NCBI RefSeq assembly: GCF_014323725.1
Contig: NZ_JABVED010000003.1
Span: 1 to 64,000, forward strand
DNA length: 64,000 nt
Source of the DNA: Actinokineospora xionganensis
GTDB taxonomy: Bacteria > Actinomycetota > Actinomycetes > Mycobacteriales > Pseudonocardiaceae
Direction: 5' to 3'
Below the pieces are notes generated by a model. That model was not told the origin of the DNA and made no database searches. It saw nothing but the letters and a program-made list of their open reading frames with translations. This document shows, in pieces, positions 1-64,000 of this stretch; positions within the stretch are counted from its first letter, which is position 1; every line of letters begins with the position of its first letter. Position numbers and translations under genes: made by a program.

Positions 1-1
1 C

Positions 2-40
2 GCCAGCCGCGTCCCCAACCTCACGGGTCAGTACAACTAG
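2..40 (+). CDS. 3' end of an unidentified gene (partial)
   Basis: An open frame enters from the left edge and reads ASRVPNLTGQYN before a TAG at 38-40. The piece is too short for any family to be recognised. The following gene starts 50 bases later on the same strand. It could also be a chance open frame. Confidence 0.3.
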   Translation, partial: ASRVPNLTGQYN

Positions 41-90
41 TCCGTGAGCCTTCACGCCGTCCTACGGGTGGGCGTGGCAGCATCGTCGCT

Positions 91-435
91 GTGATGCCTA
101 ACAACGTGCCGAGCGTGGACGTCCCGGACATGCCCGTCGAGCTGCCCGAAGAGGTGACGCTCCTCGACGTCCGCGAACAGGACGAATGGGAGGCGGGCCA
201 CGCGCCCGACGCCCTGCACATCCCGATGGGCGAGCTGGCCGGAAGGCTCGACGAGCTGCCCGCGGACAACGCCGTCTACGTGATCTGCCGCTCCGGCGGC
301 CGGTCGGCGAGGGTCACCCAGTACCTCAACGCCAACGGCTGGGACGCGACCAACGTCGCGGGCGGAATGCAGGCGTGGGCGCACAGCAGCAGGCCGATGG
401 AGTGCGCGTCCGACCAGGAGCCCGAGGTCCTCTAA
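91..435 (+). CDS. Rhodanese-like domain protein
   Basis: A 114-residue single-domain rhodanese (cytosolic, no signal peptide). The family moves sulfane sulfur between donors and thiophilic acceptors through a persulfide on the active-site Cys. The N-terminal LLDVRE motif with its acidic stretch and GHAPDALHIP is typical. The active-site loop CRSGGRSAR has Cys at about residue 66, so the enzyme should be competent. GTG at 91 is followed directly by ATG at 94, and either could start. Its stop at 433-435 abuts the GTG of the next gene, so the two are probably co-transcribed. The physiological sulfur partner is not indicated by the neighbours. Confidence 0.9.
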   Translation: MMPNNVPSVDVPDMPVELPEEVTLLDVREQDEWEAGHAPDALHIPMGELAGRLDELPADNAVYVICRSGGRSARVTQYLNANGWDATNVAGGMQAWAHSSRPMECASDQEPEVL

Positions 436-1344
436 GTGCAGTACCCACCGCCGCGACGGATGCCGATGGACTGGGTGGCCACCCCGCCACCGGGCCCGCC
501 GCTGCCCGCACCGCCGCGCCGGTTCACCCGGTACACCGGCCCGCCGTCGTACCGAACCCCGCCACGCTGGGGTTTCCCGGCCCTCGCCTGGCGCTGGCCG
601 ACAACGGTGCCCACCGGAACCGAAGCGGCCCCGGTCGCCGAACGCCTGCGCGTCCGGGCCAGGCTCGCGGTGGTGACGCTGACGATGTTGTCGGTCTTCG
701 CCGTGCTCACCGCCGCCGCCGAGATCTGGCGCTACGTCCTGCTGGTCGAGGCCAGAACCAGCGCCTTGCGCAGCGGGACAGTGGACGTCTCCGACAGCCT
801 GGTGATCACCGGCGCCTACCTGACCCTGTTCCTCGGCGCCGCGGCGATAGCGGCCACCCTGTGGTGGTTGGTACCCGCAAGGCAGGCGGCCGCGGAAGCC
901 TCCGGCTACGAGTCCGCCCGTCCCGCCACCCACGTGGCCCTCGCCCTGCTGACACCGGGCCTGAACCTCCTCGTCCCCGGCGCCGCCGCGGCCGAACTCG
1001 AACACGCCGCCCTGCGACGGCCCGCGGACGAACGGCCGGCACCGAGCGCACTGGTCCGCTGGTGGTGGGCCACTCTCTGTGTCAGCGGAGCCCTGTTCGT
1101 CGCAACCCTGCTGTGGCGACTACGCGATGGCGTCCAGGCGTTGGCGGACGGAGTGCTGCTGACGGCGGCGACGGACGTGGCGGCGGCGGTGTTCGCCGGG
1201 ATGACGGTGGCGCTGGTGGCCAGGCTGTCGGCGCTGCTCGCCCCGGTCGACACCGCATCGGCACGGTTGATGCGAGTGGTCCGGGTCGAGGGAGCCCCCG
1301 CCCCGCCACTGCGAACATCACGACAGCCGGGCTCGACGCGCTAG
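436..1344 (+). CDS. DUF4328 membrane protein
   Basis: A 302-residue protein with a Pro-rich cytoplasmic N-terminus (about residues 1-55) and then several hydrophobic segments (roughly 78-98, 128-145, 160-180, 205-222, 235-260). The block with VPARQAAAE followed by a Pro/Leu-rich segment and a WWW motif (ALVRWWWA) matches the actinobacterial DUF4328 family, whose function is unknown. The GTG start directly follows the stop of the rhodanese gene. No catalytic residues are recognisable. Translation is probably coupled to the upstream gene. Confidence 0.75.
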   Translation: MQYPPPRRMPMDWVATPPPGPPLPAPPRRFTRYTGPPSYRTPPRWGFPALAWRWPTTVPTGTEAAPVAERLRVRARLAVVTLTMLSVFAVLTAAAEIWRYVLLVEARTSALRSGTVDVSDSLVITGAYLTLFLGAAAIAATLWWLVPARQAAAEASGYESARPATHVALALLTPGLNLLVPGAAAAELEHAALRRPADERPAPSALVRWWWATLCVSGALFVATLLWRLRDGVQALADGVLLTAATDVAAAVFAGMTVALVARLSALLAPVDTASARLMRVVRVEGAPAPPLRTSRQPGSTR

Positions 1345-1389
1345 AAAGAACATATCGGCGTCAGCGGCGCCACTCTCGCCGCACCACTC

Positions 1390-2574
1390 TCAAACCGAGA
1401 CCGGCAACGACCGCAGCCCCCGAATCACGAACTCAGGCCGCCGAACCACTTCCCCAGCAACCTGTAGCCCCGGAAGCCGCCGCCGCAACGCCCCCAAAGC
1501 CGCGGCGATCTCCACCTTCGCCAGCGGCGCCCCCACGCAGTAGTGAATCCCCGCCCCAAACCCCAAGTGCGGGTTAGGCGAACGCCCCACCTCAAACCGA
1601 TCCGGCGAATCAAACACCCCAGGATCGCGCGCAGCGGCCCCCAACAGCGCGGCGATCTTCTGCCCGGGCTCAACCACGTACCCGGCGACGGAAACCCTCT
1701 CCGTAGCGGTCCGCTCGAAGAGCTGCAAAGGCGCGTCGAACCGGATCATCTCGTCGACCGCCGTGGGCACCAGGCCAGGATCCGCGACCACCCGCTCCCA
1801 CTGGTCCCGGGAAGTCAGCAGCGCGTACACCCCGTTGCCGATCACGTTGACCGTCGCCTCGTGCCCCGCCATCAGCAGCAGGATGGCGGTCGCCACCAGT
1901 TCGTCCTGGCTGAGCCGGTCGCTCCCGTCGCGGACCGACACAAGGTCGCTGACCAGGTCGTCGCCCGGGTGTCGGGCGCGTTCGTCGGCCAGCGAGCGCA
2001 GGTAGTCGACGAATTCCTGGGCCGCTGCCTCCGCCGCGCGGGTCTGCTCGTCGGTGAGCCCGTACTCGTACATCTTCACGATCGCGTTCGACCACGGGCC
2101 CAGCAGCCCGCGGTCGGCCGTGGGCACGCCGAGCAGTTCGCCGATGACCTCGATCGGCAGCGGGGCCGCCACGTGCGCGAGCAGGTCGGCGTGCCCGTCG
2201 GCGTCGATGTGCGCCGCCAGGTCGGCGACCATGCGGTCGGCGAGGTCTTCGACCCACGGTCGCAGGCGCTCGGTGTGTCCGCGGGCGAACGCCGTCGAGA
2301 TGAGCCTGCGCAGCCGGGTGTGGGTCGGGGGTTCGTTCTCCAGCAACGAGTTTCGGTGCACCAGGTTGAACGCCGTGAAGGCCTCCGCCGGTGCCGCGTC
2401 CGTCCACAGCCGACCGAGGGCGCGTTCGCGCAGGACGGTCGAGCACGCCGCGTGCGACACCGCGACCGCCATGCCGAGGCCGTCGTGCCAGTGCACCTGC
2501 CCTCGGGCGCGCAGTTCGGCGAACGCCGGGTAGGGGTCGGCGACGAAGGCGGGGTCGCTCGGGTCGAACGTCAT
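1390..2574 (-). CDS. Cytochrome P450
   Basis: A 394-residue soluble class I bacterial P450, likely a heme-thiolate monooxygenase fed by ferredoxin. Visible hallmarks are the I-helix motif AGHEAT around residue 240, a K-helix-like segment before FDAPLQLFERTA, and the heme-binding loop FGAGIHYCVGAPLAK with the Cys ligand at about residue 346. Length is typical of actinobacterial CYP105/107-like enzymes. No ferredoxin, reductase or biosynthetic genes lie beside it, so the substrate cannot be inferred. The gene is divergent from the GDPD gene, with only 14 bases between the start codons. Confidence 0.95.
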   Translation of the reverse strand: MTFDPSDPAFVADPYPAFAELRARGQVHWHDGLGMAVAVSHAACSTVLRERALGRLWTDAAPAEAFTAFNLVHRNSLLENEPPTHTRLRRLISTAFARGHTERLRPWVEDLADRMVADLAAHIDADGHADLLAHVAAPLPIEVIGELLGVPTADRGLLGPWSNAIVKMYEYGLTDEQTRAAEAAAQEFVDYLRSLADERARHPGDDLVSDLVSVRDGSDRLSQDELVATAILLLMAGHEATVNVIGNGVYALLTSRDQWERVVADPGLVPTAVDEMIRFDAPLQLFERTATERVSVAGYVVEPGQKIAALLGAAARDPGVFDSPDRFEVGRSPNPHLGFGAGIHYCVGAPLAKVEIAAALGALRRRLPGLQVAGEVVRRPEFVIRGLRSLPVSV

Positions 2575-2588
2575 GCCGCCACGGTGGC

Positions 2589-3323
2589 ATGATCCCTCGC
2601 GTGCAGCTAGTCGCTCACCGGGGCGCGTCGGCCCTCCGGCCCGAACACACCCTCGCCGCGTTCGAACTCGCCCTGGAACAGGGGGCGGACGCGCTGGAGT
2701 GCGATGTCCGGCTCACCAGCGACGGCCACCTGGTCTGCGTGCACGACCGAACCGTCAACCGCACCACCGGCAGCACGGGCGTCGTCTCCGAACTCACCCT
2801 CGCGCAGCTGTCCGAGCTCGACTTCGGTGGCGAGCGTGGTGTCGTCACCCTGCGCACGCTCGTCGAGTTGGCCCTCGACCACAAGGCGGGCCTGTTCATC
2901 GAGACCAAGCACCCCGTGCGGTTCGCCGGCCAGGTCGAGACGAAGCTCGTCGCCCTGCTCGAAGAGCATGGGCTCACCGACCAGCAGGCGAAGGACGACT
3001 CGCCCGTGGTGATGATGTCGTTCTCCACCCGGGCCGTCCGGCGGATGCGGACACTCGCGCCGAGCGTGCCCACCGTCCTGCTGATCGACCGCATGTGGCC
3101 GTGGCTGCGGGCGGGCGCCCAGCCCGCGTTCGCCGACTACACCGGCCCCGGTCTGTCCCTGGTCCGCTCGGACCCCGGCTACGTCGCCCGCGCCGCCGCC
3201 GCCGGTCATGGCACCTACGTCTGGACCGTGGACGACCCCGAGGACATCCGCTTCTGCCGTGACATCGGTGTGCGGTGGCTGGCCACCAACGACCCCGCCG
3301 CCGCCCGCACCGCCCTGGCCTGA
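2589..3323 (+). CDS. Glycerophosphodiester phosphodiesterase (GDPD family)
   Basis: A 244-residue GDPD TIM-barrel enzyme that would hydrolyse glycerophosphodiesters to glycerol 3-phosphate and an alcohol. It shows HRGASALRPEHT at the N-terminus, the metal-binding ECDVRLTSDG segment, the VCVHD catalytic His and the IETKHP strand. There is no signal peptide, so it is probably cytoplasmic. ATG at 2589 gives an N-terminus of MIPRVQLVAHRG; GTG at 2601 is an equally reasonable start. The promoter must overlap that of the divergent P450 gene. Confidence 0.92.
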   Translation: MIPRVQLVAHRGASALRPEHTLAAFELALEQGADALECDVRLTSDGHLVCVHDRTVNRTTGSTGVVSELTLAQLSELDFGGERGVVTLRTLVELALDHKAGLFIETKHPVRFAGQVETKLVALLEEHGLTDQQAKDDSPVVMMSFSTRAVRRMRTLAPSVPTVLLIDRMWPWLRAGAQPAFADYTGPGLSLVRSDPGYVARAAAAGHGTYVWTVDDPEDIRFCRDIGVRWLATNDPAAARTALA

Positions 3324-3387
3324 TCGGTGTGCGGACGGTTGGGTAGCGTCCAGCGCATCAATTGACCGGCCGGCAAGGAGTTCGACG

Positions 3388-4344
3388 ATGTCCAGGCGTA
3401 CCGCGGTGAAGAACACCCGCAAGGTCAAGGCAGAGGACTCATCGGGCATCAACCCGCGCCAACCCTGCCCCTGCGGTTCGGGCAAGCGCTACAAGGCCTG
3501 TCACGGTCTGGCGGGCGGCGTCGTCGACGTCCCGGTCGCCCGGCCGTTCGAGGGACTCGCGGGCGAGACGGAGCTGATCGCGCTGCGCGAGTTCGTCCCG
3601 TCCGGCACGGCGAAGCTCACGCTCAAGGACGGTGGCCGGGAGGTCATCCTGGCGACCGTGCTGCCGATGGCCGCCGCCGCGCTGGTCCGCGCCGACGACG
3701 TGGCGTTCATCGGGCTGCAGGTGCAGACCCGGTCCAACGACATCAGCCGCGACCTGGCCCGCGCCCTGCGCTGGGTGCTCGACGCCAAACCCGGCGACGT
3801 GCTGCCGGTTGTCGGCCCCGAGACCGAGGCCGTCGAGGACCGTGAGCGCCTGCAGGACCTGATCGACCCGGACGCCGCGTTCGAGCCGGAGGTGCACGCC
3901 GACTTCACCTGGTGGATGCCGGAGGGCACCGAGCCCACCAGCGAGGTGGCGCTGTCGCTCGAGCGCGCCAACAGCGCGATCCTGCCGACCGAGCGCATCG
4001 GCCCGTCGGCCTACTGGGTGGACGCGGGAGAGAAGGCGCACCTGCGCTGGGTCCGGCCGGAGCCGGAGGAGCAGCTGCTCGCCGCCATGGCCCGCCTTGC
4101 CGCGCGCGGGGAACTCACCCTCGGCGAGGGTTCGCGCTACGCCGGGTCGTTCCGCGCGCACGGCCTGCTCGTCCCGGTCTGGGACCTCGACCGCGAGCTG
4201 CACGCCCGCGAGTGGGTCGCGGGCGCCGAGGACCTGGGCAAGCGTCTCGACACCGCCCTCGCCTCCCTCGATGCCGAGCCCCTGACCGTCGCGGAGCGCC
4301 GCTCCCGCGACGGTCTGCTCGGCAGGCAGATCACCATCCGTTGA
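3388..4344 (+). CDS. SEC-C motif / DUF5926 family protein
   Basis: A 318-residue cytosolic protein. Residues 20-35 contain the zinc-binding SEC-C motif CPCGSGKRYKACHG, known from the SecA C-terminus. The rest matches the actinobacterial DUF5926 family (unknown function). The ATG at 3388 is preceded by AAGGAG with good spacing, which rules out the longer upstream frame. The last codon overlaps the TTG start of the following DUF952 gene, indicating translational coupling. The zinc motif suggests protein or nucleic-acid binding, but no role is established. Confidence 0.88.
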   Translation: MSRRTAVKNTRKVKAEDSSGINPRQPCPCGSGKRYKACHGLAGGVVDVPVARPFEGLAGETELIALREFVPSGTAKLTLKDGGREVILATVLPMAAAALVRADDVAFIGLQVQTRSNDISRDLARALRWVLDAKPGDVLPVVGPETEAVEDRERLQDLIDPDAAFEPEVHADFTWWMPEGTEPTSEVALSLERANSAILPTERIGPSAYWVDAGEKAHLRWVRPEPEEQLLAAMARLAARGELTLGEGSRYAGSFRAHGLLVPVWDLDRELHAREWVAGAEDLGKRLDTALASLDAEPLTVAERRSRDGLLGRQITIR

Positions 4345-4682
4345 TCCTGCACATCCTCCCTCGCGACTCCTGGCCCGCCGCCGAGATCACGGCGGCGAGC
4401 CTGGAGTCCGAGGGGTTCATGCACTGCTCCGACCCCGGCACGGTGCACCTGCCCGCGAACCGGATCTTCGCCGGTCGGACCGACCTGGTGCTCCTGGAGA
4501 TCGACCCGGCTCTGCTCGGTGTTCCGGTGCGGTGGGAGCCCGGTGTGCCCGCGATCGAGAACGGGCCGTGGTTCCCGCATGTCTACGGCCCGATTCCGGC
4601 GGAGGCCGTGGTCGCGGTGCATGACTTCGTGCCGGGGCCGACCGGGAACTTCGAGCTTCCGGAGTCGCTCGCCAAACGCTAG
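4341..4682 (+). CDS. DUF952 domain protein
   Basis: A 113-residue protein starting at a TTG that overlaps the preceding stop (TTGA), giving MILHILPRDSW. The family signatures are the early ILP..W segment, the GFMHCSDPGTV motif with conserved His and Cys, and the WFPHVYGPI motif near the C-terminus. DUF952 proteins are small cytosolic proteins, sometimes related to glutathione-S-transferase-like folds, with no proven activity. It is co-oriented and coupled with the SEC-C gene. Confidence 0.88.
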   Translation: MILHILPRDSWPAAEITAASLESEGFMHCSDPGTVHLPANRIFAGRTDLVLLEIDPALLGVPVRWEPGVPAIENGPWFPHVYGPIPAEAVVAVHDFVPGPTGNFELPESLAKR

Positions 4683-5089
4683 ATCTCGCTTGGATCACGA
4701 GGGTTCGGCAAGCTCAAGATCGGGATGAAGCTCGCCGACGCGGTCGCCACCGGCCAGATCGATGCCAAGTCGAGCACTCCCGCAGGCACCTCGTGCGGCG
4801 TGCACGACATGGTCGGCTACCCGGAGAGCGGCGTCTACGTCTCGCCGAAGCCGGGCCTCGTGACGGTCTTCGCGCCCGCGGGCGTCCGCACCCGGAGGGC
4901 ATCGCCGAGGGCGACTCGATCGACAAGGTCAAGCAGGCCTATCGCGCCCTGGTCAAGAACCCGAACGCGTACATCGTGGCCGCGCCCGGTGGCGCGAACA
5001 CCCAGTACCTCTTCCAGGTCGACAACGCGGCCACGGGTGTCGTCAGTTCGATGTCGCTGGTGGTCCAGGACCAGGACCGCTTCGGCTGA
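4683..5089 (+). pseudogene. Frameshifted, N-terminally truncated paralogue of the sigma-linked membrane protein
   Basis: Translation from about 4698 reads RGFGKLKIGM...PAG in one frame to about 4889. The same domain then continues as PEGIAEGDSIDKVKQAY...DQDRFG in the next frame to the TGA at 5087-5089. Adding one C in the run at 4891-4893 restores a continuous frame, so a single-base deletion is the simplest explanation. There is no signal peptide or membrane segment upstream, only a stop at 4680-4682. The domain resembles the C-terminal domain of the protein at 5747-6556 (DGYLALRLGM... versus GFGKLKIGM...). It is either a decayed duplicate or a sequencing error in an already truncated gene. 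Confidence 0.65.
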
Positions 5090-5179
5090 GTGACCCAGAT
5101 CACTCCCTGGGGGAGGCAACCGGCCGCCTCCTCCGGGCGTGGACTTTGCGAGCACACACCGAGGGGAGGAGGCCCACCG

Positions 5180-5740
5180 ATGGCTACGATTTCCCCCGAG
5201 TTGATTGGGGGCGCCACGTGGTTCAGTGGCGTCGACTGGGGGAAAGGTACGGCGACGGTGGACGACTTCGCCGATTTCGTCGGCGCGGCCATGCCCGGAC
5301 TGCTTCGGTATGGGCACGCGCTGACCGGCAATCCGCACGACGCGGCGGATCTTGTCCAGGGAGTCCTGGAGAAGATCGGGTCGCGGTGGAGCTTGGTGGT
5401 GCGCAAGACGGGTGACCCGCTGGCCTACACGCGGCGGGCGATGGCGAACGCGCACGTCAGCCGCTGGCGGCGGTCGAGGCGCGAGAGCCTGGTCTCCGAT
5501 ATCCCTGACACGGCGGCAACCCGTGAGCGTTATGCGTTCGAGGATGAGCCGCTTTGGCACGCGTTGCGTGACCTTCCGCCGCGGCAGCGCGCTGTGGTCG
5601 TGCTGCGGTATTACGAAGGACTGTCCGAGATCGAGATCGCCCAGACCCTCGGCGTCAGCCAGGGCACGGTGAAGAGTCAGGCCAGCAAGGCGATGGCCAC
5701 GCTGCGCACGAAACTCGCCGCGACAGTCGAAGGCAGGTAA
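5180..5740 (+). CDS. SigE-family (ECF) RNA polymerase sigma factor
   Basis: A 186-residue ECF sigma factor of the actinobacterial SigE family. Region 2 covers about residues 25-90 (LLRYGHALTGNPHDAADLVQ...). Region 4 covers about 120-170, with LPPRQRAVVVLRYYEGLSEIEIA and the helix-turn-helix GVSQGTVKSQASKA. ATG at 5180 is chosen because GGGGAGGAGG precedes it; a longer GTG frame from 5090 lacks such a site. Six bases separate it from the next gene, which encodes a membrane protein and is its likely regulator or partner. The cognate promoter was not identified. Confidence 0.9.
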   Translation: MATISPELIGGATWFSGVDWGKGTATVDDFADFVGAAMPGLLRYGHALTGNPHDAADLVQGVLEKIGSRWSLVVRKTGDPLAYTRRAMANAHVSRWRRSRRESLVSDIPDTAATRERYAFEDEPLWHALRDLPPRQRAVVVLRYYEGLSEIEIAQTLGVSQGTVKSQASKAMATLRTKLAATVEGR

Positions 5741-5746
5741 CCGGTC

Positions 5747-6556
5747 GTGAACCTCGATGACGAACTCCAGCGGTTGTTCGCTGACGAGCGCCTCGACGTC
5801 CCCCTTCGCCCTGGCGCCACGGAGGCTGTCGTGGCAGGCGCGCGCCGGGTCCGCAGGCGCCGGATCGCCACGGGCGCGGTTTGCGGCGCGGCCGCGCTGA
5901 GCCTGCTGGCGGGCACGGCGATCATGCTGGTCAAGCCCGGGCCCACGCAGTCGGTGCCCGGCGCGAGCGTCAGCGCGACCGCCGAGGTCACGGCCACCGA
6001 GCGAAGCGACGAGCCCGCGCCCACCTCCGTGCAGGCGCCGGGCATCAGCGGCACGCGCGTCGGTTCGGTCACCGGGAAGCCGACGACCTCCACGCCCGCG
6101 GGCTCGCAGCCGGAAAACGGCTTCGATGGAACCATGCCGTTCGGCCCCGACGGGTATCTCGCGCTGCGTCTGGGCATGACCGCCGAGCAGGCCGAGGCCA
6201 CCGGGCTGATCACGCCCAACGTGCAGCCGATCTCGTCGAAGGGCTGCAAGGGGTACGACTACAAGGGCGCGCCCAAGGAGGCGGCCCGCTACGCCGTCGT
6301 CATCTCGCCCAAGTACGGCCTGGTCCGCCTCGCCAACGGGCCCGCGCGACCGCTGACCGCCGAGTCGCTCATTCTGGGGTCGTCCGAGAGCGACATGAAG
6401 AAGGCGTATCCCACGTCGGCGGGCAGCCATGGGGCGGTCGGCGAATGGGTCACGCAGGTCCCCGGGCACGAGGACAAGCGGTACTGGTTCCTCGTGCGCG
6501 ACGGCAAGGTCTCGGCGATGCGCCTGGAACTCGCGGTTCAGGACTGCTACGTCTGA
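5747..6556 (+). CDS. Membrane protein partnered with the sigma factor (anti-sigma-like architecture)
   Basis: A 269-residue protein. About 45 cytoplasmic residues carrying a basic RRVRRRR stretch are followed by a transmembrane helix at about 45-65, a Ser/Thr/Pro-rich linker and an extracytoplasmic C-terminal domain (about 130-269) with GMTAEQAEATG and two Cys residues. This is the layout of membrane partners encoded after SigE-family sigma factors, but no zinc anti-sigma HxxxCxxC motif is present. It probably senses an envelope signal. The C-terminal domain is shared with the remnant gene upstream of the sigma factor. Confidence 0.72.
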   Translation: MNLDDELQRLFADERLDVPLRPGATEAVVAGARRVRRRRIATGAVCGAAALSLLAGTAIMLVKPGPTQSVPGASVSATAEVTATERSDEPAPTSVQAPGISGTRVGSVTGKPTTSTPAGSQPENGFDGTMPFGPDGYLALRLGMTAEQAEATGLITPNVQPISSKGCKGYDYKGAPKEAARYAVVISPKYGLVRLANGPARPLTAESLILGSSESDMKKAYPTSAGSHGAVGEWVTQVPGHEDKRYWFLVRDGKVSAMRLELAVQDCYV

Positions 6557-6558
6557 TT

Positions 6559-6596
6559 GTGAGCAGTACTCACATCCCTTGATGCACATATGCGCA
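6559..6596. promoter_or_regulatory. Two dyads upstream of the LAL regulator
   Basis: GTGAG-CAGTA-CTCAC occupies 6559-6573, and the near-palindrome TGCACATATGCGCA occupies 6583-6596. Both lie in the short gap between the sigma-partner gene and the LuxR-type regulator. They are possible operators, including for autoregulation. No binding protein is known. Confidence 0.35.
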
Positions 6597-6632
6597 CATC
6601 TGTACTGTGTCGACGCTTCCGCCCAGCGAAGA

Positions 6633-9386
6633 GTGAGACGGACCGTCGACCCTGTGACGCCAACGCTTCGATCCGCGAGACCGCCCGGCCGACCGCTGGT
6701 CGGCCGGGACGAGCTGCTGGTGCTCCTCGAAGCATGCCTCGCCGCCGGTGACAGCCTGCTGCTCGACGGGCCGCACGGCATCGGCAAGTCCGCCGTGCTC
6801 GACGCGATCGGCGCCGCGGCCCGCGCCCGTGGCGAGCTGGTGCTGCGCGCGTCGGGCGCGGAGTCGGAGCGGTGGATGGTCTACCAGGGCTTGGCCGACC
6901 TGCTCGGCCAAGTGCCCGAGGAGCACTTCAGTGCGCTGAACAGCCAACACCGGCTCGCGCTGCGGGCGGTGCGGCGCGGGAAGCGGTCCGGCGGCGACGG
7001 CCGCGCCCGGGTGGTCCGGCGGCTTGCCTGGCAAACGCTGCTCACCCAGAGCGCCGCGCGGACCCCGGTGCTCCTGCTGATCGACGACGCGCACTGGCTC
7101 GACGCGGCCACCGCCGACGTGTTCGCCTACGCGGCCCGCAGGCTTGAAGGGCTCCCGGTGCGGATCGTCCTCGCGGGCCGCGGGTCGGAGGCGGGCCACC
7201 GGCCGCACGCGCTCGTCCCGCCGCCGGTCACCGAGGCGACGGTGCCGCCGCTGAACGCCGACGACCTCGCCGAACTGCTCGACCCGCACGGCCTGTCCGC
7301 CCGCGCCGCCATGAAGATCCACGCGGATTCCGCGGGCAATCCCGCTCTCGCGCTCGCGTTGGCCGCGGACGGCCGTCCGGCCGCACTGGCTTCCCCGCGG
7401 CTGTCGGCCTTGATCCAGGACCAACTGCGCGGGGTGTCCGACCAGGTCCGCGCGACGCTGCTGGTCTGCGCGTTGGCCGCGCGCCCGTCGATGCGGCTGC
7501 TGTTGCGCGCGGGCCGTGCGGAAGCCGAAGCCGACATCGCCGCCGCGGCCGAAGCCGGACTGGTGGTGTCCGACGGTGTGGACATCCGCTTCACCCCGCC
7601 CGACGCGGCGACCGTGGTGGCGCGCGGCGCCCCGGCCGCACACCGCTCCCGGCTTCACCTCCACCTCGCCGAGGTGGCCATCTCCGGCGCCGAGGCCGAG
7701 CGGCACCGCGCGCTCGCCTGCGCCGACCCGGACGAGACCGTGGCTCGGTCGCTGGTCGCCGCGGCCGTGGTGGCCCTGCGAGGCGGCGCTCGCGGCCTGG
7801 CCGCCGAGCTCTACCTTCTCGCCGCCGACCGCACCCCGCCGGACCTGGCGAACCTGCGGACCGACTGGCTGGTCGCCGCGGCCGAGGTCGGGGCTTCGGC
7901 GGGCGTGCCGGAGATCGTGCGCCACGCCGCCCGCGCCGTGCTCGGCGCGGGCGCCGGGCCCGCGCAGCGGTTTCGCACGCGGCTCGCGCTGATGTCGGTG
8001 GCCGGGCAGGGGGTGGGGCTGCTGGAGGAGACCGTCGCCGCCGCGCTCGCCGACGCCGAGGGCGACCCGGCGGCCACCGCCCTGATCCACCTCTGGCGGT
8101 CGTGGGCTTCGGTGATCGGCGGCGCGCCACGCGCGGCCGACGATGACGCCGCCCTCGCCGTCGAACACGCGCGGGCCGCGGGCGAGGCGGGCACGGAGGC
8201 GATGGCCTACGCGGTGCGTGCCCAGGCACGGAACCTGTTGGGACACGGGGATTACCGGACGTTTCTCGACTGCGGCCTGAGGCTTGCCGCGCTCTCCGTC
8301 GAGGGCTATCGGCACTTGGGGCCGCGGTGCGCCGCGGCCCGGTTCGCCACCTTCGAAGACCGGCTCGACGAGGCCCGCGAAGACCTCTTGGGGATGTTGG
8401 CGCTGGCGGAGTCGGGTGCCGCCGAGGAACTCGTCGCGGTGCTGTGCGGGCTCGCCGAGGTCGCCGCCAAACTCGGCCGCTGTCGGGAATCCCTCGACTT
8501 CGCGAATCGTGCGATCCACCTCAGTGGTGAGGCGGGGCTGAGCCCGGGCCCCGCCTGGTGCGCGGGCGCGATAGCCGAACTGGCGGGCGGAAGTCTCATT
8601 CGTGCGCGGTCCTACGCCGAACGCGGAATCGTCGCGTCCCGGCAGGAAGCCGATGTGCTCTATGAGCGCAGACTTTTACACCTTTTGGCCCAGGTCAAAT
8701 TGCGGTGTGGCGAAACCGCGGGCGGAGTGGACGCTCTCCGGCGTATCCAGGAATTCGAACGCGCGCACGGCTGGGAGGACCCGGCGACGCTGCGCGGGCA
8801 CGGCGATCTGGTCGCCGGGCTGATCGCCCTGGGCGAGCCCGAGGAAGCCGATGAGCTGATCTCGTCGGTGCGCCAGGCGATCGCCGCCCGTCCGCACGGC
8901 CCGGGCGTGGCGGCGTCCCTCGACCGGGCGGAGGCGGCGGTGTCCGCGGCCAAGGGCCACTACCCGGCCGCGACGCAACTGCTGACCAGCGCGAAAACGA
9001 CGTTCGCCGTGCTGCGGCAGCCGATCGAGCAAGGGCACTGCCTGCTCGTGGAGGCCAAGATCGAGCGCAGACGCAGGCACTACACGGCGGCGCGCGTCGC
9101 CGCCGAGGCCGCGCAGGAGCTGTTCACCGCGGCTGGCGCGAAACCGTGGATCGAGCAGTCGAACGCCCTGCTCGTCCGGCTCGCCGAGGTCGGCGACACG
9201 GGCGGCGCGCTCACCGCGTCCGAGGCCCGGATCGCGGCGATGGCGGGTGAGGGCGCGACAAACCAGGAGATCGCCGACCAGCTCTTTCTAAGTCGTAAAA
9301 CTGTGGAAGCGACACTCACGCGCATCTACCGGAAACTGGGAATTCGGTCCAGGGCTCAGCTGATACGGCATATCCACGTTCACTGA
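6633..9386 (+). CDS. LuxR-family transcriptional regulator of the LAL (MalT-like) type
   Basis: A protein of about 917 residues. An N-terminal AAA/NTPase domain has a Walker A motif GPHGIGKS (about residue 45) and a Walker B motif LLLIDDAHWLD (about 150). A long helical TPR-like middle follows, and the C-terminal GerE helix-turn-helix has LTASEARI, TNQEIADQLFLSRKTVEATLTRIYRKL. Such large ATP-binding LuxR proteins usually activate neighbouring metabolic or secondary-metabolite genes. GTG at 6633 (MRRTVDP) is chosen; GTG at 6654 is an alternative, and neither has a strong ribosome site. The secreted protease gene directly downstream, 160 bases away, is a candidate target, by inference only. Confidence 0.9.
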   Translation: MRRTVDPVTPTLRSARPPGRPLVGRDELLVLLEACLAAGDSLLLDGPHGIGKSAVLDAIGAAARARGELVLRASGAESERWMVYQGLADLLGQVPEEHFSALNSQHRLALRAVRRGKRSGGDGRARVVRRLAWQTLLTQSAARTPVLLLIDDAHWLDAATADVFAYAARRLEGLPVRIVLAGRGSEAGHRPHALVPPPVTEATVPPLNADDLAELLDPHGLSARAAMKIHADSAGNPALALALAADGRPAALASPRLSALIQDQLRGVSDQVRATLLVCALAARPSMRLLLRAGRAEAEADIAAAAEAGLVVSDGVDIRFTPPDAATVVARGAPAAHRSRLHLHLAEVAISGAEAERHRALACADPDETVARSLVAAAVVALRGGARGLAAELYLLAADRTPPDLANLRTDWLVAAAEVGASAGVPEIVRHAARAVLGAGAGPAQRFRTRLALMSVAGQGVGLLEETVAAALADAEGDPAATALIHLWRSWASVIGGAPRAADDDAALAVEHARAAGEAGTEAMAYAVRAQARNLLGHGDYRTFLDCGLRLAALSVEGYRHLGPRCAAARFATFEDRLDEAREDLLGMLALAESGAAEELVAVLCGLAEVAAKLGRCRESLDFANRAIHLSGEAGLSPGPAWCAGAIAELAGGSLIRARSYAERGIVASRQEADVLYERRLLHLLAQVKLRCGETAGGVDALRRIQEFERAHGWEDPATLRGHGDLVAGLIALGEPEEADELISSVRQAIAARPHGPGVAASLDRAEAAVSAAKGHYPAATQLLTSAKTTFAVLRQPIEQGHCLLVEAKIERRRRHYTAARVAAEAAQELFTAAGAKPWIEQSNALLVRLAEVGDTGGALTASEARIAAMAGEGATNQEIADQLFLSRKTVEATLTRIYRKLGIRSRAQLIRHIHVH

Positions 9387-9515
9387 ACATCAAATGGGAA
9401 TTGGCCAAGGGTTTCCCCGGCATCCCTGTCCCGATGGCTGTCAATAGCTTCGCTCACGGTGGGTTCGGTCACGCGAGGGAAACACGAGACCGGCCCGCCG
9501 ACCCTGCACACCTGA

Positions 9516-9535
9516 TCACCCGGCACACCGGGTGA
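9516..9535 (+). promoter_or_regulatory. Hairpin abutting the ribosome binding site of the protease gene
   Basis: A perfect 8-bp inverted repeat TCACCCGG-CACA-CCGGGTGA ends immediately before the AAAGGAG ribosome site of the M4-M28 protease. In the mRNA it would form a stable stem touching the initiation region. It could control translation or protect the 5' end, or be a DNA operator. Confidence 0.5.
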
Positions 9536-9547
9536 AAGGAGTAAGTC

Positions 9548-12500
9548 GTGAGACGAAGCATGTCGACAGCACTCCTGGCGGCCGTGGTGGCCGCCGGGGC
9601 GCTCGTCGTATCCCTGCCCGCTGGGGCCGCGCCGCCGCCGCAGAGCCAGGCACAGCAGGCGCAAGCCGCCGCCGCGTCGGCGGCTGACGCGCATATCGCG
9701 GCGAACCGCGCGCGGTACCACGCCACCAACGACGACGAGATCCTCCAGACCGGTGTCACGAGCGCCCAGAACGGCCTCAACTACATCGCCTACGAGCGCA
9801 AGCACCGCGGCCTGCCGGTCGTCGGCGGCGACTTCGTCGTCGTCACCAACGCGGGCGCGAACGTCGTCAGCTCCAGCGTCGCGCAGGACCGTCCGCTCAA
9901 CGTCGCAGTCGCTCCGCGGATCACCGTGGACGCCGCGCGCGCGACCGCCAAGCGGCACCTGCCGCGGGTCGAGAGCGAGCGGGACGCGCGCCTGGTCGTG
10001 CTGGCCTGGGGCACGCCGAAGCTGGCCTGGGAGATCGTGCTCGCAGGCAGCACCGCCACCGACCCGAGCGTGCTGCACGTGTTCGTCGACGCCCTCACCG
10101 GCTACGTCATCGACGAGTACGACGAGGTCAAGGCTGGCGACGGCAACGGCAACCACTACGGCAACGTCACCATCGACACCTCGGGCTCCGGCACGTCGTA
10201 CTCGATGACCGACCCAAACCGCCCGGGTATCACCTGTAAGCCGTACCAGGGCTCCACGTACACCGGCACCGACAACAGCTGGGGCAACGGAAGCGCCGGC
10301 GACGGCGAAACCGCCTGCGTCGACGTCCTCTACGGCGTGCAGAAGCAGTGGGGAATGCTGTCGGAGTGGCTGGGCCGCAACGGCATCGACGGCTCGGGCC
10401 GCGGCTTCCAGGCCGAGGTCAAGCTGGGCGCGGTCAACGCCTACTGGACCGGCAGCGGCACCCAGTTCGGCAACAACAGCGCGAACACCAAGCAGCTGAC
10501 CGTCATGGACGTCGTCGGCCACGAGTACGGCCACGGCATCTTCCAGACCACCCCGGGTGGATCCGGTTCGGGCAACGAGATGGGTGGCCTCAACGAGTCC
10601 ACCGGCGACATCTTCGGCGCCATGCTGGAGCAGTACGTCAACCACCCGAACGACGCGCCGGACTACCTCGTCGGCGAGATGGTCAACGTCAGCGGCAACG
10701 GCCCGATCCGCAACATGTACGACCCGTCGCAGAAGAACCACCCGAACTGCTACTCGTCGTCCATCCCGAACACCGCGGTGCACGCGGCGGCCGGTCCGCA
10801 GAACCACTGGTTCTACCTGCTGGCCGAGGGTTCCGCCCCAGCGGGCAAGCCCGCCAGCCCGATCTGCTCCGGTGGGCCGGCCTCGGTCACCGGCATCGGC
10901 ATCCAGAACGCGGGCAAGATCTTCTACAACGGTCTGCTCGCGAAGACCTCGTCGTGGACCCACGCCAAGGCGCGCGTCGCCACGCTGAACGCCGCGAAGA
11001 ACCTGTGGCCGAACGACTGCACCAACTTCAACCGGACCAAGGACGCGTGGTTGGCGGTCTCGGTTCCGGCGCAGACCGGTGAGCCGACTTGCACGGGCAC
11101 CCCGAGCAACGACTTCTCGATCAGCGCGTCGCCCACCTCGGGCACCATCCCGGCCGGCGGCGGCTCGGTGACCAGCACGATCGGCACCGCCACCACCTCG
11201 GGCACCGCGCAGACGGTCAACTTCTCCGCCTCCGGCCTGCCGTCCGGTGTGACCGCGAGCTTCAGCCCGACGTCGGTCACCTCGGGCTCCTCGTCGACGC
11301 TGACGCTGACGTCGACCTCGGCGGCCGCGGCGGGCACGTACAACGTGACCATCACCGGCGCGGGCGCGGTCAGCCGGACGGCGACGTTCGCGCTGACCAT
11401 CGGTTCGGGCGACCCGGGCGGCACCTGCTCGGGCACGAACGACACCGACGTCAACATCCCGGACAACACCACGGTGGAAAGCTCCATCACCATCTCCGGT
11501 TGCTCGGGCGCCGCCTCGGCGTCGAGCACGGTCCCCGTGGACATCACGCACACGTGGCGCGGTGACCTGGTCCTCGACCTGGTCGCCCCGGACGGCACGG
11601 CCTACCGGCTGAAGAACTCCAGCTCGAACGACAGCGCGGACGACGTGAAGCAGACCTTCACCGTCAACCTGTCGAGCGAGACGGCGAACGGCACCTGGAA
11701 GCTGCGGGCGCAGGACATCGCGACGCAGGACGTCGGCCGCATCAACACGTGGTCGCTGACGCTGGGCACCGGCACGCCCGCCAACGAGTTCTCCATGGCC
11801 GTCTCGCCCACCTCGGGCAGCGTGGCGGCGGGCGCTTCGGCGACCACCACGGTCTCCACGACCACCACCAGCGGCAGCGCGCAGGACGTCTCGCTCGTCG
11901 CGTCCGGCCTGCCCACGGGTGTGACCGCGAGCTTCAGCCCGCAGACGGTCACCTCGGGCAACTCGTCCACCCTCACGCTGGCCACCACGGCCGCCGCGGC
12001 GGCGGGCACCTACCCGATCACCATCACCGGCACCGGCTCGGTCACCAAGACCGCGTCTTACTCGCTGACGGTCACCGGCACCACGCCGACGCCGGGCATC
12101 CCCGACATCGACATCGCCAAGGTGCAGGCGCACCTGACCGAGTTCAACACCATCGCCACCAACAACGGCGGCAACCGCCGCTCGACCAGTGCGGGCTACC
12201 GCGCGTCGGTGGCGTACGTGAAGGGCAAGCTGCAGGCGGCCGGCTACACGGTCACCGAGCAGACCTGCACCTCGGGCTGCACCAGCGGCTCGGGCAACAA
12301 CCTGATCGCCGAATGGCCGAACGGTGACGCGAACACCGTCTACATGTTCGGCGCGCACCTCGACAGCGTCTCGGCTGGTGCGGGCATCAACGACAACGGC
12401 TCGGGCTCGGCGGCTCTGCTGGAGACCGCTCTCGTGTTGGCGGAGAAGAACCCGACCATGACCAACCGGGTCCGCTTCGGTTGGTGGACCGACGAAGAGC

Positions 12501-13306
12501 AGGGCCTCAACGGTTCGGAGTTCTACGTCAACAACCTGTCGTCGACGGAGAAGGCGAAGATCAAGGCCTACTACAACTTCGACATGATCGGGTCGAAGAA
12601 CGGTGGGTACTTCATCAACAACCTGAACTCCACCGCCTCCGCCCCGATGAAGGCGTACTACGACTCGCTCAACCTGCAGCCTGAGGAGAACACCGAAGGC
12701 CAGGGCCGCTCGGACGACTACTCGTTCCAGCAGGGCGGAATCCCGACATCGGGCTACGCCATGGGTGCCAGCGCCCGCAAGACCTCGGCGCAGGCCACCA
12801 AGTGGGGCGGCACCTCCGGCGCCGCATACGACGCTTGCTACCACCAGTCATGCGACACCACGAGCAATGTCAGCGCCACGCACCTCAACCGTGCGGCTGA
12901 CGGTATCGCGTACACCCTGTGGAAGCAGGCCGTCAGCGGCACCACCACCCCGCCGCCCCCGGGCTGCACCGCAAGCAACACCACGCCGGTAACCATCGCG
13001 GACAACACCACGGTGGAAAGCTCGATCGTGATCTCCGGCTGCTCGTCGACCCCGTCGGCAACGGCCACCATCCCGGTCGACATCACCCACACCTGGCGCG
13101 GTGACCTGGTCATCGACCTGGTCGCACCGGACGGCACCACGTTCAGGCTGAAGAACTCCAGCTCGAACGACAGTGCGGATGATGTGAAGCAGACCTTCAC
13201 CGTCAACCTGTCCGGCGAAACCGCCAACGGCACCTGGAAGCTGCGGGTGCAGGACATCGCGACCAACGACACCGGTCGCATCAACAACTGGTCGCTGAAC
13301 CTCTAG
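9548..13306 (+). CDS. Secreted M4 metallopeptidase / M28 aminopeptidase fusion with two P domains
   Basis: A 1252-residue exported protein. In order: signal peptide (1-28, ending PAGAA); FTP/PepSY-type propeptide (about 45-190); M4 thermolysin-like catalytic domain with HEYGH at 325-329 and the third zinc ligand Glu at about 350; an Ig-like domain (about 520-620); a P/Homo B domain (about 624-741); a second Ig-like domain (about 745-845); an M28 aminopeptidase domain (about 851-1130) with metal ligands H937, D949, E984, D1012 and H1099 and the likely catalytic E983; and a second P domain (about 1139-1252). All catalytic residues of both peptidases appear intact, so it should act as endo- plus exopeptidase. 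The GTG start follows AAAGGAG. Autoprocessing between the modules is plausible. Confidence 0.93.
11104..12082 (+). repeat. Duplicated Ig-like domain within the protease gene
   Basis: Copies at about 11104-11406 and 11779-12082 encode nearly the same Thr/Ser-rich beta-sandwich linker. They share protein stretches such as [13 protein letters not shown] versus [13 protein letters not shown], and DNA stretches such as gtgaccgcgagcttcagccc. The domains alternate with the P domains. Confidence 0.75.
11419..13303 (+). repeat. Duplicated P (Homo B) domain within the protease gene
   Basis: Copies at about 11419-11768 and 12964-13303 are very similar at DNA and protein level. Both contain [39 protein letters not shown] and GTWKLR. 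High DNA identity points to a recent duplication or ongoing gene conversion inside the gene. Confidence 0.85.
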
Positions 13307-13310
13307 CGAC

Positions 13311-13358
13311 AAGCAAGAGCGCCGCCACCCCGACCCTCGGGTGGCGGCGCTTTTGCTT
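13311..13358 (+). terminator. Intrinsic terminator after the protease gene
   Basis: A 20-bp stem (arms 13311-13330 and 13339-13358, with one G-U pair) surrounds an 8-base loop and begins 4 bases after the stop codon. The 3' arm contains TTTT and is followed by TTG. This is one of the clearest terminators in the window. Confidence 0.9.
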
Positions 13359-13360
13359 TG

Positions 13361-13783
13361 CGGGGAACAAAACCTCGCACACTCGCCCACACCCAGCACC
13401 TGCCAAGCCGCCCCGCCCGACCACCGAAAGGAGTTGCGTTGGCGGCCTTTGGCTTTGGCTTTGATCCCTGCTCTGTCCCCTGAGGCTTCCCTTTGGTGCC
13501 GACAAGAACTCGGGGCCATGTCGGGGTGAGCCCGTCTGACTCGATCGTTTGACTCAGCGATGATCGAGAATTGAAGCGGCCAGGACGAGGGGCAACGGGA
13601 AGTGCAGGAGCGAAGAGCCGTCGCTGCAAGTGACCCCGTCCGGAGCTCAAGGGCAACGGCCTGTTCCAGAAGGTTCGCTTGTCCGGGGGTGCTGGGAAAG
13701 GGCATTCCCGAGGGCTCGCTCGTCCGGGGTGGGCGGCCGCGCGGTGGGTTTGTCCTTGATCCGGGTGGATCTGGTTCTGATCG
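13361..13783. other. 423-base stretch with no convincing gene
   Basis: This lies between the protease terminator and the convergent ferritin gene. Open frames exist on both strands, but none has a clear ribosome site or recognisable domain. A short tandem of TTTGGC units occurs at about 13448-13466, and the stretch contains AAAGGAG at 13426-13432 not followed by a plausible coding frame. It may hold a small RNA or a decayed sequence. Confidence 0.4.
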
Positions 13784-14317
13784 TCAGGCGACTGTTCCAC
13801 CTGCCGCGCGAGGGGCCAACGGGTCCGGCGCCTGGGGACCGACCGATTCGCGGGCCAGGTAGTTCTCGACGTCGAACAGATTGCCGTTTGCTCGTCGGAC
13901 GACATTGAGCAGGGTGGACATGGACGAGACTTCCTCGACCTGTTCCTTCAAGAACCACTGCATGAACTGTTCGCCCTTGTAGTCGTCCTCGTCCCTGGCG
14001 ACCTTTGCCAAGGCGATGACGTCATCAGTGACGCCGCGTTCCTGTTCCAGGGCGAGGGCGATCAGTTCGGCGGCTTCCTCGAACTCGTTACGCACATCGT
14101 CGACGCCGGGGATGGTGATGGGGATGTCGTTGTCCAGCAGGTACTGGACGATCATCATCGCGTGGTTGCGCTCCTCAAGCGACTGGCGATAGAAGTGCTT
14201 CGCCAATTGCGGCAGGTCCTGGCTGTCGAACCACACCGCGAGGGCGACATACTGCTGGGACGCGGTGAACTCGTTGCGGATCTGTGCCTGCAGCAGCTTG
14301 TGGAACTGGGAAGTCAT
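13784..14317 (-). CDS. bfrB: Ferritin (BfrB-type, non-heme)
   Basis: A 177-residue iron-storage ferritin resembling mycobacterial BfrB. It forms 24-mers that oxidise Fe(II) at a di-iron centre and store Fe(III). Visible ferroxidase residues are Glu in NEFTASQQYVALAV, EERNH in the second helix, and the GEQFMQWFLKEQVEE helix. The C-terminal tail NLFDVENYLARE is typical of the family. ATG at 14317 is chosen from family alignment; a longer in-frame extension adds unrelated residues. A GATTC-acc-GAATC dyad at 14359-14371 lies 42 bases upstream of the start, but no recognisable iron box was seen. Confidence 0.93.
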   Translation of the reverse strand: MTSQFHKLLQAQIRNEFTASQQYVALAVWFDSQDLPQLAKHFYRQSLEERNHAMMIVQYLLDNDIPITIPGVDDVRNEFEEAAELIALALEQERGVTDDVIALAKVARDEDDYKGEQFMQWFLKEQVEEVSSMSTLLNVVRRANGNLFDVENYLARESVGPQAPDPLAPRAAGGTVA

Positions 14318-14440
14318 GACAAGACGATACGCCCGGCGCTCACCCACCGCGTTCACCGGATTCACCGAATCGTGGGAACCGTTCCGTCCGGCGCGGGCTC
14401 CCACCGAGTGCCACGATCGGCCGGACAACGGAGGTTTCCC

Positions 14441-14464
14441 ATGGTGACGGACTGGCGCTCATGA
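14441..14464 (+). CDS. Possible 7-residue leader ORF (MVTDWRS)
   Basis: The ATG at 14441 has a strong GGAGG at 14430-14434, six bases before it. The frame stops after seven codons, and its stop overlaps the start of the next small ORF (ATGA at 14461-14464). Such a layout suggests translational coupling. It could instead reflect chance. Confidence 0.35.
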   Translation: MVTDWRS

Positions 14465-14553
14465 TGCGTACCGCACAAACCGGGGCGGTGCTGGCGCTGC
14501 TCGCGGTGTTCGGCGTGGTGACATTCCTGGTGATTCGCGCACTGTTGGGTTGA
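14461..14553 (+). CDS. Possible 30-residue single-pass membrane peptide
   Basis: The frame starting ATGATG encodes 30 residues, nearly all in one hydrophobic helix (GAVLALLAVFGVVTFLVIRALLG) after a short polar MMRTAQT head. It has no ribosome site of its own but overlaps the stop of the 7-codon ORF that has one. It lies between divergent bfrB and convergent arginine deiminase. No family is recognised, and coding status is uncertain. Confidence 0.4.
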   Translation: MMRTAQTGAVLALLAVFGVVTFLVIRALLG

Positions 14554-14634
14554 TCACCCCGTAGCCGGTGCGCGCGCCACGACAACCCTTCAACTCCAGA
14601 AGGTCACCGTGGTGTCGCGCTGCGTTTCACCGGT

Positions 14635-15876
14635 CTAGATCGCGTCGCGGGACACCGGGCAGGACATGCACCGTGGGCCGCCGCGGCCGGTGCCGAGTTC
14701 CGAGCCGCTGATGCGCAGGACCTCGATACCCGCGTCCTCCAGCCTTGAGTTCGTCTCCACGTTGCGCTCGTAGGCGACCACCACACCCGGTGCGACCGCC
14801 AGCGTGTTGTTGCCGTCGTCCCACTGTTCGCGTTCGGCGGTGACCGGGTCGAGGCCGGTGTCGATCACCCGGAGACGATCGATGCCCATCGCGGCGGCCG
14901 CCGCCTCCAGGAACGGGGTGGGGCCCTCGACGTGGACGCCGCCCGACTCGTCGGGTCGCATCGAGTAGGCGACCAGGGTGTCGCGGACGGCGGGGTACAT
15001 GACCACCGCGTCGCGGTCGACCATCGTGCAGACGGTGTCCAGGTGCATCGTGGCGCGGTCCTGGGCGATCGGCACCGCCAGCACCGTGTGCGCCAGCCCG
15101 TCGTGGAACACCGACCGGGCAAGGGATTCCGCGCCCGCCGGGGTGGTCCGCTCGCCCACGCCGATGGCGAGCACACCGGGCGCGAGCAGCAGCACGTCGC
15201 CGCCCTCGACCGGGGCCGAGTGGGCGCCGTAGGCGCGGCCCGCGGCCCGGAAGCGCGGGTGGTAGGCGTAGATGAGGTCCAGCAGCGCGGTCTCCCGCAT
15301 CCGGGCGGGCATCGATAGCGACGCGATGGCCACCCGGTTGCCGATCCACACCGACGAGTCGCGGGTGAACAGCAGGTTGGGCAGCGGATCTACGACGAAG
15401 TCGTGTGGGTGATGCATCTTGCGCACGAGGGACGCGCCCTCGGCGGCGGGGAGTTCCTCGAAGGTCATGCCCGCGGTGAGCACGTCGGCCAGGCCCTTGG
15501 CGTCCACTGTGGACAGATATCCGGCGAGCGACTCGGCGAGTTCGTTGCCCAGCCTGCGGCGGTCGACGGCGGTCGCGGCGGCGGCGGCGTGCGCCCGCTC
15601 GTCGGTGAGGGCCTCGACCAAGGTGTCGGACAGCCGCAGCACCTCGACCCCGCGGCCGCCCAGGATGTCGGCGAACGCGTCGTGCTCGTCCTGCGCGCGG
15701 TCGACCCACGGGATGCTGTCGAACAGCAACTGGTCGTTGTTGCGCGGGGTGAGCCGCTTGAGCTCGTTGCCCGGCCGGTGCAGCAGCACGGCCCGCAGTG
15801 GGCCGACTTCGCTGTCCACGCGGGGCGCGGGGGCCACCTGCTCGGCGTCGGGGACGTCCGGAATCTGACCTGTCAC
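14635..15876 (-). CDS. arcA: Arginine deiminase
   Basis: A 413-residue enzyme hydrolysing L-arginine to citrulline and ammonia. Typical features are [18 protein letters not shown] at the N-terminus, [12 protein letters not shown], the EGGDVLLL motif, the catalytic-His segment [11 protein letters not shown], and the C-terminal active-site Cys in [12 protein letters not shown] at 15876 (MTGQIPDV) is the likely start; the frame extends upstream without family similarity. No arcB, arcC or arcD neighbours exist, so a full ADI pathway is not encoded here. Arginine turnover or acid defence is possible. Confidence 0.95.
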
Positions 15877-15991
15877 AAGTCGAAGCGTAACCACTCGGTA
15901 AGGAAAATGCGGCCCGTGAACGGGCAGAATGGAGAAGAACGCCAGGCATCGCGGTTTGAGTACTCGAAACGTTAAGCGAAAGGTCGGTTTG

Positions 15992-16546
15992 ATGCGCGAC
16001 TTGTTGCGTCGAAGGGTGACCAAGGTGGTGCTCGTCGCCGCGCTGGTGCTGTTGACTGGCGGATTGTGGGCGTTCCAGCCCTGGAAGATCTTCACCCGCA
16101 GCACCGTCGACGAAGCGCTCCCGGCGGGCTTCGCCGCGACGAGCACCCAGCGGGCCCCCGCAAGCACCGAGCAGACTGCGCCCACCACTACGCCGCCTCC
16201 CGCAGGCCCGAAGGTCCTGGCCGAGGGCGCGTTCGTCAGCCACGAGCACCCGACCGCGGGCACCGCGCGGGTCCTCGAACAGAACGGCACCCGCCTGCTC
16301 CGGCTCGAAGGCTTCTCGACCTCCGACGGCCCGGACGTGCACGTCTGGCTCAGCGACGCCAAGGCGGGCGCCGCCGAGGGCGCCTTCGACGACGGCCGCT
16401 ACGTCAAGCTCGGCGAGCTCAAGGCCACCGACGGCAACCAGAACTACGAGATCCCGGCGGGCACGGACCTGGCAGGCCTGTCCAGCGTCGTCATCTGGTG
16501 CGACCGCTTCAACGTCGCCTTCGGCGCCGCCCCCCTACCCCTCTGA
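15992..16546 (+). CDS. DM13-domain membrane-anchored protein
   Basis: A 184-residue protein with an N-terminal transmembrane anchor (about residues 11-30, after MRDLLRRRV), a Thr/Ala/Pro-rich linker and a C-terminal DM13 domain (about 75-184). The family signature is [15 protein letters not shown], and a late Cys sits in [15 protein letters not shown]13 domains are proposed to have redox or cytochrome-like electron-transfer roles, but bacterial functions are not defined. The ATG at 15992, after a GCGAAAGG site, is preferred over an upstream start at 15929. Confidence 0.85.
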
Positions 16547-16563
16547 CCCGCCCCAAGCGTCGC

Positions 16564-16664
16564 GAGTCCAACGTTCAGGACAACGAGTCCAACATTCAGA
16601 ACATCGAGACCAACGTTCGCGAGATCGCGCCGCGGCGTGATGTTCCCAATGTCGGACTCGCGAG
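16564..16664. repeat. Three 21-bp direct repeats with an inverted fourth copy
   Basis: Units start at 16564, 16585 and 16606 (GAGTCCAACGTTCAGGACAAC and variants, exact 21-base period). A diverged copy lies inverted at about 16640-16661 (tgttcccaatgtcggactcg). The element fills the gap between the convergent DM13 and LigD genes. The outer copies can pair into a long imperfect stem, so it may serve as a bidirectional terminator or belong to an intergenic repeat family. Confidence 0.7.
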
Positions 16665-16670
16665 TGGGGG

Positions 16671-17579
16671 TTAGGGGAGTTTGGGGCCTTTGGTTAGCAG
16701 GGGTTCGAAGAGGTCGCCGTGGTCGTCGACGCGGTCGAGGACCTCGTCGGCGCTGAACGACAGGTCCGCGGGCTTGCGGCAGGCGGCGACCTCGTCCCAG
16801 GTCACCGGGGTCGACACGGTGGGCTTGGGACGGGCGCGCAGCGAGTAGGGCGCCACGGTGGTCTTCTTCGGGTTGTTCTGGCTCCAGTCGATGAACACCT
16901 TGCGTCGCCGCAGATCCTTCGCCATCCGGGACACCACCAGCTTCGGCAGCTCCTCCTCGAGCCGCTCGGCGAGCCCCTTGGCGTAGTCGGACGTCCGCTC
17001 GGCCGAGGACGTGGTGACTGAGGCGTAGAGCTGCATCCCCTTGGACCCGCTTGTTTTCGCGACCACCTCCAGCCCGTCCTCCACCAGCAACTCACGCAGC
17101 CGCAGCGCCACCTCGGCGCACTCCACGATCGTCGCGGGCGCGCCGGGGTCGAGGTCGAACACCAGCCGGTCCGGCCGCCGGGCCGCGCCGCGCGCCCCGA
17201 CCGTCCACTGTGGAACATGCAGTTCCAGCCCGGCGAGATTCGCCGCCCACACCAGCGAAGCGAGATCACCGAGAACCGCGAAATCGAGGCTCTCCGCCCC
17301 GGTGCTGCTGCCCGGCGTGTCGATCGTGACCGTGCGGACCCACTCCGGCGCGTGCCGGGAGGCGTTCTTCTCGAAGAATCCCGCTTTCCCCACGCCATCG
17401 GGAAAACGGCGGAACGTGACCGGCCGCTCGGCCAGGTGCGGCAGCATGACCGGCGCGATCCGGCTGTAGTAGTCGATCACCTCGCCCTTGGTGAACCCGT
17501 CCTCCGGGTAGAGCACCTTGTCCAGATTGGACAGTCGAAGCCGCTGCCCCTCGACCTGGACCAGCACGTCACCGGCCAT
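16671..17579 (-). CDS. ligD: LigD polymerase-domain protein (NHEJ primase-polymerase)
   Basis: A 302-residue stand-alone LigD-type polymerase of the archaeo-eukaryotic primase superfamily, which adds ribonucleotides and fills gaps at broken DNA ends in non-homologous end joining. Features include NLDKVLYPEDGFTKGEVIDYY, RFPDGVGKAGFFEKN, the metal-binding LVFDLDPG motif (Asp pair) and TSGSKGMQLY. The start overlaps the end of the ligase gene by 11 bases, so both are made from one transcript. Its protein partner Ku is not in the window. Confidence 0.93.
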   Translation of the reverse strand: MAGDVLVQVEGQRLRLSNLDKVLYPEDGFTKGEVIDYYSRIAPVMLPHLAERPVTFRRFPDGVGKAGFFEKNASRHAPEWVRTVTIDTPGSSTGAESLDFAVLGDLASLVWAANLAGLELHVPQWTVGARGAARRPDRLVFDLDPGAPATIVECAEVALRLRELLVEDGLEVVAKTSGSKGMQLYASVTTSSAERTSDYAKGLAERLEEELPKLVVSRMAKDLRRRKVFIDWSQNNPKKTTVAPYSLRARPKPTVSTPVTWDEVAACRKPADLSFSADEVLDRVDDHGDLFEPLLTKGPKLP

Positions 17580-19023
17580 CCGGATCCCGCCCTTCGACGT
17601 CCTCTGGCCGCTTGTCCGGCCGCAGCCCGCGCCAGGCGGGCGCCCGGAGCCTGCCGTCGTTGGTCCAGTCGCGGAACACGACTTCGCCGACCAGCTCCGG
17701 TTTCACCCAGTGCGCGCCCTTGGCCCGGTCGCGCGGGACCTCGCCGTGGTACGGCGACTTCTTGCGCTCGAGCTTGTGCAGCTTGGCGGTCAGCGAGCGC
17801 AGCATCTCCTCGGTGAACCCGGTGCCGACCTGCCCGATGTACTGCAGGCCATCGGGTGTCGGCAGCCCCAGCATCAGCGAGCCGAACACGTCGCTGCGCC
17901 GCCCCTCGCCTGGCCGCCAGCCGCAGATGATCACTTCGAGCGGCCGGACCTCGGCGATCTTGACCCACTCCCCGGAGCGCTTGCCGGGGTAGTACCGCGA
18001 GCTCATCCGCTTGGCGACGATGCCTTCGAGGGACTGTTCGCGGGCGGTCTCCAGCACGGCCGCGCCCTGCCCGGGGAAGCTCGGCGAGATGTTCCAGTGC
18101 GGCCCGCGCAGCTCCAGCCGCTCCACCAGTTCCCGGCGCTCGCTGTAGGGCAGGTTGACGCACGGGTGCTCGTCGAGGTGCAGCACGTCGAACACGATGT
18201 ACGTGACCGGCACATCGGTCGCCAGCCTGCGGGCCAACCGCTCATCGGAGACGTGCATCCGCTTCTGCAGCGCTGAGAACGACGGCTTCCCGTCGACGAA
18301 CGCGACGATCTCACCGTCGAGCCACACCCGCGTGCTGCCCAGCTCCTCGCCGAGCGCGCGCAACTCGGGATAGCTGTTCGTGACGTCGTTGCCGACCCGG
18401 GACAGCAGCCGGATCCGCCCGCCCTCGACCCGCGCCAGCGCGCGCACGCCGTCCCACTTGAACTCGTACGCCCACAGCTCGTCGTCGTCGGTCGGCGGCA
18501 GCGATCCGGCCGTGGCGAGCATCGGCAGCAGCGTCGTGGGCAGCGGCTCCCCGTCGGTGCGCCGCGCGGGCTCGGAGCGGCGGACCATCCAGTCCTTGGC
18601 CGACTTGCCGCCGTGGAAGAACGTGTAGCGACCCTCGGCGCGCTCGCCGTGGAAGATGACCGCCACCTCGCGGTCGCTCCACTTCAGCGTCTCGTAGCGC
18701 CCCCGGTCCCAGATGACCATCTTCCCGCCGCCGTACTCGCCCTTCGGGATCTCGCCCTCGAAGGTCGCGTACTCCATCGGGTGGTCCTCGGTGTGGACCG
18801 CGAGCCGGATGTCGCCCTGCTCGGTCGGCAGTCCCTTGGGCACCGCCCAGGACACGAGCACGCCGTCGCGTTCGAGCCGGACGTCCCAGTGCAGGCGGCT
18901 GGCGTGGTGCTCCTGGATGACGAAGGTGTCGTTGTTCCCGGTCGGCAGGGCGTCGTCGGTCGGGATCGGCTCGGGCGTCCGCCCGGCGTCCCGCTTCCGG
19001 CGGTATTCGCCGAGGCCTGCCAT
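17569..19023 (-). CDS. ligD: LigD-type ATP-dependent DNA ligase with 3'-phosphoesterase domain
   Basis: A 484-residue protein. The N-terminal 3'-phosphoesterase domain (about 30-150) carries FVIQEHHASRLHWDVRLE and FEGEIPKGEYGGG. The ATP-dependent ligase domain follows (about 160-470), with the adenylation Lys in EFKWDGVRAL, then WLDGEIVAF and SLEGIVAKRMSSRY, and an OB domain. The phosphoesterase trims 3' ends and the ligase seals nicks or breaks in NHEJ. The polymerase function is on the adjacent separate gene instead of one chain as in mycobacterial LigD. ATG at 19023 (MAGLGEYRRKRDAG) is chosen from family similarity. Confidence 0.94.
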   Translation of the reverse strand: MAGLGEYRRKRDAGRTPEPIPTDDALPTGNNDTFVIQEHHASRLHWDVRLERDGVLVSWAVPKGLPTEQGDIRLAVHTEDHPMEYATFEGEIPKGEYGGGKMVIWDRGRYETLKWSDREVAVIFHGERAEGRYTFFHGGKSAKDWMVRRSEPARRTDGEPLPTTLLPMLATAGSLPPTDDDELWAYEFKWDGVRALARVEGGRIRLLSRVGNDVTNSYPELRALGEELGSTRVWLDGEIVAFVDGKPSFSALQKRMHVSDERLARRLATDVPVTYIVFDVLHLDEHPCVNLPYSERRELVERLELRGPHWNISPSFPGQGAAVLETAREQSLEGIVAKRMSSRYYPGKRSGEWVKIAEVRPLEVIICGWRPGEGRRSDVFGSLMLGLPTPDGLQYIGQVGTGFTEEMLRSLTAKLHKLERKKSPYHGEVPRDRAKGAHWVKPELVGEVVFRDWTNDGRLRAPAWRGLRPDKRPEDVEGRDPDGR

Positions 19024-19152
19024 GCCGTCATTGGTACCTGGGTGCGGGCGTCGCTGCCACACAAACATATGGAAACGACGTTACATAACGGCGTGATCTT
19101 GCAGGCGCGGGTGGCGTCCCGCCGGCTCTCGATGGCGTGCTCGGCCGGCGGC

Positions 19153-19911
19153 TCAGCGCCGGGTGAGTCCGACGTGCAGGTCGTGCAGCCGCCCGACGAG
19201 GGCACGGCGGTCGGCCGGGGCGATGATCACGCGCGGCTCGGATCCCGCGACGGTGAGGTTGAGCCAGCGGCCGTGGATCGTGTCGGCGTACCGCAGTGGG
19301 TGGTCGACGGAAAGCCTGCGCCCCATGCTGTCCCGCACAGCGGTGTAGAGCTGGCCGCCGCCGGTCGTCGGCGTCTCCATGATCCGCTCGGCCAGCCGCG
19401 ACTCGGCCGAGCCCTGGCGGGTGCCCACGCCCACCGTCATCCGGCCGATCGACGCGGGCCGCAGGTCGGCCAGTGCCACGGTGATCGCCTGCCCGCGCGC
19501 GGGCGCGACCTGCGGTGTCTGTGCGACAAGCAAGTCCGGGAGTCGCTCCGGCTCGGCTTGGGCCAGGTGGACCGTGTCGCCGTCGCGCGCGGCCAGGATG
19601 GCGTCGCGGCCTGTCGCCGCGGCCAGGACGCCGATGGTGTTGTCGCCCTCGTTGATCCACCCGTAGAACTCGGCGCGGGGTTTGCAGAGCAGGGTGAGGC
19701 TGGCTTCCAGATCGGCGTCGAGCCGCCCACGCCGGTCGATCAGACCGAGCCGGGCGATCTCGGCGCGTGCCTGATCGTCGGCGGCCTGTTCAGCTTCGCG
19801 CGGTGCCCACGAGGCGGTGGGCGCCAGCGTGATGTGGAGTTCGCCGAGGTTGTTGGAGCGGATCGTGCGGGCCAATGCCGACACCGGCAGGGTGACAGGT
19901 CGGTCGAGCAC
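19153..19911 (-). CDS. EspG-family ESX secretion-associated protein
   Basis: A 252-residue cytosolic protein of the EspG family, chaperones that bind PE/PPE-type substrates of type VII secretion. The N-terminal VTLPVSALARTIR...LGELHITL and the repeated strands (FYGWINEG, GQAITVALADLRP) fit this family. It follows the PPE-like gene by 3 bases and is the last gene of a four-gene minus-strand operon. A weak CCGGCG-gctcag-CGCCGG stem at 19145-19162 overlaps its stop codon and may end the transcript. No EccC, EccD or mycosin gene is in the window. Confidence 0.82.
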   Translation of the reverse strand: MLDRPVTLPVSALARTIRSNNLGELHITLAPTASWAPREAEQAADDQARAEIARLGLIDRRGRLDADLEASLTLLCKPRAEFYGWINEGDNTIGVLAAATGRDAILAARDGDTVHLAQAEPERLPDLLVAQTPQVAPARGQAITVALADLRPASIGRMTVGVGTRQGSAESRLAERIMETPTTGGGQLYTAVRDSMGRRLSVDHPLRYADTIHGRWLNLTVAGSEPRVIIAPADRRALVGRLHDLHVGLTRR

Positions 19912-19914
19912 CCG

Positions 19915-21150
19915 CTAACCCCCGATGACCGGGGGAGCGGTGATCTCGTCGGTGCCGAAGATCGCGTCCGGGTCGTTCTCGACCAGGTACGAGGGAGACT
20001 GGTGCTCGAGGTCGTCCTCGCCCCGGCCGCCCGCGCCGCCACCGCCGCCCATCGGCATGCCGCCGCCACCACGGCCACCGGCCCCGGCGCCGCCTCGGCC
20101 CTGGTTGGCGTGGTGGTCGCCGCCACCGAACATGCCACCGGATCCGCCCATGGCGCCCGAACGGGGACCACCGCCCGCGCCGGTGCCGCCGGAACCGGAT
20201 CCACCGGGCCCGAAGCCGCCACCGCCGCCGCCGCCGCGCATGCCTTGACCGGAGCCAGGTCCGCCGGTCCCACCAGATCCAGGACCGACGCGCGGCCCGC
20301 CGCCACCCGGCGGGCGAGAACCCGGCGGCTGGCTGCCAGGAGGCCGAGAACCGGGCGGAAGAGTCCCAGGCGGCCAACCGCCGGGCGGCGGGTAACCCGG
20401 CCCGACGTTCGGCGGGGTATTGACCGGAGGCGTTCCCACGGGAGGCTGCCCCGGCAACGTCGAGGGCGGCGGTGTCCACCCATTGGGGGTGGTCGTCTGC
20501 GACGGCTGGGTGTTCCAGCTCCCGGGAGGTGTGTTGCTGTTGGTTCCGCCCGTGTCAGTGCCGTTGACGCGCGGCGGTTCCCACTGTCGAGGCGTTTTGC
20601 CATCGTCGGGCGGCGGGGTCTTGGGCTCGCTGCCGATGACGATCTCGGACTGGTCGGGGGTCAGGTTGCCGTACGACTGGGGCATGCCCGAGGCGTTGTA
20701 GTTCGAAGAGTCCTCGTACTGGCGCATGACCTGGACGTTCTGGTCGTTCGCGCCGTTGTAGTTCCGCATCTGCGACTCGTAGTCGTCGCTCGCGCCACCG
20801 AAGGAGGTGACGTTGTCCCAAAAGCCCGGCTTCTCCGGCTGGTTCGGGATGGGCTGCACGGAGTTCTTGGCCTGGTCATAGGAATCGACCTGACGGATGG
20901 TGAGATCCTGCGCCGTGGTCAGCTCGGGGCGCGCCAACTCATGCTCGACCACCAACGGCCCGGCACCCCGCCTCGCCGCCCCACCCGCGTCACCCGACCA
21001 AGCCGCCTCCATCTTGGCCGTCAGCTCCCGAACATCGGCGGCCCACATCTCGTAATCGGCCTCGACCTGTCGGATGATGTCGGCAGCCTCGTTGAGCTGC
21101 CCAGGCCCGCGACCAGCGTGGAAGTTTTCAAAGATCTGTTGGCCATTCAT
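19915..21150 (-). CDS. PPE-like type VII secretion substrate with Gly/Pro-rich tail
   Basis: A 411-residue protein. The N-terminal 150 residues are helical and PPE/WXG-like (IFENFHAGRGPGQLNEAADIIRQVEADYEMWAADVRELTAKMEAAWSG reads as two helices around a WSG turn). A low-complexity Pro/Gly/Ser-rich middle (about 185-375) follows. The conserved acidic tail LVENDPDAIFGTDEITAPPVIGG is a recurring C-terminus in Pseudonocardiaceae PPE-like proteins. There is no signal peptide, consistent with type VII export. EspG directly downstream supports the assignment. Confidence 0.75.
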   Translation of the reverse strand: MNGQQIFENFHAGRGPGQLNEAADIIRQVEADYEMWAADVRELTAKMEAAWSGDAGGAARRGAGPLVVEHELARPELTTAQDLTIRQVDSYDQAKNSVQPIPNQPEKPGFWDNVTSFGGASDDYESQMRNYNGANDQNVQVMRQYEDSSNYNASGMPQSYGNLTPDQSEIVIGSEPKTPPPDDGKTPRQWEPPRVNGTDTGGTNSNTPPGSWNTQPSQTTTPNGWTPPPSTLPGQPPVGTPPVNTPPNVGPGYPPPGGWPPGTLPPGSRPPGSQPPGSRPPGGGGPRVGPGSGGTGGPGSGQGMRGGGGGGGFGPGGSGSGGTGAGGGPRSGAMGGSGGMFGGGDHHANQGRGGAGAGGRGGGGMPMGGGGGAGGRGEDDLEHQSPSYLVENDPDAIFGTDEITAPPVIGG

Positions 21151-21151
21151 G

Positions 21152-21748
21152 TCACGCTCCCGCCTTCATGGTCGCGATCACTTCGCCGGCGATCTCCTTG
21201 ATCTTGTCGCACGCCTGCCGCCCAGGTCCGCCCCGAGACGAGATATTGAACGTCAGCTCGTCACGAACGCCCACTACGAGGCCGCAGTATCCTCTATCCC
21301 GACCCTCCACGGCATCCAAGAACGCTGCCGGGTAGCCGGACACGGTTGTGGGTTCGAAGTACTCCCACTTGCCGTCTTTCTCAGCTCGGTAGTTGTCGGA
21401 AAGCCCACCCTTGTTGTCCGGTTGAAAGCCGACGGCGTATTTCTCACCCGCGTTGTTATTCCAGCTGCAGTACGGAGCGCTCGTTCCACCGGCCTGGCTG
21501 CCCTTGCTCTCAAGCCCGAGCTTGGTCGTCTGCGCGGAAGTCAGGAGGGTGCAGGGTGCTTCGATGAACTTCTTCGCATCGATCGGGTCTGCGACCTCGG
21601 GTGCACCGTTGTCTTTGTCCTTGGACGGCTTGCTCGCGGAGGTAGGCGTCGACGGTTCGCTGGCCGGAACCGGCGTGCCCGGTGCTGTCGTACATCCGGC
21701 CAGAGCGAACGCGGCGATCGCGAGTGCGAATCGGGTGGAAGTGTTCAT
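21152..21748 (-). CDS. DUF3558 lipoprotein
   Basis: A 198-residue lipoprotein with a signal peptide and lipobox FALAGC (Cys at about 19), a Ser/Thr/Pro-rich spacer and a C-terminal DUF3558 domain containing APCTLLTSAQ, YCSWNN and YCGLVVGV, whose Cys residues could form disulfides. DUF3558 lipoproteins are common in Pseudonocardiaceae and Mycobacteriales, often beside type VII genes. The function is unknown; it probably sits on the outer face of the membrane. The gene is one base from the PPE-like gene. Confidence 0.85.
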   Translation of the reverse strand: MNTSTRFALAIAAFALAGCTTAPGTPVPASEPSTPTSASKPSKDKDNGAPEVADPIDAKKFIEAPCTLLTSAQTTKLGLESKGSQAGGTSAPYCSWNNNAGEKYAVGFQPDNKGGLSDNYRAEKDGKWEYFEPTTVSGYPAAFLDAVEGRDRGYCGLVVGVRDELTFNISSRGGPGRQACDKIKEIAGEVIATMKAGA

Positions 21749-21755
21749 CGCGTTG

Positions 21756-22241
21756 TCAGGCTCCGTCCGAGTGCTTCACGGCTGAGGTGTTGTGGCCTTC
21801 GGTGTTCTCGTACCTATGTCGCGCATCAATGAGCTTGTTGATGTAGCCCTCGGCGTAGTCGCGCATCGCACGGTTGTGCTCGATGGCCATGGTGAGGCTT
21901 TCCTCTGTGGCCATGGCCTCTTTGCGGCTCATCTCGTCGTCGGCAGGAGGAGCGACCCGGAACACCGCATCCTGCAGCTTTTCGCCGCTGGTGTCGATCT
22001 TGTCGCGGATGACTGTCCACTGGGCGATGAGTGAGTCGAGTTCGGCGACGCTGGCGATGTAGAACTTGCCGCCTTCGCCGCCGCCGCCGGCGGTGATGTG
22101 TGCCGGGGTGTTGACCCACGGCAGCTTGCCGATGGTCTCGGCCACGGTGTTGTACACGTGGCCCATGCCGACCTCGGCGTTGAGTTGTTGGTCGACTGTC
22201 CCCGGTTCTGTGCCCTCAGGCATCGTTCCCCCTCGTCCCAT
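21756..22241 (-). CDS. Helical protein of the type VII-like cluster
   Basis: A 161-residue protein, first gene of the operon. It has a Gly-rich segment (ITAGGGGEGGKFYIA), then a predicted long helical hairpin (SVAELDSLIAQWTVIRDKI... and EESLTMAIEHNRAMRDYAEGYINKLIDARHRYE). Size, helix content and position suggest a WXG100/PE-like partner, though no WXG motif is present. ATG at 22241 (site GGGAGCAGGC) and ATG at 22223 (site GAGGGGG) are both possible starts. Function is inferred from context only. Confidence 0.7.
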   Translation of the reverse strand: MGRGGTMPEGTEPGTVDQQLNAEVGMGHVYNTVAETIGKLPWVNTPAHITAGGGGEGGKFYIASVAELDSLIAQWTVIRDKIDTSGEKLQDAVFRVAPPADDEMSRKEAMATEESLTMAIEHNRAMRDYAEGYINKLIDARHRYENTEGHNTSAVKHSDGA

Positions 22242-22313
22242 GCCTGCTCCCGGGTCGGGAGTTTACCCACTCTGCGGAGCCGCTGCGTTGCGTACTGTGC
22301 AATCGACATGGTT

Positions 22314-22345
22314 CGGCCCGTGCCACTTTGACGTGGCACGGGCCG
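22314..22345 (-). terminator. Hairpin after the DUF397 gene
   Basis: A perfect 13-bp stem CGGCCCGTGCCAC / GTGGCACGGGCCG with a 6-base loop (TTTGAC) lies 8 bases beyond the DUF397 stop. There is no T-run, so it is an actinobacterial-style terminator or an RNA 3'-end stabiliser. Confidence 0.75.
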
Positions 22346-22353
22346 TCCGGGTT

Positions 22354-22527
22354 TCAGTGGGTCTTGGCGACTCGGATCAGGTTGGTGAACGCTGAGGTGG
22401 GGAGTGTCAGGAACCCGGCGTTTGGGTTCTTGGAGTCCCGGACCAGGGCGTGAGGGGTAGCCAAGGCCAGTTCGACACAGTCGGCGTCATTGCCGCTGTA
22501 GCTGCTCTTGCGCCAGCGAAGTTCCAT
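22354..22527 (-). CDS. DUF397 domain protein
   Basis: A 57-residue protein starting MELRWRKSSYSGNDADCVELA, the diagnostic DUF397 opening (W-RKSSYSG ... CVE), followed by VRDSKNP and a hydrophobic end. DUF397 proteins are the small partners of Scr1/WhiJ-type XRE regulators in actinomycetes and have been described as antitoxin-like or co-regulators. The gene starts 2 bases after the stop of the XRE gene, so they form one operon. A perfect hairpin follows it. Confidence 0.92.
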   Translation of the reverse strand: MELRWRKSSYSGNDADCVELALATPHALVRDSKNPNAGFLTLPTSAFTNLIRVAKTH

Positions 22528-22529
22528 AC

Positions 22530-23381
22530 TCAGCCTCCATCGAAGTCCTCCGCGATGGACCGCAGCAGCCCGAGTGAGCTCGGCTCGTCCAGCGCGACCG
22601 CCAACAGCCTCTCAACGGTCAGCCTATAGAGGGCGACCTCGTCTGGATCATCCCGAAAGAGACCAGTCGTGCGGGCTTCCACAAACACGACCGTCGGGTC
22701 CTTGGCGAAGTCGAGGATGACGAACTGCCCCATCAGACCCGGGTGAACCGCGACCTCCCGGGGGATCACGCGAAGCGAGACGTTGTCGCGGTCAGCGAGG
22801 TCGATCAGGTGTCGAAGCTGTCGGCCCATCACCTTCGGCCCGCCGATCGGGGCTCGCAGGGCGTGTTCGCTCAGGATCAGGTCGAGTCGTGGCGGGGTGC
22901 GGCGGGTGAGGATCTTCTGGCGGGACATCCGCTTGCCGATGCGCATCTCGATGTCGTCATCCTCTTCGTCCACCTGAATGGCTGACACCACCGCGTGTGC
23001 GTAATCAGCGGTCTGCGCAAGACCGGGAATCAGCATCAGCTGGAAGTTCGTGATCACCGTGGCGTAGCTTTCGAAGTACAGATACGAGCGGCTCTGGGCG
23101 GACGTCTTGCTGTACTCGACCATTCCCGAACCGCCCGAACGCCCCAGTGCGAGGCCCAGCAGTCGATCTCGTTCGGGCCCTACCACGCCGACGATCGCCA
23201 GGATGGCCGACACTTCCTCCAGCGTCGGTTCCCGCTTCCCGGTCTCCAACCTGCAGATAGTGCTCGCCGACGTGCCCAGCCGCTCCGCCACATGCTCCAG
23301 CGTCATCGCGGCGTCCTTGCGGTAGCGGCACAGTTCCGCGCCGAGACCCCGGGAATTCACGCCGAGCCTGATTCTATTCAC
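22530..23381 (-). CDS. Scr1/WhiJ-type XRE regulator (HTH + DUF5753)
   Basis: A 283-residue DNA-binding protein. The N-terminal XRE helix-turn-helix (about 10-65) has LGAELCRYRKDAAMTLEHVAERLGTSASTICRLETGKREP. The C-terminal DUF5753 domain (about 85-275) has ARTTGLFRDDPDEVALYRLTVERLL. Such regulators influence development and antibiotic production in streptomycetes and are paired with DUF397 proteins. GTG at 23381 is chosen because AAGGGGGATTG precedes it. It is transcribed divergently from three small Cys-containing genes, which it may regulate. Confidence 0.92.
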   Translation of the reverse strand: MNRIRLGVNSRGLGAELCRYRKDAAMTLEHVAERLGTSASTICRLETGKREPTLEEVSAILAIVGVVGPERDRLLGLALGRSGGSGMVEYSKTSAQSRSYLYFESYATVITNFQLMLIPGLAQTADYAHAVVSAIQVDEEDDDIEMRIGKRMSRQKILTRRTPPRLDLILSEHALRAPIGGPKVMGRQLRHLIDLADRDNVSLRVIPREVAVHPGLMGQFVILDFAKDPTVVFVEARTTGLFRDDPDEVALYRLTVERLLAVALDEPSSLGLLRSIAEDFDGG

Positions 23382-23527
23382 CAATCCCCCTTGCGATGTG
23401 CGCAAAATGTGACACCAAAACGCTATCCGAGAACGTTCGGTGCGCCAAGAAAGATCGCCCGTTCGTGCAGTTGCAATGAATTGCCGCGAACCGTGAAGCT
23501 GATGTCACCGAATCCGGGGGGCGTCAA

Positions 23528-23800
23528 ATGGTGGCCGATACGCGAACCGCACTGGTGTTGGACAACAATGTCCGCACCCATTTGGCGATGCTGCTGACGG
23601 GAACCCAATGCGGCAGCGACAGCCAGGTTCTCTCATTGGCGCGGATGGAGACGCATCGGCGCGTCTGCGCCGTTCTTGCAGCGTTGCGCGACCACGCCCT
23701 CGACACCTCGGGCCGGTGCACGGTGTGCGGCGGCCAGACCTGTTGCCTCCGCACCGAGATCAGCCACTCACTGCTCCCGGTGCGCGCCCCAGGCGGCTGA
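23528..23800 (+). CDS. Small Cys-containing protein, first of three
   Basis: A 90-residue protein of unknown family. A helical N-terminal two-thirds (LVLDNNVRTHLAMLL...METHRRVCAVLAALRDH) is followed by a CTVCGGQTCC cluster that could bind zinc or form disulfides. ATG at 23528 follows a GGGGGG ribosome site. It is divergent from the XRE regulator (146 bases between starts) and heads a run of three small genes in the same direction. Confidence 0.65.
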   Translation: MVADTRTALVLDNNVRTHLAMLLTGTQCGSDSQVLSLARMETHRRVCAVLAALRDHALDTSGRCTVCGGQTCCLRTEISHSLLPVRAPGG

Positions 23801-23885
23801 CCCCCGACAGCCGCCCCGACTGGCGGCGCGGGCGGTGCCTTCCCCGCCGACACCGTCCGCGCCACCCGAGGAACCGGGAGATCCG

Positions 23886-24065
23886 ATGCTTTGCGCGAGC
23901 TGCAATGACGGTGCCCACGACTGGCGCGAGCACCAGGATGTCCGGTTCCCCGAACTGACGTTGCGCCGGTGGTGGTGCGTCTGCCCGCTGTGTCCCGACG
24001 GTCCCGCGCTCGCCGTCACCGTCGACACCGCACTGTCCTGGCATGGACAGCACCGACTGGCTTAG
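23886..24065 (+). CDS. Small zinc-ribbon-like protein, second of three
   Basis: A 59-residue protein (MLCASCNDGAHDW...WWCVCPLCPDG...) with two CxxC pairs about 25 residues apart, a typical zinc-ribbon spacing. ATG at 23886 follows GGGAGATCCG. The remaining residues, TVDTALSWHGQHRLA, show no known domain. It is cytosolic, has no signal peptide, and sits between two other small genes, so all three may form one functional unit. Confidence 0.65.
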   Translation: MLCASCNDGAHDWREHQDVRFPELTLRRWWCVCPLCPDGPALAVTVDTALSWHGQHRLA

Positions 24066-24074
24066 GAGCACCAC

Positions 24075-24293
24075 GTGATCTGGGGACGCTCGATCCTCGA
24101 CGCCCGTCGCGGGCACATCCGCCAGACCCGCGACGGTGTGCCGCGCACCCTCACCACCAGCGACACCCGAGTCGGCATCGCCATTTGCGGGGCGCTGCTG
24201 GTGGCCGACCTCGCGGCCCAAGGCGATTTCGCCAAGTGCTCGGCCTGCGTCGCGATCGCCGACGCGGAGCCAACCGGTCCGAACGTCACCTAG
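24075..24293 (+). CDS. Small protein, third of three
   Basis: A 72-residue protein starting at GTG 24075 after AGGAGCACCAC, with 9 bases from the preceding stop. It has a CSAC pair in AKCSACVAIAD and a short hydrophobic segment IAICGALLVADLAAQG. No family is recognised. Its TAG stop overlaps the TAG stop of the convergent CPBP gene within CTAG. Confidence 0.6.
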   Translation: MIWGRSILDARRGHIRQTRDGVPRTLTTSDTRVGIAICGALLVADLAAQGDFAKCSACVAIADAEPTGPNVT

Positions 24294-25096
24294 GGCAGCC
24301 AGGACACCTTGCCGCGCAGCAGCGAGTAGCCGACGAAGGCGACGAAGTCGAGCAGGGTGTGCGCGATGACCAGCGGCCACAGCCGGTTGGTGCGCTGCCA
24401 GATCCGGCCGAACACCAGGCCCATGATCACGTTGCCGATGAACCCGCCGAATCCCTGATACAGGTGATACGACCCGCGAACGAGTGCTGCCGTCACCAGC
24501 GAGGTGTTCTCGCGGAAGCCGAGGTGGCGCAGTCTGCTGATCAGGTAGCCGACGACCAGCATCTCCTCGGCCCATGCGTTGCCCGCGGCGAGGATGGTCA
24601 GCACGATCGGCCGCCACCACGTGTCGTCCAGGGTGGACGGCGCGACCGCGAGGTTCAGCCCCAGCGCGTGGGCGAGCAGGTAGAGGCCCAGGCCCGGCAC
24701 GCCGATCAGCGCGGCCAGGCCGACCCCGGCGGCGGCGTCGGCGCCCAGTCGGGTGCGGTCGAGTCCCACGGCCGCGAGCCGCATCCCGGAACGGTAGAGC
24801 AGGTAGGCGCCCAGGCCGCCCCACGCGATCAGCCGGACCGCGCCGAGCAACTGCTTGAGCATGTCGATGAGGCTGAGATCGGCCTGCGGGACGTTGATCG
24901 CCACCGTCTGGTCGCTCAGCGCCACCGGCTGCAAGAGCGCATCGATCAGGGACAGCAGGCTGCTCAGGCCCGAGAGTCCGAGGGTCACCGCGAAGACGAT
25001 GACCAGCTCGGTCCACACCATGCGCCGCTCGCGCTGGTCGGTGATCAGGTCGTCGCCCGGTCGCTCCGGGGCCAGCCAGGCACGCAGGTTCGCCAC
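24290..25096 (-). CDS. CPBP family intramembrane metalloprotease
   Basis: A 268-residue multi-pass membrane protein of the CPBP/Abi (Rce1-like) family. The glutamate pair in NAWAEEMLVVGYLISRLRHLGF, the RGSYHLYQGFGGFIGN motif with its His, and the final HTLLDF are the three catalytic signatures. Members act as intramembrane endopeptidases or immunity-like factors; the substrate is unknown. It starts with GTG 10 bases downstream of the DUF2470 gene, so it may share the putative iron-controlled promoter. Confidence 0.9.
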   Translation of the reverse strand: MANLRAWLAPERPGDDLITDQRERRMVWTELVIVFAVTLGLSGLSSLLSLIDALLQPVALSDQTVAINVPQADLSLIDMLKQLLGAVRLIAWGGLGAYLLYRSGMRLAAVGLDRTRLGADAAAGVGLAALIGVPGLGLYLLAHALGLNLAVAPSTLDDTWWRPIVLTILAAGNAWAEEMLVVGYLISRLRHLGFRENTSLVTAALVRGSYHLYQGFGGFIGNVIMGLVFGRIWQRTNRLWPLVIAHTLLDFVAFVGYSLLRGKVSWLP

Positions 25097-25106
25097 GGAC
25101 GGGAAG

Positions 25107-25868
25107 TTACCCGCGCGCCGCCAGGAAGGGGCAGCCGACCAGCCTGCGCAGCTCGTCGCTCAGCTCGTCGGGGGTGCTGACGGGGCGGGAGAAGGCCAGC
25201 CGGACGTCGTGGTCGGCGTCGATCGCCTCGACCCGCAGGCGCAGACCGAACCGGTCGAGGCCGAGCGGGCGCAGGTGTCCGCCGCGCAGTTCCTTGGGCA
25301 GGTGCCGGGCCAGGGCTCCGACGACGTCGGTGTGCGAGATCTCCAGGTGCCGCAGCCAGCCCGCCTCGAACGTGACGAATGGGTCGGGGGTGGCGTCGGC
25401 GAAGGAGTCGAGCTGCACGGAGTGCGTGCTCTCGGCGTCGGCCAGGACCATGGTGGCCGGGTCGAGCCGCAGCAGCGTGGAGCCGTGGCCGAGATCGAGC
25501 AGCCGCGGGTCGGGCCGGTCCTCGGCGACCAGCACCGCCAGCGCCCGAGCCTCGTCGGCCGACAGCGCGCGCAGCCAGCCGGTGATCCACAGCAGCCCGC
25601 GCACCGGTTCGCGCAGCGGGACCGGCGCCTGGTCGGCGATCTCGACCATCGTCGGCAGCTCCCCGCGCGGGGCCTGCCAGGCGGCGCCGACGAGCGGGTG
25701 GTCGTCGGTCATCAGCACGCTCACCGCGCCGTCGCCGTGGACGTGGTGCAGCAACGGGGTGATGCGGTCGGCGCCGCAGGCGGGCAGCAGTGTGGCGCGC
25801 CCGCCCAGGGCGGCGATCGTGCGGGCGCGCTCGGCTGGATGTGGTGCCGGGGGACGCTGATTGCTCAC
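25107..25868 (-). CDS. DUF2470 (heme-utilisation-like) protein
   Basis: A 253-residue soluble protein. The N-terminal part (about 1-165) resembles the split-barrel FMN-binding fold of HugZ/heme-degradation relatives. The C-terminal DUF2470 domain (about 165-250) contains HHLEISHTD-like and VRLAFSRPVSTPDELSDELRRLV elements. DUF2470 proteins are often associated with heme or iron metabolism. GTG at 25868 is preceded by a strong AGGAGG. A dyad resembling a DtxR/IdeR box lies directly upstream and supports iron control. Confidence 0.78.
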   Translation of the reverse strand: MSNQRPPAPHPAERARTIAALGGRATLLPACGADRITPLLHHVHGDGAVSVLMTDDHPLVGAAWQAPRGELPTMVEIADQAPVPLREPVRGLLWITGWLRALSADEARALAVLVAEDRPDPRLLDLGHGSTLLRLDPATMVLADAESTHSVQLDSFADATPDPFVTFEAGWLRHLEISHTDVVGALARHLPKELRGGHLRPLGLDRFGLRLRVEAIDADHDVRLAFSRPVSTPDELSDELRRLVGCPFLAARG

Positions 25869-25882
25869 ACTCGACCTCCTGA

Positions 25883-25898
25883 GTTAGGTAACCCTAAC
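25883..25898. promoter_or_regulatory. Putative DtxR/IdeR-like iron box
   Basis: GTTAGGTAACCCTAAC has GTTAGG and CCTAAC arms and resembles the TTAGG/CCTAA half sites of the actinobacterial iron box. It is shorter than the 19-bp consensus. It lies about 15 bases upstream of the DUF2470 start codon, next to the ribosome site. Confidence 0.5.
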
Positions 25899-25986
25899 TT
25901 CTCGGGTGGCCGGGTGGGAAGTCCTACACCGGATATCCCACGAACTGGTTACGCTGCCGGCTCGGCACCACTTGATCGGAGGACCG

Positions 25987-27087
25987 ATGGGCAAGGCACA
26001 GCGGCGCGAGGCTCCCGCGGTGGAACCGCCGACGGACATCCCCGCCATGGCGGACCCGCACACCGCCCGCGCCTACCGTGACCTGCGCCTTCCGCTCCTC
26101 GGACTGCCCGTCGGCGCAGTCGTGTTCGGTATCCCGGCGATCTTCCTCCGGGCAGGCTGGGTGGCCACGGCGGTCCTCGGGGCCATCGCGCTGGCGTTCC
26201 TCCTCGCCACGGTGGTCAGTTTCAGCCTGGTCGGCACCTGGCTGCGGCCCGCCGACAGACTGCTGAGGGAACAGTCGTGGCGCGAGGCGTCGGTGAAGGT
26301 CTACCGGTCCTCCCGCGGCCTGCCGCGGACCAAGATGCGGGTCGACGACGGCACGACCAAGTTGAGCCTGCGCGCCAACGCCCTGCCGTGGACCGCCCAG
26401 CAGGTCCTCGCCCGGACCGGCCGGATCTGGATCGTCGGCCCGAGCGCCGACGGCTGGGTCGCGATCCGCTCGGCCGGACTCGCGCTGCCGCTCGGCCCGG
26501 CCCAGGTCGTCAAGGAGGACGTCTCCAACGGCTACGAGATCGCCGTCGAGCAGGAGGCGCCGCTCAAGGCCCCGATGGCCGCCGCGGACGCCGTCGTCGC
26601 CAAGTCCACCGCGACCCCGCGTCGCCGGGCGAAGACCGACCTCCTCGGTCCCGTGATCCTGCTGCTGATCGCCTTGGTGCTGGTCGTCGACCTGGTGCAG
26701 CGCGGGGCCTACGGCGCGCACCTGGGCGCGTCCATCGGACTGGGCATCGGCACGCTCGCCCTGGCCGCGCTGCTGGGGTGGCGGATCCACAAGCTGCGCT
26801 ACTGGACCACGCTGGACCGCCTGCTCGGCAGCGGACCGTGGCGCTCTGTGCCGGTCACGGTCCACGGCCACGACTACCTGGCGACCCTGGAGGACGGCGA
26901 GACCGCCACGGTCAAGCTCGGCCACGGCGCCAAGGAACTGCGCGCCAACGTCGAGGCCACCGGCCTGCTGTGGATAGCCGGACCGACCGACGGCAAGGCC
27001 GCCGCCGGCCTTCCCGGCTACCCGTTCCTGACGATCGCGGTGTTTCAGGACCAGTCGGGGCCGCGCCTGGCCCAGGACCAGGCGTAG
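25987..27087 (+). CDS. Four-helix membrane protein of unknown function
   Basis: A 366-residue protein with an internal twofold layout. Two transmembrane hairpins (about 38-82 and 220-262) are each followed by a soluble beta-rich segment in which similar phrases recur (WIVGPSADGWVAIRSAGLALP and WIAGPTDGKAAAGLPGYPFL). ATG at 25987 follows ATCGGAGGACCG. No known domain is recognised. Its 3' end overlaps the convergent homogentisate dioxygenase gene by 43 bases. Confidence 0.8.
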   Translation: MGKAQRREAPAVEPPTDIPAMADPHTARAYRDLRLPLLGLPVGAVVFGIPAIFLRAGWVATAVLGAIALAFLLATVVSFSLVGTWLRPADRLLREQSWREASVKVYRSSRGLPRTKMRVDDGTTKLSLRANALPWTAQQVLARTGRIWIVGPSADGWVAIRSAGLALPLGPAQVVKEDVSNGYEIAVEQEAPLKAPMAAADAVVAKSTATPRRRAKTDLLGPVILLLIALVLVVDLVQRGAYGAHLGASIGLGIGTLALAALLGWRIHKLRYWTTLDRLLGSGPWRSVPVTVHGHDYLATLEDGETATVKLGHGAKELRANVEATGLLWIAGPTDGKAAAGLPGYPFLTIAVFQDQSGPRLAQDQA

Positions 27088-28217
27088 CGCGGGTCCTCGC
27101 TCTCGGTCCCGGCCTCACCGAGCTCCAGCGGGCGGAACGTGTCGATCATGACCGCGGTCTCGTCGAAGAAGTCCGCGCCGATCGAGGCCTCCGCCGCGCC
27201 GGGCTGCGGCCCGTGGGTGAACCCGCCGGGGTGCAGCGACAGCGAGCCGATCTCGATGCCCGAGCCCTTGCGCGCCTCGTAGTTGCCCCGCACGTAGAAC
27301 ATCAGCTCGTCGGAGTCCACGTTCGCGTGGTTGTAGGGCACCGGGATCGACAGCGGGTGGTAGTCGACCTTGCGTGGCACGAACGAGCAGACCACGAAGT
27401 TCGGGCCCTCGAACGTCTGGTGCACGGGCGGCGGCTGGTGCACGCGGCCGGTGATCGGCTCGAAGTCGCGGATGTTGAACACCCACGGGTAGAGGCAGCC
27501 GTCCCAGCCGACCACGTCGAACGGGTGGTTCGCGTAGGTGAACTTCGTGAGCCCCGCGCGGTGCCGGACCAGAACCTCGACATCCTCGCCGTCGACGAGC
27601 AGCGGCTCGGTCGGGCCGCGCTGGTCGCGCTCGCAGTACGGCGCGTGCTCCAGGAACTGGCCCTTGGTGGACAGGTAACGCCGGGGCGGGCCGACGTGGC
27701 CGCTCGCCTCGATGGTCATCAGGCGCAGCTCGTCGTCGGGCACCACGCGGTAGGTGGTCGACGTCGGCAGGACGACGTAGTCGCCGTCCTCGACGCGCAG
27801 GGCGCCGTAGATCGTTTCGACGGTGCCGGTGCCCCCCTGGCAATAGAGCAGCTCGTCGCCCACCGCGTTGCGGTAGAGCGGGCTGGGCTCGGTCGCCACG
27901 ACGAACCCGATGACGACGTCGGAGTTGCCCATCAGCGTCCGCCTGCCGGTCACCGCGTTCGCGCCGGACCACTTGAGGTCCTGTGAGCGGAACGCGCGCG
28001 GCTTGAGCGGGTGGTTGGGCACCAGTGGCCCGCGGAAATCGTCCGCGACCTCGGCGTTCACGATCGCCGTCGGCAGATGGCGGTGGTAGAGCAGTGCGGA
28101 GTCGGAGGAGAAGCCCTCTACGCCCATGAGCTCTTCGGCGTAGAGCTTGCCCTCCGGTGAGCGGAACTGGGTGTGCCTTTTCGGGGGGATTTCCCCGACT
28201 CGGCGGTAGTACGGCAT
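27045..28217 (-). CDS. hmgA: Homogentisate 1,2-dioxygenase
   Basis: A 390-residue non-heme Fe(II) dioxygenase opening the ring of homogentisate to maleylacetoacetate in tyrosine/phenylalanine catabolism. The iron ligands are visible as His and Glu in NHANVDSDELMFYVRGNY and His in LHPGGFTHGPQPG. ATG at 28217 follows GGAGGAGCA. It is divergent from an operon that includes fumarylacetoacetase and an IclR regulator, completing most of the pathway. No maleylacetoacetate isomerase gene is seen nearby. Confidence 0.95.
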   Translation of the reverse strand: MPYYRRVGEIPPKRHTQFRSPEGKLYAEELMGVEGFSSDSALLYHRHLPTAIVNAEVADDFRGPLVPNHPLKPRAFRSQDLKWSGANAVTGRRTLMGNSDVVIGFVVATEPSPLYRNAVGDELLYCQGGTGTVETIYGALRVEDGDYVVLPTSTTYRVVPDDELRLMTIEASGHVGPPRRYLSTKGQFLEHAPYCERDQRGPTEPLLVDGEDVEVLVRHRAGLTKFTYANHPFDVVGWDGCLYPWVFNIRDFEPITGRVHQPPPVHQTFEGPNFVVCSFVPRKVDYHPLSIPVPYNHANVDSDELMFYVRGNYEARKGSGIEIGSLSLHPGGFTHGPQPGAAEASIGADFFDETAVMIDTFRPLELGEAGTESEDPRYAWSWARRGPDWS

Positions 28218-28234
28218 TGCTCCTCCGGGCGTTC

Positions 28235-28255
28235 GTTCTCCGAACATTTTTGTTC
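28235..28255. promoter_or_regulatory. Overlapping dyads in the homogentisate divergent promoter
   Basis: GTTC-tcc-GAAC (28235-28245) and GAACA-tttt-TGTTC (28242-28255) share one arm. They lie between hmgA and the divergent catabolic operon and could be the operator of the IclR regulator encoded at the operon end. No footprint is known. Confidence 0.45.
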
Positions 28256-28276
28256 AGTTGCCGATACACTACTAGC

Positions 28277-29152
28277 GTGTCAGCCGTGTCAAGCGCCGTT
28301 CCACTCCCAGCGCCCGGTCCCCGTGGCATCCCGCCCCTGTTCGCGCGGCTTGTCGACGACGCCGCCCTGTTCCCACCGGGCAACGCCGCCATGCCCGACG
28401 CGGTGCGTCTGCACCTCGCCGGACGTGACGGCGAACGCTCGGGGGTGATGGGCGTCTTCCTCTGCCAGGCCTCGCGGTTGCCAGAGCTGATCACCGAGCT
28501 CATCAAGGCCAAGCCTGGCAAACCCGTCGCACTTTCGCTCGTCATCGACACCGGCCTGGGCGGCGTGCCCAAGGCGCTGTCGATCGTCGAGTCCCGTGCC
28601 GAGTTGCTCGCGCTGCGCATGGTCGAGATGCCCGCCCCCGCCGACGTCGACGACGTCTGGCTGGAGCGGGTCAACGAGTTCGTGCCGGAAGACGTCATCC
28701 GGGTCGTGGAGCCGCGCCGCGGCGGACCTGAGTGGCTCGAAGGCATCCGCCGCGTCGTCGAGCACGGCAGCTGGCCCAAGATCCGCTGCGGCGGGCTGAG
28801 CCACGAGCAGTTCCCCAGCGTCGACGAGATCGCCGACTTCCTGGCGGTCATCAGCGCGGGGGAGGCCTCGTTCAAGGCGACCGCGGGCCTGCACAACGCA
28901 GTGCGGCACGCCGACGAGGCGACCGGGTTCGTCCACCACGGGTTCCTCAACCTGCTGGTCGCGACCGCCCGGCTGCTCTCCGGCGGCGACGTCCGCGAGG
29001 CGCTGTCGATCACCGACGGCGAGGCGCTCGCGGCTGAGGCGGCCGAACTCTCCGACCAGGCGGCGCACGCCGTCCGCGCGGTGTTCGGCTCGTACGGCTC
29101 CTGTTCGCTGACCGAGCCGGTCGAGGACCTTGAGGGATTGGGCTTGCTGTGA
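28277..29152 (+). CDS. Unknown protein of the homogentisate operon
   Basis: A 291-residue soluble protein with an N-terminal LFARLVDDAALFPPGNAAMPDAV motif and a TIM-barrel-like pattern (ALSLVIDTGLGG, PKIRCGGLSHEQFPSVDEIADFLA, FKATAGLHNAVRH). The stop overlaps the GTG start of fumarylacetoacetase by 4 bases, so the two are translationally coupled. Similar proteins recur beside this pathway in actinobacteria, but I know of no assigned activity. The GTG at 28277 lacks a clear ribosome site; GTG at 28286 is an alternative. Confidence 0.8.
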   Translation: MSAVSSAVPLPAPGPRGIPPLFARLVDDAALFPPGNAAMPDAVRLHLAGRDGERSGVMGVFLCQASRLPELITELIKAKPGKPVALSLVIDTGLGGVPKALSIVESRAELLALRMVEMPAPADVDDVWLERVNEFVPEDVIRVVEPRRGGPEWLEGIRRVVEHGSWPKIRCGGLSHEQFPSVDEIADFLAVISAGEASFKATAGLHNAVRHADEATGFVHHGFLNLLVATARLLSGGDVREALSITDGEALAAEAAELSDQAAHAVRAVFGSYGSCSLTEPVEDLEGLGLL

Positions 29153-30339
29153 GTAGTTGGATCGAAGACCCCGCGTTCGCCACGGACCGCCCCTTCGGCC
29201 CCCAGACGCTGCCCTACGGCGTCCTGGACGGTCTTGGCGTCGCGGTGCGCGTGGGCGACCACGCGCTGCCCCTGCGGCCCATGGCGGCCGCGTTCGGCGA
29301 GCTGTCCGGGCTCGTCGCGGCCGACACGCTGGACCCGCTGCTCGCCGCGGGACGTCCCACGTGGTCGGCGCTGCGCGCGCGGCTGCGCGAGCTGGTGACG
29401 GCGACGACCGCGCCCGAGGGAGCGGTCATCGTGCCGCTGTCGGACGTGCGTCCCGTCCTGCCGTTCACCGTCGGCGACTATGTCGACTTCTACTCCTCGC
29501 GCGACCACGCCGAGAACGTCGGCAAGATGTTCCGCCCCGACGGCGAACCGCTGCTGCCGAACTGGACGCACCTGCCGGTCGGCTACCACGGCCGCGCGGG
29601 CACGGTCGTCGTCTCGGGCACCGACATCGTGCGCCCGCACGGCCAGCGCAAGGGGCCGAACGACCCGGCGCCGGTGTTCGGCCCGAGCACCCGCCTCGAC
29701 ATCGAGGCCGAACTCGGCTTCGTCTGCGGCGGGCCGGTCGCGGGCCGGGTGTCCACCTCGGCGGCGGCGGAGCACATCTTCGGCGTCACCGCGGTCAACG
29801 ACTGGTCCGCGCGCGACATCCAGGCCTGGGAGTACGTGCCGCTCGGCCCGTTCCTCGGCAAGTCGTTCGCCACGTCGGTCGGCGCGTGGATCACCCCGCT
29901 GGAGGCGTTCGCCGCAGCGCGGATCCCCGTGCCCGACCCGGGCCACCCCCGGCAGGAGTACCTCGTCGAGGACCAGCCGTGGGGCCTGGACGTGTCGCTG
30001 ACCGTGGAGTGGAACGGCACCGTCGTTTCCCGCCCGGTGTTCTCGGGTATGGCGTTCTCCTGCGCGCAGCAACTCGCCCACATGACCGTCAACGGAGCGA
30101 CCGTGCGGCCGGGTGACCTGTTCGCCTCGGGCACCATCTCGGGCCCGGAGAAGCACCAGCGCGGCTCGTTCCTGGAGCTGTGCTGGGGCGGCAAGGAGCC
30201 GATCACCCTCGACGACGGCAGCGAGCGCACCTTCCTGCAGGACGGCGACACCGTGGTCATCACCGCGACCGCGCCCGGCCCGGAGGGTTCGGTGGTCGGC
30301 CTGTCCGAGGTCGCCGGAACCGTGCTGGCGGCGAACTGA
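29149..30339 (+). CDS. fahA: Fumarylacetoacetase
   Basis: A 396-residue hydrolase cleaving fumarylacetoacetate to fumarate and acetoacetate, the last step of homogentisate breakdown. It has the family motifs DYVDFYSSRDHAENVGKMFR (catalytic His), LPVGYHGRAG, IEAELGFVCGG, VNDWSARDIQAWEYVPLGPFLGKS and the C-terminal GDLFASGTISGPEKHQRGSFLEL. It is coupled upstream to the unknown gene and downstream to the IclR gene (1-base overlap). Confidence 0.96.
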   Translation: MSSWIEDPAFATDRPFGPQTLPYGVLDGLGVAVRVGDHALPLRPMAAAFGELSGLVAADTLDPLLAAGRPTWSALRARLRELVTATTAPEGAVIVPLSDVRPVLPFTVGDYVDFYSSRDHAENVGKMFRPDGEPLLPNWTHLPVGYHGRAGTVVVSGTDIVRPHGQRKGPNDPAPVFGPSTRLDIEAELGFVCGGPVAGRVSTSAAAEHIFGVTAVNDWSARDIQAWEYVPLGPFLGKSFATSVGAWITPLEAFAAARIPVPDPGHPRQEYLVEDQPWGLDVSLTVEWNGTVVSRPVFSGMAFSCAQQLAHMTVNGATVRPGDLFASGTISGPEKHQRGSFLELCWGGKEPITLDDGSERTFLQDGDTVVITATAPGPEGSVVGLSEVAGTVLAAN

Positions 30340-31016
30340 TGCCCGGCATCCGGTCGACCGGTCCGATAGCCCGCCAGGCGAACCCGGCGAGCAAGGAGAG
30401 TTCGCTGACCCTCGATCGGGGCCTGGCGCTGCTGCAGGCGGTGGCCGACTCGGACACCGAGGCGCCGACGATCAGCGACCTGGCGACCTCCATCGGCGCC
30501 AGCCGCGCGGCCATCTACCGGCTGCTCGTGCCACTGCAGGCGCGCGGCCTGGTCCGGCGGGAAGGGTCACGGGTCCGGTTGGGCCTGGGGCTGCTGCAAC
30601 TGGCCGCGAAGGTGGCTCCCCAGCTGCGGATCGCCGCGCTGCCCGCGCTTCGGGCGCTGGCCGAGCAGGTCGGCGCGACGGCGCACCTGACGGTGGCCGA
30701 TGGTGACGAGGCGCAGGCGGTGGCCGTTGTCGAGCCGTCGTGGACGGCCTATCACGTCGCCTATCGCGTCGGAACCCGTCACGCGCTCCACAAGGGTGCC
30801 TCGGGGAAGGCGATCGGCCTCCGGTCCGAGGAGCAGGGCTGGGTCGGGACCACGGGGGAGCTACAGCACGGAGCGCACGGGATCGCCGCGCCGGTGCTGG
30901 GCGTGCCGGGCCTGCGGGCCAGCGTCGGCGTGGTCACGTTCGAACCGCTGGACGGGGCCACCGTCGGGCCGAAGGTGATCGCCGCGGCTGCCGCGGTGGC
31001 GGAGGCGTTGAAGTAG
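30339..31016 (+). CDS. IclR-family transcriptional regulator
   Basis: A 225-residue regulator. A winged helix-turn-helix (about 20-80; SLTLDRGLALLQAV, TISDLATSIGASRAAIYRLLVPLQARGLVRR) is followed by a shortened IclR effector domain (about 95-225) with HKGASGKAIGL and GIAAPVLGVPGLRASVGVV. Its position at the end of the catabolic operon suggests that it controls hmgA and the divergent operon, as HmgR does in pseudomonads. The effector would be homogentisate or a related acid, by inference. Confidence 0.9.
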   Translation: MPGIRSTGPIARQANPASKESSLTLDRGLALLQAVADSDTEAPTISDLATSIGASRAAIYRLLVPLQARGLVRREGSRVRLGLGLLQLAAKVAPQLRIAALPALRALAEQVGATAHLTVADGDEAQAVAVVEPSWTAYHVAYRVGTRHALHKGASGKAIGLRSEEQGWVGTTGELQHGAHGIAAPVLGVPGLRASVGVVTFEPLDGATVGPKVIAAAAAVAEALK

Positions 31017-31033
31017 CGGGCGGATGTCCTGGC

Positions 31034-31633
31034 TCAGCCGAAGATCGCCTGGTAGGCGGCCAGCAGCGCGAATCCGGCGAACACCAGGCCTGCCACCCGC
31101 TGGATCAGGTGTGGCTTGATCCGTTCGGCGATCTTGCTGCCCACCAGCACCGCGATCCCCGCCACCGACACGAGCGCCACCCAGGCGCCGAGACCCACCC
31201 ATACCGGTTCGGCGTACCGCGCGCTCAACGCCGCCGTGGCGATCTGCGACGCGTCGCCCCATTCGGCGGCGAACAGGACGCCGAAGGAGGTCAGGGCGGC
31301 CCGCCAGAACGACACCGGGACGCTGGGGCCCGCCTCGTCCAGGCCGTCCTCGTCCTGGTTGGAGAACCCCTCGCGCAGCAGCAGTGCCGCGCCGATGCCG
31401 AACAGGGCGGCGACCACGGCGGCCACCACCCGATCCGGTAGGAGCGTCAGCACGCCACCGAATGCGGCGGCGATCACAACCTGCAGGGCGAAGGCCGCGC
31501 TGACGCCGAGGAAGACCGGCCACGCCCGGTAGCGGGTGGTCAGGATCAGGGTCGCGACCAGCGTCTTGTCGGGCAGTTCCACGACGAAGACCAGGCCGAA
31601 CGCGGCCGCGAAGGCGATCAATGCTGTACCCAC
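31034..31633 (-). CDS. TMEM165/GDT1 (UPF0016) family cation transporter
   Basis: A 199-residue six-helix membrane protein with the two family signatures ELPDKT (near residue 19) and EWGDAS (about 125), one in each inverted half. Members move Mn2+ or Ca2+ and in bacteria export manganese. The GTG start is 85 bases from the cydA start on the other strand. The DevR-box-like palindrome sits in that gap, closer to this gene. Confidence 0.9.
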   Translation of the reverse strand: MGTALIAFAAAFGLVFVVELPDKTLVATLILTTRYRAWPVFLGVSAAFALQVVIAAAFGGVLTLLPDRVVAAVVAALFGIGAALLLREGFSNQDEDGLDEAGPSVPVSFWRAALTSFGVLFAAEWGDASQIATAALSARYAEPVWVGLGAWVALVSVAGIAVLVGSKIAERIKPHLIQRVAGLVFAGFALLAAYQAIFG

Positions 31634-31644
31634 GACCTACCCTA

Positions 31645-31664
31645 ACCGGGACCTAGGTCCCGGT
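31645..31664. promoter_or_regulatory. Perfect 20-bp palindrome resembling a DevR/DosR box
   Basis: ACCGGGACCTAGGTCCCGGT is its own reverse complement and matches the GGGAC-core/GTCCC layout of DosR sites in mycobacteria. It lies about 64 bases upstream of the cydA GTG and 21 bases upstream of the divergent transporter gene. A DevR-like regulator is encoded 7 kb downstream. Confidence 0.6.
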
Positions 31665-31718
31665 CAGGCAGGACCCGGGGACATGGCGGCCGGGCCGTCG
31701 GTGCCCGAGGCTGAGCTG

Positions 31719-33188
31719 GTGGACGTACTTGATCTCGCGCGGTGGCAGTTCGGCATCACCACCGTCTACCACTTCCTCATGGTCCCGCTGACCATCGGCC
31801 TGTCCGTGCTCGTCGCGGGAATGCAAACCGCCTGGGTGCGCACCGGCGACGAGAAGTACCTGCGCATGACCAAGTTCTGGGGCAAGCTGCTGCTGATCAA
31901 CTTCGCCATGGGCGTGGTGACCGGCATCGTCCAGGAGTTCCAGTTCGGCATGTCCTGGAGCGAGTACTCCCGGTTCGTCGGCGACGTCTTCGGCGCCCCG
32001 CTGGCGATGGAGGGCCTGGTCGCGTTCTTCGTCGAGTCGACCTTCCTCGGCCTGTGGATCTTCGGTTGGGACCGGCTGCCCAAGCGGGTACACCTGGCCT
32101 GCGCGTGGGCGTTCAGCCTGGCGACGATCGCATCGGCGTACTTCATCCTGGCGGCGAACTCGTGGATGCAGCACCCGGTGGGTGTGGTCATGGACGAGGG
32201 ACGGCCGCGGCTGACGTCGATCTGGGCGGTGCTGGGCAACAACACCGCGCTCGCGGCCGTGCCTCACACGGTGGCGGGGTGTTTCGCGGTCGCGGGGGCG
32301 TTCCTGGTCGGCATCGCGGCCTGGCACCTGTGGCGCGACCGCGGTGACCAGCCGGTGTGGCGCGCGTCGATCCGCCTGGGGAGCTGGGTCGGCGTCGTCT
32401 CCTTCGCCGCGCTCGCGGTCACCGGGGACATGCAGGCCAAGCTGATGTTCGAGCAGCAGCCGATGAAGATGGCCGCCGCCGAGGCGCTGTGCCACACCGA
32501 GCAGCCTGCGAGCTTCTCCGTGTTCGCGATCGGCGACGTGAGCAGGCCGGACTGCGAGAGCGTAAAGTCGATCACCGTGCCCGCGCTGCTTTCCTTCCTG
32601 GCGCACAACGACTTCGACACGGAGGTCCGCGGGGTCAACGACCTCGTCGTCGAGTACCAGGCGAAGTACGGCACGAACTACCCCGTCGACGAGCGGCTCG
32701 GCGAGCTGTCCGGCAAGCCGATCGACTACGTGCCGGTGCTGCCGGTGACCTACTGGGGCTTCCGGCTGATGATCGGGTTCGGCGCGGTGTCCGCGTTCAT
32801 CGGCCTGGCCGTGCTGTGGCTGACCCGCAAGGGAAGGCTGCCGCGGACGAAGTGGTTCCCGCGGCTGGCGCTGGCAGGCATCGCGACCCCGTTCATCGGC
32901 AACAGCATGGGGTGGATCTTCACCGAGATGGGCCGCCAGCCGTTCGTCGTCGTGCCCAACCCGTCCGGTGTGGACGGTGTCTGGATGTTCACCGCGCGCG
33001 CCGTGTCCGGACTTACCGTCGGCGAGGTGCTGACGTCGCTGATCGCGCTGACGCTGGTCTACGCGGCGCTGGCGGCGGTCGAGGTGTTCCTGATCGCGCG
33101 CTACGTGCGCGCCGGGGTGGCTGGCGTGATGCCCGACAAGCCCGACAAGCCCGACGAGCCGAGCGACACGCTCGCGTTCGCGTACTGA
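31719..33188 (+). CDS. cydA: Cytochrome bd ubiquinol/menaquinol oxidase subunit I
   Basis: A 489-residue integral membrane subunit carrying hemes b558, b595 and d. It oxidises quinol and reduces O2 with high affinity, so it serves low-oxygen respiration. It opens VDVLDLARWQFGITTVYHF and contains GWIFTEMGRQPFVV near the C-terminus, both typical, with the short quinol loop common in actinobacteria. GTG at 31719 matches family starts; ATG at 31683 would add 12 residues. It is the first gene of cydA-cydB-cydDC. Confidence 0.96.
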   Translation: MDVLDLARWQFGITTVYHFLMVPLTIGLSVLVAGMQTAWVRTGDEKYLRMTKFWGKLLLINFAMGVVTGIVQEFQFGMSWSEYSRFVGDVFGAPLAMEGLVAFFVESTFLGLWIFGWDRLPKRVHLACAWAFSLATIASAYFILAANSWMQHPVGVVMDEGRPRLTSIWAVLGNNTALAAVPHTVAGCFAVAGAFLVGIAAWHLWRDRGDQPVWRASIRLGSWVGVVSFAALAVTGDMQAKLMFEQQPMKMAAAEALCHTEQPASFSVFAIGDVSRPDCESVKSITVPALLSFLAHNDFDTEVRGVNDLVVEYQAKYGTNYPVDERLGELSGKPIDYVPVLPVTYWGFRLMIGFGAVSAFIGLAVLWLTRKGRLPRTKWFPRLALAGIATPFIGNSMGWIFTEMGRQPFVVVPNPSGVDGVWMFTARAVSGLTVGEVLTSLIALTLVYAALAAVEVFLIARYVRAGVAGVMPDKPDKPDEPSDTLAFAY

Positions 33189-33197
33189 GGAGAGACG

Positions 33198-34205
33198 ATG
33201 GATCTCGCGGTCGTCTGGTTCTGCGTCATCGCCGTGCTGTGGCTGGGCTACCTGTTCCTGGAGGGCTTCGACTTCGGCGTCGGCATGCTGCTTCCGGTGC
33301 TGGCCAAGGACAACACCGAACGCCGAGTCATGATCAACACAATTGGGCCGGTCTGGGACGGCAACGAGGTGTGGGTGATCGTCGCGATCGGGGCGACCTT
33401 CGCCGCGTTCCCCGGGTGGTACGCGTCCCTGCTCAGCGCCGCGTTCCTGCCGCTGCTGGTGGTGCTGCTGGGGCTGATCGGGCGCGGGGTCGCGTTCGAG
33501 TACCGGGGCAAGGTCGACACCGACCGGTGGCGGCGCGGGTGGGACCGGATGATCATCACCGGTTCCTGGATCGCCGCCCTCGGCTTCGGGTTGATCATCG
33601 CTACCACGGTGTTCGGCCTGCCGCTGGACCAGAACGGGAACCGGGTCGGCTCGGTGCTCGCCGCCGTCCGGCCGGAGACAGTCCTCGGCGCGGTGGCGCT
33701 CGCCGGGTTCTCCCTGGTGCACGGCGCGGTGTTCCTCTCGCTCAAGACCGACGGCGAGATCCGGCTGCGGGCCAGGCGGCTGGCCACCCGATTCGGCCCG
33801 TTCGCGTTGCTGCCGCTGGGCGCACTGCTGGTGTGGGTGCAGGTCGACTCGGGGTCGGTGTGGACGTGGCTGGCGGTCGCCGCGGTGGTCGTGGCGGCGG
33901 CGAGCGCGTTCGAGCGGCTGGAGAAGGGGCGCGAGGGACAGGCGTTCGCGGCGCTCGGCGTGGTCATCGCGGCTTCGGTCGTGGGACTGTTCGGCGCTCT
34001 CTACCCGAACGTCCTTCCATCCACTTTGGATCCGGCCTTCTCGTTGACGGTCGCGCAGACCGCGTCGAGCCCGTACACCCTGACCGTGATGAGCTGGGTC
34101 GCGCTGTTCGGGACGCCCGCGGTGCTGGTCTACCAGGGGTGGACGTACTGGGTGTTCCGCAAGCGGGTGAGCGCCGCGCACATCCCGCCGGTGCACGTCC
34201 CGTGA
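33198..34205 (+). CDS. cydB: Cytochrome bd oxidase subunit II
   Basis: A 335-residue multi-pass protein forming the oxidase heterodimer with CydA. The motifs LFLEGFDFGVGMLLPVL and GPVWDGNEVWVIVA are diagnostic. It starts 9 bases after cydA and its stop overlaps the GTG of cydDC, so the three are one operon. Confidence 0.96.
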   Translation: MDLAVVWFCVIAVLWLGYLFLEGFDFGVGMLLPVLAKDNTERRVMINTIGPVWDGNEVWVIVAIGATFAAFPGWYASLLSAAFLPLLVVLLGLIGRGVAFEYRGKVDTDRWRRGWDRMIITGSWIAALGFGLIIATTVFGLPLDQNGNRVGSVLAAVRPETVLGAVALAGFSLVHGAVFLSLKTDGEIRLRARRLATRFGPFALLPLGALLVWVQVDSGSVWTWLAVAAVVVAAASAFERLEKGREGQAFAALGVVIAASVVGLFGALYPNVLPSTLDPAFSLTVAQTASSPYTLTVMSWVALFGTPAVLVYQGWTYWVFRKRVSAAHIPPVHVP

Positions 34206-37200
34206 AGCCGCTTCGCGAGCTGTCCGCCTCGGCCCGCCGGGCGCTGGCGGCCTGCGCCGTGCTCGCCGTGGCGTCCGGCGCGGCCGTCGTCTGGCAGGCG
34301 TGGGCACTCGCGTCCGCGATCACGGGCGGACCGCTCGCTCCCCTCGCCGTCGCGGTCGTGACGCGCGGCCTCCTCGGCTGGGTGACCCAGGTCGTGGCCG
34401 CCCGGGCGGCGGCGGGCGCCAAGGCGGAACTGCGCGCGGTGCTCCTCGACCGGGCGCTCGCCACCGGTCCCGAGTGGATCGCCGCGCGCGGCCCCGGCGA
34501 GCTGACCTCCTTGGCCACCAAGGGGTTGGACGCGCTCGACGACTACTTCGGCACCTACCTCCCGGCGCTCGTCACCGCCGCGGTGACTCCGATCGGCGTC
34601 GGCGCGGTGATCCTGTTCGTCGACTGGCCATCGGCGGTGGTGGTCGCGCTGACGGTGCCGTTGGTCCCGCTGTTCGCGATCCTCATCGGCCGCTACACCC
34701 AGGACCGGGTCGCGGGCGCGGCCGCCGCGACCGAGCGGCTGTCCGGTCACCTCCTGGAACTGGTCCGGGCGCTGCCGGTCCTCACCGCGTTCCGACGCGC
34801 CGCCGCCCAGGCCGAGGCGGTGCGCCGCACGTCGGAGGCCCACCGGCTCGGCACGCTCGGCGTGCTCAGGACCGCTTTCGTCTCCGCGCTCGCGCTGGAG
34901 TTGATCGCGACCCTGTCGGTCGCCCTGGTCGCGGTGGTCATCGGGCTGCGTCTGGTGACCGGCGACCTCACGCTCGCCGTGGGGCTGTTCGTGCTGATCG
35001 TCGTCCCCGAGTGCTACCTGCCGCTGCGCGCGGCGGGGGCGGCGCACCACGCCGCTGAGGACGGCGTGGAGGCCGTCCGCCGCGTCGCCGCCGTGCCGGA
35101 GCGGGCGGGCGTCGAGGGACCGGCGGTGACCGGCTTCGGCGAACTCCGGGTCGAGGACCTCCGGGTCGAGCGGCGGGAGGGGTTCGCGCCCGACGGGCTG
35201 TCGCTGGTGGTCAGGCCCGGCGAGATCGTCCGACTCGACTCGCCCAGCGGTAGCGGAAAGTCGACATTCTTCGCGGTGCTGCTCGGCTTTGTGTCCCCGA
35301 CCGCCGGAAACGTGCTGGTAGACGGGGTGCCGCTGACATCTGTCGATATGTCGACATGGCGGCAAATCGTCTCCTGGGTGCCGCAGCGACCGACTTTCGC
35401 GGAGCCATTCGTGGCCGACGAGGTAGGCCCACACCCGGCCGAACTGGCTCGCGACCTCGCTGTCGCACACCTGCTGGACCGGCGGGTCGACGACCTGTCG
35501 GCAGGCGAACGCCAGCGCGTCGCCCTGCTGCGCGCCCTGGCCCGGCCCGGCACCCGGCTGCTGATCCTGGACGAGCCGACCGCCCATCTGGACCCGGCCA
35601 CGGCCGCCCAGGTGATGTCGGTGATCGAACGCGCGGCCGAGAGCGGCGTCGCGGTGCTGCTCGCCACCCACCGCGCGGTGGAGGCAGGCGAGACCCGGGT
35701 GAGCGGCGCGGCCGTCACCGTCACGGACACCGCCGACCGCCCGGGTGCTCCACTGTGGACACTGCTGACCCGGCGCACAGTCGCGGGCGCGGCCCTGGGC
35801 GCGGCGGCCCTGATCTCCGGCGTGGCCCTGACGGCGCTGTCGGCGTGGCTGATCGCGAAGGCCGCGCAGCAACCGCCGATCCTGGTGCTGTCCGTGGCGA
35901 TCGTGGGTGTCCGCACGTTCGGCCTGGCCCGCGCCGGCCTGCGCTACGCGGAGCGTCTGGTCACCCACGACGCCGCGTTCCGGACGGCGACGGACCTGCG
36001 GGTGCGCCTGTGGACCGCCCTGGTCGCGCGCGGCCCCGCACGGCTGCCCAGGAACGACGAGGGGCAACGCCGACTCGTCGACGACGTGGACCAGGTCCGG
36101 GACCTGACCCCGCGTGTCCTCGTCCCACCGCTGATCGCGGTTGCCGTGGTGGCCGCCGCCGTCACCGTCCAAACAGCGATCCTGCCCGCCGCCGGACTGG
36201 CCCTCGCGGTCGCCGCGCTCGTCGCCCTGATCGGCGCACCGGCCCTGACCCTGCTCCTCGACCGCCGAGCCACGACGGCGATGGCCCGCGACCGCCGCGT
36301 GCTTGCGGCCGGAGTCCTCACCCTGCTGGACGGCGCCGCCGACCTCACGGCGTTCGGCCGAGACACCGCCCGACGAAACGCCATCGCGACCCTGGACACC
36401 AGCCTCACCAACCGCGCCCGCACCCAGGCCTTCGGCGCCGGGGCGGGTACGGCGCTCATCACCCTGGCTCTCGGCCTGGCCGGTTTCGCCTCCATCGCCC
36501 TGGCCATTCCCGTGCTGGACCCGGTCCTGATCCCCATCGTCGCCCTACTCCCATTGGCGCTCTCCGACGCGCTCGCCACCCTCCCCACCGCCGCGACCCA
36601 CCTGACCCCGCTGCGCTCAGCACACCGCCGGATCACCTCGCTGCTGGGAGATGACCGCACTCAACCGAGAGCGCCGCTCCGCGACCAGAGCCCTGTTCCC
36701 GATCTCGACGAGGTCCACCTCGTCGGCGCGGACATCCGGTGGAGTGGCGCGGATGTGCCCGCGCTGCGCGGGGTCGATCTGCGGTTGCCTGGCGGATCCC
36801 ATGTCGCGGTGGTGGGCCCGTCCGGGGCTGGGAAGTCGACACTGGTCGCCCTGCTGCTCGGATTCCTCGAACCAGAGCGTGGGCAAGCCAGCCTGCCGTC
36901 GTCGACGGCGTGGTGTCCGCAGGACGCGATGCTCGTCGCGACGAGTGTTCGGGAGAACCTTCGGCTAGCCAAGCCGCACGCCTCCGACGCCGAGTTGGTG
37001 GCCGCGCTCGACCGGGTCGGCCTGCCCGACCTGCTCGACGCCCAGGCCGCCACCCTCTCCGGTGGCGAGGCGCAGCGGGTCGCGCTCGTGCGCGCCTTGC
37101 TCGCCGACGCCGATCTTCTCCTGCTCGACGAACCCACCGCGCACCTCGACGCCGCGACCGCCGGGCGGGTGCTGGCCGGGCTGCGGGATGTCCGCGGCAC

Positions 37201-37291
37201 CGTCGTGCACGTCACGCACCGGCCGGAGGAAGCCGCGGCGGCTGACCTGGTTGTGGAGATCACCGACGGCGAACTGCTGGTGAGGGCCTAA
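34202..37291 (+). CDS. cydDC: CydDC fusion ABC exporter for bd oxidase assembly
   Basis: A 1029-residue fusion of CydD and CydC, each half having a six-helix membrane domain and a nucleotide-binding domain. The first half has Walker A SPSGSGKST, signature LSAGERQ and Walker B LLILDEP. The second half has GPSGAGKST, LSGGEAQ and LLLLDEP. Both ATP sites therefore look complete. CydDC exports thiols or affects heme handling needed to assemble cytochrome bd. In E. coli the halves are separate genes; fusions are common in actinobacteria. It overlaps the cydB stop. Confidence 0.94.
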   Translation: MKPLRELSASARRALAACAVLAVASGAAVVWQAWALASAITGGPLAPLAVAVVTRGLLGWVTQVVAARAAAGAKAELRAVLLDRALATGPEWIAARGPGELTSLATKGLDALDDYFGTYLPALVTAAVTPIGVGAVILFVDWPSAVVVALTVPLVPLFAILIGRYTQDRVAGAAAATERLSGHLLELVRALPVLTAFRRAAAQAEAVRRTSEAHRLGTLGVLRTAFVSALALELIATLSVALVAVVIGLRLVTGDLTLAVGLFVLIVVPECYLPLRAAGAAHHAAEDGVEAVRRVAAVPERAGVEGPAVTGFGELRVEDLRVERREGFAPDGLSLVVRPGEIVRLDSPSGSGKSTFFAVLLGFVSPTAGNVLVDGVPLTSVDMSTWRQIVSWVPQRPTFAEPFVADEVGPHPAELARDLAVAHLLDRRVDDLSAGERQRVALLRALARPGTRLLILDEPTAHLDPATAAQVMSVIERAAESGVAVLLATHRAVEAGETRVSGAAVTVTDTADRPGAPLWTLLTRRTVAGAALGAAALISGVALTALSAWLIAKAAQQPPILVLSVAIVGVRTFGLARAGLRYAERLVTHDAAFRTATDLRVRLWTALVARGPARLPRNDEGQRRLVDDVDQVRDLTPRVLVPPLIAVAVVAAAVTVQTAILPAAGLALAVAALVALIGAPALTLLLDRRATTAMARDRRVLAAGVLTLLDGAADLTAFGRDTARRNAIATLDTSLTNRARTQAFGAGAGTALITLALGLAGFASIALAIPVLDPVLIPIVALLPLALSDALATLPTAATHLTPLRSAHRRITSLLGDDRTQPRAPLRDQSPVPDLDEVHLVGADIRWSGADVPALRGVDLRLPGGSHVAVVGPSGAGKSTLVALLLGFLEPERGQASLPSSTAWCPQDAMLVATSVRENLRLAKPHASDAELVAALDRVGLPDLLDAQAATLSGGEAQRVALVRALLADADLLLLDEPTAHLDAATAGRVLAGLRDVRGTVVHVTHRPEEAAAADLVVEITDGELLVRA

Positions 37292-37305
37292 AGTTGAACT
37301 CGACC

Positions 37306-38427
37306 ATGGACCCAAGCCTCGCCGCGCGCACCCTCACCGCGGCCACCGAGATCGCCACCGCCGCCTTGTCCGGAGACGATCCCGAGGCCGTGCTCGACCT
37401 CGTCGTGCGCAGTGCCGCCGCGCTGGCCGAAGCCGATCTCTGCCTCGTGATGGCCCGCGGCGCCGACGGCTCGCTCACGGTCGAAGCCGCCCACGGCGCC
37501 CGGGAGCCGATCGGGCTGGTGCTCTCGCCGCGCTCCTCGGCGGCGCGGGTCGCGCGCGGGGGTGTGCCGATCGTCGCCGACGACGTCACCACCGATCCGC
37601 GGACCTCGCCGTACGTGCCGCGCGAACTGCAGGGCTACGGCCCGTTCGCGGCGGCGCCCTTCGGCACGCGCGAGCGCAGACTCGGTGCGCTCACGGTCTA
37701 CCGCCGCCGCGGCGGGCCATCGTTCACCCCGGCCACGGTGGACGTCCTGACCGCGTTCGCCGCGCAGGCCGGGCTCGTCCTGGTGCTGGCCGAGGGCGCC
37801 ACCGCCCGCCAGCGCGTCGACCTCTACGAGGAGCGCGAACGCATCGCCCGCGACCTGCACGACGTCATCGTGCAACGGCTCTACGCGGCAGGCATGCAGC
37901 TTGACCTGCTCGCCCGCAAACCGTCGCGCAAGCTCGCGAAACCCGACGCGACCCGCCTCGGCGACGCCGTCGACCAGCTCGACGCCGCCATCGAGGACGT
38001 CCGTGCCGTCGTGCGCACCCTGCGCCAACCCGACCCGGAACAACCCGCCGCGCGCCTGTCCGACTCCGCCCGCGCGGAGATCGAGACGGCTCGAGAGTTG
38101 CTCGGCTTCGCCCCGACCTTCCACCTCGTCGGCGAACTCGACGACCTAGCCCCAGCGGTGGCCGACAACGTCAGGGCCGCCCTGCGCGAAGCCCTGTCCA
38201 ATGTGGTCAGGCACGCGGGCGCCCTGCGCGTCGCCGTCCACCTGCGACGGGAGGACGGCATCCTGCGCCTGACCGTCGCCGACGACGGCTGCGGCATCCC
38301 GGAAGGTGTCAGCCGGCGCGGCCTGAACAACCTTCGCGAGCGCGCCGAACTTGTCGGCGGACGCTGCGAGGTGCGGTCGTCACCGCGGTCGGGCACGTCG
38401 GTGACCTGGGCGGTTCCGGTTCCTTGA
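37306..38427 (+). CDS. GAF-domain sensor histidine kinase (DevS-like HisKA_3 type)
   Basis: A 373-residue soluble kinase. A single GAF domain (about 20-165) is followed by a HisKA_3 dimerisation/phosphoacceptor segment with ERERIARDLHDVIVQRLYAAGMQL (His at about 185) and an HATPase domain with EALSNVVRHAG, DDGCGIPEG and GLNNLRERAELVGG. Mycobacterial DevS/DosT have two GAF domains and a heme; this one has one, so heme sensing is uncertain. ATG at 37306 is preferred over TTG 37294. It follows cydDC by 14 bases. Confidence 0.9.
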   Translation: MDPSLAARTLTAATEIATAALSGDDPEAVLDLVVRSAAALAEADLCLVMARGADGSLTVEAAHGAREPIGLVLSPRSSAARVARGGVPIVADDVTTDPRTSPYVPRELQGYGPFAAAPFGTRERRLGALTVYRRRGGPSFTPATVDVLTAFAAQAGLVLVLAEGATARQRVDLYEERERIARDLHDVIVQRLYAAGMQLDLLARKPSRKLAKPDATRLGDAVDQLDAAIEDVRAVVRTLRQPDPEQPAARLSDSARAEIETARELLGFAPTFHLVGELDDLAPAVADNVRAALREALSNVVRHAGALRVAVHLRREDGILRLTVADDGCGIPEGVSRRGLNNLRERAELVGGRCEVRSSPRSGTSVTWAVPVP

Positions 38428-38473
38428 TCGTTGTGCCAAGATTTCGGCGCACCGAACTGGGGAGTGGGGTCAA

Positions 38474-38833
38474 ATGTTCTATCTGGGTGGTTTCCTCGGC
38501 ATCATCACACTGGCGTTGTGGATCTTCGCGATCGTGGACGTGATCACGACCGACGAGGGGTCCTGCCGCAACCTGCCGAAGTTCGGCTGGCTGATTCTGG
38601 TGCTGCTGTTCCCGCTCGTGGGGTCGATCGTGTGGTTCGTTGCCGGGCGTCCGCAGACTTCCGGGCGGGTTCGGCGGGGGGCGTACGAGCGGGAGACGTC
38701 GCGTTTCCCGGAGTACGACCGGCCTGGGCGGTTCGCCGCCGGGAGTCCGGACGATGACGAGGAGTTTCTTCGCCGGTGCCGGGAGCGGGCTGAGGAGCAG
38801 CGACGCAAGGGGCGCGAGGGCGACGGGGTTTAG
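38474..38833 (+). CDS. PLDc_N domain small membrane protein
   Basis: A 119-residue protein with two transmembrane helices (about 5-22 and 38-56) containing the PLD-nuclease N-terminal motif (ALWIFAIVDVITTDE ... LPKFGWLILVLLFPLVGSIVWFVAGRP). A charged cytoplasmic tail of about 60 residues, rich in Arg and Glu, follows. Such stand-alone domains are common in actinobacteria and of unknown function. It lies between the sensor kinase and the convergent DevR-like gene. Confidence 0.85.
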   Translation: MFYLGGFLGIITLALWIFAIVDVITTDEGSCRNLPKFGWLILVLLFPLVGSIVWFVAGRPQTSGRVRRGAYERETSRFPEYDRPGRFAAGSPDDDEEFLRRCRERAEEQRRKGREGDGV

Positions 38834-38903
38834 ACCTGTCGGGGGTTCGGCCCGGGCCGGGTCGGACGGTCGCCGTGCCCGGTGGTGTCCGGACTTCGGC
38901 CGC

Positions 38904-39521
38904 CTAAGGCTTGCGCCGTGCGACCCAGGCCACAGCTTGGGTTCGGCGCTGCATGCCCAGTTTCGCGAGCACGCTCGTCACGTAGTTCTTCACCGTCTTC
39001 TCCGCCAGAAACAGCCGTTCGGCGATCTGCCGGTTCGACAGGCCCTCCCCGACCAGCGTCAACACCTCACGCTCGCGGTCGGTCAAACCTGCCAGGTCGT
39101 CGGGCCGACGCATGTGGTCGAGGACGTGGGCGGTGGTCACCGGGTCCAGCAGTGATCTGCCTGCGGCGACCTCGCGGATCGCGGTGACCAAGTCCTGGCC
39201 GCGCACCTGCTTGAGCAGGTATCCGGCCGCTCCCGCCATGATCGCCTCGACCAGGGCTCGCTCGTCGTCGAAGGCGGTCAGGACCAGGCAGTGGGGGGCG
39301 GGTTCCATGGCCCTCAGCGACCGGCACAGTTCGACCCCGTCGCCGTCGGGGAGGCGGACGTCGACGACCGCGACGTCCGGGGTGGTCGCGCCTGCCCGGA
39401 CCAGGGCCTCGGCGACTGAGCCCGCCTCGGCGACGACCTCGATGCCGTCCTCGCTGTTGATGAGGTCGCGCAGGCCACGGCGGACGACTTCGTGGTCGTC
39501 GACCAACAGCACCCGGATCAT
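38904..39521 (-). CDS. devR: DevR/DosR-like response regulator
   Basis: A 205-residue NarL-type regulator. The receiver domain (1-120) opens MIRVLLVDDHEVVRRGL and has the phosphoacceptor Asp54 in VAVVDVRLPDGDGVELCRSL. The LuxR helix-turn-helix (about 140-200) has LTDREREVLTLV, SNRQIAERLFLAEKTVKNYV and LAKLGMQRRTQA. Stretches such as DHEVVRRGL, EAGSVAEA, DVRLPDG and AEKTVKNYV match mycobacterial DosR as I recall it. It is convergent with the kinase/PLDc_N pair and probably partners that kinase. Confidence 0.85.
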   Translation of the reverse strand: MIRVLLVDDHEVVRRGLRDLINSEDGIEVVAEAGSVAEALVRAGATTPDVAVVDVRLPDGDGVELCRSLRAMEPAPHCLVLTAFDDERALVEAIMAGAAGYLLKQVRGQDLVTAIREVAAGRSLLDPVTTAHVLDHMRRPDDLAGLTDREREVLTLVGEGLSNRQIAERLFLAEKTVKNYVTSVLAKLGMQRRTQAVAWVARRKP

Positions 39522-39530
39522 GTGCGAAGC

Positions 39531-40466
39531 CTAGAGCTTGCGGAGTCGCACTCGGCTGATCCGGTGGTCGGCGCCCTTACGCAACACCAGGGTCGCGCGC
39601 GGGCGCGTGGGGAGGATGTTGTTGATCAGGTTCGGCTGGTTGGTGCGCATCCACAGCCGCCTGCCCTCCTCCTGGGCCTCCTCGTCGCTCAGCGCGGCGT
39701 AGTGGTGGAAGTGCGACGCCGGGTCGGCGAACGCGGTGCCACGGAAGGCGAGGAAGCGGTCGATGTACCAGCGCTCGATGTCGTCGGTGTGGGCGTCGAC
39801 GTAGATCGAGAAGTCGAAGAGGTCCGACACCGCCAGGCGGGGGCCGGGCTGCAGCACGTTGAGGCCTTCGACGATCAGGATGTCCGGGCGGCGGACGACC
39901 TGCTCCTCGCCGGGCACGATGTCGTAGAGCAGGTGCGAGTAGACCGGCGCGCGCACCTCGTCCGCGCCCGCCTTGACCTCCGAGACGAACCGCAGCAGCG
40001 CCCGGCGGTCGTAGCTCTCGGGGAAGCCCTTGCGGCTCATCAGGCCGCGCCGGATCAGCTCGGCTTTCGGGAAAAGGAAGCCGTCGGTGGTCACCAGGTC
40101 CACGTGCGGGTGGTCCGGCCAGCGCGCCAGCAGCGTGCGGAGAAGTCGGGCGGTGGTCGACTTGCCGACGGCGACGCTGCCCGCGATGCCGATCACGAAC
40201 GGGACCTTCGTCGCCTCGTGGATGTCCTCGCCGAGGAACGCGGTGGTCGACTCGTAGAGCCGCTGCCGGGCCGCGACCTGCAGCGAGATCAGCCGGGACA
40301 GCGGCAGGTAGACGTCGACGACCTCCTCGAGGTCGACTGGGTCGCGAAGACCGCGCAGCCGTACGAGCTCGTCGAGGGTGAGGGGCAGCGGCGTCGATTT
40401 GCGCAGCTGCCGCCACTGCTCGCGACGGAGTTCGACGTACGGGCTCAGCTCGCGCACCCGCGCCAT
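39531..40466 (-). CDS. coaA: Pantothenate kinase (type I)
   Basis: A 311-residue P-loop kinase phosphorylating pantothenate, the first and controlling step of coenzyme A synthesis. It has Walker [42 protein letters not shown] and [12 protein letters not shown], as in type I enzymes. ATG at 40466 follows GAGGGAGTCCCT. The gene overlaps nothing and starts about 165 bases after the macro-domain gene stop. Confidence 0.96.
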
Positions 40467-40614
40467 AGGGACTCCCTCGCCTGCGATGTGAGGACTTACC
40501 GCGCAAACGTAGGCGTTGCGGAGGGGTTTTCGCTGTGACGGATTACACCGTTTGAGGGACAGAAGGTGTGTCGCACATGACGGCGAGTTATGGATGGATC
40601 ATGTGGTAGGTGCT

Positions 40615-40636
40615 CTGAGCTGCGCGAACAGCTCAG
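40615..40636 (-). terminator. Hairpin at the end of the macro-domain gene
   Basis: An 8-bp stem CTGAGCTG-cgcgaa-CAGCTCAG overlaps the stop codon region of the macro-domain gene. There is no T-run. It probably limits transcription into coaA. Confidence 0.5.
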
Positions 40637-41247
40637 GCGGCGGCGAACGCCTCGTCCCAGGCCGCCGCCACCTGGCGGGCGCAGATCTTCGGGTCCACCC
40701 GTCCCACACCGGTCCCTAGGCCAGGCATCGCGATCTTCGTGACCGCCGCGCGCACCGGGGTGCCGTCGTCGAGGACGCCTTCGCGCCACAGGCGGAAGAC
40801 CGCACGGGCGGCGAGATAGGGGTGCACGGTGTCCGGCGGCAGGACCGTCGAGGGCTCCCGCATCGTCGGCGCGCTGATGAGCCACGCGGGCGCCGCCGCC
40901 CCCGTCGGGACGATCAGCGCCTCGCCGACCGGCAACTCGCCGCCGTGGGTGGCCAGCACCGCGCTGCGCACCCGCTGCTCGATCGCCGGGAAGGTGTCGG
41001 CGTAGACCGCGTCGATGCCGCCGCGCATCCAGCCGTAGGAGTTGGCGGGGGAGACCACCGCGTCCGCCCCGGAGTCCACGATGGAGCCGCGGTGCAGGCG
41101 GATCTCGGCCCGGCCCGCCGACGCGGTCGCCCATGCCTCGGCCATCGCGTCGCTTACCGCGCACAGCACCAGATCGAGGGTGTCGGCGCGCGGTCGTAGG
41201 TCGGTCACCTGTCCGGTCTCCGAATCCGCGGTCACAACTCCCAGCAT
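40633..41247 (-). CDS. Macro-domain protein (ADP-ribose binding)
   Basis: A 204-residue protein whose core is a macro domain. It has EIRLHRGSIVDSGADAVVSPANSYGWMRGGIDAVY at about 45-85, with the Asn and Gly-rich loop that bind ADP-ribose, and a later PGLGTGVGRVD loop. Macro proteins bind or remove ADP-ribose or O-acetyl-ADP-ribose. Neither a DarT-like toxin nor a sirtuin gene is nearby. ATG at 41247 is chosen because upstream extension has no family similarity; the ribosome site is weak. Confidence 0.88.
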   Translation of the reverse strand: MLGVVTADSETGQVTDLRPRADTLDLVLCAVSDAMAEAWATASAGRAEIRLHRGSIVDSGADAVVSPANSYGWMRGGIDAVYADTFPAIEQRVRSAVLATHGGELPVGEALIVPTGAAAPAWLISAPTMREPSTVLPPDTVHPYLAARAVFRLWREGVLDDGTPVRAAVTKIAMPGLGTGVGRVDPKICARQVAAAWDEAFAAA

Positions 41248-41345
41248 GACATCCGATCGGCCCGCCGGGTAACCGCCATTTGACCGGCACACCACACGTT
41301 CGGGTGGTTTGCCTTGGCCGACCCGGTCTTGCGTACTGTGGTGCC

Positions 41346-42260
41346 GTGCCGAGAATCGCCTACTTCGGACCGCAGGGCACGTTCACCGAACAGGCCGCCC
41401 GTGCGTTCGACGAGCACGCCGACCTCGTGCCGCTGTCCACGATCCCTACGGTCGTCGCCGCGCTGCGCGCTGGGGCGGCCGACTTCGCCTGTGTGCCCAT
41501 CGAGAACTCGGTCGAGGGGTCGGTGTCGGCCACGATGGACACCCTCGCCGCCGACGAGCCGGTCGTGGCGATCGGCGAGCACGTGCTGCCGATCCGCTTC
41601 TCGCTGCTGACCAGGCCGGGGACCGCCGCGGCCGACATCGGGACCGTGGCCAGCCACCCGCATGCGCTCGCCCAGGTCCGCGACTGGCTGGGCAAGAACC
41701 TGCCCGGCGCCCGGCAGCTCGCGGCGACGTCCACCGCGGCCGCCGCCGTCGGGGTGCTCGACGGCGAGTTCGACGCCGCGATCACCGCGCCCGTCGCCGC
41801 CGAGCACTACCCGCTGACGGTCCTGGCCTCCGACCTCGCCGACGAGGGCGACGCGGTCACCCGGTTCCTGCTGCTGGCCCCGCCCGGCACCCCCACCGAG
41901 CCGACCGGCTCCGACCGCACGTCGGTCATCGTCGTGGTGTCGCACCGGCCGGGCGAACTGGCCGCGATGCTCACCGAGTTCGCGCTGCGCGGGCTCAACC
42001 TCTCCCGCATCGAGTCGCGCCCGCTGCGCGCCCGGTTCGGCGAGTACCGCTTCTACCTCGACTTCGACGGCCATGTCAGCGAGGCCCGCGTCGGCGACGC
42101 TCTCGCCGCGCTGCACCGCCGCAGTCAGGAGGTCCGCTTCCTCGGTTCGTACCCGAAGGCCGACGGCTCGGCATCGGTCGCCGTGCCCGGCTCGCAAGAC
42201 ACCGATTACGAAGCGTCCGCCGCGTGGCTCGCCACGCTGCGAAGAAGGGAGTCCGAGTGA
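41346..42260 (+). CDS. pheA: Prephenate dehydratase
   Basis: A 304-residue enzyme converting prephenate to phenylpyruvate for phenylalanine synthesis. The catalytic domain (1-185) opens RIAYFGPQGTFTEQAA, includes ACVPIENSVEGSV and ends with VTRFLLLA. The ACT regulatory domain (about 200-275) has GELAAMLTEFALRGLNLSRIESRPL, for feedback by phenylalanine. GTG at 41346 is chosen. Its last codon overlaps the GTG of the next gene. Confidence 0.96.
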   Translation: MPRIAYFGPQGTFTEQAARAFDEHADLVPLSTIPTVVAALRAGAADFACVPIENSVEGSVSATMDTLAADEPVVAIGEHVLPIRFSLLTRPGTAAADIGTVASHPHALAQVRDWLGKNLPGARQLAATSTAAAAVGVLDGEFDAAITAPVAAEHYPLTVLASDLADEGDAVTRFLLLAPPGTPTEPTGSDRTSVIVVVSHRPGELAAMLTEFALRGLNLSRIESRPLRARFGEYRFYLDFDGHVSEARVGDALAALHRRSQEVRFLGSYPKADGSASVAVPGSQDTDYEASAAWLATLRRRESE

Positions 42261-42868
42261 GCGGTCTGCGGCTCATGTTGGTCAGACACGGCGAGACGCC
42301 GTCCAACGTCCGGCACGTGCTCGACTCCCGCCCACCCGGCCCACCGCTCACCGAACTCGGCCGCAGGCAGGCCGAGGCCCTGGCCGACCGGCTCGCCGAC
42401 CACCCGGTCGTCGCCGTCTACGCGAGCACCGCGATCCGCGCGCAGGAGACCGCCGAGCCGGTCGCGAAGTTCCACGGCCTGTCGGTCGACGTGCTCGAAG
42501 GCGTGCACGAGGTCCAGGTCGGCGACCTCGAGGGCCTCTCCGACCCGGACTCGATCCGCCGCTTCGGCGAGATCTTCCTGCGCTGGACCGCGGGCGATCT
42601 GGCCGCGGCCATGCCCGGCGGCGAGACCGGGCAGGAGATCCACGACCGGTTCCTCAAGGCCGTCATGACGGTCCGCGAAGAGCACTCCGACGGCGTGGTC
42701 GTGGTGGCCACGCACGGTGGCGTCATCCGGCTGATCGCCGAGTACCTCGCCGACAACGTCGGACCCCAGCTCGCCAATGCGGGCCTTATCCCCAATACCG
42801 GACACGTTCTGCTCGAACCTCGCGAATCGGGCTGGCACTGTGTCGAGTGGACTGGGGTCGACATCTAG
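42257..42868 (+). CDS. Histidine phosphatase / phosphoglycerate-mutase-like protein
   Basis: A 203-residue protein with the catalytic MLVRHGET motif, the second Arg in YASTAIRAQETAEP, Glu in HEVQVGDLEGL and the second His in VVVATHGGVIR. The family includes acid phosphatases and small-molecule phosphatases more often than true mutases. Coupling to pheA (4-base overlap) is common in actinobacteria, but the substrate is not known. Confidence 0.92.
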   Translation: MSGLRLMLVRHGETPSNVRHVLDSRPPGPPLTELGRRQAEALADRLADHPVVAVYASTAIRAQETAEPVAKFHGLSVDVLEGVHEVQVGDLEGLSDPDSIRRFGEIFLRWTAGDLAAAMPGGETGQEIHDRFLKAVMTVREEHSDGVVVVATHGGVIRLIAEYLADNVGPQLANAGLIPNTGHVLLEPRESGWHCVEWTGVDI

Positions 42869-42969
42869 CCCGAATCCAGCTCTGTGCGAAATTCGGAGGG
42901 AATTGTCGGCGGGTCGGTCTAGCCTCGCGAGTGATTCATTCTTCGACCAAACGCACGGGAGACTCGCTC

Positions 42970-43977
42970 ATGCCCCCCTCCGCGTCCCAGGTCGCGGTGC
43001 ACGCCGAGGCGCTGGTGAAGACCTACGGGTCCACCCGCGCCCTCGACGGTGTCGACCTGGAGATCCGCTCCGGAACCGTGCTCGGTCTGCTCGGTCCCAA
43101 CGGCGCAGGCAAGACCACCACTGTCCGGATCCTCACGACTCTGCTCAAACCCGACTCCGGCCGGGCGTTCGTCGCGGGCCACGACGTGCTCGCCGACCCG
43201 GCCGCGGTGCGGCGCAGCATCGGGCTCTCCGGCCAGTACGCGGCCGTGGACGAGAACCTCACCGGCTACGAGAACCTCTACATGGTCGGCAGGCTCTACG
43301 GCATGTCGCGGTCCGATTCCGGCGCCCGGGCCCGGGCGCTGCTCGACCGCTTCCGGCTCAAGGACGCCGCCGAGCGCCCGGCCAAGACGTACTCCGGCGG
43401 TATGCGGCGCAGGCTCGACCTCGCGGGCGCGCTGGTCGCCGAGCCCACCGTCGTCGTGCTCGACGAGCCGACCACCGGGCTCGACCCGCGCGGCAGGCTG
43501 GACACCTGGGAGGTCATCGGCGAACTCGTCGCCGACGGCGCGACCGTTCTGCTCACCACCCAGTACCTCGAAGAGGCCGACCAACTGGCCGACAACATCC
43601 TGGTGATCGACCACGGCAAGGTCATCGCGGGCGGCACGCCCGACCAGCTCAAGAACGGCGTCGGCGGCGAGCGCATCGAGGTCGTGGTCGGTGAGGCGGG
43701 CGAGGTCGAGAAGGCCCGTCAGATCCTGTTCAGCCTCGGCTCGGGCGAACCCACGGTCGACGACCACCAGCGCCGCGTGTCGGTCAAGGTCGACACTGGG
43801 CCGAAAGCGCTGGTCGAAGCCCTGCGCAGGCTCGACCAGGAGGGCATCTCGATCCTCGACGTCGCGCTGCACCGCCCGACGCTCGACGACGTTTTCCTCT
43901 CGCTGACCGGCCACGCCGCCGAAGAGGCAGTGGAACCCGAGCCCAAGGGCCGCAAGAGCAAGAAGGGGGCCTCCTGA
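42970..43977 (+). CDS. DrrA-like ABC transporter ATP-binding protein
   Basis: A 335-residue ATPase of the daunorubicin-resistance (DrrA) family. Walker A GPNGAGKTT, signature YSGGMRRRLD, Walker B VVVLDEPTTGLD and the family C-terminal region (LEALRRLDQEGISI..., LDDVFLSLTGHAAEE) are present. A Lys-rich tail, KGRKSKKGAS, follows. It powers the permease encoded next, with ATGA overlap at 43975-43979. The substrate could be a drug or lipid. Confidence 0.95.
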   Translation: MPPSASQVAVHAEALVKTYGSTRALDGVDLEIRSGTVLGLLGPNGAGKTTTVRILTTLLKPDSGRAFVAGHDVLADPAAVRRSIGLSGQYAAVDENLTGYENLYMVGRLYGMSRSDSGARARALLDRFRLKDAAERPAKTYSGGMRRRLDLAGALVAEPTVVVLDEPTTGLDPRGRLDTWEVIGELVADGATVLLTTQYLEEADQLADNILVIDHGKVIAGGTPDQLKNGVGGERIEVVVGEAGEVEKARQILFSLGSGEPTVDDHQRRVSVKVDTGPKALVEALRRLDQEGISILDVALHRPTLDDVFLSLTGHAAEEAVEPEPKGRKSKKGAS

Positions 43978-44786
43978 TGAGTGTCATCACCGCGGGCGCC
44001 CGCGACAGCAGTGTCGTGACCTGGCGCAACCTGATGAACGTGCGGCGCCAGCCGGACCTGCTGTTGGGCGCCACCGTCCAGCCGATCATGTTCGTGCTGC
44101 TGTTCGCCTTCGTGTTCGGCGGCAGCATCGGCGACAACCCGGACGCCTACCGCGAGTTCCTGATGGGCGGCATCTTCGCCCAGACGGTCGCGTTCAACTC
44201 GGCCTACACCACCCTCGGCATGGCCGCCGACCTGGAGAAGGGCGTCATCGACCGGTTCCGGTCGCTGCCGATGTCGCGCGGGGCCGTGCTGTTCGGGCGC
44301 ACCACCGCGGACCTCGCGGTCAGCGCTCTGGGACTGCTGGTGATGTCGATCTGCGGCCTGCTCGTGGGCTGGCGGATCCGGGGCAGCTTCCTCGACGCGG
44401 TCCTCGCGTACGCGATCCTGCTGCTGTTCTCGTTCGCGATGTCCTGGGTCGGCGCGTTCGTCGGCATGGCGTCGGGCAATGTCCAGGTCGCGCAGAGCGC
44501 GGGCTTCATCTGGATGTTCCCGCTGACGTTCGTGTCGTCGGCGTTCGTCTCCGCGAACGCGATGCCCGGCCCGCTCAAGGTCATCGCCAACTGGAACCCG
44601 GTCACCGCGGTGGCCGACGCGGTCCGCGACCTGTTCGGCAACCCGCGTCCCGGCATCCTGCAGGCGACGTCGGACTCCTGGCCCGCGCAGCACTCCGTCC
44701 TGTGGTCGATCGTGTCCTGCTTGGCCATCCTGGCGATCTTCGCGCCGATCGCGGTCGCGAAGTACCGCAAGGTGGCCAGCAAGTAG
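43977..44786 (+). CDS. DrrB-like ABC-2 permease
   Basis: A 269-residue ABC-2-type permease with six predicted helices. MNVRRQPDLLLGATVQPIMFVLLFAFVFGG near the N-terminus and NWNPVTAVADAVRDLFGN near the C-terminus are typical of DrrB proteins. It forms the exporter with the preceding ATPase. Nothing in the neighbourhood suggests biosynthesis of the exported compound. Confidence 0.93.
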   Translation: MSVITAGARDSSVVTWRNLMNVRRQPDLLLGATVQPIMFVLLFAFVFGGSIGDNPDAYREFLMGGIFAQTVAFNSAYTTLGMAADLEKGVIDRFRSLPMSRGAVLFGRTTADLAVSALGLLVMSICGLLVGWRIRGSFLDAVLAYAILLLFSFAMSWVGAFVGMASGNVQVAQSAGFIWMFPLTFVSSAFVSANAMPGPLKVIANWNPVTAVADAVRDLFGNPRPGILQATSDSWPAQHSVLWSIVSCLAILAIFAPIAVAKYRKVASK

Positions 44787-44792
44787 TCGGTC

Positions 44793-44820
44793 CGGCGGGC
44801 GACCTACGGGGCGCCCGCCG
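44793..44820. terminator. Bidirectional hairpin between convergent exporter genes
   Basis: A 9-bp CGGCGGGCG / CGCCCGCCG stem with a 10-base loop starts 7 bases past the permease stop and overlaps the MFS stop. It can serve both convergent transcripts. Confidence 0.6.
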
Positions 44821-46021
44821 CCGACATGCTGTCGACCTCGCCGCGGTGTCCCGCGAGGGCGAACCACACCGCCACGGCGAGGGCGAGTTGCAGCAGGCCG
44901 GAGATCGCGAACACGGCCCGGGTGCCGAGCCAGGTCGCGAGCAGGCCGCCGAGCAGCGCGCCGACCGGGATCGCCCCCCACACCGCGGTCCGCCAGACGC
45001 CGAGGACCCGGCCGAAAAGGTGGTCGGGGACCAGCGCGTGCCGCAGCGACCCCAGGATCACGTTCACCACCACGACGGCCGCGGCGAAGCCGCCGAACAG
45101 CAGGCTTGCCGTCACCGGGTCCTTCGACACCGACATCGCGGTGAACGCCAGCCCGCAGCCCACGATCGACCCGACGAGCACCGTCCGCCGCGACAGCGCC
45201 CGGGTCAACCGGGGCGCGACGAACGCGCCGATGATCCCGCCCGCGCCGCCGACCAGCGCGAACACGCCGAACGTCGCCTCGCTGAGGTGGATGTCCTGCA
45301 GCGCGTAGAGCACCAGCAGGGCCTGCGCCAGCTCGGTCGCGAGCGCCATGGTCGCGGCGCACACGGCGAGCCGCACCATCAGGGCGTTGCCGCGCAGCCA
45401 GCGCACGCCCTCGCCGAGTTGCACGCGCAGCGACTGGGTCGGGCCGGTGGCCACCGGTCGGAAGCGGCCGTTGATGCCGATGAGCAGGACCGCCGCGATC
45501 GCGAAGCCCGCCGAGTTCAGCAGGAACGGCATGGCGGCGAACACGGCGAAGGTGAGGCTGCCGAGTGGGCCGCCGAGGAAGGTCTGGCCGACGATCTCGA
45601 CCGACTGCAGCTTCCCGTTCGCCGACTCGAGTTGATCGCGCGGCACGACCGCCGGGACAAGCGCTTGCGCCGCGTTGTCGGCCACGGTCTCAACGGCGCC
45701 AAGCAGGAGCGCCATTACGTAGAGTAGCCAAATTGTGGTCGCGTCGGCCAGGACGAGCAACCCCAGACCGCCGACGATCGCCGCTCTGGAGAGGTTCGCG
45801 ATCAGCATCGCCCGGCGGCGGTCCACCCGGTCGACCAGCGCTCCACTGACCGTGGCGAACAGCAGCCAGGGGAGAAAAGCCGTCGCCGAGAGACCGGCGA
45901 TCAAGATCGGATCCCGGGTGATACTGGCCGCGAGCAGGGGAAAAGCCACCTTGCCGATGCCGTCGCCGAGGTTGGACAGCGCACTGGAACCCAGCAACCA
46001 GCGCAGTCGCCTGTCCTTCAC
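44804..46021 (-). CDS. MFS transporter (drug efflux type)
   Basis: A 405-residue, 12-helix major facilitator. A typical intracellular loop (VDRVDRRRAMLIANLSRAAIV) follows helix 2. The central loop VATGPTQSLRVQLGEGVRWLRG and a VPDHLFGRVLGVWRT segment are as in actinobacterial MFS_1/MFS_3 drug exporters. GTG at 46021 has GGGGGG seven bases upstream; ATG at 46036 or 46075 would extend the N-terminus without a ribosome site. It is convergent with the ABC exporter. Confidence 0.9.
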   Translation of the reverse strand: MKDRRLRWLLGSSALSNLGDGIGKVAFPLLAASITRDPILIAGLSATAFLPWLLFATVSGALVDRVDRRRAMLIANLSRAAIVGGLGLLVLADATTIWLLYVMALLLGAVETVADNAAQALVPAVVPRDQLESANGKLQSVEIVGQTFLGGPLGSLTFAVFAAMPFLLNSAGFAIAAVLLIGINGRFRPVATGPTQSLRVQLGEGVRWLRGNALMVRLAVCAATMALATELAQALLVLYALQDIHLSEATFGVFALVGGAGGIIGAFVAPRLTRALSRRTVLVGSIVGCGLAFTAMSVSKDPVTASLLFGGFAAAVVVVNVILGSLRHALVPDHLFGRVLGVWRTAVWGAIPVGALLGGLLATWLGTRAVFAISGLLQLALAVAVWFALAGHRGEVDSMSAAGAP

Positions 46022-46340
46022 TCCGTCGCCCCCCATCGGCACGACGGGTAATCGTGCCGAGCTGGTTCCCACCATGCCGAGGACGCTACTGAGGGCTCAC
46101 GCGCGGTTACTACCTCCGAACGGGCGTTGTCCCTCCCCGGCGATTGCGCCGAACGTCCGCACGTGCGCCCGCCCGCCCGGAAATTCCGAAAGTAACCCGA
46201 CGCGGGCGCAGCCGCGACTCGTCGCAGGTCAGGGGGATATCGGGGCGGTGGAAGGAGACGATCCGGGCGCGCGTCACCGCGCGGCGGGCTGGTGATCACT
46301 GCAAGACTGGAAGATCACCGTCCCCGACCCAGGAGACGTC
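46022..46340. other. 319-base divergent intergenic region
   Basis: This separates the MFS gene from the PASTA lipoprotein. It contains the possible N-terminal extension of the MFS gene (to 46075) and AGGAGACGTC before the lipoprotein ATG. No convincing promoter hexamers, dyad or extra gene were found. Confidence 0.4.
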
Positions 46341-46736
46341 ATGCGCGTTGCCGTGATCGCGATCCTTCTCGCCGCGCTGTCCGCGTGCGGCACGACTTCG
46401 GCCCCGGAGCCGCTGCCCGCGGTGAGCGCGGACCCGTCCGCCGTCCCCAGCCAGTCACCCGTCCCCGGCAAGTCACCTGTCCCCGGCACGTCGCCCGCTC
46501 CGGCCCCCGCGGACGTGGCCGCGCTGCCCGCCGTCGTGGGCATGAACCACCAGTCCGCCCAGGACGCGCTGCAGGCGGCGGGCTTCTACTACCTCACCGA
46601 GGAGGACGCGACCGGCCAGGGCAGGCTGCTGGTGTCGGACCGCAACTGGGTGGTAGTCGAACAGGTCCCGGCGGCGGGCACCATGGTGGCGAAGACCGAG
46701 AAGATCCTGCTGCGGTCGAAGAAGAAGGGGGATTAG
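46341..46736 (+). CDS. PASTA-domain lipoprotein
   Basis: A 131-residue lipoprotein. The signal peptide ends with lipobox LSAC (Cys about 16). A Pro/Ser-rich linker with repeated SPVPGKSPVPGTSP units follows, then one PASTA domain (about 60-130; LPAVVGMNHQSAQDALQAAGF ... VVEQVPAAGTMV). PASTA domains bind peptidoglycan fragments. It is translationally coupled to the MazG-like gene (TAGTG overlap). Confidence 0.85.
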   Translation: MRVAVIAILLAALSACGTTSAPEPLPAVSADPSAVPSQSPVPGKSPVPGTSPAPAPADVAALPAVVGMNHQSAQDALQAAGFYYLTEEDATGQGRLLVSDRNWVVVEQVPAAGTMVAKTEKILLRSKKKGD

Positions 46737-47098
46737 TGACTCTCGAGGAACTCGCCGAGCGGCAGCGCGCGTTCATCACCGCCCGCGAGTGGGAGCCGTT
46801 CCACACGCCGAAGAACCTGGTCATGGCCCTGACCGGCGAAGTCGGTGAACTCACCGAGTTGTTCCAGTGGCTCACCCCGGAGCAGGCCGCGGCGGCGGGC
46901 GCCGACCCCGCGCTGCGTCCCCAGATCTCCGACGAACTCGCCGACGTCCTGCTCTACCTGGTCCGCCTGGCCGACACCCTCGGCGTCGACCTGATCGAGG
47001 CCGCCAACGCCAAGATCGACCGGAACGAACACCGCTTCCCGGTGGGCGACGGCGCCCATTGCGGCCTGCGCCGGGTCCCGGGCGACTCCACCCGCTGA
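46736..47098 (+). CDS. MazG-like nucleotide pyrophosphohydrolase
   Basis: A 120-residue all-alpha NTP pyrophosphatase of the MazG/RS21-C6 type, acting on non-canonical or excess NTPs such as dCTP. The metal-binding helices show ALTGEVGELTELFQW (EExxE-like acidic positions) and ISDELADVLLYLVRLAD. GTG at 46736 overlaps the lipoprotein stop. It is convergent with shbA. Confidence 0.88.
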   Translation: MTLEELAERQRAFITAREWEPFHTPKNLVMALTGEVGELTELFQWLTPEQAAAAGADPALRPQISDELADVLLYLVRLADTLGVDLIEAANAKIDRNEHRFPVGDGAHCGLRRVPGDSTR

Positions 47099-47124
47099 GT
47101 CGGCCGGTGCGGTGAATCGATTCG

Positions 47125-47772
47125 CTAGGCGACGGCGAGCGTCTTGCGCAGGCGGTTGAGCGCCCGATGCTGCGCGACGCGGATGGCTTCGGCGGTGGTG
47201 CCCATCGTGTCGGCGGTCTCCTGGGCGGACATGCCCATCACGATCCGCATGATCAGGATGTCGCGCTGGCGCTGGGTGAGGGTGCGCAGCAGGGCGCCGG
47301 TGTGCTCGGTCAGCTCGTGGCGCAGGGTGATCTGCTCCGGCCCGTCGTCAAGGCTCATGACGTCCGGGTTCTCCGCGGTCGGGTCGGACTTGTCCCGGGT
47401 GTTGGCGCGGTGGACGTCGGCGATCTTGTGCGCGGCGATGCCGTAGACGAAGGACAGGAACGGGCGGCCCAGTTGCTGGTAGCCCGGCAGGGCTCGGAAG
47501 ACGGCCACACACACCTCCTGGGCCACGTCGTCCGGGCTGCTGAAGGAGCGTGGCATGCGGCCGAGCTTCACCCGGCAGTAGCGGACGATGAGCGGCCGCA
47601 GGAACAGCAGCAGCGCGTCGGTCGCACCTCCGTCGCCCGCGATGGCGGCCGCCACGGCCTCTTCGACGTTCTGGCGGTCGACCGGCCCCGAGAAGCGCGG
47701 TCTGGTTCGCACGGCCCGAAGTGATGCTTCGAGTTCCGCGAGTTCGTCGTCAAGCTCCACCGTGCACAACAT
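47125..47772 (-). CDS. shbA: RNA polymerase sigma factor ShbA
   Basis: A 215-residue ECF-type sigma factor. Region 2 has RYCRVKLGRMPRSFSSPDDVAQEVCVAVFRALPGYQ...FLSFVYGIAAHKIADVHR. Region 4 has LTQRQRDILIMRIVMGMSAQETADTMGTTAEAIRVAQHRALNRLR. In Streptomyces ShbA drives the principal sigma gene hrdB, and the mycobacterial counterpart is SigD. ATG at 47772 follows AGGAGGACGCG. No anti-sigma gene is adjacent. Confidence 0.9.
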   Translation of the reverse strand: MLCTVELDDELAELEASLRAVRTRPRFSGPVDRQNVEEAVAAAIAGDGGATDALLLFLRPLIVRYCRVKLGRMPRSFSSPDDVAQEVCVAVFRALPGYQQLGRPFLSFVYGIAAHKIADVHRANTRDKSDPTAENPDVMSLDDGPEQITLRHELTEHTGALLRTLTQRQRDILIMRIVMGMSAQETADTMGTTAEAIRVAQHRALNRLRKTLAVA

Positions 47773-47902
47773 CGCGTCCTCCTGCGCCAGTGACTCTCAC
47801 CCCTAAGAGAGCCGGGCAGGACACGCGAAATACATGCCGGGTGGTTCTTTCTGACCGATTGGGCGGATTTTCGTGATTCGGTAGCGGAGCGCTCTCAAGC
47901 GG

Positions 47903-48442
47903 TCACTGGGGGGCATCCAGGCGGTAGAGATCATGCTTGCGCATCAGCCGGATGACCTTTTCGGCGTAGCTGGGGTCGGTGGCGTATCGCTTGGCCACCT
48001 CGGTGATGAACGCGTCGGGATCCGCGGCGAGCGGGAGCGCGGCGGCGTAGTACGGGCTGGTCGTGAGGTGCCTGCCGTAGTCGCGGAACGAGTCGGTCAT
48101 CGACGCGTAGACCCGGAATTCGCCGACCGTGGGGTGACAGTCGGGCGTGCACTCGGTGGTCGGATGCTCGACGCAGCCGACCGCGATCGGGCCCGGGTCG
48201 CCCGGGGCCTTGCATTTGTAGCCGAAGTAATTGCCGGAACCCGTCGCGAGCGGGCTGCGGCCCCACGCCGATTCGAGAATGGACTGCGCGGCAGTCACGG
48301 ATGCCGGGATCGCGAATTCCGCGGCGACCGAGCGGGCGGCGGGCATCGCGACGGCCAGGTACTGCTCGTCGGTGTCGTCCTCGGCTGCCGCGGGCGCGGA
48401 CCACAGCACCAGCATGGCCAAGGCGAGAACTGTGGCTCGCAT
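47903..48442 (-). CDS. Secreted glucosaminidase (GH73 / FlgJ-like)
   Basis: A 179-residue exported cell-wall hydrolase. The signal peptide (1-20, ending APAAA) is followed by a glucosaminidase domain with catalytic Glu in SILESAWGRSPLA, GNYFGYKC, and the FRVYASMTDSFRDYGRHL segment. Four Cys residues occur in KCKAPGD..VGCVEHPTTECTPDC. It would cleave N-acetylglucosaminyl linkages in peptidoglycan. ATG at 48442 is chosen because the signal peptide begins there. Confidence 0.88.
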   Translation of the reverse strand: MRATVLALAMLVLWSAPAAAEDDTDEQYLAVAMPAARSVAAEFAIPASVTAAQSILESAWGRSPLATGSGNYFGYKCKAPGDPGPIAVGCVEHPTTECTPDCHPTVGEFRVYASMTDSFRDYGRHLTTSPYYAAALPLAADPDAFITEVAKRYATDPSYAEKVIRLMRKHDLYRLDAPQ

Positions 48443-48543
48443 GCCAAGAAGCGTCGGCGCGGTGCGCCGACGACGCAACCGCGCGTCACTCGGACGAGTG
48501 GGTCTTGACATCCGCGCGCGGCCGCGCCAGCCTGAAGAAGTAA

Positions 48544-48562
48544 CTGTTACCAGTCGTAACAG
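48544..48562. promoter_or_regulatory. TetR-type operator candidate before the AurF-like gene
   Basis: CTGTTAC-cagtc-GTAACAG is a perfect 7-bp inverted repeat with a 5-base spacer, 35 bases before the ATG at 48597. Its size and form fit TetR-family sites. No TetR gene is in the window. Confidence 0.55.
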
Positions 48563-48596
48563 ATAACGGCGACGCGGCCGTGAGAGGTGGAAACCG

Positions 48597-49496
48597 ATGG
48601 CTCGTGCTCTCGAACCCAAGGACTCCGACCAGGTCGGAGCCCGGCTGCTCGAAGCATCCGTCCGCAACAGCTACGACCCGCACCTCGACATCGACTGGGC
48701 CGCGCCGCTGGCCGTGGGCAAGGCCTACATGCCGTTCGAGCGGGTCTCCCTCTACGGCACCGACCTGTGGCGCGGGCTCAGCGAGGAGCAGCGGATCGAG
48801 CTGTCGAAGCACGAGATCGCCAGCATCGCGGGCGTCGGGCTGTGGTTCGAGATCATCCTGATCCAGCTGCTCGTGCGCTACGCCTACGACCTGGACCCCA
48901 CCAGCCCCCACGCGCAGTACGCGCTGACCGAGATCGGCGACGAGACCCGGCACTCGATCATGTTCGCCAAGGCGATCGCCCGGTTCGGCGCCCCGGTCTA
49001 CGGGCCCGGCCGGGCCATCCACGAACTCGGCCGGATCTACAAGACGATCGCGGGCGGTCCGTCGATGTTCGCCGCGGTGCTCGTCGCCGAGGAGACCACC
49101 GACCGGCTGCAACGGTCCACAATGGACAACCCGGAGATGCAGCCGCTCATCCGCATGGTCAACCGAATCCACGTCGTGGAGGAGGCCCGGCATGTTCGGT
49201 TCGCCCGCGAGGAGGTCATCCGCTCGGTGCCGAACCTGAGCAGGGCGCAGTTGGAGTTCCACCGGCTCGCGACCGCCGTGGTGGCCTTCGCCGTGATCGA
49301 TTCGCTGATCAATCCGCGGGTCTACCTGTCGGTGGGGATCGACCCCAGGGAAGGTCGGGCCGCCGCGCTGGCCAACCCGAACTTCCACGAGACGCGGCGG
49401 TGGATGGCGGAGAAGGTGATGGAATTCCTGACCGACGTCGGCATGGTCGGCGGCCCGTCGAAAGCCATCCTGCGCCGCGCGCATCTGCTGCGCTGA
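48597..49496 (+). CDS. AurF-like diiron oxygenase
   Basis: A 299-residue helical protein of the AurF (p-aminobenzoate N-oxygenase-like) diiron family. Carboxylate/histidine metal ligands are visible in KHEIASIAG, ALTEIGDETRHSIMFAKAI, VAEETTDRLQ and VVEEARHVRFAREEV. Members oxidise amines or other organic substrates; many actinobacterial homologues are uncharacterised. ATG at 48597 follows AGAGGTGG. It stands alone behind the TetR-type operator candidate. Confidence 0.88.
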   Translation: MARALEPKDSDQVGARLLEASVRNSYDPHLDIDWAAPLAVGKAYMPFERVSLYGTDLWRGLSEEQRIELSKHEIASIAGVGLWFEIILIQLLVRYAYDLDPTSPHAQYALTEIGDETRHSIMFAKAIARFGAPVYGPGRAIHELGRIYKTIAGGPSMFAAVLVAEETTDRLQRSTMDNPEMQPLIRMVNRIHVVEEARHVRFAREEVIRSVPNLSRAQLEFHRLATAVVAFAVIDSLINPRVYLSVGIDPREGRAAALANPNFHETRRWMAEKVMEFLTDVGMVGGPSKAILRRAHLLR

Positions 49497-49541
49497 AGTA
49501 ATTCGTTCGGCGAAAACCCAAGGCACGCTTAGGCTTTCCCC

Positions 49542-50720
49542 ATGTCAGCGACCACGATACCCGGCAAGCACGTCGACATTCGCCTGTGGACCCAGCCCGA
49601 AACGGTTGAGGGACAGGCGATGGCGCAGCTGCAGAACATCGCCGCGCTGCCGTGGGTCTTCAAGCACGTCGCGGTCATGCCCGATGTGCACTACGGAAAG
49701 GGCGCCACGGTCGGCTCGGTCATCGCCATGCGCGACGCCGTCTCGCCCGCGGCGGTCGGCGTCGACATCGGCTGCGGGATGAGCGCGGTCCGCACGTCGC
49801 TCACCGCGAACGACCTGCCCGCGGGCCTGGCCAAGCTGCGCTCCGACATCGAGGCCGCCGTGCCTGTCGGGTTCGCCGCGCACAAGGCCGAGGCGTTCAC
49901 CGGACGCGACGCGGCGGACTGGCCCACGTTCTGGAAGGCGTTCGACGACCTCACCCCGGTCGTGCGGCGCAACGAGGGCAAGGCCCACCAGCAGATGGGC
50001 ACCCTCGGCGGCGGCAACCACTTCATCGAGATCTGCCTGGACGAGGCCAAGCAGGTCTGGGTGATGCTGCACTCGGGTTCTCGGGGGATCGGGAACATCC
50101 TGGCGCAGCACCACATCGAGGTGGCCCGCAAGCTCGCGCACAACCAGGACCTGCCCGACCGGGACCTGGCGGTGTTCCTCGCGGGCACTCCGCAGATGGC
50201 GGCCTACCGGCACGACCTGACGTGGGCGCAGGAGTACGCGCGGCGCAACCGCGCGGTCATGCTGCGCCTGGTCTGCGACGTGCTGCGCAAGCAGTTCTGG
50301 CAGGTGAAGTTCGACGAGCCGATCTCGGTGCACCACAACTACGTCGCCGAGGAGACGCACTTCGGCGAGCAGGTCCTGGTCACCCGCAAGGGCGCGATCC
50401 GGGCGGGCCGCGGCGAGTTGGGGGTCATCCCGGGCTCGATGGGGACGGGGTCCTACATCGTGCGCGGCCTCGGCAACCCGGACTCGTTCGAGTCGGCGTC
50501 CCACGGCGCCGGTCGTCGGATGTCGCGAAACAAGGCGAAGCAGCGCTACACGCGTGACGACCTGATCGAACAGACCAAGGGCGTCGAGTGCCGCAAGGAC
50601 TCGGGTGTGGTCGACGAGATCCCGGCGGCCTACAAGGACTTGGACGAAGTGATCCGCAACCAGGACGACCTGGTTGAGGTCGTCGCCAAGCTCAAGCAGG
50701 TCATCTGCGTGAAGGGCTGA
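49542..50720 (+). CDS. rtcB: RtcB-type RNA ligase
   Basis: A 392-residue GTP-dependent RNA ligase joining 2',3'-cyclic or 3'-phosphate ends to 5'-OH ends, used in RNA repair. Mn2+ and active-site motifs are MPDVHYGKGATVG, GVDIGCGM (Cys ligand), GGGNHFIE and HSGSRG. The guanylylated His is in the ASHGAGRRMSR motif. Neither an archease gene nor RtcA/RtcR is nearby. It is followed at once by a strong hairpin. Confidence 0.95.
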   Translation: MSATTIPGKHVDIRLWTQPETVEGQAMAQLQNIAALPWVFKHVAVMPDVHYGKGATVGSVIAMRDAVSPAAVGVDIGCGMSAVRTSLTANDLPAGLAKLRSDIEAAVPVGFAAHKAEAFTGRDAADWPTFWKAFDDLTPVVRRNEGKAHQQMGTLGGGNHFIEICLDEAKQVWVMLHSGSRGIGNILAQHHIEVARKLAHNQDLPDRDLAVFLAGTPQMAAYRHDLTWAQEYARRNRAVMLRLVCDVLRKQFWQVKFDEPISVHHNYVAEETHFGEQVLVTRKGAIRAGRGELGVIPGSMGTGSYIVRGLGNPDSFESASHGAGRRMSRNKAKQRYTRDDLIEQTKGVECRKDSGVVDEIPAAYKDLDEVIRNQDDLVEVVAKLKQVICVKG

Positions 50721-50757
50721 GACCCGCGCGTCCGGATTCAATTCGGATGCGCGGGTC
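50721..50757 (+). terminator. Hairpin terminator after rtcB
   Basis: A 14-bp stem (arms 50721-50734 and 50744-50757, one G-U pair) with a 9-base loop starts one base after the rtcB stop. No T-run follows. The 3' arm can also pair with 50760-50766. Confidence 0.75.
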
Positions 50758-50782
50758 CAGACCCGCTTGTACATTTCCCGGC

Positions 50783-50809
50783 ATGGCGTTCCAGGTCTTC
50801 TACCTCTGA
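50783..50809 (+). CDS. Eight-residue upstream ORF (MAFQVFYL)
   Basis: ATG at 50783 gives eight codons and TGA. It is 66 bases upstream of the glycosyltransferase ATG and is followed by a GC-rich hairpin. TACATT at 50770-50775 could be a -10 element, making this ORF nearly leaderless. The layout resembles drug-sensing leader peptides of macrolide resistance genes. It is short enough to be chance. Confidence 0.5.
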   Translation: MAFQVFYL

Positions 50810-50816
50810 TACCGGC

Positions 50817-50837
50817 CACGAGCCCGCGCGGCTCGTG
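50817..50837 (+). promoter_or_regulatory. Attenuator-like hairpin before the glycosyltransferase
   Basis: CACGAGCC-cgcgc-GGCTCGTG is a perfect 8-bp stem starting 8 bases after the upstream ORF stop and ending 38 bases before the gene start. A ribosome stalled on the small ORF would cover or clear this stem. Confidence 0.5.
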
Positions 50838-50875
50838 CCGCCCATCCGCACCCATCAGAATCCTGGAGTTCTCCC

Positions 50876-52033
50876 ATGCCACATGTGGCCTTTATGGCCG
50901 TGCCCGCGCACGGCCACGTCAATCCCAGCCTTGCCCTGGTCGCCGAGATGGTCGACCGCGGCCACCGGGTCACCTTCGCCATCAACGACGAGTTCGCCGC
51001 ACAGGTCCGCGCGGCGGGCGCCGAAGTCGTGGCCTACAAGTCGACGTTCTCGACCGCGGTCGAGAAGCTCGCCAACGAGCCGGACGACCTGGCCTCCGCG
51101 CAGCGGATGTTCCACGACGAGATGGTCGCGGTCACCCCGCAGGTCAAAGCCGCGTACGCGGGTGACCGCCCGGACGTGGTCGTCTACGACATCGGCGCCT
51201 GGCACGCGCCCATCCTTGCCGCGAAATGGGACATCCCGGCGATCCAGCTCTCACCCACCTTCGTCGCCTACGACGGGATGGCGGAGGACTTCGGCATCGA
51301 CCTCGACGCCGAACCCACCCCGGAGATGGCGGCGCTGATCGCCGAGTTTGACGAGTTCGCCGCCGCCCAAGGCGTCGACCTCACCCGCGACGAGGTGATC
51401 TACCTGCCGAAACGGTGCGTGGTCACCATCGCGCGCACATGGCAGCTCAAGGGCGACAAGGTCGCCGACCACTACACCTTCGTCGGCCCGAGCGTCGACA
51501 CCCGGGTCGGCGAGTGGACCGCGCCGGATGAGCGGCCGGTGCTGCTGGTCAGCCTCGGCTCGGCGTACAACGACCGCCTGGACTTCTACCGGGAGTGCGT
51601 GCGCGCGTTCACCGGGCTGGACTGGCACGTGCTGCTGTCGGTGGGCAAGTCCATCGACCCGGCCGAGCTGGGCGAGGTCCCGGCGAATTTCGAGGTCGTC
51701 CAATGGGTCCCGCAGGTCAGCGTGCTGGCCAAGGCGAGCGCGTTCGTCACGCACGCGGGGATGGGTTCGACCATGGAGGGCCTGTACTTCGGGGTGCCCA
51801 TGGTCGCGGTCCCGCAGGCCGTCGACCAGTTCATGAACGGCGCCCGCCTCGCCGAACTCGGCCTCGGCGCGCACGTGCCCATGGAGGAGGCCACGGCCGA
51901 CCGGCTGCGCGAGGCGGTGCTGCACGTGACGTCCGACCCGGACATCGCGGCGCGGGTGAAGGCCGTCCGCGACGAGGTCCGGGCGGCTGGAGGGGCAGCC
52001 AAGGCAGCCGAGGTTATCGAGTCGGTGCTCTAG
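50876..52033 (+). CDS. Macrolide-type glycosyltransferase (GT1 family)
   Basis: A 385-residue GT-B glycosyltransferase of the MGT/OleD type, which inactivates macrolides or other natural products by adding sugar from UDP-glucose. The acceptor half opens HVAFMAVPAHGHVNPSLALV. The donor half has LLVSLGSAYN, VVQWVPQVSVLAKASAFVTHAGMGSTMEGLYFGVPMVAVP and the final DQFMNGARL. ATG at 50876 follows TGGAGTTCTCCC. The upstream ORF and hairpin suggest inducible expression. The natural substrate is unknown. Confidence 0.93.
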   Translation: MPHVAFMAVPAHGHVNPSLALVAEMVDRGHRVTFAINDEFAAQVRAAGAEVVAYKSTFSTAVEKLANEPDDLASAQRMFHDEMVAVTPQVKAAYAGDRPDVVVYDIGAWHAPILAAKWDIPAIQLSPTFVAYDGMAEDFGIDLDAEPTPEMAALIAEFDEFAAAQGVDLTRDEVIYLPKRCVVTIARTWQLKGDKVADHYTFVGPSVDTRVGEWTAPDERPVLLVSLGSAYNDRLDFYRECVRAFTGLDWHVLLSVGKSIDPAELGEVPANFEVVQWVPQVSVLAKASAFVTHAGMGSTMEGLYFGVPMVAVPQAVDQFMNGARLAELGLGAHVPMEEATADRLREAVLHVTSDPDIAARVKAVRDEVRAAGGAAKAAEVIESVL

Positions 52034-52149
52034 CGACCGGCCGACAAGACCGCCGTCCAAGGGACCGTGACGAAAACCGACGACGGTCACCGCCGGTCGC
52101 ACGCATCACGGAGGGTGACCACTGTGAATTCCGGGGAGGCGGACTAGTT

Positions 52150-52500
52150 CTAGCCCCAACCCAGTTCGTGGAGGCGGTCGTCGTCGACGCCGAAGTGGTG
52201 GGCGATCTCGTGCACCACCGTGATGGCGACCTCCTCCACGACGTCCTCCTCGGAGTCGCAGATGTCGAGGATGGCCTCCCGGTAGATGAAGATCCGGTCG
52301 GGCAGCTCACCGCCGTACATCGACGTGCGCTCGGTCAGCGCGATGCCGTGGTAGAGGCCGAGCAGGGTCGGGTCGTGCTCGTCGCGGTCCTCGACCAGCA
52401 CCACGACGTTGTTCATCGCGGCCGCGAACTCCGGGGGAATCAGGTCCAGCGCGTCGGTGACAAGCTCGTCGAACCGCTGCCGGGGCATCTCCACGGCCAC
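52150..52500 (-). CDS. Zincin-like metallopeptidase family protein
   Basis: A 116-residue small metalloprotease-like protein (PF06262 family). The C-terminal VVHEIAHHFGVDDDRLHELGW holds the HExxHxxG zinc motif with a third ligand Asp or His further on. Length is normal for the family. GTG at 52500, GTG at 52494 and ATG at 52488 are all possible starts. It follows the septum-formation-type gene by 4 bases and is probably co-transcribed. The substrate is not known. Confidence 0.9.
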   Translation of the reverse strand: MAVEMPRQRFDELVTDALDLIPPEFAAAMNNVVVLVEDRDEHDPTLLGLYHGIALTERTSMYGGELPDRIFIYREAILDICDSEEDVVEEVAITVVHEIAHHFGVDDDRLHELGWG

Positions 52501-52504
52501 CCGC

Positions 52505-53479
52505 TCAGCCGCCGGAGGGCGTCGGCGCGCCGGGCGGCGGCTGTGTGGCGGGTGGGGGCGTGGCGGGCACGGCCCGGACACTGCCGGTGACCGGCGCCAG
52601 TCCGCTGCCGTCGGGCAGCTTCGCGCCGACCCGGCAGTCGACCTTGCGCGACCCGGCCGCCCAGCTCTCCGGGCGCAGCGTGTCCGGGTACGGGGTGAGG
52701 CCCTTCTTGGCGAGATCGGCGCCGCCCGTGTACGCGGTGGTGACCTCGGCGCACAGGTCGCTGGCCCGCTCGGTCTGGGCCTCGACGGCCGGGTACTCGG
52801 CGGGGAACGCGGCCCCCAGGTCGACGTTGCCGACGATCTCGAAGGCGTGCACCTGGTCGCACGGGACCGGGTCGCCGATCTCCTGGCCGACCAGGGCCAG
52901 ACAGGTGCCCGGCTCGTGGATCTTGGACTGGTCCTGGCGGGCCGCCGACCCGACCGTCGTGAGCAGCGCGCCGGAGGGTGCCGCGCTCTGCAGGCCGCAG
53001 CGGACCTTGCGGTCTCCCTCGGCCCACTGCTCGTTGGTCGGCTTGAGCGCGTTCACGCTGAACTTGCCGAACGGGTCCAGGTTGCCGCCGAGGTAGGTGA
53101 CCGCGCCCGGCGTGCACTTGGCGACCGCGATCTCCTGCCACTTCTCGGTGTCCGGCGGCGGGGCGTTCTCCGGGTACTCGGCGGAGATGTCGACGTTGCT
53201 GGTGACCTCGAACAGGTGGGCCTGGGCGCAGTCGACCCGGCGCATGTCCGCGCCCTCCGGCGGCGTCCACTGCAGGCAACTGCCCGCGGGGGAGTCGAAC
53301 GCCTTGCGGCGCTCCTCCTGGGCGATGGCCACCGGGTCGTTGCGACCGGCCTCGACCGGCCACGAGAAGACGATGCTCGTGCACAGCAAAATGAGCGCAC
53401 CGGCGAAGGCCCCGGCCATCAACAGCCGTGTCTTCGCCGTCGCGTCATTTGGTCGAAACCATTCGCTGCTTCCAGACAT
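52505..53479 (-). CDS. Septum formation-type membrane protein (two repeats)
   Basis: A 324-residue protein with one N-terminal transmembrane helix (about 20-40) and a large extracytoplasmic part containing two related Cys-rich domains. These are SCLQWTP...RRVDCAQAHLFEVTSNVDI and TCLALVG...DPVPCDQVHAFEIVGNVDL. The first-half and second-half motifs (GxC, PCxQxHxFE, LC or KC) are those of the actinobacterial septum formation family. A Pro-rich tail ends the protein. The likely role is at the cell envelope or division site, by family name only. Confidence 0.85.
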   Translation of the reverse strand: MSGSSEWFRPNDATAKTRLLMAGAFAGALILLCTSIVFSWPVEAGRNDPVAIAQEERRKAFDSPAGSCLQWTPPEGADMRRVDCAQAHLFEVTSNVDISAEYPENAPPPDTEKWQEIAVAKCTPGAVTYLGGNLDPFGKFSVNALKPTNEQWAEGDRKVRCGLQSAAPSGALLTTVGSAARQDQSKIHEPGTCLALVGQEIGDPVPCDQVHAFEIVGNVDLGAAFPAEYPAVEAQTERASDLCAEVTTAYTGGADLAKKGLTPYPDTLRPESWAAGSRKVDCRVGAKLPDGSGLAPVTGSVRAVPATPPPATQPPPGAPTPSGG

Positions 53480-53614
53480 CTATTCCATGATGCCGTGTCC
53501 CGGTCCGGGGCGCGGCCACCGGGGACCGATCCGAGCTGGACGTGAGGTTGCGATCAGGACAATCATGCGACGTCACAGCGTTCGGATCGGTACTGTTCGC
53601 GCCGGGAGTGGTTC

Positions 53615-54241
53615 ATGACTGACAACGACAAGCCGACCGACGACGGCTCGCCAAAGCAGCCACCGCCTTACCAGCCACCGGAGCCACCGGAGCCACCGGA
53701 GGCGGTAGGGGCAAGGCGCGGCTCGGTGAGCTACCAGGAACCGGGGAAGACCGCGCCGCGCGCGCCTTCCCTCGCTGACCAGCGCGCCCGCGAGGTGGCC
53801 AGGCGCCGCGAGCGGGAGGCCGCCGAAGCCGAGTACCTCGAGGCCGAGCGCAAACGCAAGAAGCGCAAACGCATCCTCATCGGCACAGGCGTGACCGTCG
53901 GCGTCGTCGCCGTCGTGGCCGTGATGTACGCCGCCGCGACGCCCGATCCGGTCACCGCGACCTGCACCGACAGCAACGGCGTGGTCGTCGAAGAGAACCT
54001 GTGTGACGAGGACTACGCGCGCAGTCACGGCGGCTACCACAGCGGCGGCTTCATCTTCATCGGCGGCAGCTCGTACCGCTACAACTACGGCGGCACCGGC
54101 AGGCCCGGTCAGAAGGTCACCGGCGGCACCTACGTGGCGCCGTCGGGCAACACGCCGGTCCGGACCGCGTCCGGCAAGTCGGTGTCGCGCGGCGGCCTCG
54201 GGGTCGGCGGCAGCGGCGGCGGCAAGAGCGGGGGCAGCTGA
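53615..54241 (+). CDS. YgiB-like membrane protein with low-complexity ends
   Basis: A 208-residue protein. A Pro-rich start with PPEPPEPPE is encoded by a tandem 9-base repeat (CCACCGGAG). A charged helix (about 60-88; RREREAAEAEYLEAERKRKKRKR) leads into one transmembrane segment (about 90-110). A Gly/Ser/Tyr-rich exterior tail follows, with CTDSNG, LCDEDYARSHGG and YNYGG. Its place directly before a YgiC-like synthetase parallels the E. coli ygiB-ygiC pair. The function is unknown. Confidence 0.75.
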   Translation: MTDNDKPTDDGSPKQPPPYQPPEPPEPPEAVGARRGSVSYQEPGKTAPRAPSLADQRAREVARRREREAAEAEYLEAERKRKKRKRILIGTGVTVGVVAVVAVMYAAATPDPVTATCTDSNGVVVEENLCDEDYARSHGGYHSGGFIFIGGSSYRYNYGGTGRPGQKVTGGTYVAPSGNTPVRTASGKSVSRGGLGVGGSGGGKSGGS

Positions 54242-55408
54242 GTGCGTCGTGAGCGCTCAACGCCTCGGCCGGACTGGCGGCAGAAGATCGCTTCGCAGGG
54301 GCTCGTGTTCGGCACCCCCGCGCGCGACGGTGTCGGCGGAGCCCGGCCGTACTGGGATGAGTCCGTGCACTACGTCCTCGAACTCGACGACGTGCTTTCG
54401 GTCGAAGCCGACGTCGAACTGCTGCACTCGATGTGCCAGGACGCCGTCGAGCACGTCGTCCTGACCGAGCGGTACCGCGACTTCGGTCTGCCCGAGTGGG
54501 TGTGGCCGCACATCGCCGAGTCGTGGAAACGGCACGACCCGCACGTCTACGGCCGGTTCGACCTGCGCTACGACGGCCGGGGCCCGGCGAAACTGCTCGA
54601 GTACAACGCCGACACCCCGACCTCGCTGCTCGAGGCCGCCGTCGTGCAGTGGTACTGGAAGACCGACGTCTTCCCCGAGGACGACCAGTGGAACTCCATC
54701 CACGAGAAGCTGGTCGAGCGGTGGGCGGAGATCGCCGACAAGCTCCCGTCGAAGGAAGTGCACTTCACCTGGTCGCAGGCCGACCCCAGCGGTGAGGACC
54801 ACATCACCACCGCCTACCTGCAGGAGACCGCCGCCGAGGCGGGCCTGGACACCATCGGCCTGGCGATCGAGGAGATCGGCTGGGACTCCGACCTCGGCCG
54901 GTTCGTCGACCTCGCCGACGTGTCGATGAAGTCGGTGATGAAGCTCTACCCGTGGGAATGGGTCGTCGACGAGGAGTTCGGCAAGCGCGTCGTCGAGTCG
55001 CTGCCCGGCACCCTGTGGGTCGAGCCGCTCTGGAAGATGCTCCTGTCCAACAAGGCCATCCTGGCGGTGCTCTGGGAGATGTACCCGGGCCACCCCAATC
55101 TGCTCCCGGCGTTCCTTGACGACCCGGGGCTGCTGACCGAGTACGTGCGCAAGCCCAAACTCGGCCGCGAGGGCGCCAACATCCAGATCGTGGCGCCAGG
55201 CTATGAGACCCAGACGACCGGCGTGTACGGCCGAGAAGGCTTCGTCTACCAGGCGTTCGACCCGCTGCCCGAGTTCGACGGCTACCGTCCCGCGCTCGGC
55301 GCGTGGATCGTGGGCGACCACTCGGCCGGGCTCGGCATCCGTGAAACCGCGGGCCTGGTGACCGACGACGGCGCGGCGTTCGTCCCCCACCGGATTCCGC
55401 AGTCATGA
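54242..55408 (+). CDS. Glutathionylspermidine synthase-like (YgiC-type) ATP-grasp protein
   Basis: A 388-residue ATP-grasp enzyme of the glutathionylspermidine-synthase C-terminal family. It has RFDLRYDGRGPAKLLEYNADTPTSLLEAAVVQW, LYPWEWVVDEEFGK, EPLWKMLLSNKAILAVLWEM and VRKPKLGREGANI. No amidase domain is fused, as in YgiC/YjfC. It probably ligates an amine to a carboxylate, with ATP as co-substrate; the natural substrates are not known, and glutathione is not typical of this phylum. It starts immediately after the YgiB-like stop. Confidence 0.92.
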   Translation: MRRERSTPRPDWRQKIASQGLVFGTPARDGVGGARPYWDESVHYVLELDDVLSVEADVELLHSMCQDAVEHVVLTERYRDFGLPEWVWPHIAESWKRHDPHVYGRFDLRYDGRGPAKLLEYNADTPTSLLEAAVVQWYWKTDVFPEDDQWNSIHEKLVERWAEIADKLPSKEVHFTWSQADPSGEDHITTAYLQETAAEAGLDTIGLAIEEIGWDSDLGRFVDLADVSMKSVMKLYPWEWVVDEEFGKRVVESLPGTLWVEPLWKMLLSNKAILAVLWEMYPGHPNLLPAFLDDPGLLTEYVRKPKLGREGANIQIVAPGYETQTTGVYGREGFVYQAFDPLPEFDGYRPALGAWIVGDHSAGLGIRETAGLVTDDGAAFVPHRIPQS

Positions 55409-55445
55409 TTTCCGACAGCAAGACATGCAAGCCCATGGAGGACGT

Positions 55446-55934
55446 GTGACCAGTCAACTCGCCGCACTGTCGAATGCATCCGGCGTTGCGCAGTATGCGC
55501 TTCCGGCTGGATTCGGCGCCGACCTCGGCAAAGGCATCGGCGCCATCGCGCTCTACGCCATCGTCGGCCTCGTCCTGATGCTGATCGGCTTCTACGCGAT
55601 CGACTGGACCACGCCGGGCAAGCTGTCCGAGTTGGTCCGCACCGGCAGGCCCAACGCGGTCATCGTGACCGCCTCCGGCATGGTCAGCATGGCCCTGATC
55701 ATCGTGGTGGCGATCTTCTTCTCGGCCAGCGACCTGACCGCGGGCCTGATCACGTCAGTGGTCTACGGCCTGGTCGGCATCATCGCCCAGGTGCTCGCCG
55801 TGCGAACCCTGGAATGGGTCACCAAGCTCGATGTCCGCAACACGATCGAGGCGGAGAAGTTCGCCCCGGCCAGCGTCGTCGTCGCCGCGGTGCACATCGC
55901 GCTGGGCTTGATCGTCGCCGTCGCGATCTCTTAG
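55446..55934 (+). CDS. DUF350 membrane protein
   Basis: A 162-residue membrane protein with four predicted helices in two DUF350 repeats (VGLVLMLIGFYAIDWTTPGKL and a second half with SASDLTAGLITSVVYGLVGIIAQVLAVRTLEW). DUF350/YjfL proteins are encoded with YgiC-like synthetases, including the E. coli yjf cluster. GTG at 55446 follows GGAGGACGT and is preferred over ATG 55425. It completes a three-gene operon. Confidence 0.88.
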   Translation: MTSQLAALSNASGVAQYALPAGFGADLGKGIGAIALYAIVGLVLMLIGFYAIDWTTPGKLSELVRTGRPNAVIVTASGMVSMALIIVVAIFFSASDLTAGLITSVVYGLVGIIAQVLAVRTLEWVTKLDVRNTIEAEKFAPASVVVAAVHIALGLIVAVAIS

Positions 55935-55986
55935 TTAGGCATATCCGGTCGTCGCAGGGTGTGGGGCCCGACTACCCTCACACCCT

Positions 55987-57249
55987 GTGATTGACCTCAA
56001 GGTTCTGCGCGAAGACCCGGAGACCGTGCGCGCCTCGCAGCGCGCCCGCGGTGAGGACCCAGCCGTCGTCGACAGTCTGCTGTCGGCCGACGAGCGCAGG
56101 CGGTCCGCCATCTCCCGCGCCGACAACCTGCGCGCCGAGCAGAAGATGTTCGGCAAGCAGGTGGGCAAGGCCCGCGGCGAGGAGCGCGACGCGCTGCTGG
56201 CCAAGGGCAAGGAGCTGTCCAACGAGGTCAAGGCCGCCGAGGCCGAGCAGGGTGAGGCGGAGGCGACCTTCGCCGAGCTGCACCGCGCGATCCCGAACCT
56301 GATCCACCCGGCCGCCCCCGTCGGCGGCGAGGACGACTACACCGTCCTGGAGACCGTCGGCGAGCCCCGCGACTTCGATTTCGAGCCACTCGACCACCTC
56401 GACCTCGGGACGCGCCTGGGCGCCCTCGACATGGAGCGCGGCGCGAAGGTGTCCGGCTCGCGCTTCTACTTCCTCACCGGCATCGGCGCGCAACTACAGC
56501 TGGCCCTGCTGAACATGGCCGCCGCCCAGGCGACGGCGGCGGGCTTCACGCTGATGATCCCGCCGGTCCTGGTGCGCCCGGAGATCATGGCGGGCACCGG
56601 CTTCCTCGGCGCCCACGCGAGCGAGATCTACCAGCTGCGCGACGAGGACCTGTACCTGGTCGGCACGTCGGAGGTCGCCCTCGCCGGCTACCACGCCGAC
56701 GAGATCATCGACCTGTCCAAGGGGCCCAAGCGCTACGCCGGCTGGTCATCCTGCTTCCGCCGCGAAGCCGGTTCCTACGGCAGGGACACCCGCGGCATCA
56801 TCCGGGTCCACCAGTTCGACAAGATCGAGATGTTCTCCTACTGCAGGCCCGAGGAAGCAGAGGCCGAGCACCAGCGCCTGCTGGACTGGGAGAAGGAGAT
56901 GCTGGCCAAGATCGAGGTGCCGTACCGGATCATCGACACGGCCACCGGCGACCTCGGCACCAGCGCCCACCGCAAGTTCGACTCGGAGGCCTGGGTCCCC
57001 ACCCAGCAGGCCTACCGCGAGCTGACGTCGACCTCGAACTGCACGACGTTCCAGGCTCGCCGGCTGAACGTGCGCTACCGCGACGAGAACGGCAAGCCAC
57101 AGACCGCGGCCACCCTGAACGGCACCCTGGCCACCACCCGCTGGATCGTGGCGATTCTGGAGAACCACCAGCAGGCGGACGGCTCAGTGGTGGTCCCGCA
57201 GGCACTTCGACCGTTCTTGGGACTCGACGTCCTCAAGCCCGTCAGCTGA
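55987..57249 (+). CDS. serS: Seryl-tRNA synthetase
   Basis: A 420-residue class II aminoacyl-tRNA synthetase charging tRNA-Ser. An N-terminal coiled-coil arm (about 25-105) is followed by the catalytic domain with motif 2 [21 protein letters not shown], the EPLFLVGTSEV-like serine-site region ([18 protein letters not shown]) and motif 3 [17 protein letters not shown] at 55987 is the normal position. It ends just before a strong convergent terminator. Confidence 0.97.
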
Positions 57250-57260
57250 GTTGCCCACCA

Positions 57261-57303
57261 CGCAAACGGAGGGGGCATCTGTCGGATGCCCCCTCCGTTT
57301 GCG
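57261..57303. terminator. Bidirectional terminator between serS and the surface-protein gene
   Basis: A perfect 18-bp stem (arms 57261-57278 and 57286-57303) with a 7-base loop lies between the two convergent stop codons. The arm sequences contain AAAC/GTTT, giving short T-runs in both directions. Confidence 0.9.
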
Positions 57304-57309
57304 TATGTG

Positions 57310-58620
57310 TCAGCTCGCGAGGCTTGCCCGACGGCGGGTGAACCACAGGGCACCGGCACCTGCCGCGATCAGGGCGATGCCCGTGCCCACCGTGGCCACG
57401 GGGTTCGCGCCGGTGGCGGCCAGGGAGGCGGTGACAGTGGTCTTGGTCGTGTTCACCGGGATGACCGCCGCTGCCGGGGTGGTTTCGGCCTCGATGGCGG
57501 CGATGGACGCGGTCAGGACGTTGTTGGCCAGGTTGGGATCGGCGTAGCCGCCCCGGTCGACCTCAAGCCGCACGTCAGCGGCCCGAAACGCGCTCTCGAC
57601 GCGAACCGTGACGCCGATGAACTCGATCAGGCCGGGGTGCCTGCGGCCCTCGAAGCCACCCGAAACCGACTGGCCCTGAATGGTCGACGGCATGCCGCCG
57701 AAGGTGTCCACCAGCTTGAGACCCGCCGGGACGGTCAGCGTCGCCCGGAGCTGTTCTGCGAGGTTGCCGTCCGGGTAGACGCCGCCGACGATGGTGAACT
57801 CGTCACCGACCTGGATGCTCGGGGCGAAGTCCGGGGACTTCATGTCATACGTCGTGTCACCCGAGATCATCAGCAGCTGTGAGGTGCGCATGTCCATCCG
57901 GGCGACCCGGTAGCCCGCGTCGACGCCCTTGATGGAAGCGCCCGCCTCGACGGTGATCGGGTCGGTACGGCCGGTGGTGAAGCCGAACTTGGAGTCGCCG
58001 CCTTCCCGCGTCCAGCCTTCGCTGGGGTCGAAACCCGCGCGGTCGTTCGCGCCCAGAACCTGTTGGCCCGCGGGAATGTCCGCGAGACAGTACGTCCCGT
58101 CGACGGCCGAGTTCTCGTAGTTCGAACCGTCGGACTCCACGCCGACCGTGCTGTTGGGGATCACCGGCTCCCCATCTTGACGTAGGCCGTCCTCATTCGC
58201 GTCGCGCCAGACGGTGCCGCAGATCGTGGCGCCTCGAATGCCGAACAGGATTGGGTCGATGGTGGTGGCCGCCGCCAAGACGATCTTGAATGAGGTCGGC
58301 GTGGTAGTGGCGAACGCGGGGTCGGAGTGGCTGATCTCGTACGCCCCGAACGGAATGCCACTGAACCGGTACGTGCCGTCGGCGGCGGTCAGCGCGGTGA
58401 ATTCGCCGCCCGCGCCCTTCGCTTTCACCACCGCGCGGGCCCGGCCCGACTCTCCTTCGTCGACGGTGCCGTCGCTGTCTCGGTCGAACCACACGGAGCC
58501 GCCGAACTCGGTGGTGGGAGCCTGCGCGGCCGCCGTGCCCGTGAGCAGCACGGGGGCGACGGCGGCGGTGAGCATGGCGACGGTGGTGGCGTGCAATACC
58601 AGCTTGGTTTTCTTCGACAT
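57310..58620 (-). CDS. SdrD_B-domain surface protein with LAATG anchor
   Basis: A 436-residue exported protein. In order: signal peptide (1-32), two SdrD_B/Cna_B-like domains (about 37-125 and 130-235; SVWFDRDSDGTVDEGE, TVWRDANEDGLRQDGEP), a DUF11-like Ig domain (about 245-380), and a C-terminal LAATGANP signal followed by a hydrophobic helix and RRR tail. LAxTG signals suit sortase E, so the protein is probably linked to the cell wall. ATG at 58620 follows GGGGAGAAACG. Confidence 0.88.
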   Translation of the reverse strand: MSKKTKLVLHATTVAMLTAAVAPVLLTGTAAAQAPTTEFGGSVWFDRDSDGTVDEGESGRARAVVKAKGAGGEFTALTAADGTYRFSGIPFGAYEISHSDPAFATTTPTSFKIVLAAATTIDPILFGIRGATICGTVWRDANEDGLRQDGEPVIPNSTVGVESDGSNYENSAVDGTYCLADIPAGQQVLGANDRAGFDPSEGWTREGGDSKFGFTTGRTDPITVEAGASIKGVDAGYRVARMDMRTSQLLMISGDTTYDMKSPDFAPSIQVGDEFTIVGGVYPDGNLAEQLRATLTVPAGLKLVDTFGGMPSTIQGQSVSGGFEGRRHPGLIEFIGVTVRVESAFRAADVRLEVDRGGYADPNLANNVLTASIAAIEAETTPAAAVIPVNTTKTTVTASLAATGANPVATVGTGIALIAAGAGALWFTRRRASLAS

Positions 58621-58831
58621 CGTTTCTCCCCAGTTGTTTCCCGCCACTTGGCGAATCACTCATAAAGGCGCTCAGGGCGGCCGAAGGTTGTTATCCGTTA
58701 CGCAATGGAGACATTTATCTGATCGCATTCCATATAAGTGCGCGACAAATAGACCGTCAGCATTTGACGGCCGTGTTCGAGCGCTTTCGGTCGAGCTGAA
58801 TTCCCCAGATCCGTGGTGCCTTCAAGCGGTA

Positions 58832-58849
58832 CACGCCCGACCGGGCGTG
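58832..58849 (-). terminator. Hairpin after lhgO
   Basis: A 7-bp stem CACGCCC-gacc-GGGCGTG lies 13 bases past the lhgO stop on the minus strand. It lacks a T-run. Confidence 0.5.
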
Positions 58850-58862
58850 CTGGTTGCCCCCG

Positions 58863-60050
58863 TTACGAAGCCGACACCTGGTCGGCGACGTGCTTGGCGA
58901 TCTCCAAGGCGCAGGTCGCGGCCGGTGAGGGGGCGTTGAGCACATGGACCTGGTTCGGTGCGGTCTCGATCAGGAAGTCCTGGACCATCGAGCCGTCCGG
59001 GAGCAGCGCCTGGGCCCGGACACCCGCGCCGGAGCGGACGATGTCGTCTTCGCCCACCGCGGGGACGAGCTTGGCCAGGCTCTCGGCGAACCGTCGCTTC
59101 GACAGGGACCGGCGGACCTCGTCGAGGCCGATCGGGAGCGCGTACTTCTTCGCCAAGCGCCAGGTCCCGGGGAAGCGCACGGTCTCCGCGAGGTCGGCCG
59201 CGGAGATGTCACGCCACCGGTATCCCTCGCGTCGCAGGGCGAGGACGGCGTTGGGGCCCGCGTGCACGCTGCCGTCGAGCATCCGGGTCAGGTGCACCCC
59301 GAGGAACGGCAGCGACGCGTCCGGGACCGGGTAGATCAGGCCGCGGACCAGGTGGGCGCGCTCCGGTTTGAGTTCGTAGTACTCGCCGCGGAACGGGACG
59401 ATCCGCGCGACGGGGTCCAGCCCGGCCATCCGGGCGATCCGGTCGCTGTGCAGCCCGGCGCAGTTGACCAGCGCGTCCGCGCGCAGCACCGCGCCGCCGG
59501 TCGCGACCTCGACGCCGCCTGCGCGGCCCGGGCGGATTCCGAGGACCGGTGTGGACAGCCGCAGGTCCGCGCCCGCGTCGGCGAGCAGCCCGGCCAGGGC
59601 CTCGCACACGGCGGGGAAGTCGATGATCCCCGTGCTCTCCACCCGCAACGCCGACACGCACGCCACTTCGGGCTCGTACTCGCGAGCCTCCTCGGCCGAG
59701 ACCAGCTTCGCGGGCACCCCGTTGGCGGCCGCCCGCTCGGCCAGCACGGCCAACGCCGGCAGCTCACTGTGGTCGGTCGCGACGACGAGCTTGCCGCACA
59801 CCCGCACGTCGACCCCGTGCTCGCGGGCGAACCTGACCATCGACTTGTTGCCCGCCACGGACATCCGGGCCTTGAACGAGCCGGGGGCGTAGTACAGCCC
59901 GGCGTGCACGACGTTGGAGTTGTGTCCGGTCTGGTGCGCGGCCCAGCCCGCCTCTTTCTCGAGCAGGGTCACCGCGACGCCGCGCCCCACCAACTCGCGC
60001 GCCGTCGCGAGCCCCAGGATTCCGCCGCCCACCACCAGCACATGTCGCAC
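58863..60050 (-). CDS. lhgO: L-2-hydroxyglutarate oxidase
   Basis: A 395-residue FAD enzyme oxidising L-2-hydroxyglutarate to 2-oxoglutarate. The N-terminal Rossmann motif VLVVGGGILGLATARELVGRG, then HQTGHNSNVVHAGLYYAPGSFKA, VNCAGLHSDRIARMAGLDP and GAGVRAQALLPDGSMVQDF are family hallmarks. It removes a metabolic by-product or funnels electrons to quinone. The GTG start is 41 bases from the divergent flippase gene. Confidence 0.94.
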   Translation of the reverse strand: MRHVLVVGGGILGLATARELVGRGVAVTLLEKEAGWAAHQTGHNSNVVHAGLYYAPGSFKARMSVAGNKSMVRFAREHGVDVRVCGKLVVATDHSELPALAVLAERAAANGVPAKLVSAEEAREYEPEVACVSALRVESTGIIDFPAVCEALAGLLADAGADLRLSTPVLGIRPGRAGGVEVATGGAVLRADALVNCAGLHSDRIARMAGLDPVARIVPFRGEYYELKPERAHLVRGLIYPVPDASLPFLGVHLTRMLDGSVHAGPNAVLALRREGYRWRDISAADLAETVRFPGTWRLAKKYALPIGLDEVRRSLSKRRFAESLAKLVPAVGEDDIVRSGAGVRAQALLPDGSMVQDFLIETAPNQVHVLNAPSPAATCALEIAKHVADQVSAS

Positions 60051-60091
60051 CCGGGCAGCTTAGGCGTGAACGGGTTCTCTACGGTCGAGCG

Positions 60092-61390
60092 GTGACTGCT
60101 GCAAACCTCCGGGAGCGGGTCGGCCCCGCGGTGCTGATGGGCGCGGGCCTCGTCGTCGTCGGTATCGCGGGTTACGTGTTCCTCGCGCTGGCAGGCCACG
60201 CGTTCTCCACGGCCGACGCGGCGGCCCTCGCCAGCTTCTACCTGATCGTGAGCATCGTCGGCCCGGGCGTGTTCGTCGGCCTGGAGCAGGAGACGAGCCG
60301 GTCCACCAGCGCCTGGCTGGCCCGCGACCGCCGTTTCGGCATCGTCGCCCGGCACGCCGCGCTGGTCGGCGCCGCCCTGCTCGCCGTCGTGGCGGTCGCG
60401 CTCCTCTTGATCGGTCCGCTGCTCACCGACAAGGCGCTCTCGGGCCAATGGGGCCTGTTCGCGGCGATCTTCGTGGCGGTCTCCGCGGCCGCGGCGATGT
60501 ACCTGGTCCGCGGCCTGCTGGGTGGCATGCAGCGCTTCGGCGGATACGCGGCGACGCTGACCGTGGAGGGGCTCGTCCGCCTCCTGCTGTGCGTGACGGT
60601 CGTGGTCCTGGGCAACCCGGACGCGACCTGGTACGCGATCACGTTCGGCGTCGGCACCGTCCTCGCGGTGGCCGCGGGCCTGCCGTGGCTGCGCCACCCG
60701 CACGCGGGCGCGGTGCCCGACACCGTCGACACCGTCGACACCATCGACGACGCGGCGAGCCTGCGCGCGATGGCCCGAAGGCTGGTCCTCATGGTGGCCG
60801 CGGCCTTCGGCTTCCAACTGGTGGCGAACCTCGCGCCCATCGTCGTCACGGCCAAGCTCGGCGCCGCCGACACGGCCACTGCGGCAGCTTTCGCGTCGGC
60901 TTTCGTGCTGGTCAGGATCCCGGTGCTGCTCTTCGCGGCGGTCCAGGCCATGCTGCTGCCCGCCCTGACCAAAGCCGCGACAGTGGGCGACTTCGCCACG
61001 GTCCGGGCGACGCTGGGCAAATTCCTCGCGGCCGTGGCGGTAATCGGCACACCGACGGTCCTGCTCGCGCTGCTCATCGGCCCCGAAGCCGTCGAACTGC
61101 TCTTCGGTGCGAAGGTGCGGCTGCCCAGTGGGGTGGTCGGGCTGCTCGCCATCGGCACGGTCCTGGTGCTGACCACCCAGGTGCTGATGCCCGCCCTGCT
61201 CGCGCTCGGCAAACACCGGATCGTCACGATGGCGTGGGCCCTGGGCACCGTGGTGCTCGTCGGAGCCCTCACCCTGCCGTTCTCGCCGACCGCGGCGGCC
61301 GCGTGGGCACAGATCGCCGGCTGCGGGGCGGTCGTGCTGACAATGGCACTGAGCCTGTCCAGGACGCTGCACGCCGCCGAGAAGGCGTAA
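60092..61390 (+). CDS. MATE/Wzx-like polysaccharide flippase
   Basis: A 432-residue membrane protein with about 12 helices, arranged like the MOP (MATE/polysaccharide flippase) superfamily. The N-terminal GLEQETSRSTSAWLARDRRFG and central VANLAPIVVTAKLG motifs suit the family. A short VDTVDTIDD loop between the two halves is encoded by a near-tandem GTCGACACC repeat. It may export or flip a lipid-linked oligosaccharide. No glycosyltransferase cluster is adjacent. Confidence 0.82.
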   Translation: MTAANLRERVGPAVLMGAGLVVVGIAGYVFLALAGHAFSTADAAALASFYLIVSIVGPGVFVGLEQETSRSTSAWLARDRRFGIVARHAALVGAALLAVVAVALLLIGPLLTDKALSGQWGLFAAIFVAVSAAAAMYLVRGLLGGMQRFGGYAATLTVEGLVRLLLCVTVVVLGNPDATWYAITFGVGTVLAVAAGLPWLRHPHAGAVPDTVDTVDTIDDAASLRAMARRLVLMVAAAFGFQLVANLAPIVVTAKLGAADTATAAAFASAFVLVRIPVLLFAAVQAMLLPALTKAATVGDFATVRATLGKFLAAVAVIGTPTVLLALLIGPEAVELLFGAKVRLPSGVVGLLAIGTVLVLTTQVLMPALLALGKHRIVTMAWALGTVVLVGALTLPFSPTAAAAWAQIAGCGAVVLTMALSLSRTLHAAEKA

Positions 61391-61551
61391 TCAAACGGAC
61401 ACGCAAAGTAGTGATCAATTGGTGTGCCTGATGTTCGATGTACGTTCGCAATTCTTCCTGGCCCGGTCGTAGGCAATTCGGGTACGCTGCTCGGGAATCG
61501 GTTGGGTCGGGGGCCCGACAACTGGGGATGTATCAAGTCATCTTGGTGACT

Positions 61552-61586
61552 AGCTGTGTCCGACACTTTCGCGTGCGGACACAGCT
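61552..61586 (+). promoter_or_regulatory. Long 5'-UTR hairpin before the three-repeat protein
   Basis: A perfect 11-bp stem AGCTGTGTCCG / CGGACACAGCT encloses a 13-base loop, 50 bases before the ATG at 61636. A smaller GTCGGG-gg-CCCGAC palindrome lies at 61506-61519 and may end the flippase transcript. Confidence 0.5.
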
Positions 61587-61635
61587 CCAGCATGGGCAAA
61601 ACGCAGCCGGAGCAATTCATCAGGAAGAGGAATAA

Positions 61636-62886
61636 ATGGGGTTCTCCAAGTCCGCGGTGTTTGTGGCGACGACTGTCGCCGCGACACTGATCAGCGGGGC
61701 CGCGCAGGCGTCCGCCGCGCCAGAGCTTCCGGGGGCCGACACCGAGCTGCGGGCCGAGCTGACTGAGGCGCTGGCCGAGGGTGGTACCCGCTTCGTGCCG
61801 CTGTCGCCCACCCGCGTGCTCGACACCCGCAACGGCACCGGCGTTCCGGCCGCCGGTCCGGTGGGCCCGGCAGGCTCGATCGAGGTCTCGGTCGCGGGCA
61901 AGGTCCCGGCCGACGCTGTGGCCGTCGCGCTGAACGTCACCGGCACCGGCGGCACCGCCAACACCTACATCACGGTGTGGCCCTCCGGCCTTGAGCGTCC
62001 GCTGGCCTCCAATGTGAACCTCGCGCCCGGCGAGACCCGGCCGAACGGCGCCGTCACGGAGATCGGCCTCGACGGCTTTGTCTCCCTGTACAACAACGCG
62101 GGCAAGACGCACCTCATCGCCGACCTCGCGGGTTACTACACCGAGTCGACGATCGACACGGCCGCGTACTCCACTGTCGAGCCCGTTCGTATCCGCGACA
62201 CACGCAACGTCGGTGGCGCTGTGCCCGCAGGCCAGTCCATTGAGATCGACTTCTCCGCCAAGGTTCCCGCCTCCGCCACCGCGGTGACGATCAACCTCAC
62301 CGGTGTGGGCGCAACCCAGGGCACGTTCGTCACCGCCTGGCCCACGGGCACCGACCGGCCGACCGCGTCGAGCCTGAACCTCTCGTCGGCCGCGGCCACG
62401 CCGAACCAGGCCATCGTCGCGCTTGGCGCCGACCGAAAGATCTCGCTGTTCAACAATGCGGGCAGCACGCACCTGATCGTCGACCTGGTCGGGTACTACT
62501 CGCCCGAATCGCCGTACCATTTCTACCCGGTCGAGCCTTGGCGCAACATGGACACGCGCCCGGGCGGCGGTCTCGACGGCGGCTATTACGGCAACCTGCC
62601 CTACACGAATCTGCCCGCTGAGATCGTGGCCTTCACCTACAACGTGACCGGTACCAACACCACGGCGAACACTTTCGTCACCGTGTGGCCCGCCGGAATC
62701 GACCTTCCCACGGTGTCGAACCTCAACCTCGCGCCGGGCCAGACCTCGGCCAATATGGCCACCGTTGGCGTCGGTTACGAGGACGGCGAGCGCGCGGTGT
62801 CGTTCTACAACAACGCCGGCTACGTGGACCTGATCGTCGACGTCTCGGGCGTCTTCGCCACCCCGCCTCCGCCGCCCGCAAGCTGA
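61636..62886 (+). CDS. Secreted protein with three repeated beta-rich domains
   Basis: A 416-residue exported protein. The signal peptide (1-28, ending QASAA) is followed by three repeats of about 115 residues (about 51-167, 178-288 and 295-409). Each has a DTR motif, an LNVT or YNVT segment, TVWP or TAWP-G, SNVNLAPG or SSLNLSS, and NNAG-THLI-DLAGYY. These repeats are frequent in secreted actinobacterial proteins, often beside wall hydrolases. No catalytic residues are apparent, so binding or a surface-coat role is likely. Confidence 0.85.
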   Translation: MGFSKSAVFVATTVAATLISGAAQASAAPELPGADTELRAELTEALAEGGTRFVPLSPTRVLDTRNGTGVPAAGPVGPAGSIEVSVAGKVPADAVAVALNVTGTGGTANTYITVWPSGLERPLASNVNLAPGETRPNGAVTEIGLDGFVSLYNNAGKTHLIADLAGYYTESTIDTAAYSTVEPVRIRDTRNVGGAVPAGQSIEIDFSAKVPASATAVTINLTGVGATQGTFVTAWPTGTDRPTASSLNLSSAAATPNQAIVALGADRKISLFNNAGSTHLIVDLVGYYSPESPYHFYPVEPWRNMDTRPGGGLDGGYYGNLPYTNLPAEIVAFTYNVTGTNTTANTFVTVWPAGIDLPTVSNLNLAPGQTSANMATVGVGYEDGERAVSFYNNAGYVDLIVDVSGVFATPPPPPAS

Positions 62887-62913
62887 TCTTTTGGTGACAG
62901 TCGCTCAATGACC

Positions 62914-62945
62914 ACTGGCCGGGGCCCATCGGGGCTCCGGCCAGT
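62914..62945 (+). terminator. Terminator after the three-repeat protein gene
   Basis: A 14-bp stem (arms 62914-62927 and 62932-62945, one G-U pair) with a 4-base loop follows the stop by about 28 bases. The convergent methyltransferase gene ends just after it, so both may use it. Confidence 0.75.
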
Positions 62946-62960
62946 GTCGTCAGAAGGGAA

Positions 62961-63593
62961 CTACGGCCTGCGCAAGGCGAAAAGCACGTTGTTGCGGCGC
63001 GGCGGGATGCGCGTCTCGCAGACGATCTCGAACTCGGGCAGTCCCTCGGCCAGCAGGTTCGACAGCTCCGGGCCGTCGAGGAAGCGCACGTCCTTGTCGC
63101 CGGTGACATAGCGGTCCGCCGTGTACGCGACGAGGTGCGAGAGCCCGGTGCCCTTTTCCCACTCCTTCACCGCGAGCAGCCCGGTCGGCGCGGTGAGCGC
63201 GGCCGCGTCCCGCAGCACGACGCCGCGCAGGTCCTCGGACACGTGGTGCACGACGTCCACGATGGCCACCAGGTCGAACGGCTCCGGCTTCTCGGCCAAC
63301 AGGTCGGTCGACAGCATCTTGCGGAACTCCGCCCGGCTGTCGTCGCCGCGGAATAGCCTGCCCGGCTCAGGGCAGATGTCGATGCCGAGGTAGTCGGCGC
63401 TGGGGAAGACGCGCAGCAACTCCTCGCCGAACGCGCCCTCGCCGCACCCGATCTCCAGGATGCGTTTGGGGCTGCTGATGCTGGCCAGGGTGGTTGCCAG
63501 GTCGGCCAGGTTGATGAACCGGCCGCGATACGCGTTCGCGGCGGGGATTTCCCAGCGGCCGAGTCGATGCCGGATCGCGCTGCCGATGCCCAC
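62961..63593 (-). CDS. Class I SAM-dependent methyltransferase
   Basis: A 210-residue Rossmann methyltransferase. SAM-binding motif I is ILEIGCGEGAFGEEL, motif II is YLGIDICPEPG, and FDLVAIVDVVHHV is motif IV. GTG at 63593 is chosen because AAGGAGTTCCC precedes it; the frame extends to 63641 without family similarity. It is divergent from another methyltransferase at 63662. The substrate is unknown; genes of this kind occur in glycolipid or cell-surface clusters. Confidence 0.85.
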   Translation of the reverse strand: MGIGSAIRHRLGRWEIPAANAYRGRFINLADLATTLASISSPKRILEIGCGEGAFGEELLRVFPSADYLGIDICPEPGRLFRGDDSRAEFRKMLSTDLLAEKPEPFDLVAIVDVVHHVSEDLRGVVLRDAAALTAPTGLLAVKEWEKGTGLSHLVAYTADRYVTGDKDVRFLDGPELSNLLAEGLPEFEIVCETRIPPRRNNVLFALRRP

Positions 63594-63661
63594 GGGAACT
63601 CCTTCGGGATGCGGTGAGGTCGCAGAATAGCGCTCACCCATCGATGGGATACCGTCGACGT

Positions 63662-64000
63662 GTGGCTTCGCTTGAATCAACGGATGGCCAGGGTTACACC
63701 GACCGGCTCAAGAACGTCCAGGGACCGCTGTGGAAGCGCGTTCTGGATGTTCAGCGGCCGTACCGGTGGAATGTGCGGAGGCTCTTCGATGAGCGCGAAG
63801 TCCTCGACGTGGGTTGCGGCATCGGCCGCAACCTGGGGCACCTCGCCCCACACGGTGTCGGAGTCGACCACAACGCGCACTCCGTGCAGCACTGCCGCGA
63901 CCTCGGGCTGACCGCGTTCACCACCGCGGAGTTCGGCGACACGGAGTACGCGAAGCCCGGGCGGTTCGGGGGACTGCTCGCCGCGCACCTCGTGGAGCAC
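63662..64000 (+). CDS. Class I SAM-dependent methyltransferase (partial, runs off the window)
   Basis: The first 113 residues from GTG 63662 are present. After QRPYRWNVRRLFDERE comes SAM motif I VLDVGCGIGRNL, a GVGVDHNAHSVQHCR segment (motif II), and then the frame continues to LLAAHLVEH at the right edge, where motif IV should be. The 3' end is outside the window. It is divergent from the methyltransferase on the minus strand with 68 bases between start codons. Confidence 0.82.
   Translation, partial: MASLESTDGQGYTDRLKNVQGPLWKRVLDVQRPYRWNVRRLFDEREVLDVGCGIGRNLGHLAPHGVGVDHNAHSVQHCRDLGLTAFTTAEFGDTEYAKPGRFGGLLAAHLVEH

Follow-up and report, generated by a model that had tools for sequence, protein, structure and literature searches.

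In promoters controlled by DevR, the boxes are closely packed and cooperatively bound, with the proximal box overlapping the −35 element, as described in an excerpt of PMC3029386. K182 of Mycobacterium tuberculosis DevR is called a core DNA-binding residue in the excerpted text of PMC5999986. As for cytochrome bd, direct control of the cyd genes by OsdR is left unclear in the corresponding portion of PMC6302529, and in Mycobacterium smegmatis, according to an excerpt of PMC7739888, a devR mutant still induces cydA, which is controlled by Crp. Among the matches listed in the open-licence PubMed Central literature, none ties a DevR-type box to the cyd genes in the Pseudonocardiaceae.

The window, that is, the whole stretch of 64,000 nucleotides of Actinokineospora xionganensis DNA analysed here, contains the perfect 20-bp palindrome ACCGGGACCTAGGTCCCGGT at 31645–31664, as given in the preliminary description. 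The latter also placed the palindrome upstream of the bd oxidase operon and noted a DevR-like regulator with Asp54 in the same block. Both placements hold: the GTG start codon of cydA at 31719 is followed by cydB, the cydDC fusion and a sensor kinase gene, and the regulator is encoded beyond them on the minus strand. We consider it fairly probable that the palindrome is the strong distal box of the cydABDC–kinase operon, bound by the cyd-linked DevR-like regulator, with the kinase of the operon as the main phosphodonor. The features of the locus are as follows.

31034–31633, minus strand: GDT1/TMEM165-type transporter, divergent from cydA (PF01169)
31639–31667, minus strand: putative GDT1 promoter, with the −35 element CTGACC (31667–31662), a 17-bp spacer inside the palindrome and the −10 element TAGGGT (31644–31639)
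31648–31661, no strand assigned: distal DevR-type box, 14 bp, GGGACCTAGGTCCC, inside the palindrome, with an in-register counterpart in 92 of the 98 family genomes that have this type of cydA
31670–31683, plus strand: weak second box AGGACCCGGGGACA, matching the core at 6 of 10 bases and lying 22 bp beyond the first box in the window sequence
31707–31712, plus strand: putative cydA −10 element GAGGCT (compare A at −12 and T at −8 in relatives)
31719–33188, plus strand: cydA, cytochrome bd subunit I, GTG start (PF01654)
33198–34205, plus strand: cydB, cytochrome bd subunit II (PF02322)
34202–37291, plus strand: cydDC fusion, thiol reductant ABC exporter, with the CydD and CydC models both above the cut-off
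37294–38427, plus strand: DevS-related sensor kinase with one GAF, HisKA_3 and HATPase_c (Pfam)
38904–39521, minus strand: DevR-like response regulator with Asp54 and the recognition helix AEKTVKNYV, assigned by domain content and the best PDB match

The genes cydA and cydB are separated by 9 bases, cydB and cydDC overlap by 4 bases, and the kinase gene starts at a TTG codon 2 bases after cydDC or, alternatively, at ATG 37306. Given these gaps, cydA, cydB, cydDC and the kinase gene probably form one operon. A short ORF lies between the kinase gene and that of the regulator, and the gene adjoining the latter seems to resemble that of pantothenate kinase.

The bare palindrome is near the chance level. 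At 69.7% G+C and with independent bases, about 0.26 perfect 20-bp palindromes are expected per window, and two are present in total, the second being TTCTCGACCGCGGTCGAGAA at 51047–51066. The sole exact instance of the GGGAC-N4-GTCCC core in the window is that at 31648–31661. The genome scan proposed earlier, run with this core, yields 12 sites, no enrichment over the 9 sites found with the reversed control pattern. The suggested match to the DosR box stands for the core, in which all 10 bases agree, but not for the full 20-bp DosR consensus with its TWWA centre: only 14 of 20 positions agree, and the centre is CTAG. Such counts would suit a functionless chance palindrome in G+C-rich DNA, and thus the case for the site rests on its position and conservation. 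It is the conservation that lifts it above chance.

In the genus Actinokineospora, cydA is present in all 16 genomes examined. A search of these genomes for GGGACCWNSGTCCC yields scattered sites; the exact core is found about 72 bases before cydA at 16 of 17 loci, that is, in 15 of the 16 genomes, the exception being G013 with AGGACCTAGGTCCC instead. The centre is CTAC rather than CTAG at 13 of the 17 loci; hence the full outer symmetry is not maintained, while the half-sites are.

At the family level, 120 Pseudonocardiaceae genomes were considered. Of these genomes, 106 have cydA at E ≤ 1e-100. It is of the main type, 72–100% identical, in 98 genomes from 38 genera (in two pieces in G020 and G070), and of other types in the remaining eight. 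In 43 of the 120 genomes the exact core stands at a fixed distance from cydA; the reversed control pattern does so in none. The upstream regions were compared for each of the 55 main-type genomes lacking the exact pattern. A core with at least 9 of 10 bases is present anywhere in the interval −200 to −20 in 51 of them, versus 2.1% of mononucleotide-shuffled upstream regions. It is in register in 49, versus 0.4% of the shuffled ones, the register windows (−99 to −88, −78 to −66 and −53 to −47) having been set after the first inspection of the upstream cores. The usual distances from cydA are about −50, −72 or −94. In total, an in-register box with 9–10 of 10 core bases is found in 43 + 49 = 92 of the 98 main-type genomes and in 36 of 38 genera; these genomes are related, so that their counts are not counts of independent events, and one genus (g37, see below) makes one event. 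Six main-type upstream regions have no in-register box with at least 9 of 10 bases: L075 and L077 contain symmetric 8/10 boxes, L104 has three 8/10 boxes, L100 has an 8/10 box, L098 has one 9/10 core, but at −154, and L105 has a 10/10 core, but at −127. In G032 the exact core is at −127 only. In a second set, which overlaps in part with the family sample and covers Actinokineospora, Lentzea, Saccharothrix, Amycolatopsis, Prauserella, Saccharopolyspora, Kutzneria and other genera, a core with at least 9 of 10 bases is present at 47 of 51 Pseudonocardiaceae loci, the others being L147, L152, L165 and L174. With the box in register so widely, and so rarely in shuffled sequences, we regard a chance palindrome as hardly credible. 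Judged by its conservation, the palindrome is very likely a DevR-type operator of cydABDC.

Beyond the family, we compared 29 loci (Arthrobacter, Homoserinibacter and others). Three have a core with at least 9 of 10 bases: L185 and L186 with a clear DevS/DevR pair in the flank, and L180 with a weak partial regulator match only. The 26 boxless loci yield no kinase match, several flanks being cut by contig ends, and weak partial regulator matches are seen only in L183 and L198. Among 23 further outgroup upstream regions, five have a core with at least 9 of 10 bases (L233, L235, L236, L237 and L241), three of them at a shuffle p of 0.03–0.05. G019 has a cyd locus of another type (L125/L237): its cydA is preceded at 123 bases by the exact box and followed on the same strand by a DevR-like gene, with the adjacent DevS-like kinase gene on the opposite strand. 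No DevR-type pair is seen near the box within the stretches examined of L233, L235, L236 and L241. A core with at least 9 of 10 bases at cydA was found in none of five cases in family f2, of the same order, and in none of three in family f4, related at the class level. In a sample of the phylum (159 genomes, up to 12 candidates scored in each), only the genome of the window yielded the kinase at E ≤ 1e-70, and seven genomes had cydA at E ≤ 1e-150. Among the plasmid records, the 20 matches listed of 123 begin at query base 221, in the coding part of cydA. As some of the outgroup boxes have a DevSR pair nearby, the link between DevR and cyd recurs but is not universal. In G116, another genome with an other-type cyd locus (L275/L239), DevR-like and DevS-like genes are situated near cydA, and the palindrome GGGCCCTCAGGCCC at −85 of cydA fits the half-sites of the OsdR consensus.

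For the promoter layout, 46 of the 51 Pseudonocardiaceae upstream regions were anchored on a box with at least 8 of 10 core bases between −77 and −69. They share the consensus C-GGGAC-CT(A/T)(G/C)-GTCCC-G, and a second element, GGGACC and then less strictly ACCTG, begins 22–24 bp after the box. The −10 element is visible as an A at −12 (33 of these regions) and a T at −8 (36 of them), counted from the start codon. The number of cores with at least 8 of 10 bases peaks at −94, −73 and −50. The cydA transcript is probably leaderless, with the start at or near GTG 31719, and with a start at 31719 the centres of the boxes at 31648–31661 and 31670–31683 would be at −64.5 and −42.5. By analogy, this layout appears to agree with that of the DevR promoters (PMC3029386, excerpt): the second element is present in the 46 relatives, while in the window the second box is weak and would lie at the presumptive −35 position.

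The preliminary description suggested that the GDT1 gene, 21 bases away on the other strand, could share the site. About 21 bases separate the GDT1 start (31633) from the palindrome centre, whereas only 11 intervene between the start and the palindrome itself. The pair CTGACC and TAGGGT is a plausible leaderless GDT1 promoter, and since the palindrome fills its spacer, binding of the regulator should block GDT1 here. From the coincidence of the spacer with the palindrome (31634–31667), one would predict that the site acts in opposite directions on cydA and GDT1. The same coincidence could mean that the palindrome is the GDT1 operator, its nearness to cydA being incidental. However, the distance between the box and cydA is maintained in the 46 anchored loci, while GDT1, always divergent, is in the flank of 33, with its start 49 bases (L146), 60 bases (L170) or, in the other 31, 173 to 2981 bases from the box, and is not found in the flank of 13. 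Hence a GDT1 operator is highly improbable: the box stays with cydA where GDT1 is distant or not found, and its conserved role is with cydA, not GDT1. A shared site is possible in this genome, where the box is in the promoter spacer.

Another candidate was control of cydA by Rex or Crp, with the palindrome unrelated to DevR. In the interval 31560–31760, the best matches to the operators of Rex and Crp are 7 of 14 and 6 of 10 positions, and this candidate was rejected. It is scarcely plausible at this locus, although Rex regulates aerobic-metabolism genes in Streptomyces avermitilis (excerpt of PMC5355995) and Crp controls cydAB in M. smegmatis (excerpt of PMC7739888).

The cyd-linked regulator has the makeup of the DevR family, a receiver with Asp54, a GerE domain and the DevR recognition helix, and its best PDB match is M. 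tuberculosis DevR (E 1.3e-68). In an alignment of 38 regulator sequences, the residues D54, K175, K178 and N179 show at least 95% conservation. The genome contains two more DevR-type matches, at C5:99093–99710 and on contig C1 (C1:296640–297251). The latter looks like the classical DevR; it is 63% identical to the cyd-linked regulator and adjoins the gene of a kinase with two GAF domains. By sequence comparison, the cyd-linked regulator is a paralogue, not an orthologue, of the classical DevR, and given the separate C1 DevR, the “DevR pair” of the preliminary description should be read as a second, cyd-linked pair. The helix AEKTVKNYV is common to both regulators and identical to that of M. 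tuberculosis DevR. Thus either regulator could use the cydA site; specificity cannot separate them, and the assignment rests on the phylogenetic profile.

Contig C1 carries a Dos/Osd-like island (292500–300500, L121; 389000–394500, L122; 365500–370500, L126; 377000–386000, L127), with GGGAC-N4-GTCCC sites at C1:297338, 299019, 368261, 381791 and 392874. The C1 boxes are near genes presumably encoding CBS proteins and Acg-like nitroreductases near a region presumably of the universal-stress type, and near an MFS transporter gene with one for a molybdopterin oxidoreductase after it, presumably NarK/NarG-like. Outside the island, GGGACTTTGGTCCC at C1:147898 (L001) directly precedes an ORF for another LuxR-type response regulator. 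With the same recognition helix in C1 DevR and the same core in the C1 boxes, the cydA box might be used by the classical C1 DevR; cyd would then belong to the hypoxia regulon, with the local pair acting separately or in addition. The C1 kinases, DevS-like with two GAF domains and the PPNHPPM stretch, are consistent with this.

The phylogenetic profile points to the cyd-linked pair. Of the 98 main-type genomes, 95 have the cyd-linked kinase, G051, G055 and G084 being those with no match. G055 has the box, and its contig ends about 5 kb from cydA, on the side expected for the kinase gene. An orthologue of the regulator (at least 71% identity) is likewise listed in 95 of the 98, the others being G044, G051 and G084; G044 has one weaker regulator match, and part of an 81% identical copy is visible at the edge of the stretch examined. 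In the 51-locus set, 47 loci have the kinase gene in the flank, between 5.4 and 7 kb downstream of the cydA start, and 38 have the regulator gene there, some flanks being cut by contig ends. Some 0.3 Mb separate the regulator from the kinase in G031, G069 (taking the distance round the circle) and G099, and the two are on different contigs in G040, G075, G077, G088, G104 and G120.

Genus g37 (G051 and G084) has the main-type cydA but no in-register box, no kinase and no regulator orthologue. In each of the two genomes, three further DevR-type regulators reach E ≤ 1e-45, and two of the three are encoded no more than about 4 kb from cydA. At the G051 locus (L123, 1847–5042), a DevS-like kinase gene divergent to cydA and two DevR-type regulator genes lie next to cydA, with no in-register box. 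Fifteen genomes with a single regulator match were re-tested; G075 and G100 were left out, and G044 and g37 were treated apart. In 13 of the 15 no match other than the cyd-linked regulator reaches E ≤ 1e-45 (150 of 213 candidates being scored in G069 and 150 of 207 in G120). An in-register box with at least 9 of 10 bases is kept by 12 of the 13, the exception being G083, with the kinase and the regulator but 8/10 boxes only. Thus the in-register box is mostly retained where no other DevR-type match is listed and is missing from g37 despite DevR-type regulators near cydA, which makes its use by the C1 DevR unlikely. Judged by this profile, the cyd-linked DevR-like pair is the likely user of the site.

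In alignments with the C1 kinases, the cyd-linked kinase covers their second GAF, HisKA_3 and HATPase, and nothing in it corresponds to their first GAF. Its best PDB matches are the ATP domains of DosT and DevS, and HisKA_3 and HATPase_c are of the DevS type. No His or Cys is conserved in its GAF among 46 aligned sequences. The heme sensor of DevS and DosT is a first GAF with the heme-ligand His, and the cyd-linked kinase has no such domain. Hence hypoxia as the direct signal is not supported, and the hypoxic control put forward in the preliminary description is conjectural. Control of cyd by a DevR pair as such is supported by the in-register box, the 22-bp layout and the association of the box with the kinase and the regulator. 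The system may respond to the state of respiration or to the redox state, or the C1 kinases may feed into it by cross-talk.

To summarize the proposed mechanism, the cyd-linked regulator, phosphorylated at Asp54, would bind the palindrome and spread cooperatively to the weaker box 22 bp downstream, centred at −42.5 in the −35 region. The bound regulator would then recruit RNA polymerase to the leaderless promoter at 31719. The main phosphodonor would be the GAF–HisKA_3 kinase, the last gene of the same operon; as the kinase is encoded in its own operon, activation would also raise its level, forming a positive feedback. The signal would be other than DevS-type binding of oxygen to heme and might reflect the redox or energy state of respiration. 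Here the bound regulator would also cover the GDT1 promoter spacer and may repress GDT1. A Dev box before cyd points to a switch devoted to respiration under low oxygen or stress. A broader reading, to which we give about an even chance, is that the Pseudonocardiaceae own a dedicated two-component system of the DevR family, split from the dormancy DevSR and devoid of the heme GAF, which reads the state of respiration and controls essentially its own cyd operon via tandem Dev boxes. The family-wide in-register operator and the operon-encoded kinase make direct DevR-type control of cytochrome bd testable in non-pathogenic actinomycetes. Further, the cyd-linked system offers a DevR-type sensor without a heme domain, and together with the C1 pair it provides a natural case of paralogous two-component systems with a common recognition helix.

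Compared with the described systems, Crp control of cydAB in M. smegmatis is similar in having activator sites at −58 to −73 and −86 to −101, but involves another protein and another sequence, TGTGA-N6-TCACA (excerpt of PMC7739888). HrrSA of Corynebacterium glutamicum is likewise a two-component system, with a regulator that binds upstream of cydABDC and activates cydAB, but is heme-responsive and global (PMC7337898, in the portion considered). The regulator of the window matches the structure of DevR better than that of ChrA (E 1.3e-68 versus 3.6e-35). OsdKR of Streptomyces coelicolor is a DevR-like two-component system with a similar palindrome, AGGGCCGATCGGCCCT, but in the excerpt of PMC5069765 the predicted sites of Table 1 include no cyd gene, and a GGGAC box at cydA is present in none of the three genomes of family f4. 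Another close system is DevRS/DosRST of M. tuberculosis. The likeness includes the GGGAC-N4-GTCCC core, a regulator with Asp54 and the same recognition helix, a related kinase, and multiple boxes in a promoter, the proximal one lying at −35 (excerpt of PMC3029386). The differences are that here the target is cydABDC, the kinase has no first GAF, the centre of the box is CTAG rather than TWWA, and the pair is a paralogous one that exists alongside a classical DevS/DevR island.
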